A DNA stretch of 64,000 bases. Source: Sediminibacterium sp. KACHI17. Its GTDB lineage: Bacteria; Bacteroidota; Bacteroidia; Chitinophagales; Chitinophagaceae. The notes beneath the pieces are model-generated. The model searched no databases. It saw only the letters and a program-made list of their open reading frames with translations, and was not told where the DNA came from. The DNA lies in assembly GCF_040362915.1 (NCBI RefSeq), contig NZ_AP029612.1:2232001-2296000 (forward strand), given 5' to 3'. The translations under genes and the position numbers were made by a program. Positions within the stretch are counted from its first letter, which is position 1; every line of letters begins with the position of its first letter. Shown here one piece after another: positions 1-64,000 of the stretch.

Positions 1-1
1 A

Positions 2-2353
2 AGAACCACCCAAAAGATCGTCATTGATGGTAACCTGAAAGATTCTGCATGGTTATCTGCTCCTGTGGCCACAGATTTTGTGGAATGGCGTCCTGCGTTT
101 GGTAACAAAGAAGACGAAAAGAACAGAACCGAGATCCGTATTCTGTACGATAATGATGCCATCTATATTGCCGGATATGCACACGAAGCAAGTCCGGATA
201 GCATTACAAAAGAATTAGTAGGTCGTGATGTGGTGGGTGTAAATGATTTTGTAGGCGTAATCTTCGACACGTATAACGACAAGATCAATGGTTTCGGGTA
301 TTATGTAACAGCATTGGGTGAGCAGTTTGATGCAAAGTATTCATCAAATGGTGAAGATGGCAGCTGGAACAGCGTCTTTGAAAGCAATGCGCAGTTACAA
401 TCAGACGGATGGACCTTTGAAATGAAAATTCCTTATGCGGCCATTCGTTTTGGTAATACAAAAATTCAGGACTGGGGTATCAATATCACCAGAAGAAGAA
501 GCAAAAGTGGTAAACAGTTAATGTGGAATCCAACCGATCCGGCCATTGGCGGAAACTTTCTTGCTCAGTTTGGTTTATGGACAGGCATTCGTGATATCAA
601 ACCTCCGGTGCGTCTTTCACTTTCTCCATATTTATCAACCTATGCCAATCACTTTCCTTATAACACACCCGGTGTAAAAAATACTACCACATCTATCAAT
701 GGTGGTATGGATGTGAAATATGGTATCAACCAGGCATTTACTTTAGATATGACCCTTGTTCCGGATTTCGGACAAGTACAAAGTGATAATCAGGTATTGA
801 ACCTCACACCGTTTGAAGTACAGTTCAACGAAAACAGAACCTTCTTCACAGAGGGGACAGAACTGTTTGGAAAGGGGAATCTTTTTTATAGCCGAAGAAT
901 TGGTGGAACACCCATGCATTTGGGGAAAGTTCAAGGACAATTGCAACCCGGTGAATCGATCACAAACAATCCTTTGGAAACAAGATTGCTGAATGCCAGT
1001 AAGATCAGCGGAAGAACAAGCAGCGGCCTAGGCATTGGTTTCTTTAACGCGGTAACGAAAGCACAGTATGCAACCATTGAAAATGGAGGCAAAGAGAGTA
1101 GAAGAATAGAAACAAATCCACTTACGAACTATAACATTTTGGTATTTGATCAATCACTAAAAAACAATTCAAGTGTTTCATTGATCAATACCAATGTCAC
1201 CAGAAGCGGTACTGATTATGACGCCAATGTAACAGCCGCGCTTTGGGATATCTACGATAAAAAGAATACCTGGAATGTAAACGGACAAGTCGGCGTGAGC
1301 CAGTTGATTGGTTATGAGGCGCCGGGTAAAACACTTACAGGTTATAATCACACGCTGGGTTTTGGTAAAACCAGTGGTCGATTCAACTTCAATATCTGGC
1401 AGGAGTTGGCCGATAACAAGTATAACCACAATGATATGGGCTACTTCACCAATAACAACTATTTCAATAATGGTTTGTGGATGGGCTATCGTTGGTTACA
1501 GCCGAAAAAATGGTACAACAGGATCCAGGCAAATATGAACATCAATTATTCGATGCGCTACAAGCCGATGGATTATCAGCGCTTCAATTTCAATATCAAC
1601 GTGAACTCACAGTTGAAAAATTTGTGGTGGACCGGTTTTAACATCAACATCAATCCGGAACAAAACGACTTTTTTGAACCGCGTGTCAATGGAAAGGTTT
1701 TCAAACGTCCGGCCAGCTGGGCTACCGGATTCTGGTTCGAAACCAATAATGCCAAGAAATATTCTGCAGTCGTTGAATTCTTCAATAGGTCCTTTAACCA
1801 GTATGGTAGCAACGGACAAGATATCTTCTTGCGTCATAACTATCGTTTCAATAAGAAGCTGACCTTATCCATCAATACCTTCTTGCAATTCGCGCATAAT
1901 AATCTGGGATATGCGACGATGTATGGTCAAGACAGTATCATCTTCGCATTGCGCAAAAGAAACACAGTTGAGAATGTGTTCAATGTGAAATACAATTTCA
2001 ACAATAAGATGGGTCTTACATTCAGGGCCAGACACTATTGGAGCAAGGTTGCCAATAAAGAGTTTTATAAACTCAGAGAAGACGGATACCTCAACCATAT
2101 TCCCGGCGGCATCAGCAACAATGTAGATTTTAATGTGAACTACTTCAATATCGACATGGTATATACTTGGCAGTTTGCACTGGGTAGTTTTATCAATGTG
2201 GTTTGGAAAGACGCGATCAGCAGTTTCAACAGAGATGTAAACACCAACTATTTCAAAAACTTTGGTAATACGTTACGCTCTGATCAGCAAAACAGTATTT
2301 CTATTCGGGTAATTTATTTCTTGGATTATTTAAGCCTCAGGAAGAAGAGATAA
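2..2353 (+). CDS. DUF5916 / CBM9-like outer-membrane protein, 5' truncated
   Basis: The frame is open from base 2, so the gene begins before the window. The first residues (KIVIDGNLKDSAWLSAP) are the conserved start of a carbohydrate-binding family 9-like domain, so the GTG at 65 is not the real start. The rest is rich in alternating aromatic and polar strands (for example NINYSMRY and FNFNINVNS) and ends in a short basic tail, as in an outer-membrane beta-barrel. This is the DUF5916 architecture common in Bacteroidota: an N-terminal CBM9-like domain and a C-terminal barrel. The substrate is unknown. It is followed by a hairpin repeat and then polA. Confidence 0.85.
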   Translation, partial: RTTQKIVIDGNLKDSAWLSAPVATDFVEWRPAFGNKEDEKNRTEIRILYDNDAIYIAGYAHEASPDSITKELVGRDVVGVNDFVGVIFDTYNDKINGFGYYVTALGEQFDAKYSSNGEDGSWNSVFESNAQLQSDGWTFEMKIPYAAIRFGNTKIQDWGINITRRRSKSGKQLMWNPTDPAIGGNFLAQFGLWTGIRDIKPPVRLSLSPYLSTYANHFPYNTPGVKNTTTSINGGMDVKYGINQAFTLDMTLVPDFGQVQSDNQVLNLTPFEVQFNENRTFFTEGTELFGKGNLFYSRRIGGTPMHLGKVQGQLQPGESITNNPLETRLLNASKISGRTSSGLGIGFFNAVTKAQYATIENGGKESRRIETNPLTNYNILVFDQSLKNNSSVSLINTNVTRSGTDYDANVTAALWDIYDKKNTWNVNGQVGVSQLIGYEAPGKTLTGYNHTLGFGKTSGRFNFNIWQELADNKYNHNDMGYFTNNNYFNNGLWMGYRWLQPKKWYNRIQANMNINYSMRYKPMDYQRFNFNINVNSQLKNLWWTGFNININPEQNDFFEPRVNGKVFKRPASWATGFWFETNNAKKYSAVVEFFNRSFNQYGSNGQDIFLRHNYRFNKKLTLSINTFLQFAHNNLGYATMYGQDSIIFALRKRNTVENVFNVKYNFNNKMGLTFRARHYWSKVANKEFYKLREDGYLNHIPGGISNNVDFNVNYFNIDMVYTWQFALGSFINVVWKDAISSFNRDVNTNYFKNFGNTLRSDQQNSISIRVIYFLDYLSLRKKR

Positions 2354-2361
2354 AAGCCGTC

Positions 2362-2422
2362 AATTGTGAATGGTGAATTGTCAATTAGAAATATTGATAT
2401 TGACAATTCACCATTCACAATT
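2362..2422. repeat. Perfect 24-bp inverted repeat before polA
   Basis: Arms at 2362-2385 and 2399-2422 are exact reverse complements with a 13-nt loop (2386-2398). Each arm is built from degenerate ATTGTGAATGGTGAATTG words. No T-run follows, so it is not a classic intrinsic terminator, although it lies between the DUF5916 stop and the polA start. It looks like a dispersed intergenic palindrome. Confidence 0.85.
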
Positions 2423-2437
2423 CACTACCTTAGCTTC

Positions 2438-5284
2438 ATGAGTAAGAAATTATTTCTGCTGGATGCAATGGCATTGATCTATCGTGCCTATTATGCACTC
2501 ATCCGCAATCCCCGCATCACTTCAAAGGGAAGAAACACCAATGCACAGTTTGGTTTCACCAATACTTTATTCGATCTCATCAATAAAGAAAAGCCGACGC
2601 ATTTAGCCGTATGTTTTGATACACATGCACCTACAGAGCGTCATACTGATTTTACGGATTACAAAGCCAACAGACAAGAAGCTCCCGAAGACTTGTTAGA
2701 CTCTATTCCGGATATTCAGCGCATCATTCGCGGGTTTAATATTCCCGTTGTGGAAATGGATGGATATGAGGCCGACGATGTGATCGGAACAGTAGCTTGG
2801 CAAGCCGCCGACAAAGGATATGAAGTGTATATGGTAACGCCCGATAAGGATTATGGGCAATTGCTCATTCATCCGGGAGTATATATTTACAAACCTCCTG
2901 CCTATGGTAATCCCGAAGAAATTGTAGACGCGGCCAAGATCTGTGAGAAATGGGATATACAGCGAGTAGAACAAGTGATTGATATGTTGGGGCTGATGGG
3001 CGATGCAGTAGATAACATTCCGGGTATACCGGGTGTGGGTGAAAAGACCGCTGCTAAATTGTTGAAAGAGTACGATACGCTTGAAAATGTATTGGCTAAC
3101 GCAGACAAGATAAAAGGCGCTTTGGGTGAGAAAGTTAGAAACGGCGCAGACCTCGCCATCATGAGTAAAAAACTGGCAACCATTATTACCAATGTACCTG
3201 TTGAGTTTCATGAAGAAGATTATCGTTTGAAAGAATGGAATCGCGAAGCACTCACAGAAGTCTTTACAGAGCTCGAATTCAAAACGCTGGGTAAAAGAAT
3301 TCTGGGAGATGAATTCAATGCTTTTCATGCAGCACCACAAGGCGTTCAAACCGACCTGTTCGGCAATGCGGTTGATACACCCAAAACAAAATCCGCAAAA
3401 GAAAAAGAGCCCGAAACAGAATCAGTATACGGATCTGCGGCTGAGCAATCAGGTTTGGTTGCAGACAAAAACATTCAAAACACACCACATCAATATCATC
3501 TGGTCAATGATGATGCAGCAATTGATGCGCTTGTCAAAGATCTATTACAACGATCTGAAATTTGTTTTGATACAGAAACAACCGGCACCGATGCGAATAA
3601 TGTGGAATTGGTTGGTTTAAGCTTCTCTTATCAACCCGGCGAAGGCTATTATGTTCCTTGTCCGAATGATCAGGAGAAAGTACATCATATACTGGCCCGT
3701 TTCAAACCCTTATTTGATGCCACTACTATCACGTGGGTAGGACAAAATACCAAGTATGATCTGCTCGTATTAAAATGGTATGGTATAGAAATCAAGGGTC
3801 AGCTGTTTGATACCATGTTGGCACATTATCTGATTGAACCCGAAGGAAGAAGAAGCATGGATCTTTTAAGTGCTCAATACCTGGGTTATGAGCCGGTGCA
3901 TATCGAAGAACTCATCGGTAAAAAAGGGAAGAACCAGGGAAGTATGCGTGATGTGGAGTTGGAAAAGATCAAAGAATATGCAGCAGAAGACGCCGACATC
4001 ACCCTTCAACTCAAGCAAGTGTTTGTTCCGCTACTGAAAGAAAAAGAAGTGGTACAGGTTTTCGAAAAGGTAGAGAATCCCCTTGTTCGTGTGTTAACAG
4101 ATATGGAGTTTGAAGGCGTTAAAATTGATGTTCCTTTTTTACAAGATTATAGCAAAGAACTAGAAACAGAAGCCAAGCGTTGTGAGGAGAGTGTATATGC
4201 ACAAGCGGGTGTTCGCTTCAATCTCGCTTCTCCCAAACAATTGGGCGAAGTGCTTTTTGAAAAACTGAAACTGGACCCAAAAGCCAAAAAAACAAAAACG
4301 GGTCAGTATGCAACAGGAGAAGATGTGTTATTAAAATTGGCGAATCAACATAAGATCGTTGATGATATTCTTGGTTTTCGTGAACTCACAAAACTGAAGT
4401 CTACTTATGTAGATGCGCTTCCGGAAATGATCAACCCAAAAACAGGTCGGGTTCACACGAGCTATGCGCAAGCAGTTGCTGTTACCGGCAGATTGAGTAG
4501 TAACAACCCGAATCTGCAAAACATTCCCATCAGAACCGCAAGAGGAAGAGAGATCAGAAAAGCATTTATTCCAAGAGAGACCGGTCGCGTTTTGTTGAGT
4601 GCAGATTATTCTCAGATCGAATTACGCATTGTTGCTGCCATTAGTGGTGATCCGAATATGTGTGAGGCGTTCAGACAACATAAAGATATTCATACAGCAA
4701 CAGCCGCAAAAGTATATGGTGTTCCTGAAAATGAAGTCACCAAAGAAATGCGTTACAAAGCAAAGAGCGTCAACTTCGGAATCATTTATGGACAAGGGGC
4801 TTTTGGTCTGGCAGACAATCTGGGTATTAGCAGAACAGAAGCGAAAGAAATCATTGACAACTATAAAAAAGAGTTCCCCAATATCCAGCGTTACATGGAT
4901 GAGCAAGTAAATTTTGCAAAGGAGAATGGTTATGTACAAACACTTGCGGGAAGAAAGCGCTGGTTGAAAGATATCAACAGCGGCAACTTCACGGTACGTG
5001 GTTATGCTGAACGAAATGCCATCAACTCTCCTATTCAAGGAACCGCAGCTGATATGATCAAATTAGCAATGATCAAGATCCACCAGGAAATGGGGGTAGG
5101 TAAATGGGAATCAAAAATGATCTTACAAGTGCACGATGAATTGGTGTTTGATGCGGTAGAACCAGAGGTTCCGAAACTAAAAGAACTGATCATCAACTGT
5201 ATGACAACAGCCATGCCTTTGCCCAACGAAGTTCCTGTAGAAGCTGAAGTAGGAATGGGACACAACTGGTTGGAAGCACATTAA
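2438..5284 (+). CDS. polA: DNA polymerase I
   Basis: Full-length Pol I of about 948 aa for replication gap filling and repair. The N-terminal 5'-3' nuclease has DAMALIYRAYYA and DGYEADDVIG, followed by the helix-hairpin-helix region NIPGIPGVGEKTAAKLL. The middle 3'-5' exonuclease keeps all acidic motifs: DTETTG near residue 378, VGQNTKYD and YAAEDADIT. Proofreading is therefore probably active, unlike in some Pol I proteins. The polymerase domain has DYSQIELR (about residue 723), RYKAKSVNFGIIYG and HDELVFD (about residue 900). The start is placed at ATG 2438 (MSKKLFLLD). An upstream in-frame ATG at 2366 lies inside the inverted repeat and would add unrelated residues. Confidence 0.98.
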   Translation: MSKKLFLLDAMALIYRAYYALIRNPRITSKGRNTNAQFGFTNTLFDLINKEKPTHLAVCFDTHAPTERHTDFTDYKANRQEAPEDLLDSIPDIQRIIRGFNIPVVEMDGYEADDVIGTVAWQAADKGYEVYMVTPDKDYGQLLIHPGVYIYKPPAYGNPEEIVDAAKICEKWDIQRVEQVIDMLGLMGDAVDNIPGIPGVGEKTAAKLLKEYDTLENVLANADKIKGALGEKVRNGADLAIMSKKLATIITNVPVEFHEEDYRLKEWNREALTEVFTELEFKTLGKRILGDEFNAFHAAPQGVQTDLFGNAVDTPKTKSAKEKEPETESVYGSAAEQSGLVADKNIQNTPHQYHLVNDDAAIDALVKDLLQRSEICFDTETTGTDANNVELVGLSFSYQPGEGYYVPCPNDQEKVHHILARFKPLFDATTITWVGQNTKYDLLVLKWYGIEIKGQLFDTMLAHYLIEPEGRRSMDLLSAQYLGYEPVHIEELIGKKGKNQGSMRDVELEKIKEYAAEDADITLQLKQVFVPLLKEKEVVQVFEKVENPLVRVLTDMEFEGVKIDVPFLQDYSKELETEAKRCEESVYAQAGVRFNLASPKQLGEVLFEKLKLDPKAKKTKTGQYATGEDVLLKLANQHKIVDDILGFRELTKLKSTYVDALPEMINPKTGRVHTSYAQAVAVTGRLSSNNPNLQNIPIRTARGREIRKAFIPRETGRVLLSADYSQIELRIVAAISGDPNMCEAFRQHKDIHTATAAKVYGVPENEVTKEMRYKAKSVNFGIIYGQGAFGLADNLGISRTEAKEIIDNYKKEFPNIQRYMDEQVNFAKENGYVQTLAGRKRWLKDINSGNFTVRGYAERNAINSPIQGTAADMIKLAMIKIHQEMGVGKWESKMILQVHDELVFDAVEPEVPKLKELIINCMTTAMPLPNEVPVEAEVGMGHNWLEAH

Positions 5285-5291
5285 AATAAGG

Positions 5292-5311
5292 AAGATTGGA
5301 TATCCAATCTT
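5292..5311. repeat. Perfect 20-bp palindrome after polA
   Basis: Eight bases after the polA stop, 5292-5311 is a perfect palindrome with no loop, centred on GGATATCC. A zero-loop palindrome is a poor terminator but a good form for a dimeric protein-binding site. The function is unknown. Confidence 0.6.
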
Positions 5312-5375
5312 GAAGGATTGGTTTCTTGGATCTTCATTGTACCTTGTTTCTTCATGCTTGAACACATATTATTTT

Positions 5376-5834
5376 ATGGAAGCAACCATACATAAGTTTT
5401 ATACCGCCTTTCAGCAACTTGATTATACCACCATGCAATCCTGTTATACGCCTGACGCTGTTTTCAGTGATCCCGTATTTGGACTATTGGATGGGAATGA
5501 AGTTCGGGCCATGTGGGAAATGCTTTGCAAAAGAGCAACAGATCTAAAACTCTCTTACGGTAATATCCAGGTTTTAGATGATGAATATGCTACTGTGGAA
5601 TGGGTCGCCGTTTACACTTTCACTCAAACCGGTAGAAAAGTAGTGAACAAGATCAAAGCGCATATGCGTTTCAATGACGGACTCATCTGCGAACACTCGG
5701 ATGCATTTCCTGTATATCGTTGGTGCAGACAGGCTTTTGGTCTTACAGGTTTATTGCTGGGATGGTCCGGCTACTTTCATAAAAAACTACAGTTGAAAGC
5801 CAAGACGGGGCTTCAAAAGTTTATGAACCAATAA
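5376..5834 (+). CDS. NTF2-like / SnoaL-like fold protein
   Basis: A 152-aa protein with the compact NTF2-like pattern: MEATIHKFYTAFQQLDY, then the typical CYTPDAVFSDPVFG segment, which resembles the loop over the ligand cavity, and a run of beta-strands (YATVEWVAVYTF, IKAHMRFNDGLICEHSD). The C-terminus WCRQAFGLTGLLLGW is more hydrophobic. Such proteins are small-molecule-binding or isomerase-like folds, and the ligand cannot be inferred here. The start is taken at ATG 5376, where homology begins. A longer frame from 5310 would add about 22 residues lacking the fold. A repeat element follows directly. Confidence 0.75.
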   Translation: MEATIHKFYTAFQQLDYTTMQSCYTPDAVFSDPVFGLLDGNEVRAMWEMLCKRATDLKLSYGNIQVLDDEYATVEWVAVYTFTQTGRKVVNKIKAHMRFNDGLICEHSDAFPVYRWCRQAFGLTGLLLGWSGYFHKKLQLKAKTGLQKFMNQ

Positions 5835-5901
5835 TTTTCTGTGTATTTCTGAGCGTTCAGTGGCAATAATTGCCACAGTGAACACTGAAGAACACAGAAA
5901 A
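5835..5901. repeat. Intergenic inverted repeat, CAGTGGCAAT family, copy 1
   Basis: An imperfect long hairpin. The ends TTTTCTGTGT (5835-5844) and ACACAGAAAA (5892-5901) pair exactly, and the centre TGGCAATAATTGCCA is palindromic. The same words recur at 6709-6759, 13970-13993 and 56762-56822. It starts directly after the stop of the upstream gene. Confidence 0.75.
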
Positions 5902-5934
5902 GAGGGTAACTTTATAGTCATCATTTTACACCTT

Positions 5935-6702
5935 ATGAACTGGGAAGCTTTCTTCAGAAACCTGCAGCTGATCGGCACCCGCTATTTTGTTCTGGCACTT
6001 ATTGCATTTATGCTGTTTTATGTTTTGTTCAGAAACAAGTGGCTGTATAAAAAAATTCAACAGCGTTTTCCTAAGAACAAAGATTATGCGAGAGAAATTC
6101 TCTATTCAGTTACTACGATGATCATTTTTGCATTGGTTTCATCGATTGTATTTACACATCCGCGTATTCGGCCCCATACTACCATGTACACAAATATTTC
6201 AGAATATGGTTGGGTCTATTATTTTGCGGCTTTCCCCATCATGTTATTCATGCATGATACTTATTTCTACTGGTGTCACAGATTGATGCACCATAAAAAG
6301 ATTTTCAATTATGTACATCTGGTGCATCATCAATCTACCAACCCTTCTCCCTGGGCAGCGTATGCGTTTCATCCATTAGAAGCATTTATAGAAATTGGAA
6401 TTCTGTTTGTGTTTGTATTTACCATTCCCATTCATAAAACACATTTATTGATCTTCTTTTTATTCATGATCGTTTACAATGTGTATGGACATCTCGGTTA
6501 TGAATTATATCCAAAAGGGTTTGGTAAACATTGGTTTGGCAGATGGATCAATACATCTGTAAACCATAACCAACATCATCAATATTTTAAAGGGAACTAT
6601 GGTTTGTATTTTCTGTTCTGGGACAGAATTCTTGGTACCATCCGCGAAGATTACGAAGCGCGATTTGATGAAGTAAAAGAAAGGGTCATTCCTTCAAAAT
6701 AA
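5935..6702 (+). CDS. Sterol desaturase / fatty acid hydroxylase superfamily membrane protein
   Basis: A 255-aa integral membrane protein with the histidine-box pattern of di-iron hydroxylases: HDTYFYWCHRLMHH, VHLVHHQSTNPSPWAAYAFH and VNHNQHHQYF. Hydrophobic helices lie near residues 15-35, 55-75, 90-110 and 150-185. The superfamily uses O2 and a di-iron centre to hydroxylate or desaturate lipids in the membrane. The actual substrate is unknown. The start is set at ATG 5935 (MNWEAFFRN). A GTG at 5860 would run through the repeat element. Repeats of one family flank the gene on both sides. Confidence 0.88.
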   Translation: MNWEAFFRNLQLIGTRYFVLALIAFMLFYVLFRNKWLYKKIQQRFPKNKDYAREILYSVTTMIIFALVSSIVFTHPRIRPHTTMYTNISEYGWVYYFAAFPIMLFMHDTYFYWCHRLMHHKKIFNYVHLVHHQSTNPSPWAAYAFHPLEAFIEIGILFVFVFTIPIHKTHLLIFFLFMIVYNVYGHLGYELYPKGFGKHWFGRWINTSVNHNQHHQYFKGNYGLYFLFWDRILGTIREDYEARFDEVKERVIPSK

Positions 6703-6708
6703 TTTCTG

Positions 6709-6759
6709 TGCTTCTCTGTGTACTCAGTGGCAATAAAATGCCACAGAAAACACAGAAGC
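6709..6759. repeat. Intergenic inverted repeat, CAGTGGCAAT family, copy 2
   Basis: The left arm carries CTCTGTGTACTCAGTGGCAA and the right arm ATGCCACAGAAAACACAG. They pair imperfectly around an ATAAA loop. It lies between two converging genes and ends 1 base before the stop of the minus-strand gene, so it may also serve as a transcription end. Confidence 0.7.
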
Positions 6760-6760
6760 T

Positions 6761-7267
6761 TTATTTCTTTTTATAGATGGGTACAGTACTGCAGGGTTCG
6801 CCATACATGATACTCTTGGCAACGGGACGAAGTTTTTGTGTAATGGCAACATAAGCAGCTTCTGGAATCGCAACATCTCCACAACCCTTAACTACAACTC
6901 TTTTATCAGCATACTCCTCTGCGTTCACACCATCAATATTTTTCAATAATAATGACTGGATCATTTGTTCTTCTGTTCCAAAGAAAACGGTGGATGCCAC
7001 CGGCTCCAAATAACTGACCACCAACATATATGCCCACATCGGAATGATTGCATCAGCAGAACAGGTAATGGCAACTGCGGCATCTTTGTATTCATTCCAG
7101 TCTATTTGTAATAACGCCGCCCTGAAATCCTTCTCTTTCAGAATAAGACCCATAAAAAGATGATCCTTCAGGTCAAACACTTTTCTGGTTTGCTGAGGGT
7201 ATAAGGTCTCCAGATCAAAACTGATCAATCCGCTTTCTGCTACTTTATTTACGATCACATCTGCCAT
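6761..7267 (-). CDS. DUF2480 family protein
   Basis: A 168-aa soluble protein starting MADVIVNKVAESGLISFDLE and containing LKDHLFMGLILKEKDFR and AVAITCSADAIIPMWAYMLV. This matches the DUF2480 family, which is widespread in Bacteroidota and has no established role. No signal peptide or membrane span is visible. Two cysteine-containing segments (AITCSADAI, VVKGCGDVAIPEAAY) are conspicuous. It is read convergently with the desaturase-like gene and lies downstream of the foldase gene, from which a terminator separates it. Confidence 0.85.
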   Translation of the reverse strand: MADVIVNKVAESGLISFDLETLYPQQTRKVFDLKDHLFMGLILKEKDFRAALLQIDWNEYKDAAVAITCSADAIIPMWAYMLVVSYLEPVASTVFFGTEEQMIQSLLLKNIDGVNAEEYADKRVVVKGCGDVAIPEAAYVAITQKLRPVAKSIMYGEPCSTVPIYKKK

Positions 7268-7345
7268 AACATGGGATTAAAACACAAAATTACCATATCC
7301 TGTTCATTCTTCGCTTTCGGTAAGCGGAATCGTATCGGGCAATAA

Positions 7346-7371
7346 AAAACCCGACCTATTGGCCGGGTTTT
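7346..7371 (-). terminator. Intrinsic terminator of the PpiD-like gene
   Basis: AAAACCCG (7346-7353) pairs with CGGGTTTT (7364-7371). Read on the minus strand, the stem runs into a T-rich tract just past the foldase stop codon. Confidence 0.8.
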
Positions 7372-7392
7372 CTTTGCGATAAGCTATTTCTA

Positions 7393-9483
7393 TTAATAGA
7401 ATTTAAATCTGTTATCCTTGATCTTCGCTGCACTCTTAAGTGATTGAACGCCACGGAAAACAGCAACTCTGTTTCCTTGTAATAAGGTCTGCTTCACGGT
7501 TTCAGCATCCATAGTACCCTGACGGGCACCGTTGCTTTCCACTTTCACAGCAAATACACCTGTTCCACCAGCAATTGGAGCACTAACTTTTCCGATCAAT
7601 GATTTATTGAATGATGCACCAATGATCTTTGGCTCACTTCCGATACCCGGAATGAATGGGGTAGAGAAACTGATGCTATCAGCACGCTGAACAGTAGAAC
7701 CGATCGCTGTTGCAAGCGCTTCCAATGTTGCTCCCTTGAACTTGGTATCCAGAATTTGCTTTGCTTTCTTTTCATTGCGCACAAAACCTTCTACCAAAGG
7801 TCTTGCTTCAGATGGTGATAATGTTCCGGCAGGATTGATCGCTGTTATGATCGCAACCACATACTTATCGCCAACTTCTACAGGTTCAGAAACAGCTCCC
7901 GTTTTATTTTCATATAACCAACGAACCAACGTACGGCTTTGACCAATACCGTTGATGCTGAAATCGTTTTGTTTGATTTCAGCTGCAGTAAGTATTTGCA
8001 AGTTTCCTTTTATAGCTGCTGCATCAAACTCTTTCTTTCCTTTTGCACCCGAAGCAAACTGAGCAGCTGCAGTGCTTGCAGCACTGATCGTTTCTCCACT
8101 AGAAAGAATCGGCTTAGACAAATAAGCGATCTTATATGCAGGACTGAAATTCTTTTGTCCCAATACTTCGATGTAGTGGTAACCATAGTCTGTTTTTACA
8201 ACACCTTTTGAACCAGCTGCTTTATCAAATGCAAAGTCATTGAATGGTATCACCATTTGTCCCTGAGGAAAATAATCATAAACACCACCCTTGTCTTTAC
8301 TACCCGGATCTTCGGAATACTTTTTACACAATGCATCAAAATCAGCGCCGCCTTTAATAGCGGTTTCAATAGAGTCTACCAGTTTTTTAGCAATGCTATC
8401 CGGTCTTAATACCTGATTGGTTTGTGGGTTGAAAGTAGAGATCAGGATATGACGAACCTTGGCACTATCAGGCCATTGCTTAGCACCAACGATTCTTGCA
8501 ATGGTATAGTTATTACCATCGATGTAAGGACCGTACAATCCACCTACCGGTGTGTTAAGAATAGAATCTTTATTCGGTTGCTGCATTCTGGCTTTACCAA
8601 AATAGCTATCATAATAAGGTAATTCAGTACCTGCACGATTGAGGAAAGAAGCGATATCAGTAGTTGTTCTGAATTCTTCTTTCAGGCTCATCAATTGATT
8701 CAGCGTATTCAGGCTGTCATCTTTTTTAGGAGCTGCATCAAATGTTACATAGCTGATACTTCTGGTCTCTTCTTCTTTCTGATACTCTTTACTATGCTTT
8801 TTCAAATAGGCGCTGATATCGGCATCCGTTACTTTTACAGCACTGTCAGCAATGGCAGCATATGGAAAGTAAACATAAGAGATATTAGCGATCGCATTGT
8901 TATCCGCCTGTTGTTTCTCTACAAGCCATTTTGGAACATAAGCAGCTTGTTGTAATAATGACAAGTACTTATTTCTTAATGTCTGTTCAATAGTAGGCTC
9001 GATATAAGCCTTCTGAATCATGTTCACTTGTTCCTGATTGGTGCTCTTCTTGATTTGTGCAAACGCTTGTTTTGCTTCTGCAACTTTGAATTCACCGGTA
9101 TTAGGATCTGTAAATTCTTGACGCAAAGGAGAGTTTGGTCCGAATAAGATATCAGATAATTCTTTACCTGAAACTTGCAGACCTAACTTTTTATATTCCT
9201 GTTCTAATACGATACGCTCAACTTCCTGGTTCCACAATGAACCGATCAATTGATCACGCTGAGCACCTTGTGCACCATACATACGTTCTTGCATCGCTAA
9301 CTTCTCTTCGAAATCAAGACGCTCGATGTTTTGTCCGTTCACTTTACCGATCGTTGTAGTATTTGAAAAGGCACTACCACCACGACCCACTCCATCCTGA
9401 AGTATAAAAGCAATCAGGGCCAACGCAATAATCGCAAATACGATCCAGGCACCTTTGTCACGAATTCTTTGAATAACAGACAT
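7393..9483 (-). CDS. Membrane-anchored peptidyl-prolyl isomerase (PpiD/SurA type)
   Basis: A 696-aa periplasmic foldase. It opens MSVIQRIRDKGAWIVFAI with a single transmembrane helix at about residues 11-28, the usual PpiD anchor. Next comes a SurA-like N-terminal chaperone region (about 40-240) and a parvulin (PPIC) domain at about 342-450 with AKVRHILIS, FDALCKKYSEDPGSKDKGG and GYHYIEVLG. A second, weaker rotamase-like region follows. It probably assists folding of outer-membrane and secreted proteins. The start at 9483 is chosen because the anchor begins there. A longer frame to 9660 adds a non-homologous leader lying in the origin-like spacer. Confidence 0.93.
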   Translation of the reverse strand: MSVIQRIRDKGAWIVFAIIALALIAFILQDGVGRGGSAFSNTTTIGKVNGQNIERLDFEEKLAMQERMYGAQGAQRDQLIGSLWNQEVERIVLEQEYKKLGLQVSGKELSDILFGPNSPLRQEFTDPNTGEFKVAEAKQAFAQIKKSTNQEQVNMIQKAYIEPTIEQTLRNKYLSLLQQAAYVPKWLVEKQQADNNAIANISYVYFPYAAIADSAVKVTDADISAYLKKHSKEYQKEEETRSISYVTFDAAPKKDDSLNTLNQLMSLKEEFRTTTDIASFLNRAGTELPYYDSYFGKARMQQPNKDSILNTPVGGLYGPYIDGNNYTIARIVGAKQWPDSAKVRHILISTFNPQTNQVLRPDSIAKKLVDSIETAIKGGADFDALCKKYSEDPGSKDKGGVYDYFPQGQMVIPFNDFAFDKAAGSKGVVKTDYGYHYIEVLGQKNFSPAYKIAYLSKPILSSGETISAASTAAAQFASGAKGKKEFDAAAIKGNLQILTAAEIKQNDFSINGIGQSRTLVRWLYENKTGAVSEPVEVGDKYVVAIITAINPAGTLSPSEARPLVEGFVRNEKKAKQILDTKFKGATLEALATAIGSTVQRADSISFSTPFIPGIGSEPKIIGASFNKSLIGKVSAPIAGGTGVFAVKVESNGARQGTMDAETVKQTLLQGNRVAVFRGVQSLKSAAKIKDNRFKFY

Positions 9484-9559
9484 AATACAGTTTAATTGGT
9501 CTAATAAATAAAATCCGCCCAATGGCGGGAGGCAAAAATAGGGGTTTAAAGCATTTGAA

Positions 9560-10108
9560 CAAATTGTGGAAAACCCTTTTCGGTGCAAGCCAGACAAAGG
9601 CTGAAGGGAATCTCGGATGTCTGATCTATGATTTCTGATTTTTTGATTTTTGATAATCACAATAATTCATCATCCCTATTATTATCCGACATTAGAAATC
9701 AGACATTCTAGATAATTCACATACGCATGTGAAAAACCTCCATTTTGGGTGGAAAACCCCGCATTTTACCTTTTCAAATGTGGAAAGAGCTCGAATAAAT
9801 ACCCCGAAATCTGGGGTTAGACTGCCGACCTCTCAAATTCTTCTCATTTTACCACACGTTAACGCACAGTGGAAGAAAAGTGGATTGTGAAAAATGGTGA
9901 TTGTGTATTCCTATTTCCACAGATGTGACTGAATTACAGCTTTTTCAGCATTAACCGAATCTTATGACGTGGAAAAACCTGTTAATTCCCTGTGGATACA
10001 TCTGTACAGGTTAACTTTGCAGGGTGGGGATAAGTAAGTTATCCCGAAATCCACACCCGTAATAGTAATAGGTCTTTTATATAAATAAGTATTATTAAAT
10101 ATTATTAC
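9560..10108. other. Origin-like divergent spacer with DnaA-box-like sites and AT-rich tract
   Basis: This is the main part of the 632-bp gene-free spacer between divergent ppiD-like and nadA. Sites close to the DnaA box TTWTCCACA or its complement are: TGTGGAAAA 9565-9573 (exact), GGTGGAAAA 9748-9756, TGTGGAAAG 9779-9787, ATTTCCACA 9913-9921, CGTGGAAAA 9968-9976 and TGTGGATAC 9991-9999. GGGATAA 10027-10033 pairs with TTATCCC 10039-10045. An AT-rich stretch made of TATTATTA words (about 10061-10108) abuts nadA. This is the make-up of a bacterial oriC, but dnaA is not in the window and skew was not computed. Confidence 0.45.
9613..9710. repeat. Degenerate inverted repeat of ATTTCTGAT/ATCAGACAT words
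   Basis: ATGTCTGAT (9617-9625) is the reverse complement of ATCAGACAT (9698-9706). Between them are repeated ATTTCTGATTT and TTTGATTTTTGATAA words. It is a low-complexity intergenic palindrome within the origin-like spacer. Confidence 0.5.
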
Positions 10109-10115
10109 CGTGATT

Positions 10116-11123
10116 ATGAACATTTCTGAAGCGAAAGAACAAATTCAACAAAAAGGTTTTCTTGACATAGAAATAGATGCGCGTCTGGATATTTTTGCCG
10201 AGATTGAGCGACTAAAGAAAGAAAAAAATGCCATCGTCCTCGCTCACTATTATCAAGAACCCGATATTCAGGATGTGGCAGATTATATCGGTGATAGTCT
10301 GGGTCTGGCCCAAAAAGCCCGCGAAACAAATGCCGATCTTATTGTTTTTGCCGGCGTACACTTTATGGCCGAAACAGCCAAGATCTTAAATCCAACCAAA
10401 AAAGTACTTCTCCCCGACCTTAAGGCAGGATGTTCATTAGCCGACAGTGCCCCTGCGGGACCATTTAAGGCCTTCAAAGAGAAACACCCGGATCATATCG
10501 TCATCTCTTATATTAACTGTACAGCAGAGATTAAAGCCCTATCTGATATCATTTGTACCAGTAGTAACGCAGAGAAGATCATTGAGAGTGTTCCAAAAGA
10601 TCAACCCATCATATTTGCACCGGACAAAAACCTGGGAGCTTATCTCGCTAAAAAGACCGGTAGAGATATGGTTCTTTGGAATGGCGCTTGTATGGTACAT
10701 GAGATTTTCAGTTTGGAAAAGATCACTAAACTGAAAGTGAGACATCCAAACGCAAAAGTCATCGCTCACCCGGAATGTGAAGAAGCGGTGCTGGCAGTAG
10801 CTGATTATATTGGAAGTACTACACAATTATTGAAATATTCTCAAACAGATAATAATCAGGAATATATTGTTGCTACTGAGACAGGAATTCTACACCAAAT
10901 GCAACAAGCCAGCCCAAATAAAACCTTTATTCCCGCACCTCCGAATAATAATTGTGCTTGCAATGATTGTCCACACATGAAACTTAATACACTCGAAAAA
11001 TTATACCTGTGTATGATGTATGAACAACCAGAGATCATCATGGATGAAACATTGCGTCTCGCGGCTAAAAAACCAATGGATAGAATGCTGGAAATCAGTA
11101 AAGCAGCTGGATTGATCGGGTAG
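10116..11123 (+). CDS. nadA: Quinolinate synthase
   Basis: A 335-aa NadA, which condenses iminoaspartate with dihydroxyacetone phosphate to quinolinate in de novo NAD synthesis. The conserved active-site segments [19 protein letters not shown] and [16 protein letters not shown] are present. The three 4Fe-4S cysteines are visible at about C106 (KAGCSLAD), C192 (NGACMVHE) and C285 (ACNDCPHM). nadB and nadC are not adjacent, so the gene stands alone. ATG 10116 is used in preference to a GTG two codons upstream. The AT-rich end of the origin-like spacer lies directly in front of it. Confidence 0.97.
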
Positions 11124-11198
11124 GAAACAGAGACATCGGAAAAAAGAAAACAGAATGATTTCATATTCCTTGTTTCTGTGTTTAACTATCTTTCTGTT

Positions 11199-12029
11199 AT
11201 GAAATTTCCGGAACCAATATTGATCATTGATCGTATTCCACAGTTGGACACTAAATTGATCGAGTTAGTCGAAACACTTTCTCCTGAAGACTGGAAAAAA
11301 CAAACCATTGCACCCAGGTGGAAAGTAGAAGATGTGATATTGCATTTATTGGATGGAAATATCAGAATACTCTCTATTCAAAGAGATGGATATTTTGGTG
11401 TGCCGCCGAAAAATATCCATAGTTATCAAGACTTATTGAATTACCTGAATGAATTAAATGCAGATTGGATCACTGCAGCAAAAAGAATGAGTCCAAAATT
11501 AGTATTGGATCTATTGAAACAGACCAGTGTATCAGTGGCTGATTATTTACAAACGATAGATCCTTTTTCACAAGCTTTATTTTCTGTTGCTTGGGCGGGA
11601 GAAGAGGAGTCTGCGAATTGGTTTCATTGGGCTAGAGAGTATACAGAGAAATGGCACCATCAACAACAGATCCGACTTGCGGTGGGGAAAGAAAAAGAAT
11701 TGTATAGTCGCGCATTCTATTATCCGCATTTAAATACATCGATGCGGGCATTACCCCATCATTATAAAAATTTTCCCGGAACAAAAGGAGAGGTATTATC
11801 ATTTCAGATCACAGGTGAAGGTGGTGGTATCTGGCATTTATTCTTTGATGGACAACAATGGTTACAAGTAGAAGATATAGCTGTGACAGAAAACCTGATT
11901 ACTATCGATGGAGAAATTGCGTGGCGACTTTTCACGAAAGGAATTAGTAGAGAAGAAACAAGAATAAGTGTACAAGGAAACAAGATGGCGGGAGAACATT
12001 TGTTATCGATGTTAGCGGTGATGGCGTAG
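11199..12029 (+). CDS. DinB-superfamily / maleylpyruvate isomerase N-terminal-like protein
   Basis: A 276-aa soluble protein. The N-terminal helical bundle (LIELVETLSPEDWKKQT, KVEDVILHLLDGNIRIL) with later WFHWAREYTEKWHHQQQIR fits the mycothiol-dependent maleylpyruvate isomerase / DinB-like metal-binding fold, where histidines from two helices bind a metal. The C-terminal part (FQITGEGGGIWHLFFDGQQW, AWRLFTKGIS) resembles the small sterol-carrier-like domain found in such proteins. Reaction and thiol cofactor are unknown. Bacteroidota are not known for mycothiol, so bacillithiol or no thiol is more plausible (inference). The start is set at ATG 11199 (MKFPEPIL). Confidence 0.7.
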   Translation: MKFPEPILIIDRIPQLDTKLIELVETLSPEDWKKQTIAPRWKVEDVILHLLDGNIRILSIQRDGYFGVPPKNIHSYQDLLNYLNELNADWITAAKRMSPKLVLDLLKQTSVSVADYLQTIDPFSQALFSVAWAGEEESANWFHWAREYTEKWHHQQQIRLAVGKEKELYSRAFYYPHLNTSMRALPHHYKNFPGTKGEVLSFQITGEGGGIWHLFFDGQQWLQVEDIAVTENLITIDGEIAWRLFTKGISREETRISVQGNKMAGEHLLSMLAVMA

Positions 12030-12078
12030 GGAAAGAAGAACAGAGGATATGCTTATATTTATGCATCAATAGTTACAC

Positions 12079-13965
12079 ATGAAAAAAATTTTCTTCGCAG
12101 CCTTATTTATTTCATCTTTTTCTTTTGCACAACAAACACAGAAGCCACCCTTACATGGAAAAAACTGGATGGCCATTACCGGTAAACCATTAGCCGCCAC
12201 TGCAGGATCGATGATCTTTCAAAAAGGAGGAAATGCAGTAGATGCATCCTGCGCAATGCTTGCTGCTACTTGTACCATGTGGGATGTATTAAGTTGGGGA
12301 GGTGAAACACAGGCGTTGATCTATAATCCTAAAACGAAAAAAGTGATCGCCATCAATGCGATGGGCGTAGCACCAACCGGAGCAACACCCGAATTTTTCA
12401 AAAGCAAGGGGATGAATTTTCCACCGCAATACGGTCCATTAGCCGCCACCACTCCCGGAACACCAGGCGGAATTTGTTATATGCTTGCAGAATATGGTAC
12501 CATGAGTTTAAAAGAAGTATTGGCACCGGCGATGGACCTGGCAGCAGGCTATCCGATTGAAGCACAAACAGCGAATAGTATCGAAAGAGGAAAAGACCAG
12601 ATCAAACAATGGCCATATAGTAAGCAAGTGTTTCTGACACATCCCGGAGAAAAAAGAGAAGCACCCGAAGCAGGAGAAATATTTGTACAAAAAGATCTGT
12701 TGAATACACTGACCAAGATGGTGGAAGCCGAGCAGAATGCATTGAATGCGGGCAAGAGCAGAAAAGAAGCGATTTATGCTGCATACGATCGTTTTTATAA
12801 AGGAGATATCGCAGACGAATTTGTAAGAGGAGCGCAGGAGCAAGGCGGACTCATCACCAAAGCGGATCTTGCAAATTGGAAACCGATAGAAGAAGAGCCC
12901 TTACAAACCAATTATAAAGGAATAGATGTTTACAAATTAAAACAGTGGACGCAAGGTCCGATGTTACTGCAAGCATTGAACATACTGGAGAATTTTGATC
13001 TGAAAAGTATGGGGTATAATTCAGCACGATATATACACACCATCTATCAGGCGATGAACCTAAGCTTTGCGGATAGAGATTTTTATTATGGTGATTCTTA
13101 TTTCCCGCCGGAAGAGCCCATGAAAGGGTTGTTAAGCAAGGCCTATGCAAAACAAAGAGCAGCGCAGATTCGCATGGACAGAAACGATGCGAATGCGGGC
13201 CCGGGAGATCCGTATCCGTTTGAAGGAAAGACCAATCCATACATCAGCTTATTGAAAAGCAGGGGATATGATGTAAAAGATACGAGTAACAAAAGAGGCT
13301 TTGCTCCTACACACGATCAACGACAAACGGCGATGCTTACAGATGCAGCATACAAAGAAGCATTATGGTTAGGAACCACTTCGGTAGAAGCGGCGGATAA
13401 AGAAGGATGGGTTGTTTCTATTACACCCAGTGGAGGATGGTTGCCCGCATGCATTGCAGGAAGAACGGGTGTGGGTATGAGTCAACGCATGCAGAGCTTT
13501 GTGTTGGACTCCACCATTAATCCATTCAACGTGGTAGCGCCTGGTAAAAGACCACGTGTAACACTGACACCATCGATGGCATTAAAAGATGGAAAACCCT
13601 GGTTGTCATTTGCGGTACAAGGAGGAGATACACAAGATCAAAACCTGTTGCAATTTTTACTGAACATGGTAGAATTCGGAATGACCGTACAAGAAGCAAG
13701 TGAAGCAGCGAATATTAATACCAATCAATTGTGGTTATCTCTTGGAGGAAATAAAACATCAGATCGCGCACCACGTGCGGGAAATCTTTTACTACACAGT
13801 AATACACCGGATTGGGTAAGAAAAGAATTGCGTAGTATGGGCTACACACTCAGTTTCGAAGACCGAACCAGCGGTCCTATCAATGCGATTTGGTTCGATT
13901 GGAAACATGGCAGTTTCTGGGGAGGCAGCAGCAATCATGGGGAGGATTATGGGATTGGTTGGTAG
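12079..13965 (+). CDS. ggt: Gamma-glutamyltransferase, secreted
   Basis: A 628-aa Ntn-hydrolase precursor with a signal peptide (MKKIFFAALFISSFSFAQ). The large-subunit core GGNAVDASCAMLAATC and PLAATTPGTPGG is typical. The autoprocessing site appears to be the pair in LGTTSVEAADKEGWVVS, with Thr433 the likely new N-terminal nucleophile. The usual TTHxSVVD reads TTSVEAAD here, so the His after the two threonines is absent. GRTGVGMSQRM and PRVTLTPSMALKDGKPWL are in the expected places, and QGGDTQDQNLLQFL matches the small-subunit glycine loop region. It should cleave gamma-glutamyl bonds of glutathione or related compounds in the periplasm. Cleavage efficiency is uncertain because of the altered motif. 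Confidence 0.88.
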   Translation: MKKIFFAALFISSFSFAQQTQKPPLHGKNWMAITGKPLAATAGSMIFQKGGNAVDASCAMLAATCTMWDVLSWGGETQALIYNPKTKKVIAINAMGVAPTGATPEFFKSKGMNFPPQYGPLAATTPGTPGGICYMLAEYGTMSLKEVLAPAMDLAAGYPIEAQTANSIERGKDQIKQWPYSKQVFLTHPGEKREAPEAGEIFVQKDLLNTLTKMVEAEQNALNAGKSRKEAIYAAYDRFYKGDIADEFVRGAQEQGGLITKADLANWKPIEEEPLQTNYKGIDVYKLKQWTQGPMLLQALNILENFDLKSMGYNSARYIHTIYQAMNLSFADRDFYYGDSYFPPEEPMKGLLSKAYAKQRAAQIRMDRNDANAGPGDPYPFEGKTNPYISLLKSRGYDVKDTSNKRGFAPTHDQRQTAMLTDAAYKEALWLGTTSVEAADKEGWVVSITPSGGWLPACIAGRTGVGMSQRMQSFVLDSTINPFNVVAPGKRPRVTLTPSMALKDGKPWLSFAVQGGDTQDQNLLQFLLNMVEFGMTVQEASEAANINTNQLWLSLGGNKTSDRAPRAGNLLLHSNTPDWVRKELRSMGYTLSFEDRTSGPINAIWFDWKHGSFWGGSSNHGEDYGIGW

Positions 13966-13969
13966 CATA

Positions 13970-13993
13970 AGTTTCTGTGCCCTCAGTGGCAAT
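13970..13993. repeat. Intergenic repeat, CAGTGGCAAT family, copy 3 (half element)
   Basis: GTTTCTGTGCCCTCAGTGGC followed by AAT matches one arm of the hairpins at 5835 and 56762. The second arm is missing, so this is a degenerate or half copy. Confidence 0.55.
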
Positions 13994-14007
13994 AAATAAA
14001 TAAAGAG

Positions 14008-14042
14008 AAAGCGGAAGATGTTTTATCATCCTCCGCTTTTTT
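14008..14042 (+). terminator. Intrinsic terminator after ggt
   Basis: AAAGCGGAAGATG (14008-14020) pairs with CATCCTCCGCTTT (14027-14039), with one mismatch, followed by further T residues. Confidence 0.85.
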
Positions 14043-14070
14043 AATAAATTCATACAACCAACCAATAAGC

Positions 14071-15369
14071 ATGAATACTGTCAACACCCAATGGAATTTT
14101 ACGCAAAAATTCCTCTTCCGTTTTTTCTTTATCTATTTCATGATCTCCATCGCACCATGGACATGGCTGGAGAACATTCCATATGTAGCAGAAGCAACCG
14201 TTCCCTGGTATTGGCTGCAAGATCAGATCGTTCAAATTGCCAATCGATCAATTTTCAAAGTGTACAAAGAGTTGGTACCACTCAATGGAAGCGGAGACAC
14301 ATCATGGGCATGGACACATCTTTGGTTCTTCACCTTATTTTCTCTCATTGTAGCCGCAATCTGGTCTGCCGTAGACAGAAACAAGCCTGCATATCCAAGA
14401 TGGAATTATTTATTGGTAACTGTGGTTCGTTATAATGTAGCGATGGTTTCATTTGGTTATGGTATCATCAAACTATTTGCATTGCAAATGTGGTTTCCTT
14501 CTTTGAGTCAACTCGCAACCCCTCTCGGAGAATACTTACCCATGCGATTTTCGTGGATGTTCATTGGCTATTCGGCCCCCTATCAAATATTTTCCGGCGC
14601 GGCAGAAGTGTTGGCGGGATTGCTTTTATTCAATCGCAAAACAGCAACATTGGGTGCGTTGGTTGCATTGGCGGTTTTTACCAATGTTATGGCCATGAAC
14701 CTGAGCTATGATATACCGGTGAAATTATTCTCAACACATCTCGTACTCATGTCGCTGTTTTTGGTGTTGCAGGAATACAAAAGAATACTCTCCTTTTTTG
14801 TTTTCAATCAAACCACCGCAGCGGGAACCTTGTATGAGATCACTCTCACAAAAAAATGGCAACGCATTACTCGATATGTGCTAAAGGGTTTGTTTGTGAT
14901 CTGCATCATTATTTTTCCATTTTACAATAGTTATGAACGCTATGTAGATGCAAAAAAAATGAGTGATCAGGATCCGATACGATCAGGTATTTATGATGTG
15001 GCAGATTTTGTGATCAATAAAGACACCATTCCGGCCATTGTAGGCGATTCTACACGATGGACCCACTTTATTTTACAACCGGGTACAACAGGCAGTTTGA
15101 TCAGCTCAGATACTGTATTCCGAAAAGCATATGGACGATCTTATTTTGGATATTTTGTAGATAGTACCAAACAACAGATCGAATTCAGGTGGGCCGGTAA
15201 ACAAACAGATAGCTTGTTTACGCTCAAGTATACTATTCCGGATAGCAGCACGATCTTGTTACGCGGTCCGGTGAAAGGAGACACGCTTTTTGTAAGACTT
15301 AAAAGAACCAACAAACAATATCGGTTAGCAGAGAAACAATTCCATTGGTTAAGTGAATACAATCGCTAA
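14071..15369 (+). CDS. Polytopic membrane protein, DoxX-like, with C-terminal soluble domain
   Basis: A 432-aa protein with hydrophobic helices near residues 13-35, 88-108, 125-145, 165-190, 192-215, 218-240 and 270-290. A C-terminal extramembrane part of about 140 residues follows, rich in strands (IVGDSTRWTHFILQPG, KQQIEFRWAGKQTDSLFTLK). SFGYGIIKLFALQMWFP and GAAEVLAGLLLFNRKTATLGA resemble the DoxX-like four-helix repeat, which suggests a membrane oxidoreductase-type or quinone-linked family. I cannot assign a reaction. It has its own terminator-separated upstream boundary and no obvious operon partner. Confidence 0.6.
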   Translation: MNTVNTQWNFTQKFLFRFFFIYFMISIAPWTWLENIPYVAEATVPWYWLQDQIVQIANRSIFKVYKELVPLNGSGDTSWAWTHLWFFTLFSLIVAAIWSAVDRNKPAYPRWNYLLVTVVRYNVAMVSFGYGIIKLFALQMWFPSLSQLATPLGEYLPMRFSWMFIGYSAPYQIFSGAAEVLAGLLLFNRKTATLGALVALAVFTNVMAMNLSYDIPVKLFSTHLVLMSLFLVLQEYKRILSFFVFNQTTAAGTLYEITLTKKWQRITRYVLKGLFVICIIIFPFYNSYERYVDAKKMSDQDPIRSGIYDVADFVINKDTIPAIVGDSTRWTHFILQPGTTGSLISSDTVFRKAYGRSYFGYFVDSTKQQIEFRWAGKQTDSLFTLKYTIPDSSTILLRGPVKGDTLFVRLKRTNKQYRLAEKQFHWLSEYNR

Positions 15370-15447
15370 AAAAACGACTGAACATTGTGAGCCGCTGTTA
15401 CTTTTTGCTACAGCGCTTCACGGAGTTTTTTATTTACATTGCATCGT

Positions 15448-16299
15448 ATGAAACACATCATTTTAATAACAACGCTTTTGCTTTCTCTTTCGCTGTATGC
15501 TCAGAAAAAGCAGCCATATATCATCTATGATGCCAAGGGTAAAAAAGTGAGCTATGAAAAAATGGTGAAGCGGTTGACCGAGAAAGATGTGTTGCTTTTT
15601 GGCGAATACCACAACAACGCCATCGCACACTGGTTGCAGCTGGAAGTGACCAAGGATCTTAAAGAAAAAAGAGCGTTGGTGTTGGGAGCAGAAATGTTTG
15701 AACAAGATAATCAGGAGGCGCTTGATCTATACCTTGCCGGAACGATCAAACAAAAGCAGTTGGATTCAATGGCAAGACTTTGGAAAAACTATCCAACAGA
15801 TTATGCGCCGCTGGTGAATTTTGCAAAAGAAAATAAGATCGCTTTTGCGGCCACGAATGTGCCGAGAAGATATGCATCGATGGTGTCGCGCGGAGGATTT
15901 ACGGTACTGGATACTATATCGGCAAAAGAAAAAACATGGATGGCCCCACTCCCCATTGCTTATGACGCCGAATTACCGGGCTATAAAAAAATGATCGAAA
16001 TGATGGGAGGACACGGAGGAGAAAACCTGCCCAAGGCACAGGCATTAAAGGATGCTACGATGGCGCATTTTATATTGAAATACCTTCGTCAGGGCAGCAT
16101 GTTGATCCATTATAACGGAGCCTATCATTCTGACTATTATGATGGTATTAATTGGTATTTGAAAAGACAAAATCCCGGCCTAAAAATTGGAACCATCAGT
16201 ACGGTATCACAAAAGAATATCCACCAACTAGAAAAAGAACACTTGGGCAAAGCCGATTTTATCATTTGTGTGGATGAGGATATGACGAACACGTATTAG
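15448..16299 (+). CDS. ChaN-like (DUF399) exported protein
   Basis: A 283-aa protein with a signal peptide (MKHIILITTLLLSLSLYAQ). The body matches ChaN-family folds: VLLFGEYHNNAIAHWLQLEV near the N-terminus, GAEMFEQDNQEALDLYLAG, YAPLVNFAKENKIAFAATNVPRR and the late HYNGAYHSDYYDGINWYL. ChaN of Campylobacter binds haem and is linked to iron uptake. The conserved GExH and HxxxxH residues are visible, but haem binding is inference. The mature N-terminus is QKKQ and no lipobox cysteine is seen, so it is probably periplasmic rather than lipidated. ATG 15448 is chosen over a TTG three codons upstream. Confidence 0.82.
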   Translation: MKHIILITTLLLSLSLYAQKKQPYIIYDAKGKKVSYEKMVKRLTEKDVLLFGEYHNNAIAHWLQLEVTKDLKEKRALVLGAEMFEQDNQEALDLYLAGTIKQKQLDSMARLWKNYPTDYAPLVNFAKENKIAFAATNVPRRYASMVSRGGFTVLDTISAKEKTWMAPLPIAYDAELPGYKKMIEMMGGHGGENLPKAQALKDATMAHFILKYLRQGSMLIHYNGAYHSDYYDGINWYLKRQNPGLKIGTISTVSQKNIHQLEKEHLGKADFIICVDEDMTNTY

Positions 16300-16602
16300 A
16301 CTTAAGCCGCAAGCGATCAGCGCGCAATTGTGTTTACCCAGTCTGCATTGATTACAAGGGTCATAGACATCAGCGGCGCATTAACAACACCCAGGCCACA
16401 TTGTTGATTGCGTTCAGCACACTGTCAGAAAAATGCGTATAAATACGCTAGAACAGTAAGGTCTGAAACCCCTACTTTTATTGCCTCACAAGGAATAAAA
16501 AGGACAAACTAAATGAATTAGCTAAATTTTACTAAAAAAATTAGTTTATTTCAAAAAAAGCATTACTTTTACAGTCCCATTTATCTCAAAAAACAAATAA
16601 CC
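16300..16602 (+). promoter_or_regulatory. recA upstream region with a weak promoter-like site
   Basis: A 303-bp spacer without a coding region. TACTTTTA at 16564-16571 resembles the Bacteroidota -7 element TAnnTTTG with the final G replaced. About 20 bases upstream, ACTAAAAAAATTAGT (16531-16545) is an inverted repeat with a poly-A centre that could be an operator. The first part (16300-16440) shows only degenerate words. Confidence 0.4.
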
Positions 16603-17613
16603 ATGAGTAACGCAGAAAAATTAAAAGCGCTGAAGCTGACGATCGACAAGATCGACAAGGATTTTGGAAAAGGAAGTGTGATGATGATGAACGAACGCAC
16701 ACAGGATGCGATGGAAGTGATCTCTACCGGTTCTATCGGTTTAGATACAGCGCTAGGCGTTGGTGGATTACCAAAGGGAAGGATCATTGAAATATATGGA
16801 CCGGAATCATCCGGAAAAACAACGGTTGCCATTCATGTGATCGCCGAGGCACAGAAAAAGGGAGGTATGTGTGCTATCATTGATGCGGAACATGCATTTG
16901 ATAGCAGCTATGCACAAAAGCTGGGTGTTGATGTCGACAATCTTTTGATCTCTCAACCCGATTATGGTGAGCAAGCATTAGAGATTGCTGATCGTCTGAT
17001 TCTCTCCGGAGCATTGGATGTAGTTGTGATCGACTCTGTAGCAGCACTGGTTCCTAAAGGAGAACTTGAAGGCGAAATGGGCGACAGCAAAATGGGTCTG
17101 CAGGCTCGTTTAATGAGCCAGGCGCTGAGAAAATTAACAGCAACCATTAATAAAACAAATACAGTCTGCATTTTCATCAACCAGCTGCGTGAAAAGATCG
17201 GCGTGATGTTCGGTAACCCCGAAACCACAACCGGTGGTAATGCATTGAAATTCTATGCATCGGTACGTCTTGATATTCGTAGAATGACACAGATCAAAGA
17301 TGGTGATGAAGCTGTAGGAAACAGAGTAAAAGTAAAAGTGGTAAAAAATAAAGTAGCACCTCCATTCCGTGCCGCGGAATTCGACATCATCTTTGGTGGC
17401 GGAATCAGCAAAATGGGTGAGATCATCGATATGGGTGTAGAACTTGGAATCGTTCAGAAAAGCGGAAGCTGGTTCAGCTATGAGAGCAATAAATTGGGTC
17501 AGGGTCGCGACGCAGTGAAAACACTCCTGCAAGACAACCCCGAACTCGCAAATGAAATTGAAGCAAAGATCAGGGCCAAAGTGGCAGAAGCCAGGGCCAC
17601 GACGGAAGCATAA
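16603..17613 (+). CDS. recA: Recombinase A
   Basis: A 336-aa RecA, the ATP-dependent strand-exchange protein and SOS co-protease. It shows the Walker A motif GPESSGKTT at residues 66-74, Walker B region [12 protein letters not shown], the L1 loop [21 protein letters not shown]2 region [18 protein letters not shown] and [13 protein letters not shown]. No intein or unusual tail is present. Transcription is monocistronic: it has a long upstream spacer and a strong terminator 30 bases past the stop. Small inverted repeats of TTAG/CTAA flank the gene on both sides. Confidence 0.99.
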
Positions 17614-17642
17614 ATCTGTTTTTTGAGATGGGTTAGTAAATG

Positions 17643-17670
17643 AGCCGCTTTTGAAAAAAAGCGGCTTTTG
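17643..17670 (+). terminator. Intrinsic terminator of recA
   Basis: AGCCGCTTTT (17643-17652) pairs with AAAAGCGGCT (17657-17666), followed by TTTGTTT. Confidence 0.9.
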
Positions 17671-17676
17671 TTTATC

Positions 17677-17700
17677 TATACCCCTATTTTTAGGGGTATA
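17677..17700. repeat. Perfect 10-bp hairpin just past the recA terminator
   Basis: TATACCCCTA (17677-17686) and TAGGGGTATA (17691-17700) pair exactly around a TTTT loop. No T-run follows on the plus strand. It may be a second terminator, a processing hairpin or a protein site. The related inverted repeat AATTAG-A7-CTAATT lies at 17709-17727. Confidence 0.6.
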
Positions 17701-17798
17701 CTGTTTCAAATTAGAAAAAAACTAATTATTTGTTGATTCTATGCTGATTTTCAAGCTTCATAATAGAACATGAACGTACTTTATAGAAAATTCATTCT

Positions 17799-18734
17799 TT
17801 GTTGTATTTCCTGATCAAACTGCCAATACGACTAGCGCTACACATTTTTTGTGTAAACAAAGAAATCATTCACCCCCAATATTTTCAGGAAAAAGGCCCC
17901 TTGCTGCTGGTGGCCAATCACCCCAACTCTTTCCTCGATGCCATTATCATAGCAGCCCATTTTAAGCACCCGATTCATTTTCTTGCCCGTGGTGATGCTT
18001 TTCGAAAACCATGGCACAATACCCTGCTTCGACTTTTGCATATGATACCGATTTACAGAATCAGCGAGGGTAGAGAAAACCTGCACAAAAATGAAGATGC
18101 ATTTAAAAGATCCGCAGAACTATTACAGCAAAATCAGATCGTATTGATTTTTATAGAAGGCATCTGTTTGAACAAACATCAATTACAACCTTTTAAAAAA
18201 GGAGCTGCGAGAATCGCCTTAGCATTACTAAAAGAACAACGCCCACTGAATATTATGCCAATTACAATTGCATACAACAGCTTTCTTTCTTTCGGTAAAA
18301 ACATTCGCATTCATCTGGCTGCACCCATTTCGGCAGAACAATTATTACCGTATGAGGATGATGCTAAAAACTTTCAATATTTCAATGAAAGAATGTATGA
18401 ACAACTATCCGGTATGATACACGTTCCCGAAGCCTTTCGGCATCAACAACGAATACTACTTGCGCTTCCTGCCATCATTGGATTCTTTTTGCATATACCG
18501 ATCTACACGCTTATAAAAAAACAAATCTATCGGCGAACAAAAGGAACCGTTTTTTTTGATTCAGTGATGTTTGGTGTCTTATTGATTTTATATCCCCTGT
18601 ATCTGATTTTATTAATCGTACTCTTGTCGTTATTCCACCTACCTTTTTCGATCATAGGTCCGGTCATTTTATTGCACCCTTTTTTAGCCTGGTGTGCAGT
18701 TCAATATAAAATAACACGAAACAACAACGTGTAA
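17799..18734 (+). CDS. PlsC-type 1-acylglycerol-3-phosphate acyltransferase family protein (TTG start)
   Basis: A 311-aa membrane-associated acyltransferase. The catalytic histidine box is NHPNSFLD (H-x5-D, the variant seen in many Bacteroidota members), with IFIEGICLNKHQLQPFKKGAA as the FPEG-like acceptor-binding block. Two C-terminal hydrophobic helices are visible (IIGFFLHIPIYTL, FGVLLILYPLYLILLIVLL). It probably acylates lyso-phospholipids at the inner membrane, with acceptor unknown. No ATG exists in frame between the upstream stop (17784) and well inside the domain. TTG 17799 or the adjacent TTG 17802 is therefore the best start. Confidence 0.85.
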   Translation: MLYFLIKLPIRLALHIFCVNKEIIHPQYFQEKGPLLLVANHPNSFLDAIIIAAHFKHPIHFLARGDAFRKPWHNTLLRLLHMIPIYRISEGRENLHKNEDAFKRSAELLQQNQIVLIFIEGICLNKHQLQPFKKGAARIALALLKEQRPLNIMPITIAYNSFLSFGKNIRIHLAAPISAEQLLPYEDDAKNFQYFNERMYEQLSGMIHVPEAFRHQQRILLALPAIIGFFLHIPIYTLIKKQIYRRTKGTVFFDSVMFGVLLILYPLYLILLIVLLSLFHLPFSIIGPVILLHPFLAWCAVQYKITRNNNV

Positions 18735-18785
18735 ACCACTAAAAATCGGTTACCTTAATGTGTTAAAACGTATCAAGAAGAAAAG

Positions 18786-19259
18786 ATGACAGCCATTAAA
18801 AAACTCGGCAAACGAAAAAGAATTGCGCTGGTTGCCCATGACCATAAGAAAGCAGATCTCATGGAATGGGTAGTTCATAACAGAACTGTACTATCAAAAC
18901 ACGAGTTGTTTGCTACGGGAACCACGGGAAGAATCATTGAAGAGAAATTAGATCGACCGGTAAGAAAATTAATGAGCGGTCCAATGGGTGGTGATCAACA
19001 AATCGGCGCCATGATCGCCAACGGCGAAATAGATATGATGTTCTTCTTCTGGGATCCGATGGAAGCCCAACCTCATGATAGCGATGTTAAAGCACTACTG
19101 CGTTTATGTGTGCTTTGGAATATACCGATGGCTTGTGATAGAGCTACTGCTGATTTTCTCATCACATCACCATTCATGCACGAAGAATACGAATCACAGT
19201 TACCCGACTACAGCGATTATTTAAATCGATCTATCAAAAAACAAGAAGATGAGGGTTGA
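18786..19259 (+). CDS. mgsA: Methylglyoxal synthase
   Basis: A 157-aa cytosolic enzyme converting dihydroxyacetone phosphate to methylglyoxal and phosphate, a glycolytic bypass under phosphate limitation. Typical blocks are IALVAHDHKKADLMEW, TGTTGRIIEE, SGPMGGDQQIGAMI with the catalytic Asp near residue 70, and FFWDPMEAQPHDSDVKALLR with His97 and Asp100. The C-terminal QDEG tail overlaps the next gene by 11 bases, indicating coupled translation with the GNAT gene. Confidence 0.97.
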   Translation: MTAIKKLGKRKRIALVAHDHKKADLMEWVVHNRTVLSKHELFATGTTGRIIEEKLDRPVRKLMSGPMGGDQQIGAMIANGEIDMMFFFWDPMEAQPHDSDVKALLRLCVLWNIPMACDRATADFLITSPFMHEEYESQLPDYSDYLNRSIKKQEDEG

Positions 19260-19758
19260 ATTGAGGAGATGGCGCATGCAGGACGCACAAGCGCTGGCCG
19301 CTGTAGCTAACAATCGAAATATCTGGAACCAGGTGAGGGATTTTTTCCCGAGTCCATATACAGTAAGCGATGCCATACAATGGATCGGTATGACCGAAAA
19401 AGAATCACCGGCATTGAACTTTGCGATTCTTTATGATGGACAAGTGGTTGGAGGAGTTGGTTTAGTAACCAAACAAGATATCTATCGAAAGAACATTGAG
19501 ATCGGTTATTATATCGGGGAAGCCTATTGGGGAAAAGGAATCGCAACAGAAGCCTGTAAACTTATATGCAGTTATGTCGAGCAACAAATGGATGTGGTCA
19601 GAATAGAAGCCAGTACGTTTCATCACAACAAAGCCTCGATGAGGGTGTTATTAAAAAATGGTTTTTACTTGGAAGCCATCAAGCAAAAGGCGATCATTAA
19701 AAACAATCAGTTGTTGGATGAATATTTGTGGGTGAAGCGAATGGGTAATAAGGGATAA
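19249..19758 (+). CDS. GNAT N-acetyltransferase, RimJ/RimL-like
   Basis: A 169-aa acetyltransferase. The acetyl-CoA-binding motif is GYYIGEAYWGKGIATEACKL (the RimL-type WGKGIATEA), followed by IEASTFHHNKASMRVLLKNGF, the usual Asn-x-Ala-Ser-x-x-x-L-x-K-x-GF block. The acceptor could be a protein N-terminus, an amine or an antibiotic. RimJ/RimL-like members cannot be separated by sequence alone. It overlaps mgsA by 11 bases and begins ATG-AGG inside the mgsA tail. Confidence 0.87.
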   Translation: MRVELRRWRMQDAQALAAVANNRNIWNQVRDFFPSPYTVSDAIQWIGMTEKESPALNFAILYDGQVVGGVGLVTKQDIYRKNIEIGYYIGEAYWGKGIATEACKLICSYVEQQMDVVRIEASTFHHNKASMRVLLKNGFYLEAIKQKAIIKNNQLLDEYLWVKRMGNKG

Positions 19759-19829
19759 AGAAATCAAGCAAAAAAAATAATAGAACACAATCGTCAGCGA
19801 AAAAGTTTTTAAACCAATACCAGAACACT

Positions 19830-21482
19830 ATGAGAATTTTGTGGATTTGTTTTGCACTCATTGTAAGTGCTAGTGTAGAAGCACAGGACACGTTATCTAA
19901 AAAAGACATTCCAGCAGCAGCACGATTATTCGACCTGAATTTTACACAAAAAGAGATCGACACGATGTACGCCGGGGTGAAAGAAAATATTGGCGTGTTT
20001 CAGCGAATGCATCAGCAAAGTCTCAATAATAGCACCCAGCCGGCATTTGCACACAGTGCTATTTTACCGGGAATGCAATTCAATACCAAACAAGAAAAAA
20101 TAGATTGGGGCCTTCCCAAAAATGTTGCGCTGCCGGCCAATAAAAATGAACTGGCCTGGTATAGTATACCACAGCTGGCATCACTGATCAAGAATAAAAA
20201 GATCTCTTCTACGGAACTAACAAAATTCTTTATCGAACGCATCAAAAAGTATGGTGATAGTTTACAGTGTGTGATATCTATTACTGAATCCCTTGCACTT
20301 GAACAGGCTGCGAATGCGGATGCAGAAATAGCATCCGGAAAATACCGCGGTCCTTTGCATGGTATTCCTTATGGACTCAAAGACCTGTTTGCTGTAAAAG
20401 GAACCAAAACAACCTGGGGTGCAGAGCCGTATAAAAATCAGGTAATAGATGAAGACGCTTTTGTATATACACAACTAAAAGAAGCGGGAGCCGTTTTGGT
20501 TGGCAAGTTTACGCTCGGTGCATTAGCGATGGGTGATTACTGGTATGGCGGAAGAACCAAGAACCCATGGAATACGCGCTTCGGATCATCAGGATCATCG
20601 GCAGGATCAGCATCAGCAACCGTTGCCGGATTGGTACCTTTTGCCATCGGTACAGAAACCTGGGGCTCTATCATTTCTCCTTCATCAACCTGCGGAGCTA
20701 CAGGACTGAGACCCACATTCGGCGCCATCAGTCGCTCTGGTGCTATGACCCTGAGTTGGAGTTTAGACAAAGTGGGCCCCATATGCAGAAGTGCTGAAGA
20801 CGCGGCCATTGTTTATTACTATATCAAAGGAACCGACGGAAAAGATAAGAGTGCGGTAAATATGCCGTTTAATTACAAACCCAATACAGACATTAAAAAA
20901 ATGCGGATCGGTTATGCAAAAAATTATTTCGACAGGATCACCGATACCAGCAGAACAGAACTAAAAGTACTCGAAGCCTATCGTAACATGGGCATAGAAT
21001 TAATACCGGTAGATTTTCCGGATAGTGCCGTATATCCTTTCAATATCATGGATGTGGTGATCAGCGCAGAATGTGCTGCTGCGTTTGATGATTTTACCAG
21101 AAAAGACATTGATGATTTAATGACCCGACAATTTTCTTTCGACTGGCCAAATACTTTTCGTGTATCAAGACTGATTCCTGCAGTAGAATATATCAATGCA
21201 AACAGACACCGATTACTGCTGATGCAAAAAGTAAATGAAGTAATTAGTCAGTTCGATGTGATCATTTGTCCGACAAGAGGAAGCGGCAATCAATCAGCGA
21301 TCACAAATCTTACCGGACATCCGGTTATCTGTTTTCCAACTGGATTTGACAGAAGATCCAATACTCCCACCAGTATTACATTGATCGGAAAATTATTTGA
21401 TGAAGCAAGTATACTGGCCGCCGCAAAAGCATATCAGCAAGTAACGGGCTGGGATGAAATGCACCCACCTGCCTATCAATAA
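19830..21482 (+). CDS. Exported amidase (amidase signature family)
   Basis: A 550-aa enzyme with signal peptide MRILWICFALIVSASVEAQ. It has the Ser-cisSer-Lys triad of the amidase signature family: Lys184 in HGIPYGLKDLFAVKG, cis-Ser in FGSSGSSAGSASATVAG (about 256/257) and nucleophile Ser280 in IGTETWGSIISPSS. The canonical GTDTGGSIR is GTETWGSII here, so the oxyanion loop differs. The N-terminal 100 residues precede the domain and are helical. It should hydrolyse an amide in the periplasm. The substrate (peptide, aryl-amide or other) is not determined. A terminator follows closely. Confidence 0.88.
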   Translation: MRILWICFALIVSASVEAQDTLSKKDIPAAARLFDLNFTQKEIDTMYAGVKENIGVFQRMHQQSLNNSTQPAFAHSAILPGMQFNTKQEKIDWGLPKNVALPANKNELAWYSIPQLASLIKNKKISSTELTKFFIERIKKYGDSLQCVISITESLALEQAANADAEIASGKYRGPLHGIPYGLKDLFAVKGTKTTWGAEPYKNQVIDEDAFVYTQLKEAGAVLVGKFTLGALAMGDYWYGGRTKNPWNTRFGSSGSSAGSASATVAGLVPFAIGTETWGSIISPSSTCGATGLRPTFGAISRSGAMTLSWSLDKVGPICRSAEDAAIVYYYIKGTDGKDKSAVNMPFNYKPNTDIKKMRIGYAKNYFDRITDTSRTELKVLEAYRNMGIELIPVDFPDSAVYPFNIMDVVISAECAAAFDDFTRKDIDDLMTRQFSFDWPNTFRVSRLIPAVEYINANRHRLLLMQKVNEVISQFDVIICPTRGSGNQSAITNLTGHPVICFPTGFDRRSNTPTSITLIGKLFDEASILAAAKAYQQVTGWDEMHPPAYQ

Positions 21483-21497
21483 AAAACAGTAAAACAA

Positions 21498-21521
21498 AAG
21501 GCCCGGATTCCGGGCTTTTTT
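21498..21521 (+). terminator. Intrinsic terminator after amidase
   Basis: GCCCGG (21501-21506) pairs with CCGGGC (21510-21515) around ATT, followed by six T residues. Confidence 0.85.
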
Positions 21522-21553
21522 CGTATTGTTATAGAACGGTTGTAAACCCCCTT

Positions 21554-23407
21554 ATGGCTTTAAGATCCAATACAAACATCATCATCCTAATAACGGGAGC
21601 TGTTTTGCTCTTTGTGTTTACCATGCTCGGGGCATTTCGCCTTACGCATTTCAGCAATGATCTTTCTACTCCCGAATTTTTTATAACGGCAGATTCTGCC
21701 GATTATTCACCTGAAAAAGCACTCACTCAAATTCAAAAATATCCTGAAAAGATCACGGATGGTTTTTTCAATGCAGGATTCACACAATACCGTTGGTGGG
21801 TATTGATAACGGTTTCACCAAAGGAGAAAAGCTGGCTACAGATCGCAAATCCACACATCAATGATATTCGTATTTATGAGGAGGATGAAGGTAAGTGGCG
21901 GCAAAACTATGTATCGGGGGATTATTATCCTTATGAAAAAAGGGTCTTTGATGACCCTGATTTCTGGTATCCGATATCACCCAAACAGCAACGAATTCTG
22001 ATGCTTGTAGATAAAAAAGGCGAATCACTCAATATACCCTTACGAATGATCCGTGAAAGCGCGTTGGCACCTTATCTCGCCAACCGAAACTTCTTTCATG
22101 GAATATTCTTCGGGTGGATCATTTTATTGTTGATGCTGAACGCTTTTTTATGGATCTCCCTCAAAGACCACATCCATCTGTTTTATATTCTCTATGTTTC
22201 CTTTTCTGTTTGCTGGATCATCGCACAGTGGGGAATCGGGTTTCGTTTTTTTTGGCCGGAATGGACAGACTTCACCGCAAAAGCGCGCCCCTTCTTTTCT
22301 AATGTTTCCTATATTTTTTTACTGGAATTAACCGCCCGCTTTTTTACCATACCCAATACACAGGCTTTATTTACAAGAGCGATCAGGATCGTTCAGACTT
22401 TATTGGTCATTTCAAGTATAGGATTATTACTGATCGATTATGCAAGTAGTTCAACATTGCTGCGATATGTTTTTTTAACGAGCATGAATATAATCTGGAT
22501 CGTAGCAGCGATACTGATTATTCTATTCATTGCCAAGAGTTATAAAAAACAAAGAACATTATCACAGTTCTTTCTTGCCGCCATTGGTTTCTTCGCGGCG
22601 TATGTGATCTTGCTGCTTTTATCACAATACAATTTGGGAGGACAATGGATGTTCTTTGCAAATGTATATGGAGCACCAGTTGGATTTTTAGGAGAGAGTA
22701 CGATTCTTTCTTTTGGTCTTTCACAACGCTATAACGTGTATAAAAAAGAAAAAGAACTGATCACACAGGCGCTGGAAAAAGAAAAAAGAGAAGTAGCCGA
22801 TAAGATGATCCAAACCCAGGAAGAAGAAAGAAACAGACTGGCGCGGGAATTGCATGATGGATTAGGAGGATTATTGGGTGGGATCAGGATCGGAGCGCAT
22901 CACCGTTTAAAATCAGATCCCGAAACACAAAATTGGATAGGAGAACAGATTGATCTGGCAGTAACCGACCTGCGCAATATCGCTCATGATCTGATGCCTG
23001 TGCAATTACAGGAACAGGGATTGGATAAAATCCTGGAAAAAACAGTATCAAGATGGAATGGCGGTGAAGGAATCAAGATCCGTTATAGCAGCCAACTCAT
23101 CAACAGATACCCTTTGAGAACAGAGGCGGCATTATATAGGATTGTGTTGGAGCTATTGCACAATATCAAAAAACACGCAGAAGCAACAGAAGTAACCATT
23201 GAGATTTGGGAAGATGAAAAAATGAAGAAACTAACTTTGCTGGTAGAAGACAATGGAAAAGGATTCGATATGGGAAAAGAAGAGGGAATCGGATGTAAAA
23301 GTATTCGACAGCGTGTTCAGTATATGAATGGAAAAGTAAATTTGGACTCCAGTCACCTGGGCTCCACAGTGATCATAGATGTATCCTTGGAAAACGAAAA
23401 CAGATAA
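21554..23407 (+). CDS. 7TMR-DISM sensor histidine kinase (HisKA_3 type)
   Basis: A 617-aa membrane kinase. After a first helix (about 9-29), residues 40-170 form an extracytoplasmic DISM-like sensor (YRWWVLITVSPKEKSWLQI). About seven hydrophobic helices (180-400) follow, then a coiled linker EKELITQALEKEKREVADK. The dimerisation/phosphoacceptor block RNRLARELHDGLGGLLGGIR places the phospho-His at about 434, a NarL/DesK-type HisKA_3. The ATPase domain has ELLHNIKKHAEATEV and VEDNGKGFDMG. The next gene, a LuxR-type regulator, begins 1 base after the stop, so they form a two-gene operon. The ligand is unknown. Confidence 0.94.
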   Translation: MALRSNTNIIILITGAVLLFVFTMLGAFRLTHFSNDLSTPEFFITADSADYSPEKALTQIQKYPEKITDGFFNAGFTQYRWWVLITVSPKEKSWLQIANPHINDIRIYEEDEGKWRQNYVSGDYYPYEKRVFDDPDFWYPISPKQQRILMLVDKKGESLNIPLRMIRESALAPYLANRNFFHGIFFGWIILLLMLNAFLWISLKDHIHLFYILYVSFSVCWIIAQWGIGFRFFWPEWTDFTAKARPFFSNVSYIFLLELTARFFTIPNTQALFTRAIRIVQTLLVISSIGLLLIDYASSSTLLRYVFLTSMNIIWIVAAILIILFIAKSYKKQRTLSQFFLAAIGFFAAYVILLLLSQYNLGGQWMFFANVYGAPVGFLGESTILSFGLSQRYNVYKKEKELITQALEKEKREVADKMIQTQEEERNRLARELHDGLGGLLGGIRIGAHHRLKSDPETQNWIGEQIDLAVTDLRNIAHDLMPVQLQEQGLDKILEKTVSRWNGGEGIKIRYSSQLINRYPLRTEAALYRIVLELLHNIKKHAEATEVTIEIWEDEKMKKLTLLVEDNGKGFDMGKEEGIGCKSIRQRVQYMNGKVNLDSSHLGSTVIIDVSLENENR

Positions 23408-23408
23408 C

Positions 23409-24017
23409 ATGAGAAAAGTAAGTGTTGCCATTGCAGATGATCATAAAATATTTGCAGAAGGCATACAAAGTGTGACCAAAGAGATCGATTGGATCATATG
23501 GGCGGGAGCGGCACATAGCGCAGCAGAAACCATTGCCTTATTCAAAGCAAAGCAGCCTGAAGTATTGTTGCTGGATTATCATTTACCCGATGGAAAAGGA
23601 TCAGAAGTTGCGGCAACGATCCTTCAAGAATTTCCGAAAGCAATTATTCTGATTCTAAGCATGGAGCACGATAATGATATTATTTATCAGTGTAAAACAG
23701 CCGGGGTGAAAGGATACCTGATCAAAAACCTTTCCTCTGATGAACTGCTGGAAGCTATTCAGCAATCTGTGGATGGACAAGAAATTTTTATGTGGGCGCC
23801 CGAAAAACCAGCGACTGCAAAACATGCAGACGTACTGAGTAAAAGAGAAAAAGAGATCATACGACTGATCACACAAGGGTTGACCAGCCAGGAAATAGCA
23901 GAAAAATTATTCTTAAGCACCTATACCGTAGACACCCATCGCAGAAACATTTTGAGAAAACTGGATTTGAAAAATACCGCAATGATGGTGTTATATGCAC
24001 AGCAACATCAGTTGTGA
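23409..24017 (+). CDS. LuxR/NarL-type response regulator
   Basis: A 202-aa regulator, partner of the upstream kinase. The receiver domain has phospho-acceptor Asp56 in EVLLLDYHLPDGKG, the acid pair in VAIADDHKIF and Lys in GVKGYLIKNLSSDELL. The C-terminal LuxR helix-turn-helix is LSKREKEIIRLITQGLTSQE with DTHRRNILRKL. It starts at ATG 23409, one base after the kinase stop. Ending at 24017, it converges on a minus-strand gene that ends at 24039. Confidence 0.95.
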   Translation: MRKVSVAIADDHKIFAEGIQSVTKEIDWIIWAGAAHSAAETIALFKAKQPEVLLLDYHLPDGKGSEVAATILQEFPKAIILILSMEHDNDIIYQCKTAGVKGYLIKNLSSDELLEAIQQSVDGQEIFMWAPEKPATAKHADVLSKREKEIIRLITQGLTSQEIAEKLFLSTYTVDTHRRNILRKLDLKNTAMMVLYAQQHQL

Positions 24018-24038
24018 AGTGTTTGAATAAGCGGACGT

Positions 24039-24713
24039 TTAATCTTGTTTCGAAGCAATATAAATTTCGTGTCGATACTTTGGACTAACAATCATGATGT
24101 CTTTAGCAGAACGGTTTTGTAAAGAGAGCACAATCCCCTTTTTAAAAAAGATTTCGTTTTGTCTCTTATAAATTACCGGATCTTCAGCATCATCTTTACA
24201 GCGTTCGAATTCTTTTTGGACATCTATTTTACCTGTTACCAAATTAAAATCAAAAGAGCCAAAATATTCACAGGGTTTACCGTAATGACTTTCACACCCT
24301 ATTAATTTAAACTCCCTTCCATCATAGCGATACTTGTCAGTGATATTCCATTTCCAGCTACTTCCTCCTTCTTGTAAAATTTTTAAAATACCTTTTTCAA
24401 TAACCATTTCACCATATGGATCGCCCATCATTCCTCCATCACGACTACCCATCAATGCCTGTGTAGATTTTTGCCAAACGGACCATTTATGATTGACCAG
24501 TTTATATATAATCAGCTCTCTAGGAACACCATCATCTATCGCCTCTTCATCGCTTTTTGTATTATAGGCAACAACAAGTTCATCCACCCCATCTTTATCA
24601 AGATCGCCACGAATAGAGTCAACAATAGAATAATTGCGCGGAATCGGAACATTTTGTGAGAGACATACTGTTGCTGAAAAGAAAAGCATCAAGAATAAAA
24701 AGAGATGTTTCAT
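24039..24713 (-). CDS. Exported hypothetical protein with a VCBS-like calcium loop
   Basis: A 224-aa protein with a signal peptide (MKHLFLFLMLFFSATVCLSQ). One clear EF-hand/VCBS-like loop is visible, RGDLDKDGVDELVVAYN, where the acidic DxDxDG residues could bind Ca2+. The rest has alternating strands (WKWNITDKYRYDGREFKLIG). I recognise no named enzyme family. A single loop suggests an FG-GAP-like structural element. It is transcribed alone between the regulator and an esterase gene. Confidence 0.7.
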   Translation of the reverse strand: MKHLFLFLMLFFSATVCLSQNVPIPRNYSIVDSIRGDLDKDGVDELVVAYNTKSDEEAIDDGVPRELIIYKLVNHKWSVWQKSTQALMGSRDGGMMGDPYGEMVIEKGILKILQEGGSSWKWNITDKYRYDGREFKLIGCESHYGKPCEYFGSFDFNLVTGKIDVQKEFERCKDDAEDPVIYKRQNEIFFKKGIVLSLQNRSAKDIMIVSPKYRHEIYIASKQD

Positions 24714-24823
24714 AGGTGGGTCTTTTGTCAGGATAAAATAAAACTACAAAAACCGCACAAAAGACGACCACAAAACCAAAGCTAACTTATAGGATGTTTG
24801 TATATTTATCCAAACGATTCCAT

Positions 24824-25615
24824 ATGAAAAACATCCTGTCACTGCTGTTTCTTATCCCCTTTTCTACTGCATTGACCGCACAGGACTTTTCTGCTTATGA
24901 AAAGAAGCAATTGATCCGAGGAAACGATACGCTTCACTACCGCATTTTGTATCCGGCTAAGTATAAAAAGAACAAAGCATATCCACTTGTTATGTTTTTG
25001 CATGGCTCTGGCGAAAGGGGGAACGACAATGAAGCACAGCTTACACATGGCGCCAAACTATTTCTAGAACCTACCAATCGTAAATATTTTGAAAGCATCG
25101 TTATCTTCCCGCAATGCCCGAAAAATATGACATGGTCTAAGTACAAGCGATCTGCAGAAAGACAATGGGCAGCCGTAGATTCTGAAGGTGATGCCCCGGT
25201 TTCACAACAACTTGTGAAAGCATTAATGGATAGTCTGGTTGATACCAGACATGTAAATCCTAGAAGAGTATATCTCGGTGGATTATCAATGGGAGCTTTT
25301 GGAGCCTATGATCTGTTACGTCGCTATCCCGACTTTTTTGCGGCTGCATTTCCAATTTGTGGCATCGCAGACATACCATTGTTAGTGCATAATGCAAAAG
25401 ATGTTCCTATGTGGATCTTCCATGGTGAAAAAGATCCTGTTGTATCCCCAGAGCCTAACCGCGAATTGTATAAAGCTTTGATGACAGCAGGTGCTAAAGA
25501 TGTGACCTACTCAGAATATCCCGGAGTGGCACACGATAGTTGGAATAACGCGTTCGCGGAACCCAAATTATTGCCTTGGTTGTTTTCACAAAAGAAGAAG
25601 ATGAAAAAGAACTAA
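24824..25615 (+). CDS. Secreted alpha/beta hydrolase (esterase family)
   Basis: A 263-aa hydrolase with signal peptide MKNILSLLFLIPFSTALTAQ. The fold has MFLHGSGERGNDNEAQLTHG, the nucleophile elbow GGLSMGAFGAYDLL (G-x-S-x-G), an acid in FHGEKDPVVS and the final histidine in GVAHDSWNNAF. The GSGERG motif after the oxyanion strand is typical of esterase/PHB-depolymerase-like or phospholipase/carboxylesterase-type enzymes in Bacteroidota. The substrate is unknown, with exported sugar esters or polyesters plausible. The start is ATG 24824. A TATATTTA stretch lies about 15 bases upstream. Confidence 0.85.
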   Translation: MKNILSLLFLIPFSTALTAQDFSAYEKKQLIRGNDTLHYRILYPAKYKKNKAYPLVMFLHGSGERGNDNEAQLTHGAKLFLEPTNRKYFESIVIFPQCPKNMTWSKYKRSAERQWAAVDSEGDAPVSQQLVKALMDSLVDTRHVNPRRVYLGGLSMGAFGAYDLLRRYPDFFAAAFPICGIADIPLLVHNAKDVPMWIFHGEKDPVVSPEPNRELYKALMTAGAKDVTYSEYPGVAHDSWNNAFAEPKLLPWLFSQKKKMKKN

Positions 25616-25682
25616 GACAAACTTTGCGTGAATGGATTACTACGATGAATACTGAAATTTTTTTAGATCTCAATAAAAGCGT

Positions 25683-26825
25683 TTGAAATCATTTATCCTT
25701 GCCTGTGCTGTATTGGTTATGTATGCGTGTTCTCCGTTCAAAAAAGTAACGGTACAAGTAACACCACAATCACTGCGATTAATAGACGTGTACGATATCC
25801 CTTATCAGTTTTCGTTTCGTGAAACAACTGTAGGAGGCTTATCAGGCATTGATTATGATCATAAACAGCAAATTTTCTACACGATCAGCGATGACCGATC
25901 TTCTTTACAACCTGCGCGGTTTTATTCGATGAAGATCTTATTCAATGATCAGCAGATCGACACAGTTTTGTTTCAGCAGGTTGTTACATTGAAACAACCG
26001 AACGGACAACCCTATCCCTCTTCCAAAGAAAATCCACAACAAACACCCGACCCGGAAGCCATTCGTTATGATCCGATCCAAAAGCAATTGATATGGACCA
26101 GTGAAGGAGAAAGAATCGTAACAGCAAAAGATACCGTGATCGCAGATCCATCTATTCATTTGGTCGATAAGACCGGAAAATATATTCGCAGTCTTTCATT
26201 GCCGGATAATTTACGCATGTCAGCAATGGAAAAAGGTCCACGGAGAAACGGTGTTGTAGAAGGAGCGACATTCGCGAATAATTATCAAACTTTATTCGTT
26301 AGTCTGGAAGAACCAAGATATGAAGATGGTCCACAAGCAGCATTGGAACCGAATGATGCGTGGGTTCGTCTGTATCAGTTTAATATGGCCTATGGAAAAG
26401 CGGTTGCACAATATGCTTATAAACTTGATCCGGTTGCATATGCGCCGAATCCGGCGGGAAGTTTTATGGTGAATGGAATACCCGATATCATGGATATTGG
26501 TAACAACCGATTGTTGGTGATGGAGCGTTCTTTTTCTACTGGCAGACTTGCCTGCACGATCAAAATTTTTATGGTTGATCTGAATGGGGCCGAAGATATC
26601 AGCGCGGTGAAGAGTTTGAAAAATGCTCCGCCCCAAAAGCCACTTCGGAAAAAACTATTGCTGAATCTGGATGAGTTAGGAATCTATACTGATAATGTAG
26701 AAGGCATGTGCCTGGGGCCCAGATTAAAAAACGGAAAACGATCTTTATGGATGATCGCTGATAATAATTTCTCACCTTTGGAAAGATCACAACTCTTTTT
26801 ATTTGAAGTGAATGAATCGTTATGA
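25683..26825 (+). CDS. Esterase-like phytase-family lipoprotein (TTG start)
   Basis: A 380-aa predicted lipoprotein: MKSFILACAVLVMYAC is an acceptable type-II signal. The body resembles the esterase-like phytase (Phytase-like) beta-propeller: FRETTVGGLSGIDYDHKQQ, FYTISDDRSS, QTPDPEAIRYDP, FVSLEEPRYEDGP and NVEGMCLGPRLKNGK. Phytase family proteins remove phosphate from inositol phosphates, but members of this subgroup have not all been assayed. An in-frame stop at 25674 leaves TTG 25683 as the only reasonable start, and it gives a proper signal peptide. The stop overlaps the next gene by 4 bases (ATGA). Confidence 0.8.
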   Translation: MKSFILACAVLVMYACSPFKKVTVQVTPQSLRLIDVYDIPYQFSFRETTVGGLSGIDYDHKQQIFYTISDDRSSLQPARFYSMKILFNDQQIDTVLFQQVVTLKQPNGQPYPSSKENPQQTPDPEAIRYDPIQKQLIWTSEGERIVTAKDTVIADPSIHLVDKTGKYIRSLSLPDNLRMSAMEKGPRRNGVVEGATFANNYQTLFVSLEEPRYEDGPQAALEPNDAWVRLYQFNMAYGKAVAQYAYKLDPVAYAPNPAGSFMVNGIPDIMDIGNNRLLVMERSFSTGRLACTIKIFMVDLNGAEDISAVKSLKNAPPQKPLRKKLLLNLDELGIYTDNVEGMCLGPRLKNGKRSLWMIADNNFSPLERSQLFLFEVNESL

Positions 26826-27409
26826 AGCAACTGATCTTTCTTTTTCTTTTAATATCGCTGATTGCATGCACCGAGACGATAAATTCGGGAAATCCACATG
26901 TGGTCATTGAAACAAAATATGGTGAAATTGAATTGGAGCTCTATGCCGATAAGGCCCCTGCAACAACTGCTGCTTTTTTAAGTTATGTGGATTCGGGTTT
27001 TTATGAGAACACATCTTTTTACAGGGTCTTGAATGTAAACAATCAACCTTCGAACGCGCCAAAGACAGAGATTTTACAAGGCGGATTGTGGCGCACCAAA
27101 AACGAAAAAGCAAGAAGCATTACAGGGATACCTCATGAGAGTACCGGCAAAACAGGCGTAAAACATAAAGATGGAGTGATATCTGTAGCGAGATTGGCAC
27201 CCGGCACTGCGGGAAGCGAATTTTTTATTTGTATTGATGATCAACCCGGACTAGATGAAGGCGGCGAGAATGTTGAAGACAAATTAGGCTATGCCGCATT
27301 TGGAAAAGTGATCAAGGGGATGAGTGTTGTACGAAAGATTTATATGCAGAATGACAGAAATCAGTACCTCGATCCTCCGATTGCGATTTATAATGTCAGA
27401 AGAAAGTGA
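26822..27409 (+). CDS. Cyclophilin-type peptidyl-prolyl isomerase lipoprotein
   Basis: A 195-aa cyclophilin with a lipoprotein signal (MKQLIFLFLLISLIAC). The fold shows VVIETKYGEIELELYADKAP, the YRVLN strand, and GSEFFICIDDQPGLD with the GYAAFGKVIKGMSVVRKI C-terminal blocks. The insert GIPHESTGKTGVKHKDG replaces the usual GG-SIYG loop. It should catalyse cis-trans proline isomerisation in the periplasm or at the outer membrane. The start overlaps the phytase-like gene by 4 bases, indicating co-translation. Confidence 0.9.
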   Translation: MKQLIFLFLLISLIACTETINSGNPHVVIETKYGEIELELYADKAPATTAAFLSYVDSGFYENTSFYRVLNVNNQPSNAPKTEILQGGLWRTKNEKARSITGIPHESTGKTGVKHKDGVISVARLAPGTAGSEFFICIDDQPGLDEGGENVEDKLGYAAFGKVIKGMSVVRKIYMQNDRNQYLDPPIAIYNVRRK

Positions 27410-27488
27410 GAATATCAAAAAAAAGAAGATAAACTACTCATTTTCAGGTATTTTTTATAGATTTAAACAAGCCTAATTTTACTATATA

Positions 27489-27959
27489 ATGCGTGAACAA
27501 GTATTCTGTTATCGCCGGTTATTGGTATTGTTTTTATTCATCTTCGGAATTACGGAATTGAAGGCCCAAGAACCTGATTCAACCCAACAACAGGTTGATA
27601 AATTTGCCGATACAACCGGTGGGTATGGCTTTATGTATCTTTCTACTACCTGTATAGAATGTAATCCCAAAGGTTCTGCGCACTATAAAAAATTTGCGAT
27701 CATCAGTGGTTTTTATAAAGCCAAAGATTTTTATAGTTCAGTGGCAACGCGATCTGTCGGTCATTTTAAAAACAAGTTTGAAAAACTGGGTTACTTTAAA
27801 GATAAGGTAACGCAAACATGGAAATCACCCAAGCTGTTTGCAACGCTTCAAGAAATTATAGAATACCGAGATGATCTGATCGCAAAACTGAAGTCTGAAA
27901 ACTATGTGGTCGTCTTTTTTGATGATCGCATTAATACAGAAGAGCTTGAACGCGAATAG
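27489..27959 (+). CDS. Exported hypothetical protein with a CxxC pair
   Basis: A 156-aa protein with a signal peptide (LLVLFLFIFGITELKAQ). The conspicuous CIECNPKGSAHYKK segment has a CxxC pair. The C-terminus, ATLQEIIEYRDDLIAKLKSE, is helical. No family is recognised. It lies 10 bases upstream of a small membrane protein gene, and both run into a third gene. Confidence 0.65.
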   Translation: MREQVFCYRRLLVLFLFIFGITELKAQEPDSTQQQVDKFADTTGGYGFMYLSTTCIECNPKGSAHYKKFAIISGFYKAKDFYSSVATRSVGHFKNKFEKLGYFKDKVTQTWKSPKLFATLQEIIEYRDDLIAKLKSENYVVVFFDDRINTEELERE

Positions 27960-27969
27960 AAGGCTTTTG

Positions 27970-28341
27970 ATGGTAAGACTGATATGGGTGGTCGTACCCA
28001 TTATCATAGGAACGGCACTGTACTTAAAAGGAAGAAAGGTTCCGGTCTTATTTGAACGATGGTTATTGTATAATTCAAAAGAGACAAGCTCTTTTCCCGG
28101 CTCAATATGGATACCTGATTATTTATGGTGTGTTTCACTATGGATGGCGATGGTAATGGTTTGGGATGGTTGGGATCGGATTCCAAAGAGCTGGAAAATA
28201 GGAATAGCAGTAATGGTTTCTGCAACCGAATTATTCCAATGGTTGGGATGGTTGCATGGAACAGGAGATTGGATAGATGTATTGATGTACCAAATGGCGA
28301 TTTTAACCGTATATATCCTACACAAAACAAAACGAATATGA
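27970..28341 (+). CDS. Small VanZ-like membrane protein
   Basis: A 123-aa protein of about four hydrophobic helices (WVVVPIIIGTALYL, DYLWCVSLWMAMVMVW, KIGIAVMVSATELFQWL, VLMYQMAILTVYIL). GTGDWIDVLMYQ resembles the GTxDxxDxxxN region of VanZ-like proteins, but the match is partial. The start is ATG 27970; a longer frame begins inside the upstream gene. The TGA stop overlaps the ATG of the next gene by 4 bases, so translation is probably coupled. Confidence 0.65.
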   Translation: MVRLIWVVVPIIIGTALYLKGRKVPVLFERWLLYNSKETSSFPGSIWIPDYLWCVSLWMAMVMVWDGWDRIPKSWKIGIAVMVSATELFQWLGWLHGTGDWIDVLMYQMAILTVYILHKTKRI

Positions 28342-29123
28342 GAAACAAAAGAAATCTAATGGCAATATTGGTCGTATTGTCTTATGCAGTATTGTATGTG
28401 GCAAGCTCCGGACCAAAAGTTACAGCACCGCCTCCGGCCCCAACGATCAAGGCGCCTAGTTATGACTTTGAACCACCACAAAAAGCACCCGCAAAATCAG
28501 CTCAGGTCGTATTTCTTCTGGTAGACCCGGCGTATCAGGAAAAATTTGCGTACTCGAATTATAAAATATTCAGCGACTTTTCTAAAGCCATGGCTGCTGA
28601 CTATAACGAATCATTGACCGCAAAAGGATATTCTGTTCGCGGACCTTTTGAATACTATGATCAGGTAGTGTACAACGACAAAAAGGAAAGCGATCTGTTA
28701 TTACAAGTGGAAATTGATTTTGATATCAATAGTTCTAATGTAAACTGGAATACGTATTCTGAGTATGTATCAGGTAAAGGACGTTATGCTACTTACAGAA
28801 CAGCCTATAAGTACGCCGGCTTTTTTATCTTGTCGGGTAAAGTAAACCTGGTTGCAGCAGAGCCGCTGACCAAAGAAAAATTATGGGCGAAAAGTATTCC
28901 GCTTAAGCAAAAGCAGGTATACATCGCTCCGGTATATAATACCCTGGAAAGAAGCTTCAATGTTGGTTTTAGCCGCGATCCCGGTGTTATCAACCCCATG
29001 ATCGAAGCCTTACAGGATTATTACAAGCAGGTATTCAACACATCCTGGAATCACCTGGATCCAAATGAATTGGCACCTCTGAAGAAGGAAGTGCTGGAGA
29101 TCCGCGAGAAGAAGAAGTACTAA
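28338..29123 (+). CDS. Lipoprotein-like protein, possibly HpaA/NLBH family
   Basis: A 261-aa exported protein with an N-terminal hydrophobic segment (LMAILVVLSYAVLYVASS) and a proline-rich linker (VTAPPPAPTIKAPSY). The central and C-terminal blocks SKAMAADYNESLTAKGYSVRG, DLLLQVEIDFDI and EPLTKEKLWAKSIPL resemble the neuraminyllactose-binding haemagglutinin (HpaA) lipoprotein family. The similarity is from memory and needs a profile search. A cysteine lipobox is not obvious. Start ATG 28338 overlaps the VanZ-like stop. Confidence 0.6.
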   Translation: MRNKRNLMAILVVLSYAVLYVASSGPKVTAPPPAPTIKAPSYDFEPPQKAPAKSAQVVFLLVDPAYQEKFAYSNYKIFSDFSKAMAADYNESLTAKGYSVRGPFEYYDQVVYNDKKESDLLLQVEIDFDINSSNVNWNTYSEYVSGKGRYATYRTAYKYAGFFILSGKVNLVAAEPLTKEKLWAKSIPLKQKQVYIAPVYNTLERSFNVGFSRDPGVINPMIEALQDYYKQVFNTSWNHLDPNELAPLKKEVLEIREKKKY

Positions 29124-29150
29124 ACCAAGGAATAACCTATCCCAAATACG

Positions 29151-29180
29151 GCCATCCGCCTCAGGCGGATGGCTTTTTTA
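29151..29180 (+). terminator. Intrinsic terminator of the three-gene cluster
   Basis: GCCATCCGCC (29151-29160) pairs exactly with GGCGGATGGC (29164-29173) around TCA, followed by seven T residues. Confidence 0.92.
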
Positions 29181-29263
29181 TGCCCGAAAAGAAAAAATTG
29201 AGAATATCTTGTAACATGAATGCAGAAACTGCGATTATATAACAAGACTACAGGCAAACATCT

Positions 29264-29818
29264 TTGGAACCGGCAAAAACAATAACGAGCGAGGAAATTG
29301 TGGAACGGTGTAAAAAGGGCGAAACATCAGCCTTTTCTGCACTCTATCACTTGCATTCCAAAGAAGTGTACAACACGATCTATCGTCTCGTGCCCCATAC
29401 AGGTGAGGCAGAGGATCTTTTACAAGAAGTATTTGTTGCAGCTTTTCAGGCCATTCATCGCTTTGAGAATACGGGTGGATTCAGGGCCTGGATCAAAAGA
29501 ATTGCCATCAACCATTCTATTTCCTGGATCAGGAAACAGAAAGTAAGATGGGTAGAGCTGGAAGATAAAGACAGTTATTTGAAAGAAGAGGAAAGCATCG
29601 ATGAGTCAGAATTTGTGTTCAAGGTAGCAGAAGTGAAAAAAGCGATCGATCAACTTCCGGATTCAAATAGAACCATTGTGCAATTATACCTGTTCGAAAA
29701 TATTCCACAGGAAGAAATCGCACAAATATTGGGGATCTCTTATAATAATGTAAGGATCCAATACCATCGATCAAAACAAAAAATTTTAAAAAGCCTTAAA
29801 GAAGGAGGTGTTGCATGA
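29264..29818 (+). CDS. ECF-type RNA polymerase sigma factor (TTG start)
   Basis: A 184-aa sigma factor. Region 2 shows LYHLHSKEVYNTIYRLVPH, EDLLQEVFVAAFQAI and FRAWIKRIAINHSISWIRKQ. Region 4 shows LPDSNRTIVQLYLFENIPQE and ISYNNVRIQYHRSKQKI. It has no N-terminal anti-sigma or extra domain. No in-frame ATG precedes the domain after the stop at 29240. TTG 29264 gives the usual short N-terminus, with GTG 29300 the alternative. It overlaps the next gene by 4 bases, which fits a sigma/anti-sigma pair. Confidence 0.92.
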   Translation: MEPAKTITSEEIVERCKKGETSAFSALYHLHSKEVYNTIYRLVPHTGEAEDLLQEVFVAAFQAIHRFENTGGFRAWIKRIAINHSISWIRKQKVRWVELEDKDSYLKEEESIDESEFVFKVAEVKKAIDQLPDSNRTIVQLYLFENIPQEEIAQILGISYNNVRIQYHRSKQKILKSLKEGGVA

Positions 29819-30594
29819 GCAGTGAACTGGAAAAATTCATACAGCAAAATAGAGAAGCGTTTGATGATCGCACTCCCGGAGCAGATGTATTGTCTCGCAT
29901 TCAGGAACGAATGGCACAAACACCTGTAAAAGAAGAACGCCCGAAAGCATTGGTGATCTCTTTCAGGACCTTACGTATCGCTGCGGCAGCTTGTGTATTG
30001 GCATTGGGGGGGTTCGGGATATGGTGGATGAATCAAGATACAGCAACAGTGGTAGCCTCCACACAAACAGTAGCGCAACAACAGAATACGCCAGCAATAC
30101 CGAAAGAAGAGATCATTCAGGAGAATGCTATTGCAGCATTGCCTGAAGTTGAAAAAACAACAGGAGAAGCAGCACAACAACTCATCAAGGAAAACAACCA
30201 ACAAAAGCAATTGCTATTCGCTAGTCTGGGAAATATGGAATCACCCAGCACAAGAATTGCAGCAGCGATGAAAGCTTATCGGATGCAGGAAGCAGACAGA
30301 GATATTATAGACGCACTGGTATCAACAATGAATGAAGATCCGAGTACCAATGTAAGACTGGCAGCACTAGAAGCGCTCTCTCGTTTTCACCGAGAAAATT
30401 ATGTGAAGAAAAAGCTCATCGCTTCTTTGAAAAAGCAAAAAGATCCGATGGTACAGATAGAATTGATTCAAGTACTCACAGAAATGAAACAAAAATCAAT
30501 TCTTGACGATTTACAGAAAATGGTGCAGGATGCAAATACAAATGATGCAGTAAAAGAACGCGCCTATTCAAGCATTTTAACCCTTGGTTCATAA
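29815..30594 (+). CDS. Probable membrane anti-sigma factor with periplasmic HEAT repeats
   Basis: A 259-aa protein with one transmembrane helix (LRIAAAACVLALGGFGIWWM, about 53-70). The N-terminal 50 residues are cytoplasmic, and a glutamine-rich linker leads to about four HEAT-like helical repeats (EDPSTNVRLAALEALSRFHR, QKDPMVQIELIQVLTEM). An anti-sigma role is inferred from the 4-base overlap with the sigma gene and the one-helix topology. No zinc-binding anti-sigma motif (HxxxCxxC) is seen. HEAT repeats would be unusual as the signal-receiving part. Confidence 0.75.
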   Translation: MSSELEKFIQQNREAFDDRTPGADVLSRIQERMAQTPVKEERPKALVISFRTLRIAAAACVLALGGFGIWWMNQDTATVVASTQTVAQQQNTPAIPKEEIIQENAIAALPEVEKTTGEAAQQLIKENNQQKQLLFASLGNMESPSTRIAAAMKAYRMQEADRDIIDALVSTMNEDPSTNVRLAALEALSRFHRENYVKKKLIASLKKQKDPMVQIELIQVLTEMKQKSILDDLQKMVQDANTNDAVKERAYSSILTLGS

Positions 30595-30676
30595 TACAAA
30601 CAGACAAATACTGGTTCATGCATGACAGTTAGGTCTGAATCACTATCATAAAATCATAAAAAAGAAAACGAAAGAA

Positions 30677-31444
30677 ATGAAAAAGTTCATATTCACCACA
30701 ATTGTAGCGCTGATCGCAACCACAGCAGCATTTGCGCAGGATTATAAGATCGCAAAAAGTTCAGGAAAACTCATCATCAATCTACCTGGCGTATTGGTTG
30801 AAGGATATGATGGCAATGAGATCATCTTCTCTTCCAGCAAGATGAAGTCAGAAGACGATGAAAGAGCAAAAGGCTTACGTCCGATCAGCGGCTCTGGCTT
30901 GGAGGATAATACCGGTATCGGAATCAATGTAACCGATAAAGGCGGGAATATAGAAGTGAATCCTGTAGGTAAAGGTGATAACAAGATCAAGATCAAAGTA
31001 CCTAAAGGAGTTGCAATCTCTTATTCATTCAATAAAGTAATGAACCATTCTGTTGCTTCATTTAAAAATGTAGAGAGCGAAATCGAAGTATCTGCATTAT
31101 ATAATGATGTAGAGCTTGAAAATACAACCGGACCACTTACCGTTAAATCTGTTTATGGAAGTGTAGAAGTAAAGCTGGGTCAGAATATCAAAGGGCCTGT
31201 ATCACTCATATCCGTTTATAAACACGTTGATGTTGCAATGCCTGTAACTACTAAAGCCAACCTAAAGATGAATACCTCTTGGGGTGAGATACTGGCTTCT
31301 GCTGATTTTAAAATTGATATTGAAAAGTCTGGCGATATGGTGAAGTACAGCGATAACAATATCAAAGGAAAATTAAACGGGGGTGGTATTGATATGACCT
31401 TAACCTCTAACTACGGAAAAGTATACCTCCGCAAGTCTAACTAA
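30677..31444 (+). CDS. DUF4097-like beta-solenoid exported protein (first of two)
   Basis: A 255-aa protein with signal peptide MKKFIFTTIVALIATTAAFA. The body is a series of strand repeats such as NTTGPLTVKSVYGSVEVKLG, SLISVYKHVDVAMP, MNTSWGEILAS and TSNYGKVYLRKS, the pattern of DUF4097 adhesin-like beta-solenoids. It shares its C-terminal YGKVYLRKS block with the next gene, so the two are paralogues. It follows the sigma and anti-sigma genes by 82 bases and probably belongs to their regulon. Confidence 0.82.
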   Translation: MKKFIFTTIVALIATTAAFAQDYKIAKSSGKLIINLPGVLVEGYDGNEIIFSSSKMKSEDDERAKGLRPISGSGLEDNTGIGINVTDKGGNIEVNPVGKGDNKIKIKVPKGVAISYSFNKVMNHSVASFKNVESEIEVSALYNDVELENTTGPLTVKSVYGSVEVKLGQNIKGPVSLISVYKHVDVAMPVTTKANLKMNTSWGEILASADFKIDIEKSGDMVKYSDNNIKGKLNGGGIDMTLTSNYGKVYLRKSN

Positions 31445-31470
31445 TTCCTCATCTTATCAAACATACTTGT

Positions 31471-32202
31471 ATGAAAACAATACTCACCGTATTGTGCTGT
31501 ACCCTGCTGTGCCTTGCTCAGGCACAACAGACCATCACAAAAAGCTATCCGGTAAAAGCAGGTCAGCAATTAAACCTTTCATTTGATTATCCGAAAGTAG
31601 TAAAGCTAAGCACCTGGGATAAAAATGAAGTTTCGATAACTGCATCAGTGAGCATTAACAATGGCGACAATAATGATGCTTTTCAATTGATCGAAAGTTC
31701 TGAAGGCAATACACTTACCATCAAGAATATCATCAAGGATATGGATAAACTTCCCAAACGTTATACTGTGATGAAAGATGGAAAGAAAACAGTGTTTACT
31801 TCCAAAGAAGCGTATAGGGAATTTACCGCAGACCTGAAAGGCGCTAAATATTATTCAGAAGGTGTAGAAATAGAGATCACACTCGATATTAAAGTACCGG
31901 AAAATCTCGCGACTACGTATGTAAAATCAACTTACGGTATTGTAGAGCTGGCCGACTTTAATGGACAACTAAAAGCAGATGCTACTTACGGAGGAATTGA
32001 TGCATCAATCAATGAAGCGAATACCGGAAAGCTTTCTGTTACCACACATTATGGACAGATCTACACAAATCTGAAACTGACTATCACCGAAAAAGAAGAA
32101 AAAGATTTTTATACGTCAATAACAATGGCACCGGGTAAAGGTCCTGCATATTCGCTAAAATCAACTTACGGTAATCTTTACCTGCGAAAATCTGTTAAAT
32201 AA
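31471..32202 (+). CDS. DUF4097-like beta-solenoid exported protein (second of two)
   Basis: A 243-aa paralogue of the preceding protein with signal peptide MKTILTVLCCTLLCLAQA. The strand repeats are VKSTYGIVELADFNGQLKAD, ATYGGIDASI, THYGQIYTNLK and KSTYGNLYLRKS. The N-terminal half is more divergent. It starts 26 bases after the first paralogue, consistent with one transcript. A terminator follows. Confidence 0.82.
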   Translation: MKTILTVLCCTLLCLAQAQQTITKSYPVKAGQQLNLSFDYPKVVKLSTWDKNEVSITASVSINNGDNNDAFQLIESSEGNTLTIKNIIKDMDKLPKRYTVMKDGKKTVFTSKEAYREFTADLKGAKYYSEGVEIEITLDIKVPENLATTYVKSTYGIVELADFNGQLKADATYGGIDASINEANTGKLSVTTHYGQIYTNLKLTITEKEEKDFYTSITMAPGKGPAYSLKSTYGNLYLRKSVK

Positions 32203-32248
32203 CCACGTAAACTGTTTCTACAGTTCACTCACTATTCTCATGTGTATG

Positions 32249-32275
32249 AAAGCCGCAGCATTGCGGCTTTTTTTA
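32249..32275 (+). terminator. Intrinsic terminator of the sigma/HEAT/DUF4097 operon
   Basis: AAAGCCGCA (32249-32257) pairs with TGCGGCTTT (32262-32270) around a four-base loop, then TTTT. Confidence 0.9.
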
Positions 32276-32419
32276 TTCACGAATTAAACTTTTACAAAAG
32301 CAAATGACAGCAACTTTTTAACAGCAGATTGACAAAACTTTATATTCCTTTTCGCAATCACAGGCACGAAGCTTGGATACATAATAGTGTAAAGAATCCT
32401 GAACATAAAATTTACTATT

Positions 32420-33001
32420 ATGAAAACAATGAAATGGACAGCAACACTTTTATCAGCGATATTCTTGCTGATATCTTGTAGTCGTACGGCCTATGTTCAA
32501 AAAGACAGTGATGTTGATTTTAGTAAAATAAAAACGTACAGCTGGGTAAGAACACAGGCTGATAAAGAAACGGCGAATGCATCAACCAGAAACGATGATC
32601 TTACAAATAGAAAGATCAGACAGTCCATTGACCGCAATCTCGCGGAAAAGGGATGGAAAGAGGTAAAAAATAATCCTGACGTATACCTGGTTTATGATGT
32701 GATGATCGAAAAGGAAAACAAGATCGATCGTAATGCGGTATACTCACAATCTTTTACTCGATGGTTCTTTAATCCGGCTAGCAGAAGATGGGTACCTGTA
32801 TTTTATCCATCAAGGTTCCTGGGATTTGATGAGAATACCAGAACGGTGAATGAAGGAACACTGACATTGACAATGATGGACGCTGATACCGATAAAACCA
32901 TTTGGCAGGGATGGACTACTTCTGAGTTAAACGGAAGAAAATTAAGTGACAAACAAATCGATAGTAAAGTAAAAGCAATCGTAAAAAAACTAGAGGAATA
33001 A
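32420..33001 (+). CDS. DUF4136 lipoprotein
   Basis: A 193-aa lipoprotein with MKTMKWTATLLSAIFLLISC ending in the lipid-attachment cysteine. The mature part shows DVDFSKIKTYSWV, IRQSIDRNLAEKGWKEV, NPDVYLVYDVMIEKEN and TLTLTMMDADTDKTIWQGW. This is the DUF4136 pattern found in envelope lipoproteins of unknown role. It converges with the ECF42-type sigma gene, sharing a terminator hairpin with its end. Confidence 0.9.
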   Translation: MKTMKWTATLLSAIFLLISCSRTAYVQKDSDVDFSKIKTYSWVRTQADKETANASTRNDDLTNRKIRQSIDRNLAEKGWKEVKNNPDVYLVYDVMIEKENKIDRNAVYSQSFTRWFFNPASRRWVPVFYPSRFLGFDENTRTVNEGTLTLTMMDADTDKTIWQGWTTSELNGRKLSDKQIDSKVKAIVKKLEE

Positions 33002-33019
33002 GTATTGATGAATGAGAAC

Positions 33020-33047
33020 AAAGTCGCTTCTGATAAGAAGCGGCTTT
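33020..33047. terminator. Shared convergent terminator
   Basis: AAAGTCGCTTCT (33020-33031) pairs with AGAAGCGGCTTT (33036-33047) around GATA, with one G-T pair. The hairpin overlaps the last two bases of the converging sigma gene and has T-rich sequence on the plus strand. Confidence 0.7.
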
Positions 33048-34311
33048 AATTTTTGGCAGATAGTTGATCGATACGCGTTTGCAAAAGTATTTTCTCGGCT
33101 TCGGAATTCGCCATAGACATCGCCTGCAGAAAATATATTTTAGCTTGAATACGGTCGCTTAGTTTCATATAGAGATAACCTAACACCGAACTATAGTGAT
33201 GATCATTTTTCAACAACAACTCAATACCGGGAATGGAAAGTACTTCACCAATGGCTTTTTCAGTATCACCATTGGCATGTATAACAAGTGCACGGTTTAA
33301 TAAAATAACCGGAGAAGCATCTGTTTGTATCAATAGATCATACCAATATAACAATTGCCCCCAGTTGGTTTCGTTATAAAGCGTCGCTTTGCAATGCTCT
33401 GCAGCAATGGCGGCTTCAATATGGTATTTACTGATCTTATCTCCTTCCGCAGCCGCATTCAAATAATAATATCCAACCTGAATAAGTTCTTTATCCCATA
33501 AAGAACGGTCTTGGTGTTCAAGCAGGATGAATTGTTGTGTATCTGAAAAACGACTGTCAAATCTTGCAGCATGCAAACACATCAGTGCCAATAGTGCCTG
33601 ATTGATTGGATCTTTTACAGCCGTATGTTCACATAAAATCTTACAGCAGCGCAAGGCCTCCATGCATAGATCGCGACGGATCAATTCGTCGGTTTTACGT
33701 GCATAATAACCTTCGTTGAATAAAAGATAGAGTACGATTCGAACAGCTTCGAGTCTGTTAGACAATTCTTTTCCAGATGGGATTTCTAATTCAATATGTT
33801 CACTTACCAGAAATTCTTTGGCTCTGCTCAGTCTTTTCTGAACAACTGGATCTGTTAGTACCAATGCTTTTGCAATTTCGCTTATTGAAAAAGAAAAAAC
33901 AAGCTTTAATGTAAGTGCAATCTGGTCTTCTTTTTTTAAAGAGGGATGACAACAAGCAAAGATCATTCGCAACTCGCTATCACTGATTTCATGATCATGG
34001 AAAAATGACGCTACTTGTTCGCTATAATTAGCGTTATCCTGTGATTGAACAAAGCGAGCATGATAGTTGATCCTTCTCAGCAGGTCAACTGCTTTGTTCT
34101 TCGCCGTCTTCATTAGCCAGGCTTCGGGTTGGTCCGGAATGCCTTTTAACTTCCAATGCTGTAGTGCACTGATAAAAGACTCCTGCACAATGTCTTCAAT
34201 AAGATTCAGGTGTTTGAAACCTGCGAGACGTGATAAAACAGCAACCATCTTTCCCGATTGTTGCCGGAAAAGATGGTCAATGGTTTGTTCAGTATGTTGT
34301 TGAAGGTTCAT
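33046..34311 (-). CDS. ECF42-type sigma factor with C-terminal TPR-like extension
   Basis: A 421-aa sigma factor, twice the length of a simple ECF. Residues 1-180 hold sigma regions 2 and 4 (DIVQESFISALQHWKLKGIP, KTAKNKAVDLLRRI, ALTLKLVFSFSISEIAKAL). The remaining 240 residues are helical (FNEGYYARKTDELIRRDLC, LLNRALVIHANGDTEKAIGE), as in the ECF42 group, where the extension is TPR-like and essential. It lies 1 base from a YCII/DGPF gene, the classic ECF42 partner. The initiator ATG at 34311 shares one base with the stop of that gene. Confidence 0.9.
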   Translation of the reverse strand: MNLQQHTEQTIDHLFRQQSGKMVAVLSRLAGFKHLNLIEDIVQESFISALQHWKLKGIPDQPEAWLMKTAKNKAVDLLRRINYHARFVQSQDNANYSEQVASFFHDHEISDSELRMIFACCHPSLKKEDQIALTLKLVFSFSISEIAKALVLTDPVVQKRLSRAKEFLVSEHIELEIPSGKELSNRLEAVRIVLYLLFNEGYYARKTDELIRRDLCMEALRCCKILCEHTAVKDPINQALLALMCLHAARFDSRFSDTQQFILLEHQDRSLWDKELIQVGYYYLNAAAEGDKISKYHIEAAIAAEHCKATLYNETNWGQLLYWYDLLIQTDASPVILLNRALVIHANGDTEKAIGEVLSIPGIELLLKNDHHYSSVLGYLYMKLSDRIQAKIYFLQAMSMANSEAEKILLQTRIDQLSAKN

Positions 34312-34649
34312 TATTGAAATACAACAACATCTCGAACTTCAACAGATCCGCCCAATGGTAGATCAGGGCAGTCTTGTGCGATCTTTACAGCAGCTTCAAT
34401 ATTATCTGCCTTTACAATAAAGAAGCCGCCTACCATTTCTTTACTTTCAATAAAAGGTCCATCGGTCACCACATTGCCCTTGTGTAGTGTTTTACCTGTA
34501 GGCATCAAGGCTTCTCCGGAAACATAGGTTCCGTTAGCTTGTAGCTGACCTACCCAGGCCATCCATTTTTCCATATTCTGCTGCATTTCTTCTGGAGATG
34601 CAGTAAAGGGATCCAGTCCTCCGCGGAAGACAAACATAAAATTGCTCAT
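34311..34649 (-). CDS. YCII-related DGPF-domain protein
   Basis: A 112-aa YCII-fold protein: FMFVFRGGLDPF, GEALMPTGKTLHKGN, VVTDGPFIESKEMVGGFFIV. The DGPF signature is intact. DGPF proteins accompany ECF42 sigma factors and are their presumed regulatory targets or partners, with no enzyme activity proven. It is the first gene of a two-gene unit with the sigma factor; its stop codon shares a base with the sigma start. Confidence 0.92.
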   Translation of the reverse strand: MSNFMFVFRGGLDPFTASPEEMQQNMEKWMAWVGQLQANGTYVSGEALMPTGKTLHKGNVVTDGPFIESKEMVGGFFIVKADNIEAAVKIAQDCPDLPLGGSVEVRDVVVFQ

Positions 34650-34790
34650 ACCGGTTGTTTTAAAGATGAATGAAACGATTAACTATTACAAGACGAATAG
34701 CGCAGACCGAATCAGACAAAAAAGATAAATTTTTTTTCTGCGGAAAAAGAAAAAGAAGGGTTAAGCTATTGGAAAGAAGGATAAACGGAA

Positions 34791-35999
34791 TTAAAAAGGC
34801 TTATAAGCATACACTACTTCATAGGGCTGCTTTTTCAATGCGGGAAGGATCTCTCCGATTTTCAGGTTCTTTTTTTGGGGTGTTGGTTCACAAACCCAAT
34901 ATTGTTCTCCATTATAAACGATCGGAGTACCGGTAGCATGTTCAAAATGTACAGCAACAGTAATATGTGTGGGATATGATAAAACGATCATTGGCAGGTT
35001 ATAGATCTCTTTAATGATATTGAAGAAGAAAGCAGACCTGTCTTCACAGTCGCTATACTCATAGAACAGCGTTTGTTCGGCAGACAATCTTCTTTCTTTA
35101 CCATAAGCCTTTGTGTCGGTTTCAAATAAAAATGCCGATCGAGTGAATTGCATCAGATAATCTACTCCTTGCTGATGTGTCATACCTTTCACGGCTTCAC
35201 GAAGTACCGGGATCAAAGAGTTGTATGTGGTCTGACTCAATGGAATACTGAATTGAGAAGCATATTCCACCACCGGATAATTGGTAAAGATCTTCTGCAT
35301 TTGCTGATCTAGTACCACATTAAAACGATAGTCTTTATTCTTATAATCAAACTGAAGTTGCTTAACGGTATAGTTGTTCTTTTTCAGAATGGGTAGACTG
35401 GTTACCTTATATGAAAAACGATTGGTGCCACCTACACCCAATGCAAGTGTGGTGAAAGACATGGCATCAAAGTTTACATTGCTGTTGTAATCATGATAGT
35501 TCAGACAAACATATTGCTGATCATCCTTCATATAATAGGGCACATCATAGATCACTTCTTCGCTTCTTACATACAACAATAGGGTATCATTTCTGAAGCG
35601 CGTAGTAGATGAATAACCTGATTCATTCAATAAAAACCATTTGAATAAAGTATAGCGATGATAGTTGACCGCTTTCGGACTCAATTTTTCCGCAGTTGTT
35701 CTGATGAGTTGATAGTAAAACCAATCATCTAATTTTTTCTGATCACGGTACTGAATAAGGGTCTGGATCATGGGTTGATACAGGCTATTCTTTAAGTGCT
35801 CATAAAAACCACTGATACTCTTTTTAGATAGTTGTTCTTCAAAAGGCACATTCATAGAAGCATCCACGGGGAATTGTAGACTGTCTCCATAAAAATCGAT
35901 CACGGTAACAGAACGATCCAAGCGATCTTGTGAAAAACCGGTGGAAATGTATAAAACCGTGATTATGAATAATATGAACCCCTTTTTCGTCAAATTCAA
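34791..35999 (-). CDS. Exported transglutaminase-like protein
   Basis: A 402-aa protein with a signal peptide (FILFIITVLYISTGFSQ). The C-terminal region has the Cys-His-acid layout of a transglutaminase-like fold: YSDCEDRSAFFFNII (Cys), YPTHITVAVHF (His) and YWVCEPTPQKKNL (acidic region). The N-terminal 250 residues are strand-rich without a recognised domain (YSSTTRFRNDTLLLYVRSEE). Such proteins often act on peptidoglycan or proteins in the periplasm, but no substrate is indicated here. Confidence 0.75.
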   Translation of the reverse strand: MNLTKKGFILFIITVLYISTGFSQDRLDRSVTVIDFYGDSLQFPVDASMNVPFEEQLSKKSISGFYEHLKNSLYQPMIQTLIQYRDQKKLDDWFYYQLIRTTAEKLSPKAVNYHRYTLFKWFLLNESGYSSTTRFRNDTLLLYVRSEEVIYDVPYYMKDDQQYVCLNYHDYNSNVNFDAMSFTTLALGVGGTNRFSYKVTSLPILKKNNYTVKQLQFDYKNKDYRFNVVLDQQMQKIFTNYPVVEYASQFSIPLSQTTYNSLIPVLREAVKGMTHQQGVDYLMQFTRSAFLFETDTKAYGKERRLSAEQTLFYEYSDCEDRSAFFFNIIKEIYNLPMIVLSYPTHITVAVHFEHATGTPIVYNGEQYWVCEPTPQKKNLKIGEILPALKKQPYEVVYAYKPF

Positions 36000-36078
36000 T
36001 GCGTTTGTGCTTACTGAATTTACGAAATGGTAACAATTATTTAATATTAAATCTTCTAGGATTAGCTAAACCATTGAT

Positions 36079-36891
36079 TTAGAAGCTTCTTAAAGCATGT
36101 GTGATACCTTGTTTATGGTAATAAGAAACAACTTTGCCATTTTGTACCGCCGGAATCCAACGGGGACTTTGTCTGAAAACACGTAAGGTTTCCATATCAA
36201 CAGACCATTCTACAGACTTATCGATATTCAGTTCAGAAACGGCACCGGTTGTATCTACTTTGAAGCTGATCACAACCCTTTCTTTGCTACCGAGTGGAAA
36301 AATTTGTTTGAATCGCCCTGGTGTTTCCAGATTTTTCTCCAGGTATTTGACCCAGCCCTCCACTCCACCTTTGAATTCGGGTGGTTTATTATCACTTGTA
36401 AAATTATTCTTCATAAAGAATAGAGCATCCATTGGTTCTTCAGGTCTTCCATCTGAATAATAGATGGTTTTGGTTTCGTAGTTTCTCGTCAAAACTCTTT
36501 TGCCATTTTCATACTGTATCAAAGCAAGTGTAGAGCCATCCGGTTTTTTGTACTCCCAAAAACCATCTTTTTTGCCATAGCTTACTAGTCCGGTACTGTC
36601 TATATGACCACTACTATTGTACCATGCAAATCTTCCATGAGGTATTTGTAATTCATTATCGCGGTAAGTTTCACATCGGATCATGGGTCCGTTTTTATGA
36701 TAGAAGCGACAGGAATAAGTGGTATCATTCTCTCGTAACTTATACATGAAATAAGTGGCCTTGTCGATGCTATTAATCGGTGACCAATCTTCTTTAAACG
36801 CAAAGAATTGTTCATTGGATTTTTGAGCGTTTGTCACCAACAGCATACAAACGAAAACATAAAAAAGAATAAAGCGTTTTTGCATTAACAT
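36079..36891 (-). CDS. Exported TonB C-terminal-domain protein with MORN-like segment
   Basis: A 270-aa protein with a signal peptide (FILFYVFVCMLLVTNAQ). Residues 60-150 carry MORN-like repeats (FAWYNSSGHIDSTGLVSYG, DGFWEYKKPDGSTLALIQY). The C-terminus VVISFKVDTTGAVSELNIDK with METLRVFRQSPRWIPAVQNG is a TonB_C-like domain, common in Bacteroidota proteins that contact outer-membrane transporters. No N-terminal TonB transmembrane anchor or proline-rich spacer is present, so it is not a full TonB. Start may be ATG 36891 or ATG 36885, two codons apart. Confidence 0.8.
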   Translation of the reverse strand: MLMQKRFILFYVFVCMLLVTNAQKSNEQFFAFKEDWSPINSIDKATYFMYKLRENDTTYSCRFYHKNGPMIRCETYRDNELQIPHGRFAWYNSSGHIDSTGLVSYGKKDGFWEYKKPDGSTLALIQYENGKRVLTRNYETKTIYYSDGRPEEPMDALFFMKNNFTSDNKPPEFKGGVEGWVKYLEKNLETPGRFKQIFPLGSKERVVISFKVDTTGAVSELNIDKSVEWSVDMETLRVFRQSPRWIPAVQNGKVVSYYHKQGITHALRSF

Positions 36892-36915
36892 GTTGAATAA
36901 ATAAAAGGAATGGAT

Positions 36916-38001
36916 TTAAAAACAAATAACAAAACTGGTGCCTTTACCGATCTCGCTGTTGACCTGAATGGTTCCGCCCATACTGGTAACGTGATTATGA
37001 ACGAGGTACAGACCGATACCCTTGCTGTCTGCATGATCATGAAAGCGTTGGTGTTTGCCAAAGATTTTATCCTTTACCAGCTCCATATCAAAGCCAATTC
37101 CATTATCGGTAATACTTAAATATTGTTTTTCATTTTCTACCCAGGTATGAATATCAATGAGGGGGTTTCTACCCGGCATAGCATATTTGATGGAATTGGT
37201 AATGAGGTTCAGAAAAATACTTTCTAAATAACTTTTTTTGAAAAGCACGGTTGGAAGCGACTCAAAATCTGTTTGAATGATCGTACGAGAATCAATGATA
37301 AGGCTGCTAATGGATTGGGTAACTTTTTTCAACACATCCTCAAAAAGAACAGACTCTTTTTCTGTATTGATACGATCATTTTCCGCCAGGATATCTACAT
37401 AATCATTCAAAGTGTTCTTCAACTGTTCTGTACCGGTTTTCAGGATCGATAAAAATTGTTGTACCTGTTCATCATCGATCTTTCTCTTATTAAGCAGATT
37501 AAAAACATTCAAGAGATTATTGACCGGTGAACGCAGGTCGTGAGAAGTAGTATAGGATAATCGCTTCAAATCAGCATTCAGCGCAGATAGTTCAGCAATG
37601 AGTTTATTTCTGTCTTCTTCTTCTTTCTTTTTGTGGGTAATATTTTTGGCGATCGCATATACCAGTTCTTCTTCTGCAACCGGCATGGAAGTCCAATACA
37701 ACCAAACCACTTCGCCGCTTTTAGTGATATAACGGTTTTCGAAATGATACAGCGGAGAACCGTTTAATAATTCTTTTCTGTGTTGTGCGGTCTTATCCTG
37801 ATCATCCGGATGAATAAATGAAGAAATCCTACGCGACATCAGCTCTTCTTCTGAATAGCCTAATACCTTCGCAACAGCGCTATTAATTTTTTTGAAATAA
37901 CCATCATAACCGGCAATACAAAACAGGTCTGCGGAGAGCTCAAAAAAATTTTCGAGGTGATAGGCTGAAATATCGATATCGGATCTTGAATTCAAGTCCA
38001 T
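36916..38001 (-). CDS. PAS-domain sensor histidine kinase
   Basis: A 361-aa soluble kinase. The PAS domain (about 15-125) has FFELSADLFCIAGYDGYFKK, VLGYSEEELMSRRISSFIHP and PAC-like YAIAKNITHKKK. The HisKA block YTTSHDLRSPVNNLLNVF puts the phospho-His at 154. The ATPase domain has LNLITNSIKYAMPG and ITDNGIGFDM and SKGIGLYLVHNHVTSMGG. No receiver or partner regulator is adjacent, so it is an orphan kinase in this window. The gene ends 24 bases from the TonB-domain gene start and diverges from uvrB. Confidence 0.93.
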   Translation of the reverse strand: MDLNSRSDIDISAYHLENFFELSADLFCIAGYDGYFKKINSAVAKVLGYSEEELMSRRISSFIHPDDQDKTAQHRKELLNGSPLYHFENRYITKSGEVVWLYWTSMPVAEEELVYAIAKNITHKKKEEEDRNKLIAELSALNADLKRLSYTTSHDLRSPVNNLLNVFNLLNKRKIDDEQVQQFLSILKTGTEQLKNTLNDYVDILAENDRINTEKESVLFEDVLKKVTQSISSLIIDSRTIIQTDFESLPTVLFKKSYLESIFLNLITNSIKYAMPGRNPLIDIHTWVENEKQYLSITDNGIGFDMELVKDKIFGKHQRFHDHADSKGIGLYLVHNHVTSMGGTIQVNSEIGKGTSFVICF

Positions 38002-38088
38002 AGAATGAAGAATTGATACAAACTTTCATTGTAAATATAATGTATCGCTTGTTTATAATTGAGTGATACAACCCAACAAAATTCTCTC

Positions 38089-38117
38089 TTGTTTAAATAT
38101 TATCTCTCGTAACTTTA
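38089..38117 (+). promoter_or_regulatory. Bacteroidota-type promoter for uvrB
   Basis: TTG (38089-38091) followed after 18 bases by TAACTTTA (38110-38117), close to the -33 TTTG / -7 TAnnTTTG pattern. The uvrB ATG is 24 bases downstream. Confidence 0.45.
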
Positions 38118-38141
38118 TCAGCTTTCTTTAAGTGTAAAAAA

Positions 38142-40181
38142 ATGCCATTCAAACTCCATTCATCTTATTCTCCTGCAGGTGATCAACCCTCCGCCATTGC
38201 ACAATTAACAGAGGGTCTTCTGAATGGAGAGCAGTATCAGACCTTATTGGGGGTGACGGGCAGTGGTAAAACATTTACCATGGCCAATGTGATTCAGCAG
38301 GTGCAAAGACCCACATTGGTACTCACACACAATAAAACACTGGTTGCGCAATTGTATGGAGAGTTCAAACAATTCTTTCCGGAGAATGCGGTCGGGTATT
38401 TTGTTAGCTATTATGACTATTACCAACCGGAAGCATATATGCCGGTGAGCGATACCTATATCGAAAAAGATTTAAGCATCAATGAGGAGCTGGACAAGCT
38501 TCGTTTACAAGCCACTTCACAATTGCTGAGTGGTAGAAGAGATATCATCGTAGTAGCGAGTGTGAGTTGTATTTATGGTATGGGTAACCCTACGGAATAT
38601 GAAAACGGGATCATTCGAATTCACAAAGGTCAGGTCATATCTCGTCAGGGTTTTTTGCATCAATTGGTAAATGCATTGTATAACAGAAGTCAGGAAGAAT
38701 TCAAGCGCGGTACTTTTCGTGTGAAGGGGGATACGGTAGATATCAATCTGCCTTATGTAGATTTTGGATATCGAATTACCTTCTTTGGTGATGAGATCGA
38801 AGAAATTGAAAGCATAGAAACAGCAACCAGCAAAAGAATCGGACTGATGGAGAATGCAGCCATCTTTCCTGCGAACCTTTATCTCGCGCCCAAAGACATG
38901 ATACAACAGGTGATGAATGAGATACAGGATGAAATGATGGCACAGGTAGAATACTTTAAGAATACCGGAAAATTTATTGAAGCACAACGTATCAAAGAAA
39001 GAGTAGAATATGATCTGGAAATGATCCGCGAACTTGGATATTGTAATGGTATTGAAAACTATTCCCGCTTTTTTGACCGAAGGAAACCGGGAACGCGTCC
39101 GTTTTGTTTATTGGATTATTTTCCCAAAGATTTTTTATGTGTGATTGATGAAAGCCATCAGACCATTCCACAAGTAGCCGGAATGTATGGCGGAGATAGA
39201 AGTCGGAAGCTGGTATTGGTTGATTATGGTTTTCGCTTACCCAGTGCCATGGATAACCGTCCGCTGAACTTTCATGAATTTGAATCATTGATCGGACAAA
39301 CGGTTTTTGTAAGTGCTACACCCGGAGATTATGAATTGGAAAAAACGGGTGGCGTGGTGGTGGAGCAGGTTGTAAGACCTACCGGATTACTGGATCCGCC
39401 CATTGAGATCAGACCAAGTGTGAACCAGATAGATGATCTGTTGGATGAAATTGATAAACGTGTAAAAAAAGGAGATCGTGTTCTGGTGACCACACTCACC
39501 AAGCGAATGGCGGAGGAAATGGATAAATACCTGGGTCGTATCAACATCAAATCCAAATACATTCATAGTGATGTAGATACCCTAGAGCGAGTTGAGATCT
39601 TACGTGATCTGAGATTGGGAGTGATTGATGTATTGGTCGGTGTCAATCTTTTGAGAGAAGGACTCGATCTTCCGGAAGTTTCATTGGTAGCGATTCTGGA
39701 TGCAGATAAAGAAGGGTTCCTGCGTAATGAAAGATCATTGACACAAACAGCAGGACGTGCTGCCCGTAACGTAGATGGTCTGGTGATCTTTTACGCAGAC
39801 ACCATTACAGAAAGTATGCAGCGTACTATTGATGAAACGACCCGCAGAAGAGAAAAGCAGATCGCTTATAATATTGAACATGGCATTACGCCAAAAACCG
39901 TTTCAAAAAGTAAGGAGCAGGTCTTTGCACAAACTTCTGTGCTGGATATTAAAGGATATGATCCATCCAATCCATATGCACTGCAAAAAGATGAGCCATT
40001 GATACAAACAGCGGCAGAAGAGCAGGTAGAATATAAAACGATCCCGCAATTAGAGAAAGCAATCAATGCCATCAAAAAGCAAATGGAAAAAGCTGCCCGC
40101 GATCTGGATTTCATTGAAGCAGCAAGATTGAGAGATGAAATGTTTTCGTTAAAGAAGAAGCTGGAAAATTTGTCTGCCTAA
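38142..40181 (+). CDS. uvrB: Excinuclease ABC subunit B
   Basis: A 679-aa UvrB, the damage-verifying helicase subunit of nucleotide excision repair. Visible are Walker A GVTGSGKT (37-44), the beta-hairpin region SYYDYYQPEAYMPVSDTYIE that wedges damaged DNA, VIDESHQTIPQ, GVNLLREGLDLPEVSLV and RAARNVDGLVIFYAD. The C-terminal UVR motif AIKKQMEKAARDLDFIEAAR, which contacts UvrA or UvrC, is intact. It leads a plus-strand group with an acyltransferase and ligase gene, but those are probably separate from its function. Confidence 0.98.
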   Translation: MPFKLHSSYSPAGDQPSAIAQLTEGLLNGEQYQTLLGVTGSGKTFTMANVIQQVQRPTLVLTHNKTLVAQLYGEFKQFFPENAVGYFVSYYDYYQPEAYMPVSDTYIEKDLSINEELDKLRLQATSQLLSGRRDIIVVASVSCIYGMGNPTEYENGIIRIHKGQVISRQGFLHQLVNALYNRSQEEFKRGTFRVKGDTVDINLPYVDFGYRITFFGDEIEEIESIETATSKRIGLMENAAIFPANLYLAPKDMIQQVMNEIQDEMMAQVEYFKNTGKFIEAQRIKERVEYDLEMIRELGYCNGIENYSRFFDRRKPGTRPFCLLDYFPKDFLCVIDESHQTIPQVAGMYGGDRSRKLVLVDYGFRLPSAMDNRPLNFHEFESLIGQTVFVSATPGDYELEKTGGVVVEQVVRPTGLLDPPIEIRPSVNQIDDLLDEIDKRVKKGDRVLVTTLTKRMAEEMDKYLGRINIKSKYIHSDVDTLERVEILRDLRLGVIDVLVGVNLLREGLDLPEVSLVAILDADKEGFLRNERSLTQTAGRAARNVDGLVIFYADTITESMQRTIDETTRRREKQIAYNIEHGITPKTVSKSKEQVFAQTSVLDIKGYDPSNPYALQKDEPLIQTAAEEQVEYKTIPQLEKAINAIKKQMEKAARDLDFIEAARLRDEMFSLKKKLENLSA

Positions 40182-40240
40182 GACTGATCAATTTGCTACA
40201 TTCTCAAATTTTCAAATTATCTTGTTATCCATTGCTTGCC

Positions 40241-40810
40241 ATGAGAATACTCTGGAAAATCTACCTGTGGATCACGGGATGGAAAGTCCGGGATAATTTC
40301 CCGTACCATCTGAAAAAATGCATCGTGATCGTTGCGCCGCATACGAGCGCATGGGATTTTGTAATTGGTCTCGCCATTCGAAGCGTACTTCGACTCACAC
40401 ATGTAAAATATTTAGGGAAGGCAGAATTATTTCAAGGAAGATTTGGGTTTTTCTTTCGTAGACTAGGTGGTTATCCGGTCGATCGTTTCAATAATAAGAA
40501 TATGGTAGATCAGGTAGCAGAATTATTTGATCAACATGAGACATTTGTATTGGCGCTCTCTCCGGAGGGAACCCGAAAAAAAGTAGACCGATTAAGAACC
40601 GGCTTTTATCACATCGCCAAAAAAGCAAATGTTCCGATCGTAATGGCGGCGATGGATTTCACTAAAAAAGAAGCCTGGTTTTCTGAACCCTTTCTTACAT
40701 CCGATAATGAAGAAGCTGATTTTAGAAAGATCATAGATTTCTATGCACCTGTTCAGGGAAAAATTCCTGAACAAGGATTGGCACACCTGAAAGAATCATC
40801 ATTTGTTTAA
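40241..40810 (+). CDS. PlsC-like lysophospholipid acyltransferase
   Basis: A 189-aa acyltransferase with the catalytic VAPHTSAWDFVIGLA block (H-x4-D) and ALSPEGTRKKVDRLRTGFYH, where SPEGTR replaces FPEGTR. An N-terminal hydrophobic/amphipathic stretch MRILWKIYLWITGWK likely sits on the membrane. The start ATG 40241 is chosen; a longer frame would read through low-complexity CAAATTTT words. The stop is 3 bases from the next gene, an AMP-forming acyl-CoA ligase, so the two probably cooperate in acyl-lipid synthesis. Confidence 0.88.
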   Translation: MRILWKIYLWITGWKVRDNFPYHLKKCIVIVAPHTSAWDFVIGLAIRSVLRLTHVKYLGKAELFQGRFGFFFRRLGGYPVDRFNNKNMVDQVAELFDQHETFVLALSPEGTRKKVDRLRTGFYHIAKKANVPIVMAAMDFTKKEAWFSEPFLTSDNEEADFRKIIDFYAPVQGKIPEQGLAHLKESSFV

Positions 40811-40813
40811 TTC

Positions 40814-42472
40814 ATGATAACCCCCCGAAACATGAACTACCCAAACATTGTTGAAAAATTTTGTGAGTACGAAAAAACAACACCCTCACGTTTATTTTTA
40901 GCTGAACCCGTGAGAGGCGTGTACCAACATTTTACCTGGGCAGAAGCAGGTGTACAGATCAGAAGCATGGCTGCAGCTTTGCGTTCTTTCGGATATGGTA
41001 AAGATGATAAGATAGCCATACTCAGTAAAAACTGCGCTCACTGGATCATGGCTGATCTGGCCATTGCCATGGCCGGTTGTGTGTCAGTTCCTTTATATCC
41101 AAATATTACTGCAGATGCTTTGCGTGATATTATTGTTCATAGCGAGAGCAAAGCAATTTTTATCGGAAAACTGGATAACCCGGACGCTATTCGTCAAGGA
41201 GTTCCTGATTCCTTATTACAGATCACTTTTCCTTTTTATCCCAACGCAGATTGTATCAACTGGAATGATCTGGTAAAAAGTCACGAACCTTTGCAAGGCG
41301 TGCCACAGCTAGACCCTTTTTCTTTGGCGTGTATTGTCTATACTTCCGGAACTACAGGACAATCAAAAGGGGTGATGCATACCTATCATGCCATGTCATT
41401 TGCAGTTCAGTCATTCCTGGACAATTTTCCAGAGATCAAAAAGGAAATATTCTTTTCATACTTACCCCTTTGTCATGTAGCCGAAAGGATGTTGGTAGAG
41501 TGTGGCACTGTTTTCACGGGTAGTACGGTTTATTTTGTGGAGTCACTAGATACGTTTGCTACCAATCTTGCACATACACAACCAACAGTTTTTCTCGCGG
41601 TACCGCGTATCTGGGAAAAGATGCAAGAAGGTGTATTGAAAAAAATGCCACAAGCAAAGTTGGATCGCTTGTTAAAAATTCCCCTGATCAGTGGATTGAT
41701 CAAAAAAATGATCCGAAAGAAATTAGGCTTAGGAAGAGCGCAACATATTTTCACTGGAGCATCACCCATCAATCCCGCATTATTACAGTGGTATGCGAAA
41801 TTGGGGATTATTATTCAGGAAGCATATGGCATGACAGAGAACGTGGCTTTATCTCATGTCAATAAAAAGCATTCCGCAAAATTTGGAACCGTAGGTCAAC
41901 CTTATGCATCTGTTGAAGTGAGATTGGGTAAAGACAATGAGGTACAGGTAAAGAGCCCGGCTTCTATGTTGGGTTATTATAAGGAGCCCGAGTTATCGGC
42001 ACAATGTTTTGAAGATGGTTTTTTAAAAACGGGTGATGAGGGATCTATTGATGCAGAAGGATACCTGACTATTACCGGCCGTATCAAAGATCAATTCAAA
42101 ACCGGAAAGGGTAAGTATATCACACCGGCACCAATGGAAAATACATTGGGAGCTCATGAATATGTAGGGCAGGCTTGTGTTGTTGGATCGGGAATGTCTT
42201 CAGCACTGGTTTTATGTACTTTGTCGGAACAGGCAAAAGCGGTACCGGTCAATGATGTGCAACAAGAACTGGAAAATTTATTGCGAAGCCTCAATACACA
42301 GTTAGAGCATCATGAACAATTGGCACGCATGGTCGTGTGTAAAGAAGAATGGAGTATTCAAAATGGCTTACTGACCCCAACGCTTAAGATCAAGCGGAAA
42401 AATATCGATCAGCAATATGCACAGTCATATCCGGATTGGCTACGCGCGGAGCAAATAATTATTTTTGAATAG
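40814..42472 (+). CDS. AMP-forming long-chain acyl-CoA synthetase
   Basis: A 552-aa ligase that activates a fatty acid with ATP to acyl-AMP and then acyl-CoA. The phosphate-binding motif is IVYTSGTTGQSKGVMHTYH, with IFTGASPINPALLQWYAKLG, the A5 block QEAYGMTENVALSHV and the A7/A8 region FLKTGDEGSID and TGRIKDQFKTGKGKYI. The length is typical of long-chain synthetases. The neighbouring acyltransferase supports a lipid role. A second start, ATG 40832 (MNYPNIVEKF), is also possible. Confidence 0.93.
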   Translation: MITPRNMNYPNIVEKFCEYEKTTPSRLFLAEPVRGVYQHFTWAEAGVQIRSMAAALRSFGYGKDDKIAILSKNCAHWIMADLAIAMAGCVSVPLYPNITADALRDIIVHSESKAIFIGKLDNPDAIRQGVPDSLLQITFPFYPNADCINWNDLVKSHEPLQGVPQLDPFSLACIVYTSGTTGQSKGVMHTYHAMSFAVQSFLDNFPEIKKEIFFSYLPLCHVAERMLVECGTVFTGSTVYFVESLDTFATNLAHTQPTVFLAVPRIWEKMQEGVLKKMPQAKLDRLLKIPLISGLIKKMIRKKLGLGRAQHIFTGASPINPALLQWYAKLGIIIQEAYGMTENVALSHVNKKHSAKFGTVGQPYASVEVRLGKDNEVQVKSPASMLGYYKEPELSAQCFEDGFLKTGDEGSIDAEGYLTITGRIKDQFKTGKGKYITPAPMENTLGAHEYVGQACVVGSGMSSALVLCTLSEQAKAVPVNDVQQELENLLRSLNTQLEHHEQLARMVVCKEEWSIQNGLLTPTLKIKRKNIDQQYAQSYPDWLRAEQIIIFE

Positions 42473-42563
42473 GAAGAGTTTGGGCATCTCTCATTTTTGG
42501 CACAATATTGTTATGGTTCTTTCGTTATAATTATCGAATGATCATATTTCAAATTGTAAATGC

Positions 42564-43478
42564 ATGAGAACCAATCGTTTTATAGTCGCATTCGCGTCTT
42601 CTGTACTGCTTTTTTCCTGTGTGAGCAGTAAAAAATTCAAAGATTCAGAAGCCAAGTATACACAGTTAAGTGGTGCTTATCTTGAAATGCAGGGCAAGTA
42701 CCGTGAACTACAAGATGAGATCAAAGACCTCGAAAACCAATTGGCCAAATCAAAAGGACAAAACAGCGAACTTAACACCCGTAAGCAAGCACTGGAAGAT
42801 CAAATAGCAGACCTGAATAAGCAAATTGATTTTCTGAAACAAAACAATACGACTGTATTGAATCAGTTGAAAGATCTTTCTGTAGTAACGGGTGCTCAGG
42901 CAGAAAGTATTAAAAAGTCGCTAGAGAATATCGGTGCAAAAGACCTGTATATCCGTGATCTGCAAGGTTCAATCGCCCGTAAAGATTCATTGAATATGGC
43001 TCTGGTCATGAACCTGAAAGGCGCTATCGGTAATTTGAATGATGAAGATATCAATATCAAAGTCGATAAAGGAGTAGTGTATGTTGATATTTCTGATAAA
43101 CTTTTATTCAAAAGCGCGAGCTATGAAGTAACAGACAGAGCCAAAGAGGTACTGGGTAAAGTTGCTAAAGTGTTGAATGCGCAACCTGAAATAGAATTTA
43201 TCGTAGAAGGACATACCGATTCTCTCCCGATCAAAACAGCAGCGATCCAGGATAACTGGGATCTGAGTGTGAGAAGAGCAACTACAGTTGTTCGCATTTT
43301 GCAAGAGACCTATGGAATCGATCCTAAGCGTATGACAGCAGCGGGAAGAAGTCAGTATATTCCTTTGAAAGATAATGGTACGGCGGAAGGACGTGCGGCT
43401 AATCGCAGAACGCGTATTGTGATCCAGCCAATGTTGGATCAGTTCTTCAAATTATTAGAGACAAAACCACAGCAATAA
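42564..43478 (+). CDS. OmpA-family outer-membrane lipoprotein
   Basis: A 304-aa lipoprotein (FIVAFASSVLLFSC). Residues 28-110 form a coiled coil (KYRELQDEIKDLENQLAKSK, KQALEDQIADLNKQIDFLKQ). The C-terminal OmpA domain has DKLLFKSASYEVTDRAKEVL, IEFIVEGHTDSLPIKTA and GRSQYIPLKDNGTAEGRAAN, and ends NRRTRIVIQP, the peptidoglycan-binding signature. It probably tethers the outer membrane to the cell wall. Confidence 0.94.
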   Translation: MRTNRFIVAFASSVLLFSCVSSKKFKDSEAKYTQLSGAYLEMQGKYRELQDEIKDLENQLAKSKGQNSELNTRKQALEDQIADLNKQIDFLKQNNTTVLNQLKDLSVVTGAQAESIKKSLENIGAKDLYIRDLQGSIARKDSLNMALVMNLKGAIGNLNDEDINIKVDKGVVYVDISDKLLFKSASYEVTDRAKEVLGKVAKVLNAQPEIEFIVEGHTDSLPIKTAAIQDNWDLSVRRATTVVRILQETYGIDPKRMTAAGRSQYIPLKDNGTAEGRAANRRTRIVIQPMLDQFFKLLETKPQQ

Positions 43479-43512
43479 AGTACATACTAACCCAACCATA
43501 TACGCCTAAAGA

Positions 43513-43536
43513 AAACCCCCGCAATTGCGGGGGTTT
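43513..43536. terminator. Bidirectional terminator between convergent genes
   Basis: A perfect 24-bp palindrome with stem AAACCCCCGC and centre AATT, T-rich on both sides. It terminates the OmpA-like gene and probably also the converging hemerythrin gene. Confidence 0.88.
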
Positions 43537-43558
43537 CTATTTGTAGTTATTAGAAAAT

Positions 43559-44242
43559 TTAGACCGTTTCTAATGCCAAAGATTTTTGAACTTCATTAAA
43601 ATCTGTACAATCCAATGCAGCTGCAGCTAACTCCATCATTTGATCCATTACAAATGGAGGTGCAGAAGCTTGTATGGCACGAAACCATTCAGCGATTTCT
43701 CTGATACTTAATCCTTTCATCATCCAGTAGCTATATCGCGCGTTTTTATCAGGAGGAAGAGAGCCTACGATCTCCATGGTTAGGTTGTGTAATTGCTCAT
43801 CCGTATAATGTTGCCAGATCAATTCTTTAATGATCACTTCCTCCATATTCATATGTGATAAATTGAATGCAGTAAACTCGGCAAGCGAGAACTGTATTTG
43901 TCTTCCAGCAAAAATTTTATCGGAGGGCTTAACCGCGGCTTCATACTGTTCAATACATCCTTGCAAATGTGCTGCAAGCATATGATCCTTATCGTGCTGC
44001 TGTTCAAAATCTGCGATCACCTGTGGTGCTTTATCTGCAATCAATGTAAATACTTTTGTGTCTTCGGTATGCGCGTGCCCATCAAAAAGCCAGATCAGCT
44101 CTTTTAGTTGTGCAATTGTTTTGGAAGCTTCTTCCTCCTCTGTAAAATCTGTATGCTGCACCTGCAAAGAGCAATGATACAGCAGGGCTCTTAACCCCTG
44201 ATGTATCTGATGAAAGGGGTTGTAACGTGATAATTGATTCAT
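43559..44242 (-). CDS. Hemerythrin-like HHE-domain protein
   Basis: A 227-aa four-helix protein with HHE-type metal residues: NPFHQIHQGLRALLYH, LIWLFDGHAHTEDTKVF, DKDHMLAAHLQGCIEQ and FNLSHMNMEEVIIKELIW. Such domains bind a di-iron centre for O2 or NO sensing, storage or detoxification. The C-terminal 70 residues (MMKGLSIREIAEWFRAIQAS) are an extra helical segment. The start is ATG 44242 (MNQLSRYNPF). A longer frame adds a non-homologous leader. It is divergent from the hybrid kinase gene. Confidence 0.85.
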   Translation of the reverse strand: MNQLSRYNPFHQIHQGLRALLYHCSLQVQHTDFTEEEEASKTIAQLKELIWLFDGHAHTEDTKVFTLIADKAPQVIADFEQQHDKDHMLAAHLQGCIEQYEAAVKPSDKIFAGRQIQFSLAEFTAFNLSHMNMEEVIIKELIWQHYTDEQLHNLTMEIVGSLPPDKNARYSYWMMKGLSIREIAEWFRAIQASAPPFVMDQMMELAAAALDCTDFNEVQKSLALETV

Positions 44243-44394
44243 ATGGTCGTTTTTAGTGTTTGCGCAAAACTGCACTAACGGTTTATATAGCTCAATCACA
44301 TAAAAGTGTGGTTGCGGATGAGCGGCTTAAAACCAATGATGACGGCACTATTTTTACAAGAAAGAAGGTCCTCCGGTTTCTGTATAAACAGATA

Positions 44395-44428
44395 AAATGT
44401 ATTAATTCGCAGAAGAATTAATACATTT
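44395..44428. repeat. Perfect 14-bp AT-rich hairpin in the kinase upstream region
   Basis: AAATGTATTAATTC (44395-44408) pairs exactly with GAATTAATACATTT (44415-44428) around GCAGAA. It lies about 56 bases before the hybrid kinase ATG, so it could be an operator or a leader hairpin. No T-run follows. Confidence 0.65.
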
Positions 44429-44484
44429 AAGAAACGGAAACGCTGATACCCCTGCAGCGAATTTTAACAAGCAAGCAGATAAGT

Positions 44485-46857
44485 ATGTATTCAATATTTA
44501 AGAGAACTGGTATCTTTTTTTCCGTCATTATTTTCTGTTGTTTTCTTTTTCCCTCTTCTTCTTTCGCGCAACTACCGGTTGCCAAACACGGTGTTATTGA
44601 TTTACGAAATATAGATCTATCAAAACAATCTGTTCCACTGGATGGCGAATGGGGACTCTGCTGGGAAAAATTATGTGTGCCGGGAGACACTTCTAAGGAA
44701 ATGACCGGTATGACCACCTTCCCCAAGCGATGGGATAATACAGTTGTTGGTGGGAAGAAAATCACAGCCCAAGGGTATGCATCCTATATGCTTACCATCT
44801 TACTTCCCAAAAACGCTTCAAATCTGGCATTGGATGTTCCGGATACTTATACCAGCTATAAAATGTTTGTGGATGATGCCGTTTTTGTTGAATCAGGAAT
44901 ACCCGGCACTTCTGCGGAAACGACCAAACCGAAGTGGCAACAATTTACACGGGAGCTATTCATAAAAAGAGATACCGTAAAACTCATACTTCAAGTAGCG
45001 AATTTTTTACACTCTAAAGGAGGTCCTTATAAATCTATTACGATCGGGAATAAAGACAAACTATTCAGTAAGAGAAACAGAGACAATGCCTTCAACTTTA
45101 TTCTTACCGGAAGTATCATTATGTGTGGACTCTTCTTCTTTGGTCTGTACTTCTTTGGTCGTTACGATAAAACCATTCTTTACTTTGCTCTTTTCTGTAT
45201 CACTTACAGTTATCGTATCATTGGAACATCCCAGTATTCTTTGCACACGATCTTTCCTGATCTTCCCTGGGCGTTCACCATTCACATGGAATACCTGTCA
45301 TTGTTTGTAAGTGTTATCTTTTTTACACAGTATACACAAAATCTTTATCCGGAAGATTCTAACAAGCTCATTACTACTTTGGAAATGTGGGCATGTATCA
45401 TCCTGTCACTGATCACACTGTTCTTCCCTCCTTCGGTATTTACACAGCTGATCAATCCGTTTTTAGTGGTTATGTTTTTTGTGATTGCGCATGCATTTTA
45501 TGTATATGTCGTGGCCTATAGAAGAAAAAGACTCGGTGCAGGATATGCATTATTAAGTACAGGCGTTGTAATGATCATTTTTGTGATCATTAATTTGCAA
45601 TACTTTGACTTTGTTGCTCCTCAAAAAGAACTGTTATTCATCGGTTATTTATCATTCTTCTTTCTGCAGTCATTGATTCTTTCTTATCGATATTCATACC
45701 TGCTCAATAAAGCCAGGAAGGAAGCGGAGCAGGGACTTGTTGCAAAAAGTGATTTCCTCTCCAATATGTCACACGAAATAAGAACACCGCTGAATTCGGT
45801 GATCGGTCTTTCACATATATTATTGGATAATCAGCCGCGTGAGGATCAGAAAGAACAACTGAATGTGTTACTTTTTTCTGCTAATAATCTTTTGAATATT
45901 GTCAACGACATTCTGGATTACAATAAAATTGAAGCGGGCAAGATCAATTTTGAATACATTGATATGGACCTGGTTCAGGTATCACAAGATCTTTTATCCG
46001 GATTGAAAACACTGGCTGATGAAAAAGGGATTGTATTACTCCTAGAAAAGGATCCGGCATTTAATCATCGTATCATCTCAGACCCAACACGCATCAGCCA
46101 AGTGATTGGCAATCTCTTGCAAAACGCCATTAAGTTTACAAGATCGGGTCATGTCAAGCTCATCATAAAACAGGAGAAGATCCAAAAACAACATATCACA
46201 CTAACGATCAAAGTAGAAGATACCGGAATCGGTATCGCAGCTGAAAAACAGAAACTGATCTTTGATCGTTTTACACAAGCGGATACTTCAACATCAAGAA
46301 GTTTCGGTGGTACCGGACTGGGTCTTGCCATCTGCAAAAAAATTCTGGAGCTACAAGGGTCACAATTGCAATTAAAAAGTGAGCCGGGTAAAGGATCTGT
46401 TTTCTTTTTCACCCAGACTTTCCCAATATCACAAGTGTTTAATTTCTCACAAGGAGAACCCGTACTAGAAGAAATCGAAAAAGGCCGTCCGCTTTCAGGC
46501 GTTTCATTATTAATGGCAGAAGACAATGAGTTGAATGTGTTGGTTGCAAAAACGTTCCTCGAGAAATGGGGAGCAAAGATCGATGTGGCGGCCAATGGAG
46601 AAGAAGCCATTCGCAAGCTTGATACAAATAAGCATCAAATGATCTTAATGGATATGCATATGCCTGTGATGGATGGATATGAAGCAGTGAAGATCATTCG
46701 CAGTAAGGGGATCAACATTCCTATAATCGCACTAACAGCGAGTTTACCATCAGAGGTAGAAGAACGTGCACGCGATCTTTCTATCAATGCGATCGTTACC
46801 AAACCTTTTGAACCGGATGAGTTTCTGAAATTATTGATCAAGATCCATCATCAATGA
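44485..46857 (+). CDS. Hybrid 7TMR-DISM histidine kinase / response regulator
   Basis: A 790-aa protein: signal sequence (FFSVIIFCCFLFPSSSFA), a periplasmic DISM-like sensor (about 30-200, DGEWGLCWEKLCVPGDTSKE), seven helices (about 205-400), then HisKA SNMSHEIRTPLNSVIGLSH with phospho-His about 430. The ATPase domain has LLQNAIKFTRSGHV and VEDTGIGIAAEKQKLIFDRF and RSFGGTGLGLAICK. The C-terminal receiver has phospho-acceptor Asp723 in MILMDMHMPVMDGYEA. No partner regulator is adjacent. The 3' end overlaps the converging hydrolase gene by 7 bases. Confidence 0.95.
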   Translation: MYSIFKRTGIFFSVIIFCCFLFPSSSFAQLPVAKHGVIDLRNIDLSKQSVPLDGEWGLCWEKLCVPGDTSKEMTGMTTFPKRWDNTVVGGKKITAQGYASYMLTILLPKNASNLALDVPDTYTSYKMFVDDAVFVESGIPGTSAETTKPKWQQFTRELFIKRDTVKLILQVANFLHSKGGPYKSITIGNKDKLFSKRNRDNAFNFILTGSIIMCGLFFFGLYFFGRYDKTILYFALFCITYSYRIIGTSQYSLHTIFPDLPWAFTIHMEYLSLFVSVIFFTQYTQNLYPEDSNKLITTLEMWACIILSLITLFFPPSVFTQLINPFLVVMFFVIAHAFYVYVVAYRRKRLGAGYALLSTGVVMIIFVIINLQYFDFVAPQKELLFIGYLSFFFLQSLILSYRYSYLLNKARKEAEQGLVAKSDFLSNMSHEIRTPLNSVIGLSHILLDNQPREDQKEQLNVLLFSANNLLNIVNDILDYNKIEAGKINFEYIDMDLVQVSQDLLSGLKTLADEKGIVLLLEKDPAFNHRIISDPTRISQVIGNLLQNAIKFTRSGHVKLIIKQEKIQKQHITLTIKVEDTGIGIAAEKQKLIFDRFTQADTSTSRSFGGTGLGLAICKKILELQGSQLQLKSEPGKGSVFFFTQTFPISQVFNFSQGEPVLEEIEKGRPLSGVSLLMAEDNELNVLVAKTFLEKWGAKIDVAANGEEAIRKLDTNKHQMILMDMHMPVMDGYEAVKIIRSKGINIPIIALTASLPSEVEERARDLSINAIVTKPFEPDEFLKLLIKIHHQ

Positions 46858-47540
46858 TCCAATAAAAATGCCTTGATTTTTTCAGCCAATAACTTCACAT
46901 CCACTTGCTCTATCGGATGTGCGGTATTGGGTAAGATCTGATACTGGCTGTTCACTAATGCTGTTGCAGCATTTTGTGTTTCCTGGGATGATACCATATT
47001 ATCTTTTTCACCGAGTAATACCAGTGTAGGACAATCAATCTTTTGCAATACAGCAACAGGAAGTAATGGATCTTTGCCTAGTGCTAATAACATGGCGGCT
47101 GTTTTGTGGAGTAGATTTTTCCATTCCGTATGACCATGTCTTTCTGCCAGCTGCTGAGCAAATGCCGGTACTTTTTCTTCGATAACTTCCGGTCGCAGCA
47201 TTTTGGTTTCTTTGGCGGCTATTTCTTCACTCCATTCATATTTAGTACCCAGTGTAATGATCTTTTGAAAAATGCCGGGATATAGCGACGCTAAATAAAC
47301 AGCAACATATCCTCCCATACTATAACCAAATACCATGGGCTTATCAAGTTGATGCTTTTCGATAAAATCGGCGATTGCTTTTGCAAAAGCCTGCATCGAA
47401 AAAGACTCAACAGGGTCGCTATTACCATGACCGGGGAAATTAAAGCAATACACGTCAAAGTAAGGACTGAGTTCACTTTTAAGTGATAACAGCTGATCCA
47501 TCGATCCAATAGCCCCGTGTAGTAGTAATAGTGGTTGCAT
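46851..47540 (-). CDS. Alpha/beta hydrolase
   Basis: A 229-aa soluble hydrolase. The oxyanion block is LLLLHGAIGSMDQL, the nucleophile elbow GYSMGGYVAVYLA (G-x-S-x-G), the acid in LLGEKDNMVSSQ and the histidine in PNTAHPIEQVD. FNFPGHGNSD is the usual substrate-pocket strand. It is a cytosolic hydrolase of unknown substrate, of the carboxylesterase/MhpC/BioH-like group. It overlaps the end of the hybrid kinase gene by 7 bases in convergent orientation. Confidence 0.88.
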   Translation of the reverse strand: MQPLLLLHGAIGSMDQLLSLKSELSPYFDVYCFNFPGHGNSDPVESFSMQAFAKAIADFIEKHQLDKPMVFGYSMGGYVAVYLASLYPGIFQKIITLGTKYEWSEEIAAKETKMLRPEVIEEKVPAFAQQLAERHGHTEWKNLLHKTAAMLLALGKDPLLPVAVLQKIDCPTLVLLGEKDNMVSSQETQNAATALVNSQYQILPNTAHPIEQVDVKLLAEKIKAFLLDH

Positions 47541-47719
47541 CTAACAAATATAAAACAAGGCCTTGACCCTTACTCAAAGTGGAATACAAAGAAATCATGT
47601 AAAAATCAGACGTTGATTTTTTGACTAAACTCCGCTCATTGTTCTTGTTTGACTGTTCAAATGAAAACCAAAATTCTTTTCTACGAACATTTTCATATTT
47701 GAATGCTAAAAGGAAAACA

Positions 47720-50182
47720 ATGAGAAAGTTGCACCTGTTTTTAATGGGTATGATCCTGTTGAGCATTTCATCTCTTGCTCAGTCTTCAAAGAATGGAAAG
47801 ATCTTGCTCACGCTTCGTAATGAGCAACAGCAATTGCTTGAAAATGCAACAGCTGAGTTATTACGCGTGAAAGACTCTTCGCTGATAAAAGCTTCGATCA
47901 GTGACAAAACAGGAGTTGTTGTTTTTGAAAATCTATTATCAGGAAACTATCGCATCCGCATTTCAATGATGGGGTATACGACTTCGTATACAGCACCCAT
48001 TACTGTTACTGAATCAGCAGGCGAAGTCAATGCAGGCACTATAACCTTACAGGCAGCGGCCAATACCATGAGTGAGGTAACCGTGACCAGTCGTAAACCT
48101 TTTATTCAGAAACTCACAGATCGTATCGTAGTAAATGTAGAGAGCAGTATTGTTAGTGCGGGCAGTTCTGCATTGGATGTACTGGAGCGCTCGCCTGGAG
48201 TTAGTGTGGATCAGAATGATGTGATTGGTTTGAGAGGCAGACAAGGTGTTATCATTATGATCGATGGAAAACCAACACCGATGTCTGGAGCAGATCTGGC
48301 CAACTATTTAAGAGGCTTACCGGCAAATACGATTGAGCGGATCGATATTATTACCAATCCCTCTGCTAAATATGATGCTGCGGGTAATTCCGGCATCATT
48401 GATATCCGAATGAAAAAAGACCAACGTTTGGGAACCAATGGAACATTAACGCTGGGTTATGGTCAAGGTGTGTACCCTAAATCGAATGCCGGACTAACAT
48501 TCAACCACCGCAACAAAAAAATAAATCTGTTTGGTAATTATACTTATGGTTACAGAATGAACATGAATCACCTGATCTTGGATCGTAATTTCTTTAATGA
48601 GAGTAAAGTGTACACAGGAGGTGATCTAAAAGATAATTATACCACATCTCCTTTTCATTTTCATAATACTCGTTTTGGATTTGATCTGTTTCCATCAAAG
48701 AAAACCATTATTGGTGCAGTGGTCAGTGCCAACTTCAATAACTTCGGAAGAAAAACAGTTAATGCATCTGATGTAATTGATGCGCAAAAGCAGAAGGTAT
48801 CCACATTCGCCACACTCGCTAATAATAATGATGATGCGCAGAATGTAGTTGCCAATATCAATTTTAAACATTCATTCAACACCAATGGTAAAGAACTTAC
48901 TGCGGATGTTGACTATGGTGAGTACAACTCTTCTTCACTTTCGAGAGTTGCTACTAAGTATTACAATCTTAATGGAACACCCTTGCAACCTGATTATATA
49001 TTAGATGGTGATCAGGATGGAAAATTGATCTTGCGCACAGCAAAGATCGATTATTCAAATCCTTTAAAAGAAGGGGGCAAGTTTGAATTAGGTGCAAAGA
49101 CCAGTTATGTGTCTGCGGATAATGATGCGAAATTCTTTGATATGAGTACTGGAATTCCACAAGATGATGTCAATAAAACCAATCGATTTAAGTACAATGA
49201 ATATAATAATGCTGTGTATGTGAACTTTAGTAAAGAGTTCAAGAAGTTTAATATTCAGCTTGGCTTACGTGGTGAACATACCAAGATCAATACGCATCAG
49301 ATCAAAGGCAATCAAAAATTCGACTCTTCCTATTTCCAGTTATTTCCGAGTGCATTTTTCAACTATAAACTGAAAGAAGATCAAACGCTGGGATTATCAG
49401 TGAGTAGAAGAATTGATCGTCCGGGTTATTCTCAACTGAATCCATTTTTGTTTTTGATTGATGTAACAACTTATGCAACCGGCCGGCCGGGTCTGTTACC
49501 ACAACTTACCTGGTCTTATGAGTTGAGTTATACCATGAAGAACATCAATTTTACATTTGGGTATAGTCATACAAAACAAAATCAGAATATTGCTATTGCG
49601 CGTTTCAAAGATGTGTTTCCAAATTTACCGTCCAATGATAATGTAACAGTGCAGATACCGATCAACCTGAGCTCACAGGATTATTATGGTCTCACCGTTT
49701 CAGCGCCTTTGCGCGTTAACAGCTGGTGGAATATGGTGAACAATGGGAATGTATTTTATAATCACTTCAACGGAAAATTAGGCAGTACTACTTTGAACAA
49801 TGGTAAACCGGCTTTTGATATCAGAACTAATAACAATTTTACCATGGGTAAAGGATGGATCAGTGAATTGAACGTGAATTATAATTCAGGTGGACAATAT
49901 GGCTTCATGGTAGCCCGCCCACAGTGGGGATTGGCACTTGGTGTGCAGAAATCGATCTTGAATAAAAAGGGGACCATTCGTTTTAATGTAACGGATATCT
50001 TCTGGACCAACCTACCACGCGCAACCATCACATACAATAATTATATCGAGATATGGAGAGCTTACCGTGAAACACGTGTTGCTAATATAACTTTCACTTA
50101 TCGATTCGGTAAAAATACCGTACAAGCCGCCCGCAGAAGAACAACCGCATCAGAAGAAGAAAGAAGCAGAGCAGGGAATTAA
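47720..50182 (+). CDS. Outer-membrane beta-barrel protein (OMP_b-brl_3 type, plug-containing)
   Basis: An 820-aa protein with signal peptide MRKLHLFLMGMILLSISSLAQ. It has a carboxypeptidase-D regulatory-like domain (ILLTLRNEQQQLLENATAEL), then a plug-like segment (LDVLERSPGVSVDQNDVIGL, IDIITNPSAKYDAAGNSGII) and about 25 beta-strands ending in NITFTYRFGKNTV. This is the TonB-dependent-transporter-like family frequent in Bacteroidota. A SusD partner is not present, so it is probably not a glycan Sus pair. The start is ATG 47720. Confidence 0.92.
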   Translation: MRKLHLFLMGMILLSISSLAQSSKNGKILLTLRNEQQQLLENATAELLRVKDSSLIKASISDKTGVVVFENLLSGNYRIRISMMGYTTSYTAPITVTESAGEVNAGTITLQAAANTMSEVTVTSRKPFIQKLTDRIVVNVESSIVSAGSSALDVLERSPGVSVDQNDVIGLRGRQGVIIMIDGKPTPMSGADLANYLRGLPANTIERIDIITNPSAKYDAAGNSGIIDIRMKKDQRLGTNGTLTLGYGQGVYPKSNAGLTFNHRNKKINLFGNYTYGYRMNMNHLILDRNFFNESKVYTGGDLKDNYTTSPFHFHNTRFGFDLFPSKKTIIGAVVSANFNNFGRKTVNASDVIDAQKQKVSTFATLANNNDDAQNVVANINFKHSFNTNGKELTADVDYGEYNSSSLSRVATKYYNLNGTPLQPDYILDGDQDGKLILRTAKIDYSNPLKEGGKFELGAKTSYVSADNDAKFFDMSTGIPQDDVNKTNRFKYNEYNNAVYVNFSKEFKKFNIQLGLRGEHTKINTHQIKGNQKFDSSYFQLFPSAFFNYKLKEDQTLGLSVSRRIDRPGYSQLNPFLFLIDVTTYATGRPGLLPQLTWSYELSYTMKNINFTFGYSHTKQNQNIAIARFKDVFPNLPSNDNVTVQIPINLSSQDYYGLTVSAPLRVNSWWNMVNNGNVFYNHFNGKLGSTTLNNGKPAFDIRTNNNFTMGKGWISELNVNYNSGGQYGFMVARPQWGLALGVQKSILNKKGTIRFNVTDIFWTNLPRATITYNNYIEIWRAYRETRVANITFTYRFGKNTVQAARRRTTASEEERSRAGN

Positions 50183-50183
50183 T

Positions 50184-50267
50184 GTAGTTAATAGCTTATG
50201 GCCCATAGTCCATAGCAAGAAAAATATCGATTCTGCTATGGACTATGGGCCATCGACCATTAACTAC
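50184..50267. repeat. Compound inverted repeat overlapping the AraC gene stop
   Basis: Perfect arms at 50198-50217 and 50234-50253 (20 bp, built from CTATGGAC/ATGGGCC words), plus outer arms GTAGTTAAT (50184-50192) and ATTAACTAC (50259-50267). The right outer arm contains the stop codon of the AraC-family gene on the minus strand. It starts 2 bases after the barrel gene stop. Confidence 0.85.
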
Positions 50268-51148
50268 TTCCCATGTAACTTCTCCAGCAACCTCAAATGT
50301 GGTTGCAGTTTTTTGAGTGTATTTTTTTGGAGGAAACTTTTGAGATGTTTGTAGAAATGGCTGTGATCATAGTAACCATAGTCTGCACTATTGAAAGTAT
50401 CCGGATCAGTGGCCAGGTGTTCTGTGGCTTTTCTGATGCGCATGATCTGTATAGCAGTTTTGGTACTGATACTGGTAGCCGTTTCAAAATAACGCTGTAG
50501 TGTTCGAGAAGAGATATTGTATTGTTTAGCGAAATCTTCTACGGGGGTTATAAAATCTCTGTTGTTTTCACAATGTGCCAAAATTTGAGAAACAATTTCG
50601 ATCGGCTTTAAAGAGCCGGAATATTGATCAATGATCTTTTCAAAATAATCAGTGAGTATGCTCACACGCTCTTCAAAAGAAGTAGATGTTTTGATCTTGA
50701 CCAGCATACCCGAATCCATTAAATAACTCAATGGAAAAATGTATTCACGGTATTCTGAGAAATTGATCTTCTTTTCAAAAATAACCGGTGATATTTTGAA
50801 CTTGATACCAAACAGCTTATTCCCTTTTTGATGAAAACACTCAATGGCCCGGTGACGAGGAAGAAAACCGTCGGTCTTCATATCAAACTTCTTTTCACCA
50901 ACCTGCATAACAAAAGGAGTACCGAGGTTAATGAGATATGTGTAACCCGTGTTTGGAAATAAAGCATCTGAAAACCCTTTGGGATATGAATCCCACAGGT
51001 GATCAAAATCTGTCTCCCAGAAAAAATCTATGAAATAGGAAATGGACGAAGCTGCTTTTTGCCGCTTGTAATGTTGGTTGAAATGGTCGGTATGAAAAAA
51101 TTCTACGTGTTGCACCTTGCAATAAAGATAGACAGCGTGCAAGGGCAT
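50264..51148 (-). CDS. AraC-family transcriptional regulator
   Basis: A 294-aa regulator. The C-terminal helix-turn-helix pair is PVEDFAKQYNISSRTLQRYF and ADYGYYDHSHFYKHLKSFLQ, typical of AraC/XylS proteins. The N-terminal 180 residues form a ligand or dimerisation domain of the DUF6597-like type (SYPKGFSDALFPNTGYTYLI). No effector can be named. Its stop codon lies within the inverted repeat at 50184-50267. Orientation is convergent with the outer-membrane barrel gene. Confidence 0.92.
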   Translation of the reverse strand: MPLHAVYLYCKVQHVEFFHTDHFNQHYKRQKAASSISYFIDFFWETDFDHLWDSYPKGFSDALFPNTGYTYLINLGTPFVMQVGEKKFDMKTDGFLPRHRAIECFHQKGNKLFGIKFKISPVIFEKKINFSEYREYIFPLSYLMDSGMLVKIKTSTSFEERVSILTDYFEKIIDQYSGSLKPIEIVSQILAHCENNRDFITPVEDFAKQYNISSRTLQRYFETATSISTKTAIQIMRIRKATEHLATDPDTFNSADYGYYDHSHFYKHLKSFLQKNTLKKLQPHLRLLEKLHGK

Positions 51149-51186
51149 TTACTTGTTAAAAAATGTTGTACGGTCAGAACAAATGA

Positions 51187-51879
51187 TTAAATGAGTTTTG
51201 ACTGTTTGGGATACCCCGAAGAAGGTGCATAGATGAAAAAGCAACTCCCATTTTGAATCGTTGAGATCAGTTCGCGATGAACAGACTGAGGTACTGCCGG
51301 ACATCCCAGACTTCTGCCTAAATAGCCTTGTCTGCTTGCCACCACTTCTTCTGCATAATCAGCGCCATGAATCACGATACCTCTTTGCAGGGCCTTATCG
51401 TTGATGCCTTTTTCTTTTCCGATCAGTCGTAACGAAAGACCATGTTTTCCCTGATAAGGTTCACCGGTGGTGTAAAAACCAATGCTGCTTTGAAAGCTAC
51501 TGGCTTTATTGGAAAATTTTTTAGCGATCAGCTTGCCTGAATTTTTTCCGTGCGAAACAAACGTATGAAACAACAACTCCCCTTTCAGCAGATCGATCAC
51601 AAATAGTCTTTTTTGATTTGAAGGCAGACTAAAATCTACGACAGACAAAATATGGTCCTGAATAAGCTGCCCGCTCGACTTCAGACTTTCATATCCGGAC
51701 AAGGCAAATTCATAGGCTTTTTTGGAAAGTCCAAGAGCCGCGAGATCCAGGTTTTCATATACAGCTGTGAGTGTGTTACTGGGTGCAGTACCAATATGCA
51801 TCACAGGCTTTTCTTTAAAGGAAAAACCGGTAGCGATTACAAGACAGAGTAGAACTAGTTGACTTTTTTTGCTGATCAT
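51187..51879 (-). CDS. Murein L,D-transpeptidase catalytic-domain protein
   Basis: A 230-aa exported protein with a signal peptide (LVLLCLVIATGFSFKE). The conserved catalytic region is QRGIVIHGADYAEEVVAS with GYLGRSLGCPAVPQSVHREL, the HxxD-like and S-x-G-C motif of the YkuD-related murein L,D-transpeptidase family. The helical N-terminal part (LGLSKKAYEFALSGYESLKS) is typical of this Bacteroidota group. It should form 3-3 peptidoglycan cross-links or attach outer-membrane proteins; that is inference. ATG 51879 is preferred to 51945 because the signal peptide begins there. Confidence 0.87.
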   Translation of the reverse strand: MISKKSQLVLLCLVIATGFSFKEKPVMHIGTAPSNTLTAVYENLDLAALGLSKKAYEFALSGYESLKSSGQLIQDHILSVVDFSLPSNQKRLFVIDLLKGELLFHTFVSHGKNSGKLIAKKFSNKASSFQSSIGFYTTGEPYQGKHGLSLRLIGKEKGINDKALQRGIVIHGADYAEEVVASRQGYLGRSLGCPAVPQSVHRELISTIQNGSCFFIYAPSSGYPKQSKLI

Positions 51880-51992
51880 ACATCCAATTTTCCACGCCAC
51901 TTCAGCACGGGGGACGGCAAAACTAAGCCTGTTAACGGAAAGCAAGTGTAGTGCTGTTTCAGGTTTAACAGCTTATTGGGAGCATTTGGACA

Positions 51993-52023
51993 TAAAAAAA
52001 CCCGCTCAAAAAACAGAGCGGGT
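51993..52023 (-). terminator. Intrinsic terminator of adk
   Basis: ACCCGCTC (52000-52007) pairs with GAGCGGGT (52016-52023). Read on the minus strand it is followed by a run of seven T residues just past the adk stop. Confidence 0.9.
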
Positions 52024-52064
52024 GCAGTTGGTTATTGGTTGTTAAATGCTTATGTATTATTAGA

Positions 52065-52643
52065 TTAAGACATTCTTTTGTCAATCTCGCTGCGCAGCGA
52101 ATCAAAAATTTCATCCACAGAGCCCTCTCCCTTGATATGAACCACTTTATCAAAGTTAGCATAGTAGTTGGCTACGACTGTGGTTTTAGCCTTGTATTCA
52201 GCAATACGGGCACGGATCACGGTTTCATTGGTATCATCACTTCTGCCGCTGGTTTTACCACGGTTCAATAAGCGACTTACGAGTTCTTCTTCACTTACAT
52301 CCAATGCCAGAACCACTCCGATCTCAGTATTCTTTAGTTTCAAAAGCTTATCCAGGGCAATACTCTGGGCTTCTGTTCTGGGGAAACCATCAAATAAAAA
52401 TCCTTTGGCCTGCGGATTATTATCAAGAGCGGAACTGATCATTCCTACTACAACTTCATCAGGCACCAGCTGGCCTTTGTCCATGATAGACTTGGCTTCC
52501 AGTCCCAACGGTGTTTGGGCTGCAATTTCGCTTCTTAATAAATCACCGGTAGATAAGTGCTTCAGTCCGTAAGCAGCGATCAGTTTTTCGCTTTGGGTTC
52601 CTTTTCCACTGCCCGGAGGTCCAAACAGAATAATATTAAACAT
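52065..52643 (-). CDS. adk: Adenylate kinase
   Basis: A 192-aa enzyme, 2 ADP to ATP and AMP. The P-loop is LFGPPGSGKGTQSEKLI, the AMP-binding block HLSTGDLLRSEIAAQTPLG, then GFLFDGFPRTEAQ and a short LID (LLNRGKTSGRSDDTNETVI) without the zinc cysteines of long-form kinases. This short LID is usual for Bacteroidota adenylate kinases. It has its own terminator and a divergent promoter region toward msrB. Confidence 0.97.
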   Translation of the reverse strand: MFNIILFGPPGSGKGTQSEKLIAAYGLKHLSTGDLLRSEIAAQTPLGLEAKSIMDKGQLVPDEVVVGMISSALDNNPQAKGFLFDGFPRTEAQSIALDKLLKLKNTEIGVVLALDVSEEELVSRLLNRGKTSGRSDDTNETVIRARIAEYKAKTTVVANYYANFDKVVHIKGEGSVDEIFDSLRSEIDKRMS

Positions 52644-52822
52644 GTACTAACTAACCTTACGTGAAGAACAAATATAAGCCCGATCGTTTAAAAAACATTT
52701 AACAACACATTAAAACATTGAATAACTGCAAATTGTAAGGCAAAAAACGACTGTTCGTCAGTTTAACAGTAAACTATTCGGCCACGATAAACGTAATTTT
52801 AATGTATCAAAAGTATTGGCAT

Positions 52823-53383
52823 ATGAAGGGATTCAAGATATTACTCCTTGCAACTTTAATAGTGCAGGGCTGTTATTCCCAAGAAACTAAACAGAAAGAG
52901 GTAAAAATGGACAGCACAGAAAAGAACAATCCGGTGTATTCAAGAACCGACAAATCAAAAGTGAACCTGAAAGAAGATGAGTGGAAGAAGATTCTTTCTC
53001 CCGATGTGTATTATATCGCTCGTCAAAAAGGAACAGAGCGTCCCTGGACCAGTAAGTTCGAAAATTTCAAAGAGATAGGTACTTATTATTGTGCTGCTTG
53101 TGGTAATGCCTTATTCAAAAGCGATACCAAGTTCGATAGCGGATGTGGATGGCCAAGTTTTTATGAGCCCATCAGCAAAAGCGCAATTATCTACCTGCCA
53201 GATAACTCACACGGTATGGTAAGAACAGAGGTACAATGCGGAAGATGTAAAAGTCATTTAGGACATGTATTCGAAGATGGTCCACCTCCTACCGGATTAC
53301 GTTACTGCATCAATGGTGTGATCCTTGATTTTGAAAAAGCAGAAGCTGCTAAGAAAAAATACGAGGAAGGGAAGAAGGGATAG
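52823..53383 (+). CDS. msrB: Peptide-methionine (R)-S-oxide reductase, lipoprotein form
   Basis: A 186-aa MsrB with a lipoprotein signal ([17 protein letters not shown], lipid-attachment Cys17). Zinc-site cysteines are in [11 protein letters not shown] and [14 protein letters not shown]. The resolving/catalytic region [11 protein letters not shown] and the catalytic cysteine LRYCINGVI are present. It reduces methionine-R-sulfoxide in the periplasm or at the outer membrane. Start ATG 52823 is chosen because the signal peptide begins there. No msrA is fused or adjacent. Confidence 0.95.
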
Positions 53384-53400
53384 TAAGCAGCTTATAGCGG

Positions 53401-53448
53401 ATGGTTCATGGCAAATGGGTATTGACTGTTTGTTATGAACCATTTTTA
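53401..53448 (+). terminator. Terminator-like hairpin after msrB
   Basis: ATGGTTCAT (53401-53409) pairs with ATGAACCAT (53435-53443), extended imperfectly inward, then TTTTTATA. It may be a terminator or a repeat of the ATGGACTATGG word family. Confidence 0.55.
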
Positions 53449-53468
53449 TATAAGCACGACTTCAGATC

Positions 53469-54647
53469 TTAACTTTTTAAGGCCTTACCAAACGCATTTA
53501 CAAGATCATTCAGCGATTGGTATAAGATTGTTTCGTTTACATTGATCAATGATTGATTATTTGTATCGGGCCTTGCCAATCGAATATTGAATTGCTGATT
53601 GAGCTTGGTCTGAAAAGCAGTACCATTGATATTTTTCGCTAATGTTAATCGATAGATATTGGTTCCCTGATTCAAAGGCTCAATACGAATATGATTACTC
53701 AAATTGAGTGTTTTGAATAATTGCTCACCTCTTTCCTTTGCAGCTTTGAATCTTTCTTCCACTCCTTCGAGTCTGTGCAAAGCCATGGCAGCATTGGTCC
53801 AGTTACCATACATAGAGCCACCATGTGTTTTAATAAGATGGGTCATTTGATCGATGATTGTGGCGTTGCCACAAAGAATAGCGCCTGCAGTAGCACCAAG
53901 ATATTTGTAAAGAGAAATATAGACAGTATCAAAATATTGGCTGTACTCTTTGATCGATACACCCGACCATGCCGATGCTACATACAAGCGAGCACCATCC
54001 AAATGCATCGGTATTTTTTTAGTGATACAATAGTTCCTGATGGCTTTGATCTCATCAAGGGAAACCATTCTTCCATCACTTCTTCTTACCGGATTTTCAA
54101 TTGAAACGGCACCAATACCTGTATCAAAAGCCTCTGCTGTACTCATTTCCTCGATTGTTTTCTTAAGCTCATCAGCAGTGAAATGAGTTTCATTTTTAGC
54201 AAGTGGTATCAACCTTTTCTGAAACACAGATTGTGCCGCATCTGCTTCATCACGAAAGACATGACTGGTTTCCTGAACAAATACTTTGCTTTTGTTGCCA
54301 CTTAATACAGCAATGGCCAGTTGATTGGCCATAGTACCACTGGGCATGAAGATGGCTTTTTCTTTTCCAGTAATATCAGCGAATTTTTTTTCCAGTGCTT
54401 CTACAACACCGCCCACACCATAACGATCTTTTACAATAGCAGTAGTTTTATCAGCTTCCTGTAATACTCGGATATAATCAGTGGGTTCATACATTTCACC
54501 ATCACCAAAAAACTTTACAATAAGCTTAGCAGGCCAGTCGCTACGAACAGAAGTATCATTACTGATTAAACCCGACAAAGGAAAAACGGCCGGAATGGCA
54601 AAGCTACCGGAGCTACGGAGAAAATTTCTTCTGTTAATTATGGGCAT
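53469..54647 (-). CDS. Threonine-aldolase-family PLP enzyme with a Tat signal
   Basis: A 392-aa beta-eliminating lyase-type PLP enzyme: DRYGVGGVVEALEKKFADI, KAIFMPSGTMANQLAIAVLS, MHLDGARLYVASAWSGVSI and the Schiff-base lysine in SLYKYLGATAGAIL. The N-terminus INRRNFLRSSGSFAIPAVF is a twin-arginine signal (NRRNFLR followed by a hydrophobic stretch). This points to a folded PLP enzyme exported to the periplasm. Threonine aldolase cleaves L-threonine to glycine and acetaldehyde, but substrate choice is not determined. It is transcribed alone. Confidence 0.85.
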   Translation of the reverse strand: MPIINRRNFLRSSGSFAIPAVFPLSGLISNDTSVRSDWPAKLIVKFFGDGEMYEPTDYIRVLQEADKTTAIVKDRYGVGGVVEALEKKFADITGKEKAIFMPSGTMANQLAIAVLSGNKSKVFVQETSHVFRDEADAAQSVFQKRLIPLAKNETHFTADELKKTIEEMSTAEAFDTGIGAVSIENPVRRSDGRMVSLDEIKAIRNYCITKKIPMHLDGARLYVASAWSGVSIKEYSQYFDTVYISLYKYLGATAGAILCGNATIIDQMTHLIKTHGGSMYGNWTNAAMALHRLEGVEERFKAAKERGEQLFKTLNLSNHIRIEPLNQGTNIYRLTLAKNINGTAFQTKLNQQFNIRLARPDTNNQSLINVNETILYQSLNDLVNAFGKALKS

Positions 54648-54674
54648 AACTGGAGTCTGTGTTATTGTAAATTT

Positions 54675-55307
54675 TTACTCTTGTAGTACCACAAAGCCGT
54701 TCAATAAATCATCACAATCTTTGATGTTTTCTATCAGCAGATTGTTTGTAGAATAGGTTACGAATTGAACAGATCCGTTTTTATTCGAGTAGTAATATCC
54801 ATAATAGATAAATTGAACACCATTATATGTTCCTTTCATTTGTACCAGCAATACTTTTTGTCCATTTACGATCCTGAACTCTTCTTTTTGAATGGTGATA
54901 TCTGGAGCAACTTTTCTCGCATTTTTGATCGCGATATCTTTTAGTGTTAAAACCGGAATTTCTGATTTCTCAGTGATCATCATAGCAAACAGATCATTGG
55001 TTTCTTCATGCAACTCATATTCTGCATCGTCATTGTTTTTATCAGTTTGTACTTTCCATTTTTTCGGATTGATCCAGAAACCGATATTGAATTTTTTACT
55101 CTTAAGTAAAAAGGTATTGGTAGATGGTTTTACGAATGGTGTTTTGTTAACTTCAACGGCTCTTGCAGAATCAGCACCATTCACATATTTCCAAGTGCCG
55201 TCTTGGTAAAGAATGACTTCCTCGCCAGTATCTGTAATCGCTTTTTTCTGCGCAGAAGCAGAAATAAAAAGGAAGGAAACAAAACACAGTAAAATATATT
55301 TTTTCAT
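54675..55307 (-). CDS. Exported hypothetical protein (DUF3157-like N-terminus)
   Basis: A 210-aa protein with signal peptide MKKYILLCFVSFLFISASAQ. The first mature part TDTGEEVILYQDGTWKYVN resembles DUF3157-like proteins, which open with a short DG-x-W-x-Y strand block. The remaining part has mixed alpha/beta elements (DIAIKNARKVAPDITIQKEE, VQFIYYGYYYSNKNG). No enzyme motif was found. It lies 27 bases upstream of the exported aldolase-like gene on the same strand and may be co-transcribed. Confidence 0.65.
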   Translation of the reverse strand: MKKYILLCFVSFLFISASAQKKAITDTGEEVILYQDGTWKYVNGADSARAVEVNKTPFVKPSTNTFLLKSKKFNIGFWINPKKWKVQTDKNNDDAEYELHEETNDLFAMMITEKSEIPVLTLKDIAIKNARKVAPDITIQKEEFRIVNGQKVLLVQMKGTYNGVQFIYYGYYYSNKNGSVQFVTYSTNNLLIENIKDCDDLLNGFVVLQE

Positions 55308-55448
55308 AAATTTTTTTAAAACGGTATCTAGTTGTTTTTATTCAGTACAATAGTCATGTCTGTGAAACAAGTCAGTGAATACAACACATGAACAACTTCT
55401 TTATAAAGCTAATACATTCAATAAATATCAAGAACAGTTACACTGATT

Positions 55449-56708
55449 TTATAGCTGTTTTTGTTTGGCATTAAAATACCAGGCCGCATATACTGTAATT
55501 CCTACGCCTACTACAGATAATATCATCACACTATTTGAAAAGAATTGAACCCAGTTCAATTGTACTTTGAAAATTTCTTTGCTTAATAATACAGTCACAC
55601 TGCCCAGGTATCCGAATGAATCAGCGAGATAGATCAGGAAACCGACATTTCCTGTAAACCGAAATGCAGCGATCATTCTTTCAAAAAATACAGAGTTGAA
55701 AGGTATATATACCATGTAGAGACCCAGTCCCACCAATGTCATCCACCAGATCGGTGCTACAAGTCCTTTGGTAAACAAGTACGTACTCACGCCTGCAACC
55801 ACAAATCCAATCGCAATGAACAAGTGAGCGATCATCAATGCTTTGAAACTATTTTTGATGATGACCATGCTGCCGATGAGTGCAAGAATAACCAGTGTAA
55901 TCGGTGTTTCTGTTTTAGAAAAAATAGCAGGTTGATTTAGATACCCCATTTCCTTCCACATATCAGCACTGAAATTGTCTCTGATATCGCGAAAGATGGT
56001 TGCAAAACCATAAATAAAGATACAGGCAATGATACCGGGTAAGAAAGAGCGAACAAAAGCTTTGCGCTGTTCAGCACTCATGGGTGTTCGGTTCATACGT
56101 GCGGCTTCATCTTCAGCATCTGGTGCAGGTATGCGTTCCATGAGATAGATGAACAATAATAAAGGCAATGCAAACACCAATCCCGTGCAAAAAGGCACCC
56201 AAAATTCTGTGACGCCCAATTGAATCAACCATCCTCCCACCGATTTCACAAAACCTGACGAGAAGATAAAACTCACTGCAAGTGCAGCACCAATAAAATC
56301 AGTACTTCTTCTTCCTTCTACATAAGAGAAAACCACGCCCCATAACATACCCAAGGGAAAACCATTGATGAAAAGAAAGACAATATTATAGGGAGCGGGT
56401 ATCAGCGCAAAACAAAGCCATGCCATCCATGCAATACCCACTAGAAGGAGAATGATCTTATTTCTTCCAAAACGTTTTAATTCGGAAATGAATTTGATAC
56501 CATAAAACTTAGCCATCAGATACCCCATCATCTGACTAAGTACCAACACTGTTTTATAACTCAAAGAACCCACAGTCATTCCATCAAATGTGCAAACGGT
56601 GAATGATTTGCGAAATCCGAATATCATGGTATAGGTAAGAAAAGCTGCAACGGCAGCATAGATTCCTATTTGTATCGGCGAACCTTTGAAAACTGATTTT
56701 GTGTTCAA
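55449..56708 (-). CDS. DUF5690 family membrane protein, MFS-like (TTG start)
   Basis: A 419-aa polytopic protein with about twelve hydrophobic helices (AAVAAFLTYTMIFGFRKSFT, VLVLSQMMGYLMAKFYG, LLLVGIAWMAWLCFALIP and others). It resembles the DUF5690 family, a Major Facilitator-like group. The first expected residues NTKSVFKGSPIQIGIYAAV follow TTG 56708. A TTG at 56738 would add ten residues, and no ATG precedes the first helix. TTG 56708 gives the usual family N-terminus. No substrate is known. Confidence 0.82.
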   Translation of the reverse strand: MNTKSVFKGSPIQIGIYAAVAAFLTYTMIFGFRKSFTVCTFDGMTVGSLSYKTVLVLSQMMGYLMAKFYGIKFISELKRFGRNKIILLLVGIAWMAWLCFALIPAPYNIVFLFINGFPLGMLWGVVFSYVEGRRSTDFIGAALAVSFIFSSGFVKSVGGWLIQLGVTEFWVPFCTGLVFALPLLLFIYLMERIPAPDAEDEAARMNRTPMSAEQRKAFVRSFLPGIIACIFIYGFATIFRDIRDNFSADMWKEMGYLNQPAIFSKTETPITLVILALIGSMVIIKNSFKALMIAHLFIAIGFVVAGVSTYLFTKGLVAPIWWMTLVGLGLYMVYIPFNSVFFERMIAAFRFTGNVGFLIYLADSFGYLGSVTVLLSKEIFKVQLNWVQFFSNSVMILSVVGVGITVYAAWYFNAKQKQL

Positions 56709-56761
56709 GCGTTGGTTGTTTGCAATAAATATAGGCAAACTCCAAACAAAACCTCAGTGCT

Positions 56762-56822
56762 CTTCTGTGTCTTCAGTGGCAATATCTTTTTTGTTGATTG
56801 GTTGCCACTGAAGACACAGAAG
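56762..56822. repeat. Intergenic inverted repeat, CAGTGGCAAT family, perfect copy
   Basis: Arms at 56762-56782 and 56802-56822 are exact 21-bp complements (words CTTCTGTGTCTTCAGTGGCA). The 19-base loop is T-rich. It is the best-preserved copy of the family seen at 5835, 6709 and 13970. Confidence 0.88.
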
Positions 56823-56844
56823 TACACAGGGAAATTGATTATTT

Positions 56845-56900
56845 AAAACTTGCAGCCTGCAGCTTGTCGCTTGCCGCTCTTGACTCAAAGCACGTAGCCT
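56845..56900. repeat. GCAGC/TTGCxGC degenerate repeat words
   Basis: AACTTGCAGCCTGCAGCTTG and following CGCTTGCCGCT words. Related words occur at 62286-62310. It shows no clear secondary structure beyond local pairings. Confidence 0.4.
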
Positions 56901-56974
56901 CCTCACCCAATTATCCATCTAATTTGGCAATCCACCATTAATTGCAGAAATTCCCGATCCCAAAAACCAATGGA

Positions 56975-59900
56975 ATGAGAAAACTACTGTTTGCTGCAAT
57001 GCTACTAGGCACTGCAATTCTTTCTTTTGCCCAACAGGCAGATCTTTCAAAACATTTTAAAAACATGAAACCACGCAATATCGGTCCGGCCGGTATGAGT
57101 GGACGTGTAACTGCGATCGATGCAGTATGGACCAATCCCAACATCATTTATCTCGGAACAGCGAGTGGTGGTGTATGGAAAACTGAAAATGGCGGTGCCA
57201 GCTGGGAATCGATCTTTGATGACCAACCCATATTGAATATTGGTGCTGTTGCCATCACACAAAGCAATCCTAGTGTGGTATGGGCCGGTACCGGTGAAGG
57301 TAATCCCCGTAACTCAATCAGTTTGGGTGGCGGTATTTACAAAAGTATCGATGGTGGTAAGACCTGGAAAATGATGGGACTCGAAAAAACCAGTAACATT
57401 CATCGCATCATCATCGATCCGAATAACCCGGATGTCGTGTATGTAGGTGTGATCGGTAATCCTTTTGCGCCGCATCCTGAACGTGGTGTATATAAAACAA
57501 CCGATGGTGGAGTTACCTGGAATAAGATTCTCTATACCAATGATACTTCGGGTGTAGGTGATATGGTCATGGACCCTGCTAATCCGAATAAATTGTTTGT
57601 GAACATGTACCAGCATCAGCGCACACCCTGGAGCTTACAGGGTGGTGGTAAAGGCAGTGGTTTTTATGTGACTTACGATGGCGGTAAAAACTGGACCAAG
57701 CTGGGCAAAACCAATGGCTTACCGGATGGCGATTATGGCCGTATCGGTATTACCATTGCTCGCAATGATCCAAAGCGAGTATATGCGCTGGTAGAAGCAA
57801 CCAAAAATGGTTTGTATAAAAGTGATGATGGTGGTAATAACTGGGAACTCGTGAATAGCGATGCAGCAGTAGTGACCAATCGTGCGTTTTATTTTCAGGA
57901 CATAGCGGTGGATCCTACGAATGAAAATAGATTGTACAATATCAATCAGATCATCACCGTGAGTGAAGATGCAGGCAAAACTTTCAAGACGGTGATTCCT
58001 TATGCAGGTATTCACCCTGATCACCATGCCTTCTGGATCCATCCGAAAGATGGCAACTTCATCATTGATGGTAATGACGGCGGTATCGCAATTACACGCG
58101 ATCGCGGAAAGAACTGGCAGTTTGATGAAAAATTACCACTCGGACAATTCTATCACATCAATGTCGATAATAATATCCCATACAATGTAATGGGAGGTTT
58201 ACAGGATAATGGTAGCTGGCATGGTCCGGCATATGTATGGAGACAAAGCGGTATCCGTAATGCATTCTGGGAAGGAGTTGGTGGTGGTGATGGTTTTGAT
58301 GTGATGCCTGATCCGGAAGATCCAAACTGGGTGTACAGCATGAGTCAGGGAGGAAGTGTAGGACGTTACAATATTGCAACCGGAGAAAGATGGAGCATTC
58401 GTCCACCAACCACTGCAAGTGGTGTTCGTCAGCGATTCAATTGGAATGCAGCAATCGCACAAGATCCTTTTGATAAGAAGACCATTTATTATGGAAGTCA
58501 GCTAGTGAACATGAGTACAGATAAAGGTGCTTCATGGACACAGATCTCGGGTGATCTGACTACCAATGACAGTGCAAAAATTGATCAAAGCAATAACGGT
58601 GGTTTATCAGTAGACATTACCGGTGCTGAAAACCATTGTACTATTTTGGCCATTGAGCCTTCAGCAAAAGAAAGAGGTGTGATTTGGGTAGGAACCGATG
58701 ATGGTAATGTACAACTCACAAGAGATGGTGGTAAAACCTGGACCAACTTCCGCGGTAAGATCCCCGGAATGCCAACAGGAGCTTGGGTTCCACAGATCCG
58801 CGCATCCAGACACAATGCCGGAGAAGCTTATGTAGTGGTGAATGATTATCGTCGTGGTAATAACAAACCTTATTTATTCCGTACAACTGATTATGGTAAA
58901 ACCTGGACCAATCTGGTGGATGAGAAAAAAGTAACCGGTTATACATTGTGTGTGGTACAAGATCCAACAGAACCAAATTTGATCTTTGTTGGAACAGAGC
59001 AGGGATTATTCATCAGCTTGGATTATGGAACCACTTTCCAGCAATTCAAAAATGGATATCCTTCAGTATCTACTTATGATATGGTGATCCAAGAGAGAGA
59101 AGCGGATCTGGTGATCGCAACTTTTGGTCGTGCATTGTGGATCCTGGATGATATTCGTCCGCTTCGCAAATTAGCGGCTAATAAAGGACAACTCTTCACC
59201 AATAAACTCACAGCTTTTGCATTACCTGATGGTTATCAGGCTAAGCGTAAAAATGCATCGGGTATTGAGTATAGTGTTTGGGGAACTTATGAAGGAGAGA
59301 ACAGAAGATCAGGCGCACCCATTAGTTTCTTCGTCAATAAAACAGCAGCGGATACCGGAAAAAATAAACTCAGTGATACAGTGACCATGCGTATCTATGA
59401 TGCCAACAATGTGTTGGTTCGCACACTGACTGCCAAAGCAGATACAGGCCTTAACCGTTACTACTGGGGTATGGAAGGAAGAGGTGTACGCATTGGCGGC
59501 GGCGGTGGTCGCGGCGGTGGCGCCGGACGCTTTGGTGGTGCAGGCGGTGGAGCTACTGCAGAGCCTCCGGGATTACCAGTAGATCCGGGCACTTACAAAG
59601 TGGTGATGAATTTGGGAAGAAATATCAGTGATAGTACCACGATCGTTGTGAATGATGATCCATATGCACCAACACCAAAGGCAGTGCGTGATGCATTACG
59701 TAAAGCAGTGGATCGTTTGAATCAAAGCTCGATCAGATTGGGTAATCTGAATGAACGTTTCAGCGATGCAGAAGGTATCATGAATAAAGTAGAAACAGCA
59801 TTGCGTGATATGGATGCAAAACAAGCAGACACGATCCGCAAAACCATGAAACCTGTTCGTGAAGAAATACAAGCTATTCGTGAAATGCTGAATGGTAAAC

Positions 59901-60157
59901 CACAAACCAAACAAGGTTATGGTAATATACCACAGGTAACCATCAATGGCTATCTCAACGAAGCGCGCTCAAATGTAACCGGCAAAACAACCATACCGGG
60001 AGAACAAGAGGAAAGGCTGATGAAAACAGCAGAAGATAAAATCTCAGAAGTCATCAGCCGTGCCAACACATTATTCGATACCAAGTGGAAAGCATTCAGA
60101 GCGGTGGCGGATAAGATTGAGTTGAAATTATTTAAGGATTATAAGGCGATAGAGTAA
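56975..60157 (+). CDS. VPS10/BNR-repeat propeller protein, secreted
   Basis: A 1060-aa secreted protein (MRKLLFAAMLLGTAILSFAQ). The N-terminal 750 residues are BNR/sortilin-like blades: ENGGASWESIF, SIDGGKTWKMM, TTDGGVTWNKI, TYDGGKNWTKL, SDDGGNNWELV, TRDGGKTWTNF and TTDYGKTWTNL. A glycine-rich linker (about 837-860) leads to a C-terminal strand domain (DPGTYKVVMNLGRNISDSTT) and helical region (LNERFSDAEGIMNKVETALR). Such proteins are found with glycosyl hydrolase labels, but no catalytic motif is certain here. The start is ATG 56975; a TTG 33 bases upstream is rejected. Confidence 0.87.
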   Translation: MRKLLFAAMLLGTAILSFAQQADLSKHFKNMKPRNIGPAGMSGRVTAIDAVWTNPNIIYLGTASGGVWKTENGGASWESIFDDQPILNIGAVAITQSNPSVVWAGTGEGNPRNSISLGGGIYKSIDGGKTWKMMGLEKTSNIHRIIIDPNNPDVVYVGVIGNPFAPHPERGVYKTTDGGVTWNKILYTNDTSGVGDMVMDPANPNKLFVNMYQHQRTPWSLQGGGKGSGFYVTYDGGKNWTKLGKTNGLPDGDYGRIGITIARNDPKRVYALVEATKNGLYKSDDGGNNWELVNSDAAVVTNRAFYFQDIAVDPTNENRLYNINQIITVSEDAGKTFKTVIPYAGIHPDHHAFWIHPKDGNFIIDGNDGGIAITRDRGKNWQFDEKLPLGQFYHINVDNNIPYNVMGGLQDNGSWHGPAYVWRQSGIRNAFWEGVGGGDGFDVMPDPEDPNWVYSMSQGGSVGRYNIATGERWSIRPPTTASGVRQRFNWNAAIAQDPFDKKTIYYGSQLVNMSTDKGASWTQISGDLTTNDSAKIDQSNNGGLSVDITGAENHCTILAIEPSAKERGVIWVGTDDGNVQLTRDGGKTWTNFRGKIPGMPTGAWVPQIRASRHNAGEAYVVVNDYRRGNNKPYLFRTTDYGKTWTNLVDEKKVTGYTLCVVQDPTEPNLIFVGTEQGLFISLDYGTTFQQFKNGYPSVSTYDMVIQEREADLVIATFGRALWILDDIRPLRKLAANKGQLFTNKLTAFALPDGYQAKRKNASGIEYSVWGTYEGENRRSGAPISFFVNKTAADTGKNKLSDTVTMRIYDANNVLVRTLTAKADTGLNRYYWGMEGRGVRIGGGGGRGGGAGRFGGAGGGATAEPPGLPVDPGTYKVVMNLGRNISDSTTIVVNDDPYAPTPKAVRDALRKAVDRLNQSSIRLGNLNERFSDAEGIMNKVETALRDMDAKQADTIRKTMKPVREEIQAIREMLNGKPQTKQGYGNIPQVTINGYLNEARSNVTGKTTIPGEQEERLMKTAEDKISEVISRANTLFDTKWKAFRAVADKIELKLFKDYKAIE

Positions 60158-60169
60158 ATTTTCTATCAA

Positions 60170-60218
60170 ACCATAAAAGAAAAGAGACAACTAACAGTTG
60201 TCTCTTTTCTTTTATGGT
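60170..60218. repeat. Perfect 23-bp inverted repeat after the VPS10 gene
   Basis: Arms at 60170-60192 and 60196-60218 are exact complements with a 3-base AAC loop. The stem is purine-rich on one side (AAAAGAAAAGAGACAACT). It probably terminates transcription. Confidence 0.85.
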
Positions 60219-60230
60219 ATAGCCTAATCA

Positions 60231-60258
60231 TAAAGCCGCAGATTCGCAGATTTTTTTG
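60231..60258. repeat. AAAGCCGCAGATTCGC half-repeat, 5' side of the HHH gene
   Basis: AAAGCCGCAGATTCGCAGAT followed by T-run matches the left arm of the perfect inverted repeat at 60835-60894. Confidence 0.7.
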
Positions 60259-60345
60259 ATCAATAACTTTGGAAGGTTTTAAATCTTTCCCCAAGATTCT
60301 TCTTAGTAGAAGGTGATAAAAATTATTCACTAACTTTTGCTGCGG

Positions 60346-60810
60346 ATGAAAAATAAAAGAAATATACAACTTCCTTTGACGGAAATAGAGAAAGCTAGTT
60401 TGAGAAAAAACAAAATCAAAATTGCTGATATTCTCGATTTCGCACCTGACGAATTAGAAGTCTTATTAAACGCTACAAATGAACGCGCAAAAGAAATTTA
60501 TGCGTTGGCAGAGTTTCAAACCGTTCCGTCAGTCGGAATAAAGTTTGCTGAAGACCTTGTGTTTTTGGGTTATTATTCACTCAAGGAACTCAAACAAAAA
60601 GACGGCGCCAAACTCACAGACGAATACGAACAAAAAAAAGGCTATTGGATTGATCCTTGCGTTGAAGACCAATTCAGATTAGTCGTGAACTTTGCAAATA
60701 CAAATGACACAAAAAAAACCTGGTGGGACTTTACCGAAGAACGAAAAAAGTTTCGCGATGAAAATGGCTATCCCAAAAACAGACCTGAAAAAGCGTGGTT
60801 TGATCGATAA
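60346..60810 (+). CDS. Helix-hairpin-helix (Cdd1/pathogenicity-locus-like) protein
   Basis: A 154-aa protein with a charged N-terminus (MKNKRNIQLPLTEIEKASLR) and a C-terminal HHH-like segment: FAPDELEVLLNATNERAKEI, FQTVPSVGIKFAEDLVFLGY and YYSLKELKQKDGAKLTDEYE, ending WIDPCVEDQFRLVVNFAN. It matches the Cdd1/pathogenicity-locus family, probable DNA-binding or repair proteins of unclear role. ATG 60346 is used rather than TTG 60337. The gene sits between two copies of one repeat word, and its codon usage looks different from its neighbours. Both are signs of acquisition, but weak. Confidence 0.75.
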   Translation: MKNKRNIQLPLTEIEKASLRKNKIKIADILDFAPDELEVLLNATNERAKEIYALAEFQTVPSVGIKFAEDLVFLGYYSLKELKQKDGAKLTDEYEQKKGYWIDPCVEDQFRLVVNFANTNDTKKTWWDFTEERKKFRDENGYPKNRPEKAWFDR

Positions 60811-60834
60811 CTTTCACAAAGCTTCTTAGCAATA

Positions 60835-60894
60835 GCTAAAGCCGCAGATTCGCTGATTAGTTTGCTTAATAATCAGCGAATCTGCGGCTTTAGC
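60835..60894. repeat. Perfect 25-bp inverted repeat, 3' side of the HHH gene
   Basis: Arms at 60835-60859 and 60870-60894 are exact complements around a 10-base loop. They contain AAAGCCGCAGATTCGC, shared with 60231-60258. Confidence 0.85.
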
Positions 60895-60987
60895 CTTGTC
60901 TTGTCACCTAACCGTCAATTTTCCTTCGATATTTTATATTCATCATTCTACATTCAACATTTCCCCCTCTTCTCCGATTGAAAATCT

Positions 60988-60995
60988 TAATTTTG
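60988..60995 (+). promoter_or_regulatory. TAATTTTG -7 element of the aminotransferase gene
   Basis: TAATTTTG fits TAnnTTTG and lies 22 bases before the ATG. No good -33 TTTG was found at the expected spacing. Confidence 0.4.
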
Positions 60996-61017
60996 CGGCC
61001 GGAACAAAACCAAATGT

Positions 61018-62283
61018 ATGAGTACGCCAAAACTGAGTCATTTAGCAGAAACTTTATCGGGCAGTGAGATCGTGAAATTGGGTAATGCCATCAGTGAGCG
61101 TATTCGTAATGGTGAGAAGATCTACAACCTTACCATCGGTGATTTTGATCCCTCTGTATTTCCTATTCCTGCAGAGTTAGAAGAACTCATCATCGATTCT
61201 TATCGCAACAGAAATACCAGTTATCCTGCAGCAGAAGGTGTGTTGGATCTGCGCAAGTCGGTAGCAACATTCATCAAAGAATGGGAAGGATTGAGTTTTG
61301 AACCCAATGAAATTCAAATAGCAGCCGGTGGTCGCCCATTGATCTATACTTTGTTCAAAGCGATTGTTGACAAAGGTGATAAAGTGATCTATGGTGTTCC
61401 TTCCTGGAATAACAATCACTATACACATTTAACCGATGCAGTGCATTGTGTGGTAGAGTGTACGGCAGAGAATGATTTCATGCCTACGGTAGAAGACATC
61501 AAAAAGAATATCAGCGGTGCTACGCTTATTTGTATTTGCACACCACAGAATCCAACAGGTACTACACTTAAAAAAGAAAGTCTGGAAGCCATCTGTGATC
61601 TGATACTGGAAGAGAATGCAAAAAGAGGTGAGGGTGAAAAGAAGTGTTACCTGATGTTTGATCAGATGTATTGGACCTTGACTTATGGCACTACTGTTCA
61701 TTACAACCCGCTGCACCTTAGACCTGCTATGAAAGACTATACCATTTTCATAGATGGTATCTCTAAAGTATTTGCGGCAACAGGTGTACGTGTGGGATGG
61801 GCATTGGGTCCTAGCACTGTGATCGCTAAAATGAAAGCCATCTTAAGCCATGTTGGAGCATGGGCTCCGATGGCAGAGCAGAAAGCTGTTGCACAATATT
61901 TATTACAGAAAGAAAATATTCAACGCTACCTCACTCAATTCAAGTCAGAAGTAGAGTTTCGTTTAAGAAATATTCATGATGGTTTTATTGCGCTCAAGCA
62001 GAAAGGCTATCCTGTTGATGCCATTGCACCACAAGCGGCCATCTATCTTACTATTAAAATTGATCTTGTAGGTAAAACCACGGCAGACGGTAAAAAACTG
62101 GAAACACAATCTGATGTAACATCTTATATTCTTGCAGAAGCAAAACTGGCGGTAGTACCCTTCTCCGCTTTCGGCGCCGGATCCAACAGTTCATGGTATC
62201 GCTTAAGTGTTGGTACTTGTAAGAAAGAAGAGATTGGAGAGATGTTGGAGAAATTAGAGAGCGCTTTAGGAAAGCTCTTATAA
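61018..62283 (+). CDS. Class I/II pyridoxal-phosphate aminotransferase
   Basis: A 421-aa aminotransferase (fold type I). Blocks seen are EKIYNLTIGDFDPSVFPIPA, SYPAAEGVLDLRKSVA, ICICTPQNPTGTTLKKES, MFDQMYWTLTYG and the PLP lysine region IDGISKVFAATGVRVGWALG. The N-terminal Tyr/Asn residues expected to bind PLP are near NLTIGDFDPS. Amino-acid specificity cannot be told from sequence. It is transcribed alone behind a TAATTTTG element. Confidence 0.93.
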   Translation: MSTPKLSHLAETLSGSEIVKLGNAISERIRNGEKIYNLTIGDFDPSVFPIPAELEELIIDSYRNRNTSYPAAEGVLDLRKSVATFIKEWEGLSFEPNEIQIAAGGRPLIYTLFKAIVDKGDKVIYGVPSWNNNHYTHLTDAVHCVVECTAENDFMPTVEDIKKNISGATLICICTPQNPTGTTLKKESLEAICDLILEENAKRGEGEKKCYLMFDQMYWTLTYGTTVHYNPLHLRPAMKDYTIFIDGISKVFAATGVRVGWALGPSTVIAKMKAILSHVGAWAPMAEQKAVAQYLLQKENIQRYLTQFKSEVEFRLRNIHDGFIALKQKGYPVDAIAPQAAIYLTIKIDLVGKTTADGKKLETQSDVTSYILAEAKLAVVPFSAFGAGSNSSWYRLSVGTCKKEEIGEMLEKLESALGKLL

Positions 62284-62285
62284 GC

Positions 62286-62400
62286 CTTAAGCTTCAGGCT
62301 ACAAGCTGCAAGTTTTTTTAATTAAGCTCCTACTAATTTTGATATTGAATCAAAGGCCTGAATGGTATGATAAATCAAGCCTGATGCCTGAAACTTGTGG
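62286..62400. repeat. Degenerate CTTCAGGCT/TGCAAGC words after the aminotransferase gene
   Basis: AAGCTTCAGGCTACAAGCTG followed by CAAGTTTTTTT and later GATGCCTGAAACTTGTGGG share words with 56845-56900. The region between two genes on opposite strands has no ORF. Confidence 0.4.
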
Positions 62401-62408
62401 GTTACAGC

Positions 62409-62657
62409 TCAATTCAGATTATTCACAAACACAAAGGCCTTCAACCTTCTTTCATGCAGAATACTTTGCATCAGATGGGGTTTGCGGATGATCTTGCGGC
62501 GGTTGATGTCTAGAATTTCGTGAGAGGCGCAGAAATTATTCCAGTTTTCTGCATAGTATAAAAGGGTATTTAACAGGCTTACCTGACGATCTAGTTCAGA
62601 CTGTGTCATGTAATCATTTTTACACAACAGCCAGAGATCACGGTTCATGTCTTTCAT
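62409..62657 (-). CDS. Small conserved-looking hypothetical protein, 82 aa
   Basis: An 82-aa soluble protein: MTQSELDRQVSLLNTLLYYA, NWNNFCASHEILDINRRKII and LMQSILHERRLKAFVFVNNL. It is highly charged and helical, with no recognised family. Its start lies 11 bases past the stop of a tiny lipoprotein gene on the same strand, so both may be one transcript. It could also be a non-coding frame; the tandem position is the main support. Confidence 0.5.
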   Translation of the reverse strand: MKDMNRDLWLLCKNDYMTQSELDRQVSLLNTLLYYAENWNNFCASHEILDINRRKIIRKPHLMQSILHERRLKAFVFVNNLN

Positions 62658-62668
62658 ACCTCAACGGT

Positions 62669-62794
62669 TTAACGAACATTGTTGGGACAATTACAGCCCC
62701 CTCTGCCATTCCTTCCTTTTTGGAATATACCACAGGAACTGGCCATCGTGATAAGTAACAGCAGAACGATTATTTGGTTTATTTTGAGTTTCAT
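62669..62794 (-). CDS. Tiny lipoprotein with a C-terminal CNCP motif
   Basis: A 41-aa predicted lipoprotein: the hydrophobic IIVLLLLITMASSC signal ends at the lipid-attachment cysteine, followed by GIFQKGRNGRGGCNCPNNVR. Short Bacteroidota lipoproteins of the form SCGxFxK-CxCP are common, but their role is unknown. The start is ATG 62794; a longer frame reads a non-homologous leader. It lies 11 bases upstream of the 82-aa gene. Confidence 0.65.
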   Translation of the reverse strand: MKLKINQIIVLLLLITMASSCGIFQKGRNGRGGCNCPNNVR

Positions 62795-62864
62795 ATGATG
62801 ATCTAAAGTACACTTTTCAATCATTTCATGAATCAAACCATTCCAGCTGTCTACCGATTTTAAC

Positions 62865-63947
62865 ATACAAAACGTACTGATCGCTCCACTAGACTGGGGC
62901 CTGGGTCATGCAACACGTTGTATTCCATTGATTCGTGCATTGAATCGTGCGGGATACCGTGTATACATTGCTTCCCACGGACCTCAGCAAACCCTTTTAC
63001 AAAAAGAATTTCCGGAGAATACATTCCTTTCACTTCCCGGTTATCAGGTACGTTACAGTCGATCCAAAGGTTGGCTGCCCTTCAAAATAATGCAACAATT
63101 GCCTGCCATACTACGTATTGTTCAATGGGAACACCGCTGGTTAGATAAGGCGATTGAACAATATGGCATCGATCTGGTGATTTCCGACAACCGGTATGGT
63201 TTATGGACGAAAAAATGTCCGACAGTTTTTATTACCCATCAATTACAGATCAAAGCGCCATTTGCATGGCTTGAGCGCCTCATCCAAAAAATACATTATC
63301 GTTTTATTGAACGCTTTAGCGCTTGTTGGGTTCCTGATCAGGAATCAGGAGATGGATTAGCAGGTACACTGTCACATCCGATCAAAAAACCGGCCATACC
63401 TGTGACTTATATTGGATTGCTTTCACGTTTTCAAAAAGGCAATCATTCCAATGAAAAGCAGATCACAGTGCTTTTATCAGGTCCCGAGCCTCAAAGAACC
63501 ATCTTAGAAGAGCAAATCATCGCACAGATATCATCTGTTCAGCAATCGGTATTGTTGGTGAGAGGGCTACCAGCAGCTACAAACAGTATCAAGGTTCCGT
63601 CAACGATCAAGGCAGTGAATCATCTAACAGCAGAAGACATGCAAACAGTATTGCAGAATAGTGCTTTAGTGATAGCACGCAGCGGTTACAGTAGTTTGAT
63701 GGACTTTTCACGATTGCATTGTACTACTATATTAATTCCTACACCCGGACAAACAGAACAAGTTTACTTAGCAAAACGTTGTGCGGAGAAGGGTTATGCG
63801 GTTTATGCGGATCAATCAGATCTTGATTTGATCAATGCAATAACAAAAACAGTTGATCAAAATATTGTCTTTCCTTCTTTCCATTTTTTTGAAGAAGCAG
63901 ACCTGCAAAGATTGATCGCGGCATTACCGATAAAAGCTTCTTCTTAA
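62865..63947 (+). CDS. Glycosyltransferase (GT28-like) with a missing canonical start codon
   Basis: A ~360-aa glycosyltransferase-like protein. The conserved N-terminal block NVLIAPLDWGLGHATRCIPL is translated from 62871 onward, but no ATG, GTG or TTG precedes it in frame after the stop at 62829. The position expected for Met is ATA at 62865; TTG 62928 would remove the whole block. Later motifs are VISDNRYGLWTKKCPTVFI, GLLSRFQKGN, LLSGPEPQRT, NSALVIARSGYSSLMDFSRL and PGQTEQVYLAKRCAEKGYAV, as in GT28/MurG-like or DUF-related glycosyltransferases. It may act on a cell-surface glycan. The start is uncertain and could be ATA, CTG 62877 or a frameshift/sequencing error. Confidence 0.8.
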   Translation: MQNVLIAPLDWGLGHATRCIPLIRALNRAGYRVYIASHGPQQTLLQKEFPENTFLSLPGYQVRYSRSKGWLPFKIMQQLPAILRIVQWEHRWLDKAIEQYGIDLVISDNRYGLWTKKCPTVFITHQLQIKAPFAWLERLIQKIHYRFIERFSACWVPDQESGDGLAGTLSHPIKKPAIPVTYIGLLSRFQKGNHSNEKQITVLLSGPEPQRTILEEQIIAQISSVQQSVLLVRGLPAATNSIKVPSTIKAVNHLTAEDMQTVLQNSALVIARSGYSSLMDFSRLHCTTILIPTPGQTEQVYLAKRCAEKGYAVYADQSDLDLINAITKTVDQNIVFPSFHFFEEADLQRLIAALPIKASS

Positions 63948-63964
63948 ATCGGCTTGAGGTCTCT

Positions 63965-63972
63965 TATTTTTG
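63965..63972 (+). promoter_or_regulatory. TATTTTTG -7 element
   Basis: TATTTTTG matches TAnnTTTG exactly and lies 7 bases before the ATG of the gene that leaves the window. Confidence 0.5.
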
Positions 63973-63979
63973 CAAAGGA

Positions 63980-64000
63980 ATGAACAGAACCACCAAAGCA
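63980..64000 (+). CDS. Start of a gene leaving the window (partial)
   Basis: ATG followed by AACAGAACCACCAAAGCA encodes MNRTTKA and is still open at the window edge. The TATTTTTG element upstream supports it. Seven codons are too few to name a product. Confidence 0.4.

Follow-up and report, generated by a model that had tools for sequence, protein, structure and literature searches.

In Staphylococcus aureus, cvfC1 starts at AUU and both ccpN and infC start at AUA (PMC13009471), and in Streptomyces the GTC start of sigR is repressed by IF3 (PMC5472188). CUG is an uncommon bacterial start, and in E. coli its initiation complexes are less stable than those formed at AUG, GUG or UUG (PMC11497404). 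A general study found that selection favours AUG and that AUG-to-UUG switches are selected against (PMC5622118), and in F. johnsoniae initiation is favoured by an A at -3 and the surroundings of starts avoid AUG (PMC6847099). The glycosyltransferase gene of Sediminibacterium sp. KACHI17 analysed here would resemble these S. aureus genes in having a near-cognate start that lowers initiation, one that is kept across relatives in cvfC1 and ccpN (PMC13009471), and would have an unusual start codon in common with sigR (PMC5472188). It differs from the S. aureus cases, which have extended Shine-Dalgarno motifs and were studied by ribosome profiling and reporters (PMC13009471), in that the codon would be CUG, in a phylum without Shine-Dalgarno signals, and is supported by the comparison of relatives. 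The sigR start is under IF3 control (PMC5472188); the glycosyltransferase CTG is exchanged for TTG or GTG in relatives. Among the open-access papers listed, none reported natural initiation at CUG in Bacteroidota, or this gene itself.

The window, by which we mean the whole stretch of 64,000 nucleotides analysed, lies in a single-contig genome (G000) of 3,136,465 bases that is 99.98% complete. On direct reading, the glycosyltransferase frame opens at 62832, immediately after a TGA at 62829-62831, and runs to a stop ending at 63947, giving 371 codons without a stop. The sequence following the TGA is ATC AAA CCA TTC CAG CTG TCT ACC GAT TTT AAC ATA CAA AAC GTA CTG ATC GCT CCA, where the first CTG occupies 62847-62849 and the ATA 62865-62867. 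An earlier note on this DNA had stated that the frame holds no ATG, GTG or TTG between the stop at 62829 and the TTG at 62928, and that an ATG at 62828 opens 11 codons ending at the TAA at 62861-62863; both observations were reproduced. The block that it described as conserved, NVLIAPLDWGLGHATRCIPL, is indeed so, with P14, W17-H21 and R24 (numbered from the CTG) invariant in a 36-sequence alignment. In the window, a conserved core is thus preceded by no in-frame ATG, GTG or TTG, the pattern of a near-cognate start.

To compare the start region among relatives, the gene was searched for and found in 141 of 147 genomes of the genus and in 59 of 60 relatives drawn in part from other families. The start region was read in 116 distinct loci (L002-L031 and L035-L120), and seven loci from other families that were without the anchor were dropped, leaving 109; the genus is represented by 98 of the 141 genomes with a match, the remaining 43 being mostly lower-scoring matches or fragments. 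These 109 loci comprise clade A (65, window included), clade B (24), group C (9: L013, L014, L081, L083, L085, L088, L090, L091 and L100) and other families (11). Clade B is monophyletic and has an ATG nine codons before the core in all 24 loci; clade A is what is left of the genus after the other groups are set apart, and is not one branch on the tree. The tree itself is of a quick type with many deep forks open; it omits the partial rows L099 and L100 and includes eight of the nine group C loci. The features of the start region are the following:

62847-62849, forward strand: CTG, putative start codon, which would be read as fMet; the aligned column is TTG, CTG or GTG in 61/65 clade A loci, with stops upstream and stop-free sequence downstream.
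62847-63947, forward strand: GT-B fold glycosyltransferase gene, 366 aa and stop; Pfam Glyco_tran_28_C, AlphaFold2 model and Foldseek matches.
62850-62867, forward strand: STDFNI tail at the N-terminus; its [FI]-N-[IM] portion, or a sequence close to it, is found in 48/109 loci.
62835-62837, forward strand: AAA at -12 to -10 of the CTG, a place that is A-rich at the ATG starts of this genome.
62861-62866, forward strand: TAACAT, nearly invariant at the nucleotide level (48/49 clade A loci with the AAC codon).
62828-62863, forward strand: ATG-started 11-codon frame overlapping the start, not common to the nearest relatives.
62669-62794, reverse strand: small lipoprotein-like gene of 41 aa in divergent orientation (MKLKINQIIVLLLLITMASSCGIFQ...); 15 of the 23 loci looked at, window included, have similar reverse frames.

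We conclude from the comparison of relatives that translation of an intact glycosyltransferase gene very probably starts at CTG 62847. The codon lies in a column, the first of the tail before VL[IV]APLDWGLGH, that is occupied in the 65 clade A loci by TTG (53), CTG (6) or GTG (2), so that orthologues place a start at the same position. The CTG loci are the window (L002), L035, L036, L037, L040 and L042. The nearest relatives, L035-L037, have no ATG, GTG or TTG before the core and carry the CTG at the window's position; in L042 the sole other candidate is a GTG within the core (the V of VLVAP), and L040 has in addition a TTG two codons further upstream. Among the remaining clade A loci, L068 has its TTG one codon further out, and L054, L065 and L069 have instead an ATG two to three codons upstream. 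The assignment is less clear in some rows: L006 and L061, counted among the 53 with TTG, also have an in-frame upstream ATG, and L010, L058 and L067 carry ATG at the ATA column. In the 48 tail-bearing loci, Leu in the start column is encoded by TTG (31) or CTG (6) and by no other Leu codon (37/37). TTG and CTG together account for 0.46 of Leu codons across these genes, and all the other conserved Leu columns listed draw on additional codons; limited in this way, the start column behaves as a start codon, unlike an ordinary Leu codon.

The changes seen in this column also fit a start codon. L065 and L069, in which GCG and TCG, respectively, have replaced the TTG, each carry an in-frame ATG three codons upstream, and their sister L006 has both the ATG and the TTG; these three tree neighbours look like steps of one replacement, in which an ATG was gained upstream and the TTG was then lost. 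At least three interchanges between TTG and CTG, in the window's clade, L040 and L042, can be counted by eye on the quick tree, and the window's CTG probably arose from the TTG used by most of the lineage.

Coding appears to set in at this same column. In 61 loci, in-frame stops make up 22 of the 366 codons in the six positions before the NTG, compared with none of the 352 codons from the NTG to the ATA column (p = 4e-7, with shared ancestry ignored; the rows L050, L054, L065 and L069 were omitted from the count). In the six nearest sequences, a 1-base indel is found just upstream of the CTG, and none between the CTG and the core.

The upstream context is consistent with a start at the CTG. 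In the window's genome, the 159 ATG starts common to syntenic relatives have A at frequencies of 0.52, 0.59 and 0.58 at -12 to -10, and CTG 62847 has a context score of +0.6, with a median of 0.8 for the ATG genes. Over 61 loci, the mean score of in-frame codons from -8 to +8 is at its maximum at the NTG (0.39) and is -0.14 six codons past it, at the ATA column of most rows. The measure is blunt, since a one-base shift from the NTG outscores it (0.52 vs 0.39), and two other in-frame codons are likewise preceded by a high frequency of A at -12 to -10 (0.547 and 0.579). We count this bluntness against the CTG, together with the nucleotide constraint on AAC-AT described below, the C at -3, the G at -1, a base that few ATG starts of this genome have at that position (0.07), and the host initiator tRNA, which has the ordinary GGG/CCC anticodon stem pairs. 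An altered initiator tRNA favouring CUG was rejected because the tRNA is ordinary. A sigma-70 promoter scan gave no match, with a consensus that is unsuited to Bacteroidota. The out-of-frame ATG 62828 lies 19 bases 5' of the CTG and is absent from L035-L037, and its frame overlaps the start; provided that the mRNA includes it, this ATG might compete for ribosomes.

If ribosomes do initiate at CTG 62847, the initiator tRNA would read the codon as fMet and the product would be a GT-B glycosyltransferase of 366 residues, in which a short tail, fMet-STDFNIQ, precedes the first Rossmann strand. Bacteroidota lack Shine-Dalgarno signals and CUG is a weak start; because of this, the rate of initiation would be low and little enzyme would be made.

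The protein scores 44.3 bits with Pfam Glyco_tran_28_C (PF04101), for which the cut-off is 22, and so carries a GT28 C-terminal domain; two further glycosyltransferase Pfam models slightly exceed their cut-offs. It has the GT-B fold and Glyco_tran_28_C in common with MurG-like or GT28-like glycosyltransferases and with the MJ1255/VC2487 family; however, it falls far under the cut-offs of both families, with 49.0 vs 195.9 for TIGR00661 (MJ1255/VC2487), to which it is thus not assigned, and 34.8 vs 250.25 for the murG model. An AlphaFold2 model built on the 36-sequence alignment has a mean pLDDT of 91.9, with values below 50 only at residues 1-3 and 364-366, and places beta strand 1 at residues 9-14 counted from the CTG. 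Among the 50 Foldseek matches listed are SpnP, CalG1 and YojK, which we take to be GT-B enzymes, at 10-17% identity. No PDB chain match was found for the single glycosyltransferase sequence, and a profile gave weak matches to MurG- and UGT-type chains in the PDB (best E 5.5e-6). The closest named relatives, at 71-73% protein identity, are MAGs named Chitinophagaceae bacterium, Sphingobacteriales bacterium and Sediminibacterium sp. Gen4.

The earlier note had proposed a rare start codon, either ATA or CTG, and had taken ATA 62865 as the position of the expected Met. The CTG part of this proposal agrees with the start column of the relatives. The ATA part does not, as the relatives place the start six codons upstream and the ATA encodes the Ile of the common tail. 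Translation from ATA 62865, yielding a protein fMet-QNVLIAP, is thus improbable, even though several observations speak for it: AUA starts are documented in S. aureus infC and ccpN (PMC13009471), an A stands at -3 of this codon (a position unmarked for A in this genome, 0.34), and the column holds ATA in 36 of the 48 tail-bearing loci, ATT in 9, ATC in one and a Met codon (ATG) in 2, against a share of 0.24 for ATA in these genes. The codon before it is AAC in 48/48 of these loci, against an AAC share of 0.35 in these genes, and a start at the ATA could in principle explain this constraint on AAC-AT. Such a start leaves unexplained, however, the NTG-only column five to six codons upstream and the absence of stops in between. 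It is also at odds with L012, L084, L086, L096 and L097, which keep the TTG and have no AT-codon at the ATA place, with a context score of -0.85 at ATA 62865, and with the frequency of A at -12 to -10, which is 0.376 before the AAC-AT codon (47 loci) vs 0.644 before the NTG (60 loci).

The earlier note had also suggested a lost start codon or a sequencing error. A reading in which the start codon was lost and the gene is dying, or in which the sequence is wrong at this site, would account for the lack of a canonical start codon and for a CTG that is one base from TTG. We regard it as very unlikely: the 371-codon frame is free of stops in a single-contig, nearly complete genome, and the same CTG is found in the genomes G093, G089 and G095, which are of three other species and so make a sequencing error unlikely, as well as in L040 and L042.

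A further reading, in which translation starts at ATG 62828 and shifts by +1 at TTT-TAA (UUU UAA C) into the glycosyltransferase frame, is hardly credible. The site has what we take to be a shift-prone arrangement, in which the UUUU of the window permits re-pairing, and TAAC stands there in 47/47 loci tested. A programmed +1 shift would be preceded by an upstream frame that is conserved and closes at the site of the shift, whereas the frame that ends at this TAA is closed within 0-2 codons in 19/47 loci and, over the up to 45 codons examined, contains an ATG only in the window and L045 (2/47); ATG 62828 itself is not found in L035-L037. Scarcely conceivable, finally, is a start at TTG 62928 (MIRALN...), which is the first in-frame ATG, GTG or TTG but has the lowest context score of seven candidates (-2.5; ATG 62828 scores -0.38), would delete residues 1-27 with beta strand 1 and the invariant W17-G18-L19-G20-H21 (the GLGH loop), and is suggested as the start of homologues by none of the 109 loci read.

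Within the gene that would start at CTG 62847, the near invariance of TAACAT extends to all 49 clade A loci with the AAC codon except L054, which has TAACAA, although silent variation of these codons is possible; the other 16 clade A loci are without AAC. Another column is equally fixed, the Asp codon being GAT in 48/48 loci, and such columns occur elsewhere in the gene. The element was rejected as a frameshift site, since relatives do not conserve the frame ending at the TAA, and as a strong hairpin, the region 62815-62935 folding no better than shuffles (z = -0.35). Rfam gave a single sub-threshold match (E 0.97). A role of the fixed CAT of AAC-AT as an antisense start codon was rejected by eye, as the reverse frames of a few loci disagreed. 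The element is near the divergent lipoprotein-like gene, whose 41-residue product reads SCGIFQK...CNCP (62669-62794, minus strand), and it may serve either the glycosyltransferase gene or this neighbour.

In group C, a sister lineage, the 75 bases before the core are free of ATG, whatever the frame, and of in-frame GTG, TTG and CTG (9/9 loci). The column aligned with the start is ATC in six loci and ATT in three, and the ATA column is ATA in 9/9. The TTG of a control acyltransferase gene is kept in eight of the nine group C genomes, the ninth (G100) being without an acyltransferase match. With no in-frame NTG at the glycosyltransferase gene and the control TTG kept, the gene probably starts at AUU/AUC or AUA in this lineage. 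Mean context scores are -0.28 for AT[TC] and -0.56 for ATA, and codons that cannot be starts score higher.

To see how unusual the CTG is, 464 kb of the window's genome were compared with a single contig from G093 and another from G104, which gave 196 syntenic orthologue groups. A common ATG was found in 159 of them, GTG or TTG throughout in 13, a mixture with ATG in 2 and no conserved N-terminus in 4; the 18 that were flagged, inspected by eye, proved to be shifted ATGs, doubtful frames, poorly aligned N-termini and the glycosyltransferase gene. The latter is the only gene among the 196 groups seen to need a CTG, under a rule that takes any shared ATG near the N-terminus and so would miss a CTG start if one lay further upstream. 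The host infC gene has an in-frame ATG as candidate start.

Three other genes of the window with no apparent ATG start served as controls, and two of them keep a TTG start. The acyltransferase (near 17802; 17787-18734) has TTG at the aligned place in 30/30 loci by eye, window included, and a sigma factor (near 29264; 29243-29818) in 17/17 loci printed, with 13 loci (L198-L210) left out as probable paralogues. These controls weaken the candidate explanation that the non-AUG start reflects special selection on the glycosyltransferase; conserved TTG starts are common in the genus, so the lack of AUG alone is not special to this gene. In the gene at 55449-56753, TTG, GTG and ATG are mixed, with one CTG, in 30 loci by eye. 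The CTG belongs to the L173 orthologue, whose near relative L172 has TTG; this is a possible second TTG-to-CTG start change.

We regard as doubtful the broader reading in which selection holds the glycosyltransferase of this lineage at near-cognate starts: UUG, CUG or GUG, replaced by AUU/AUC (or AUA) in one sub-lineage, with AUG absent from that column throughout the loci read. Its output would then be low or tied to initiation fidelity, in a phylum without Shine-Dalgarno help and with TAACAT as an extra RNA or DNA element just inside the gene. Most likely, the glycosyltransferase has a CUG start derived from UUG in an intact gene, a sound if modest instance of a type already known. A gene finder limited to ATG, GTG and TTG would lose the invariant GLGH loop from the protein. 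The group C lineage, without an in-frame NTG, offers a natural test of AUU, AUC and AUA starts, and comparison across relatives makes the gene a clear case for natural initiation at CUG in Bacteroidota, which select their starts without Shine-Dalgarno pairing.
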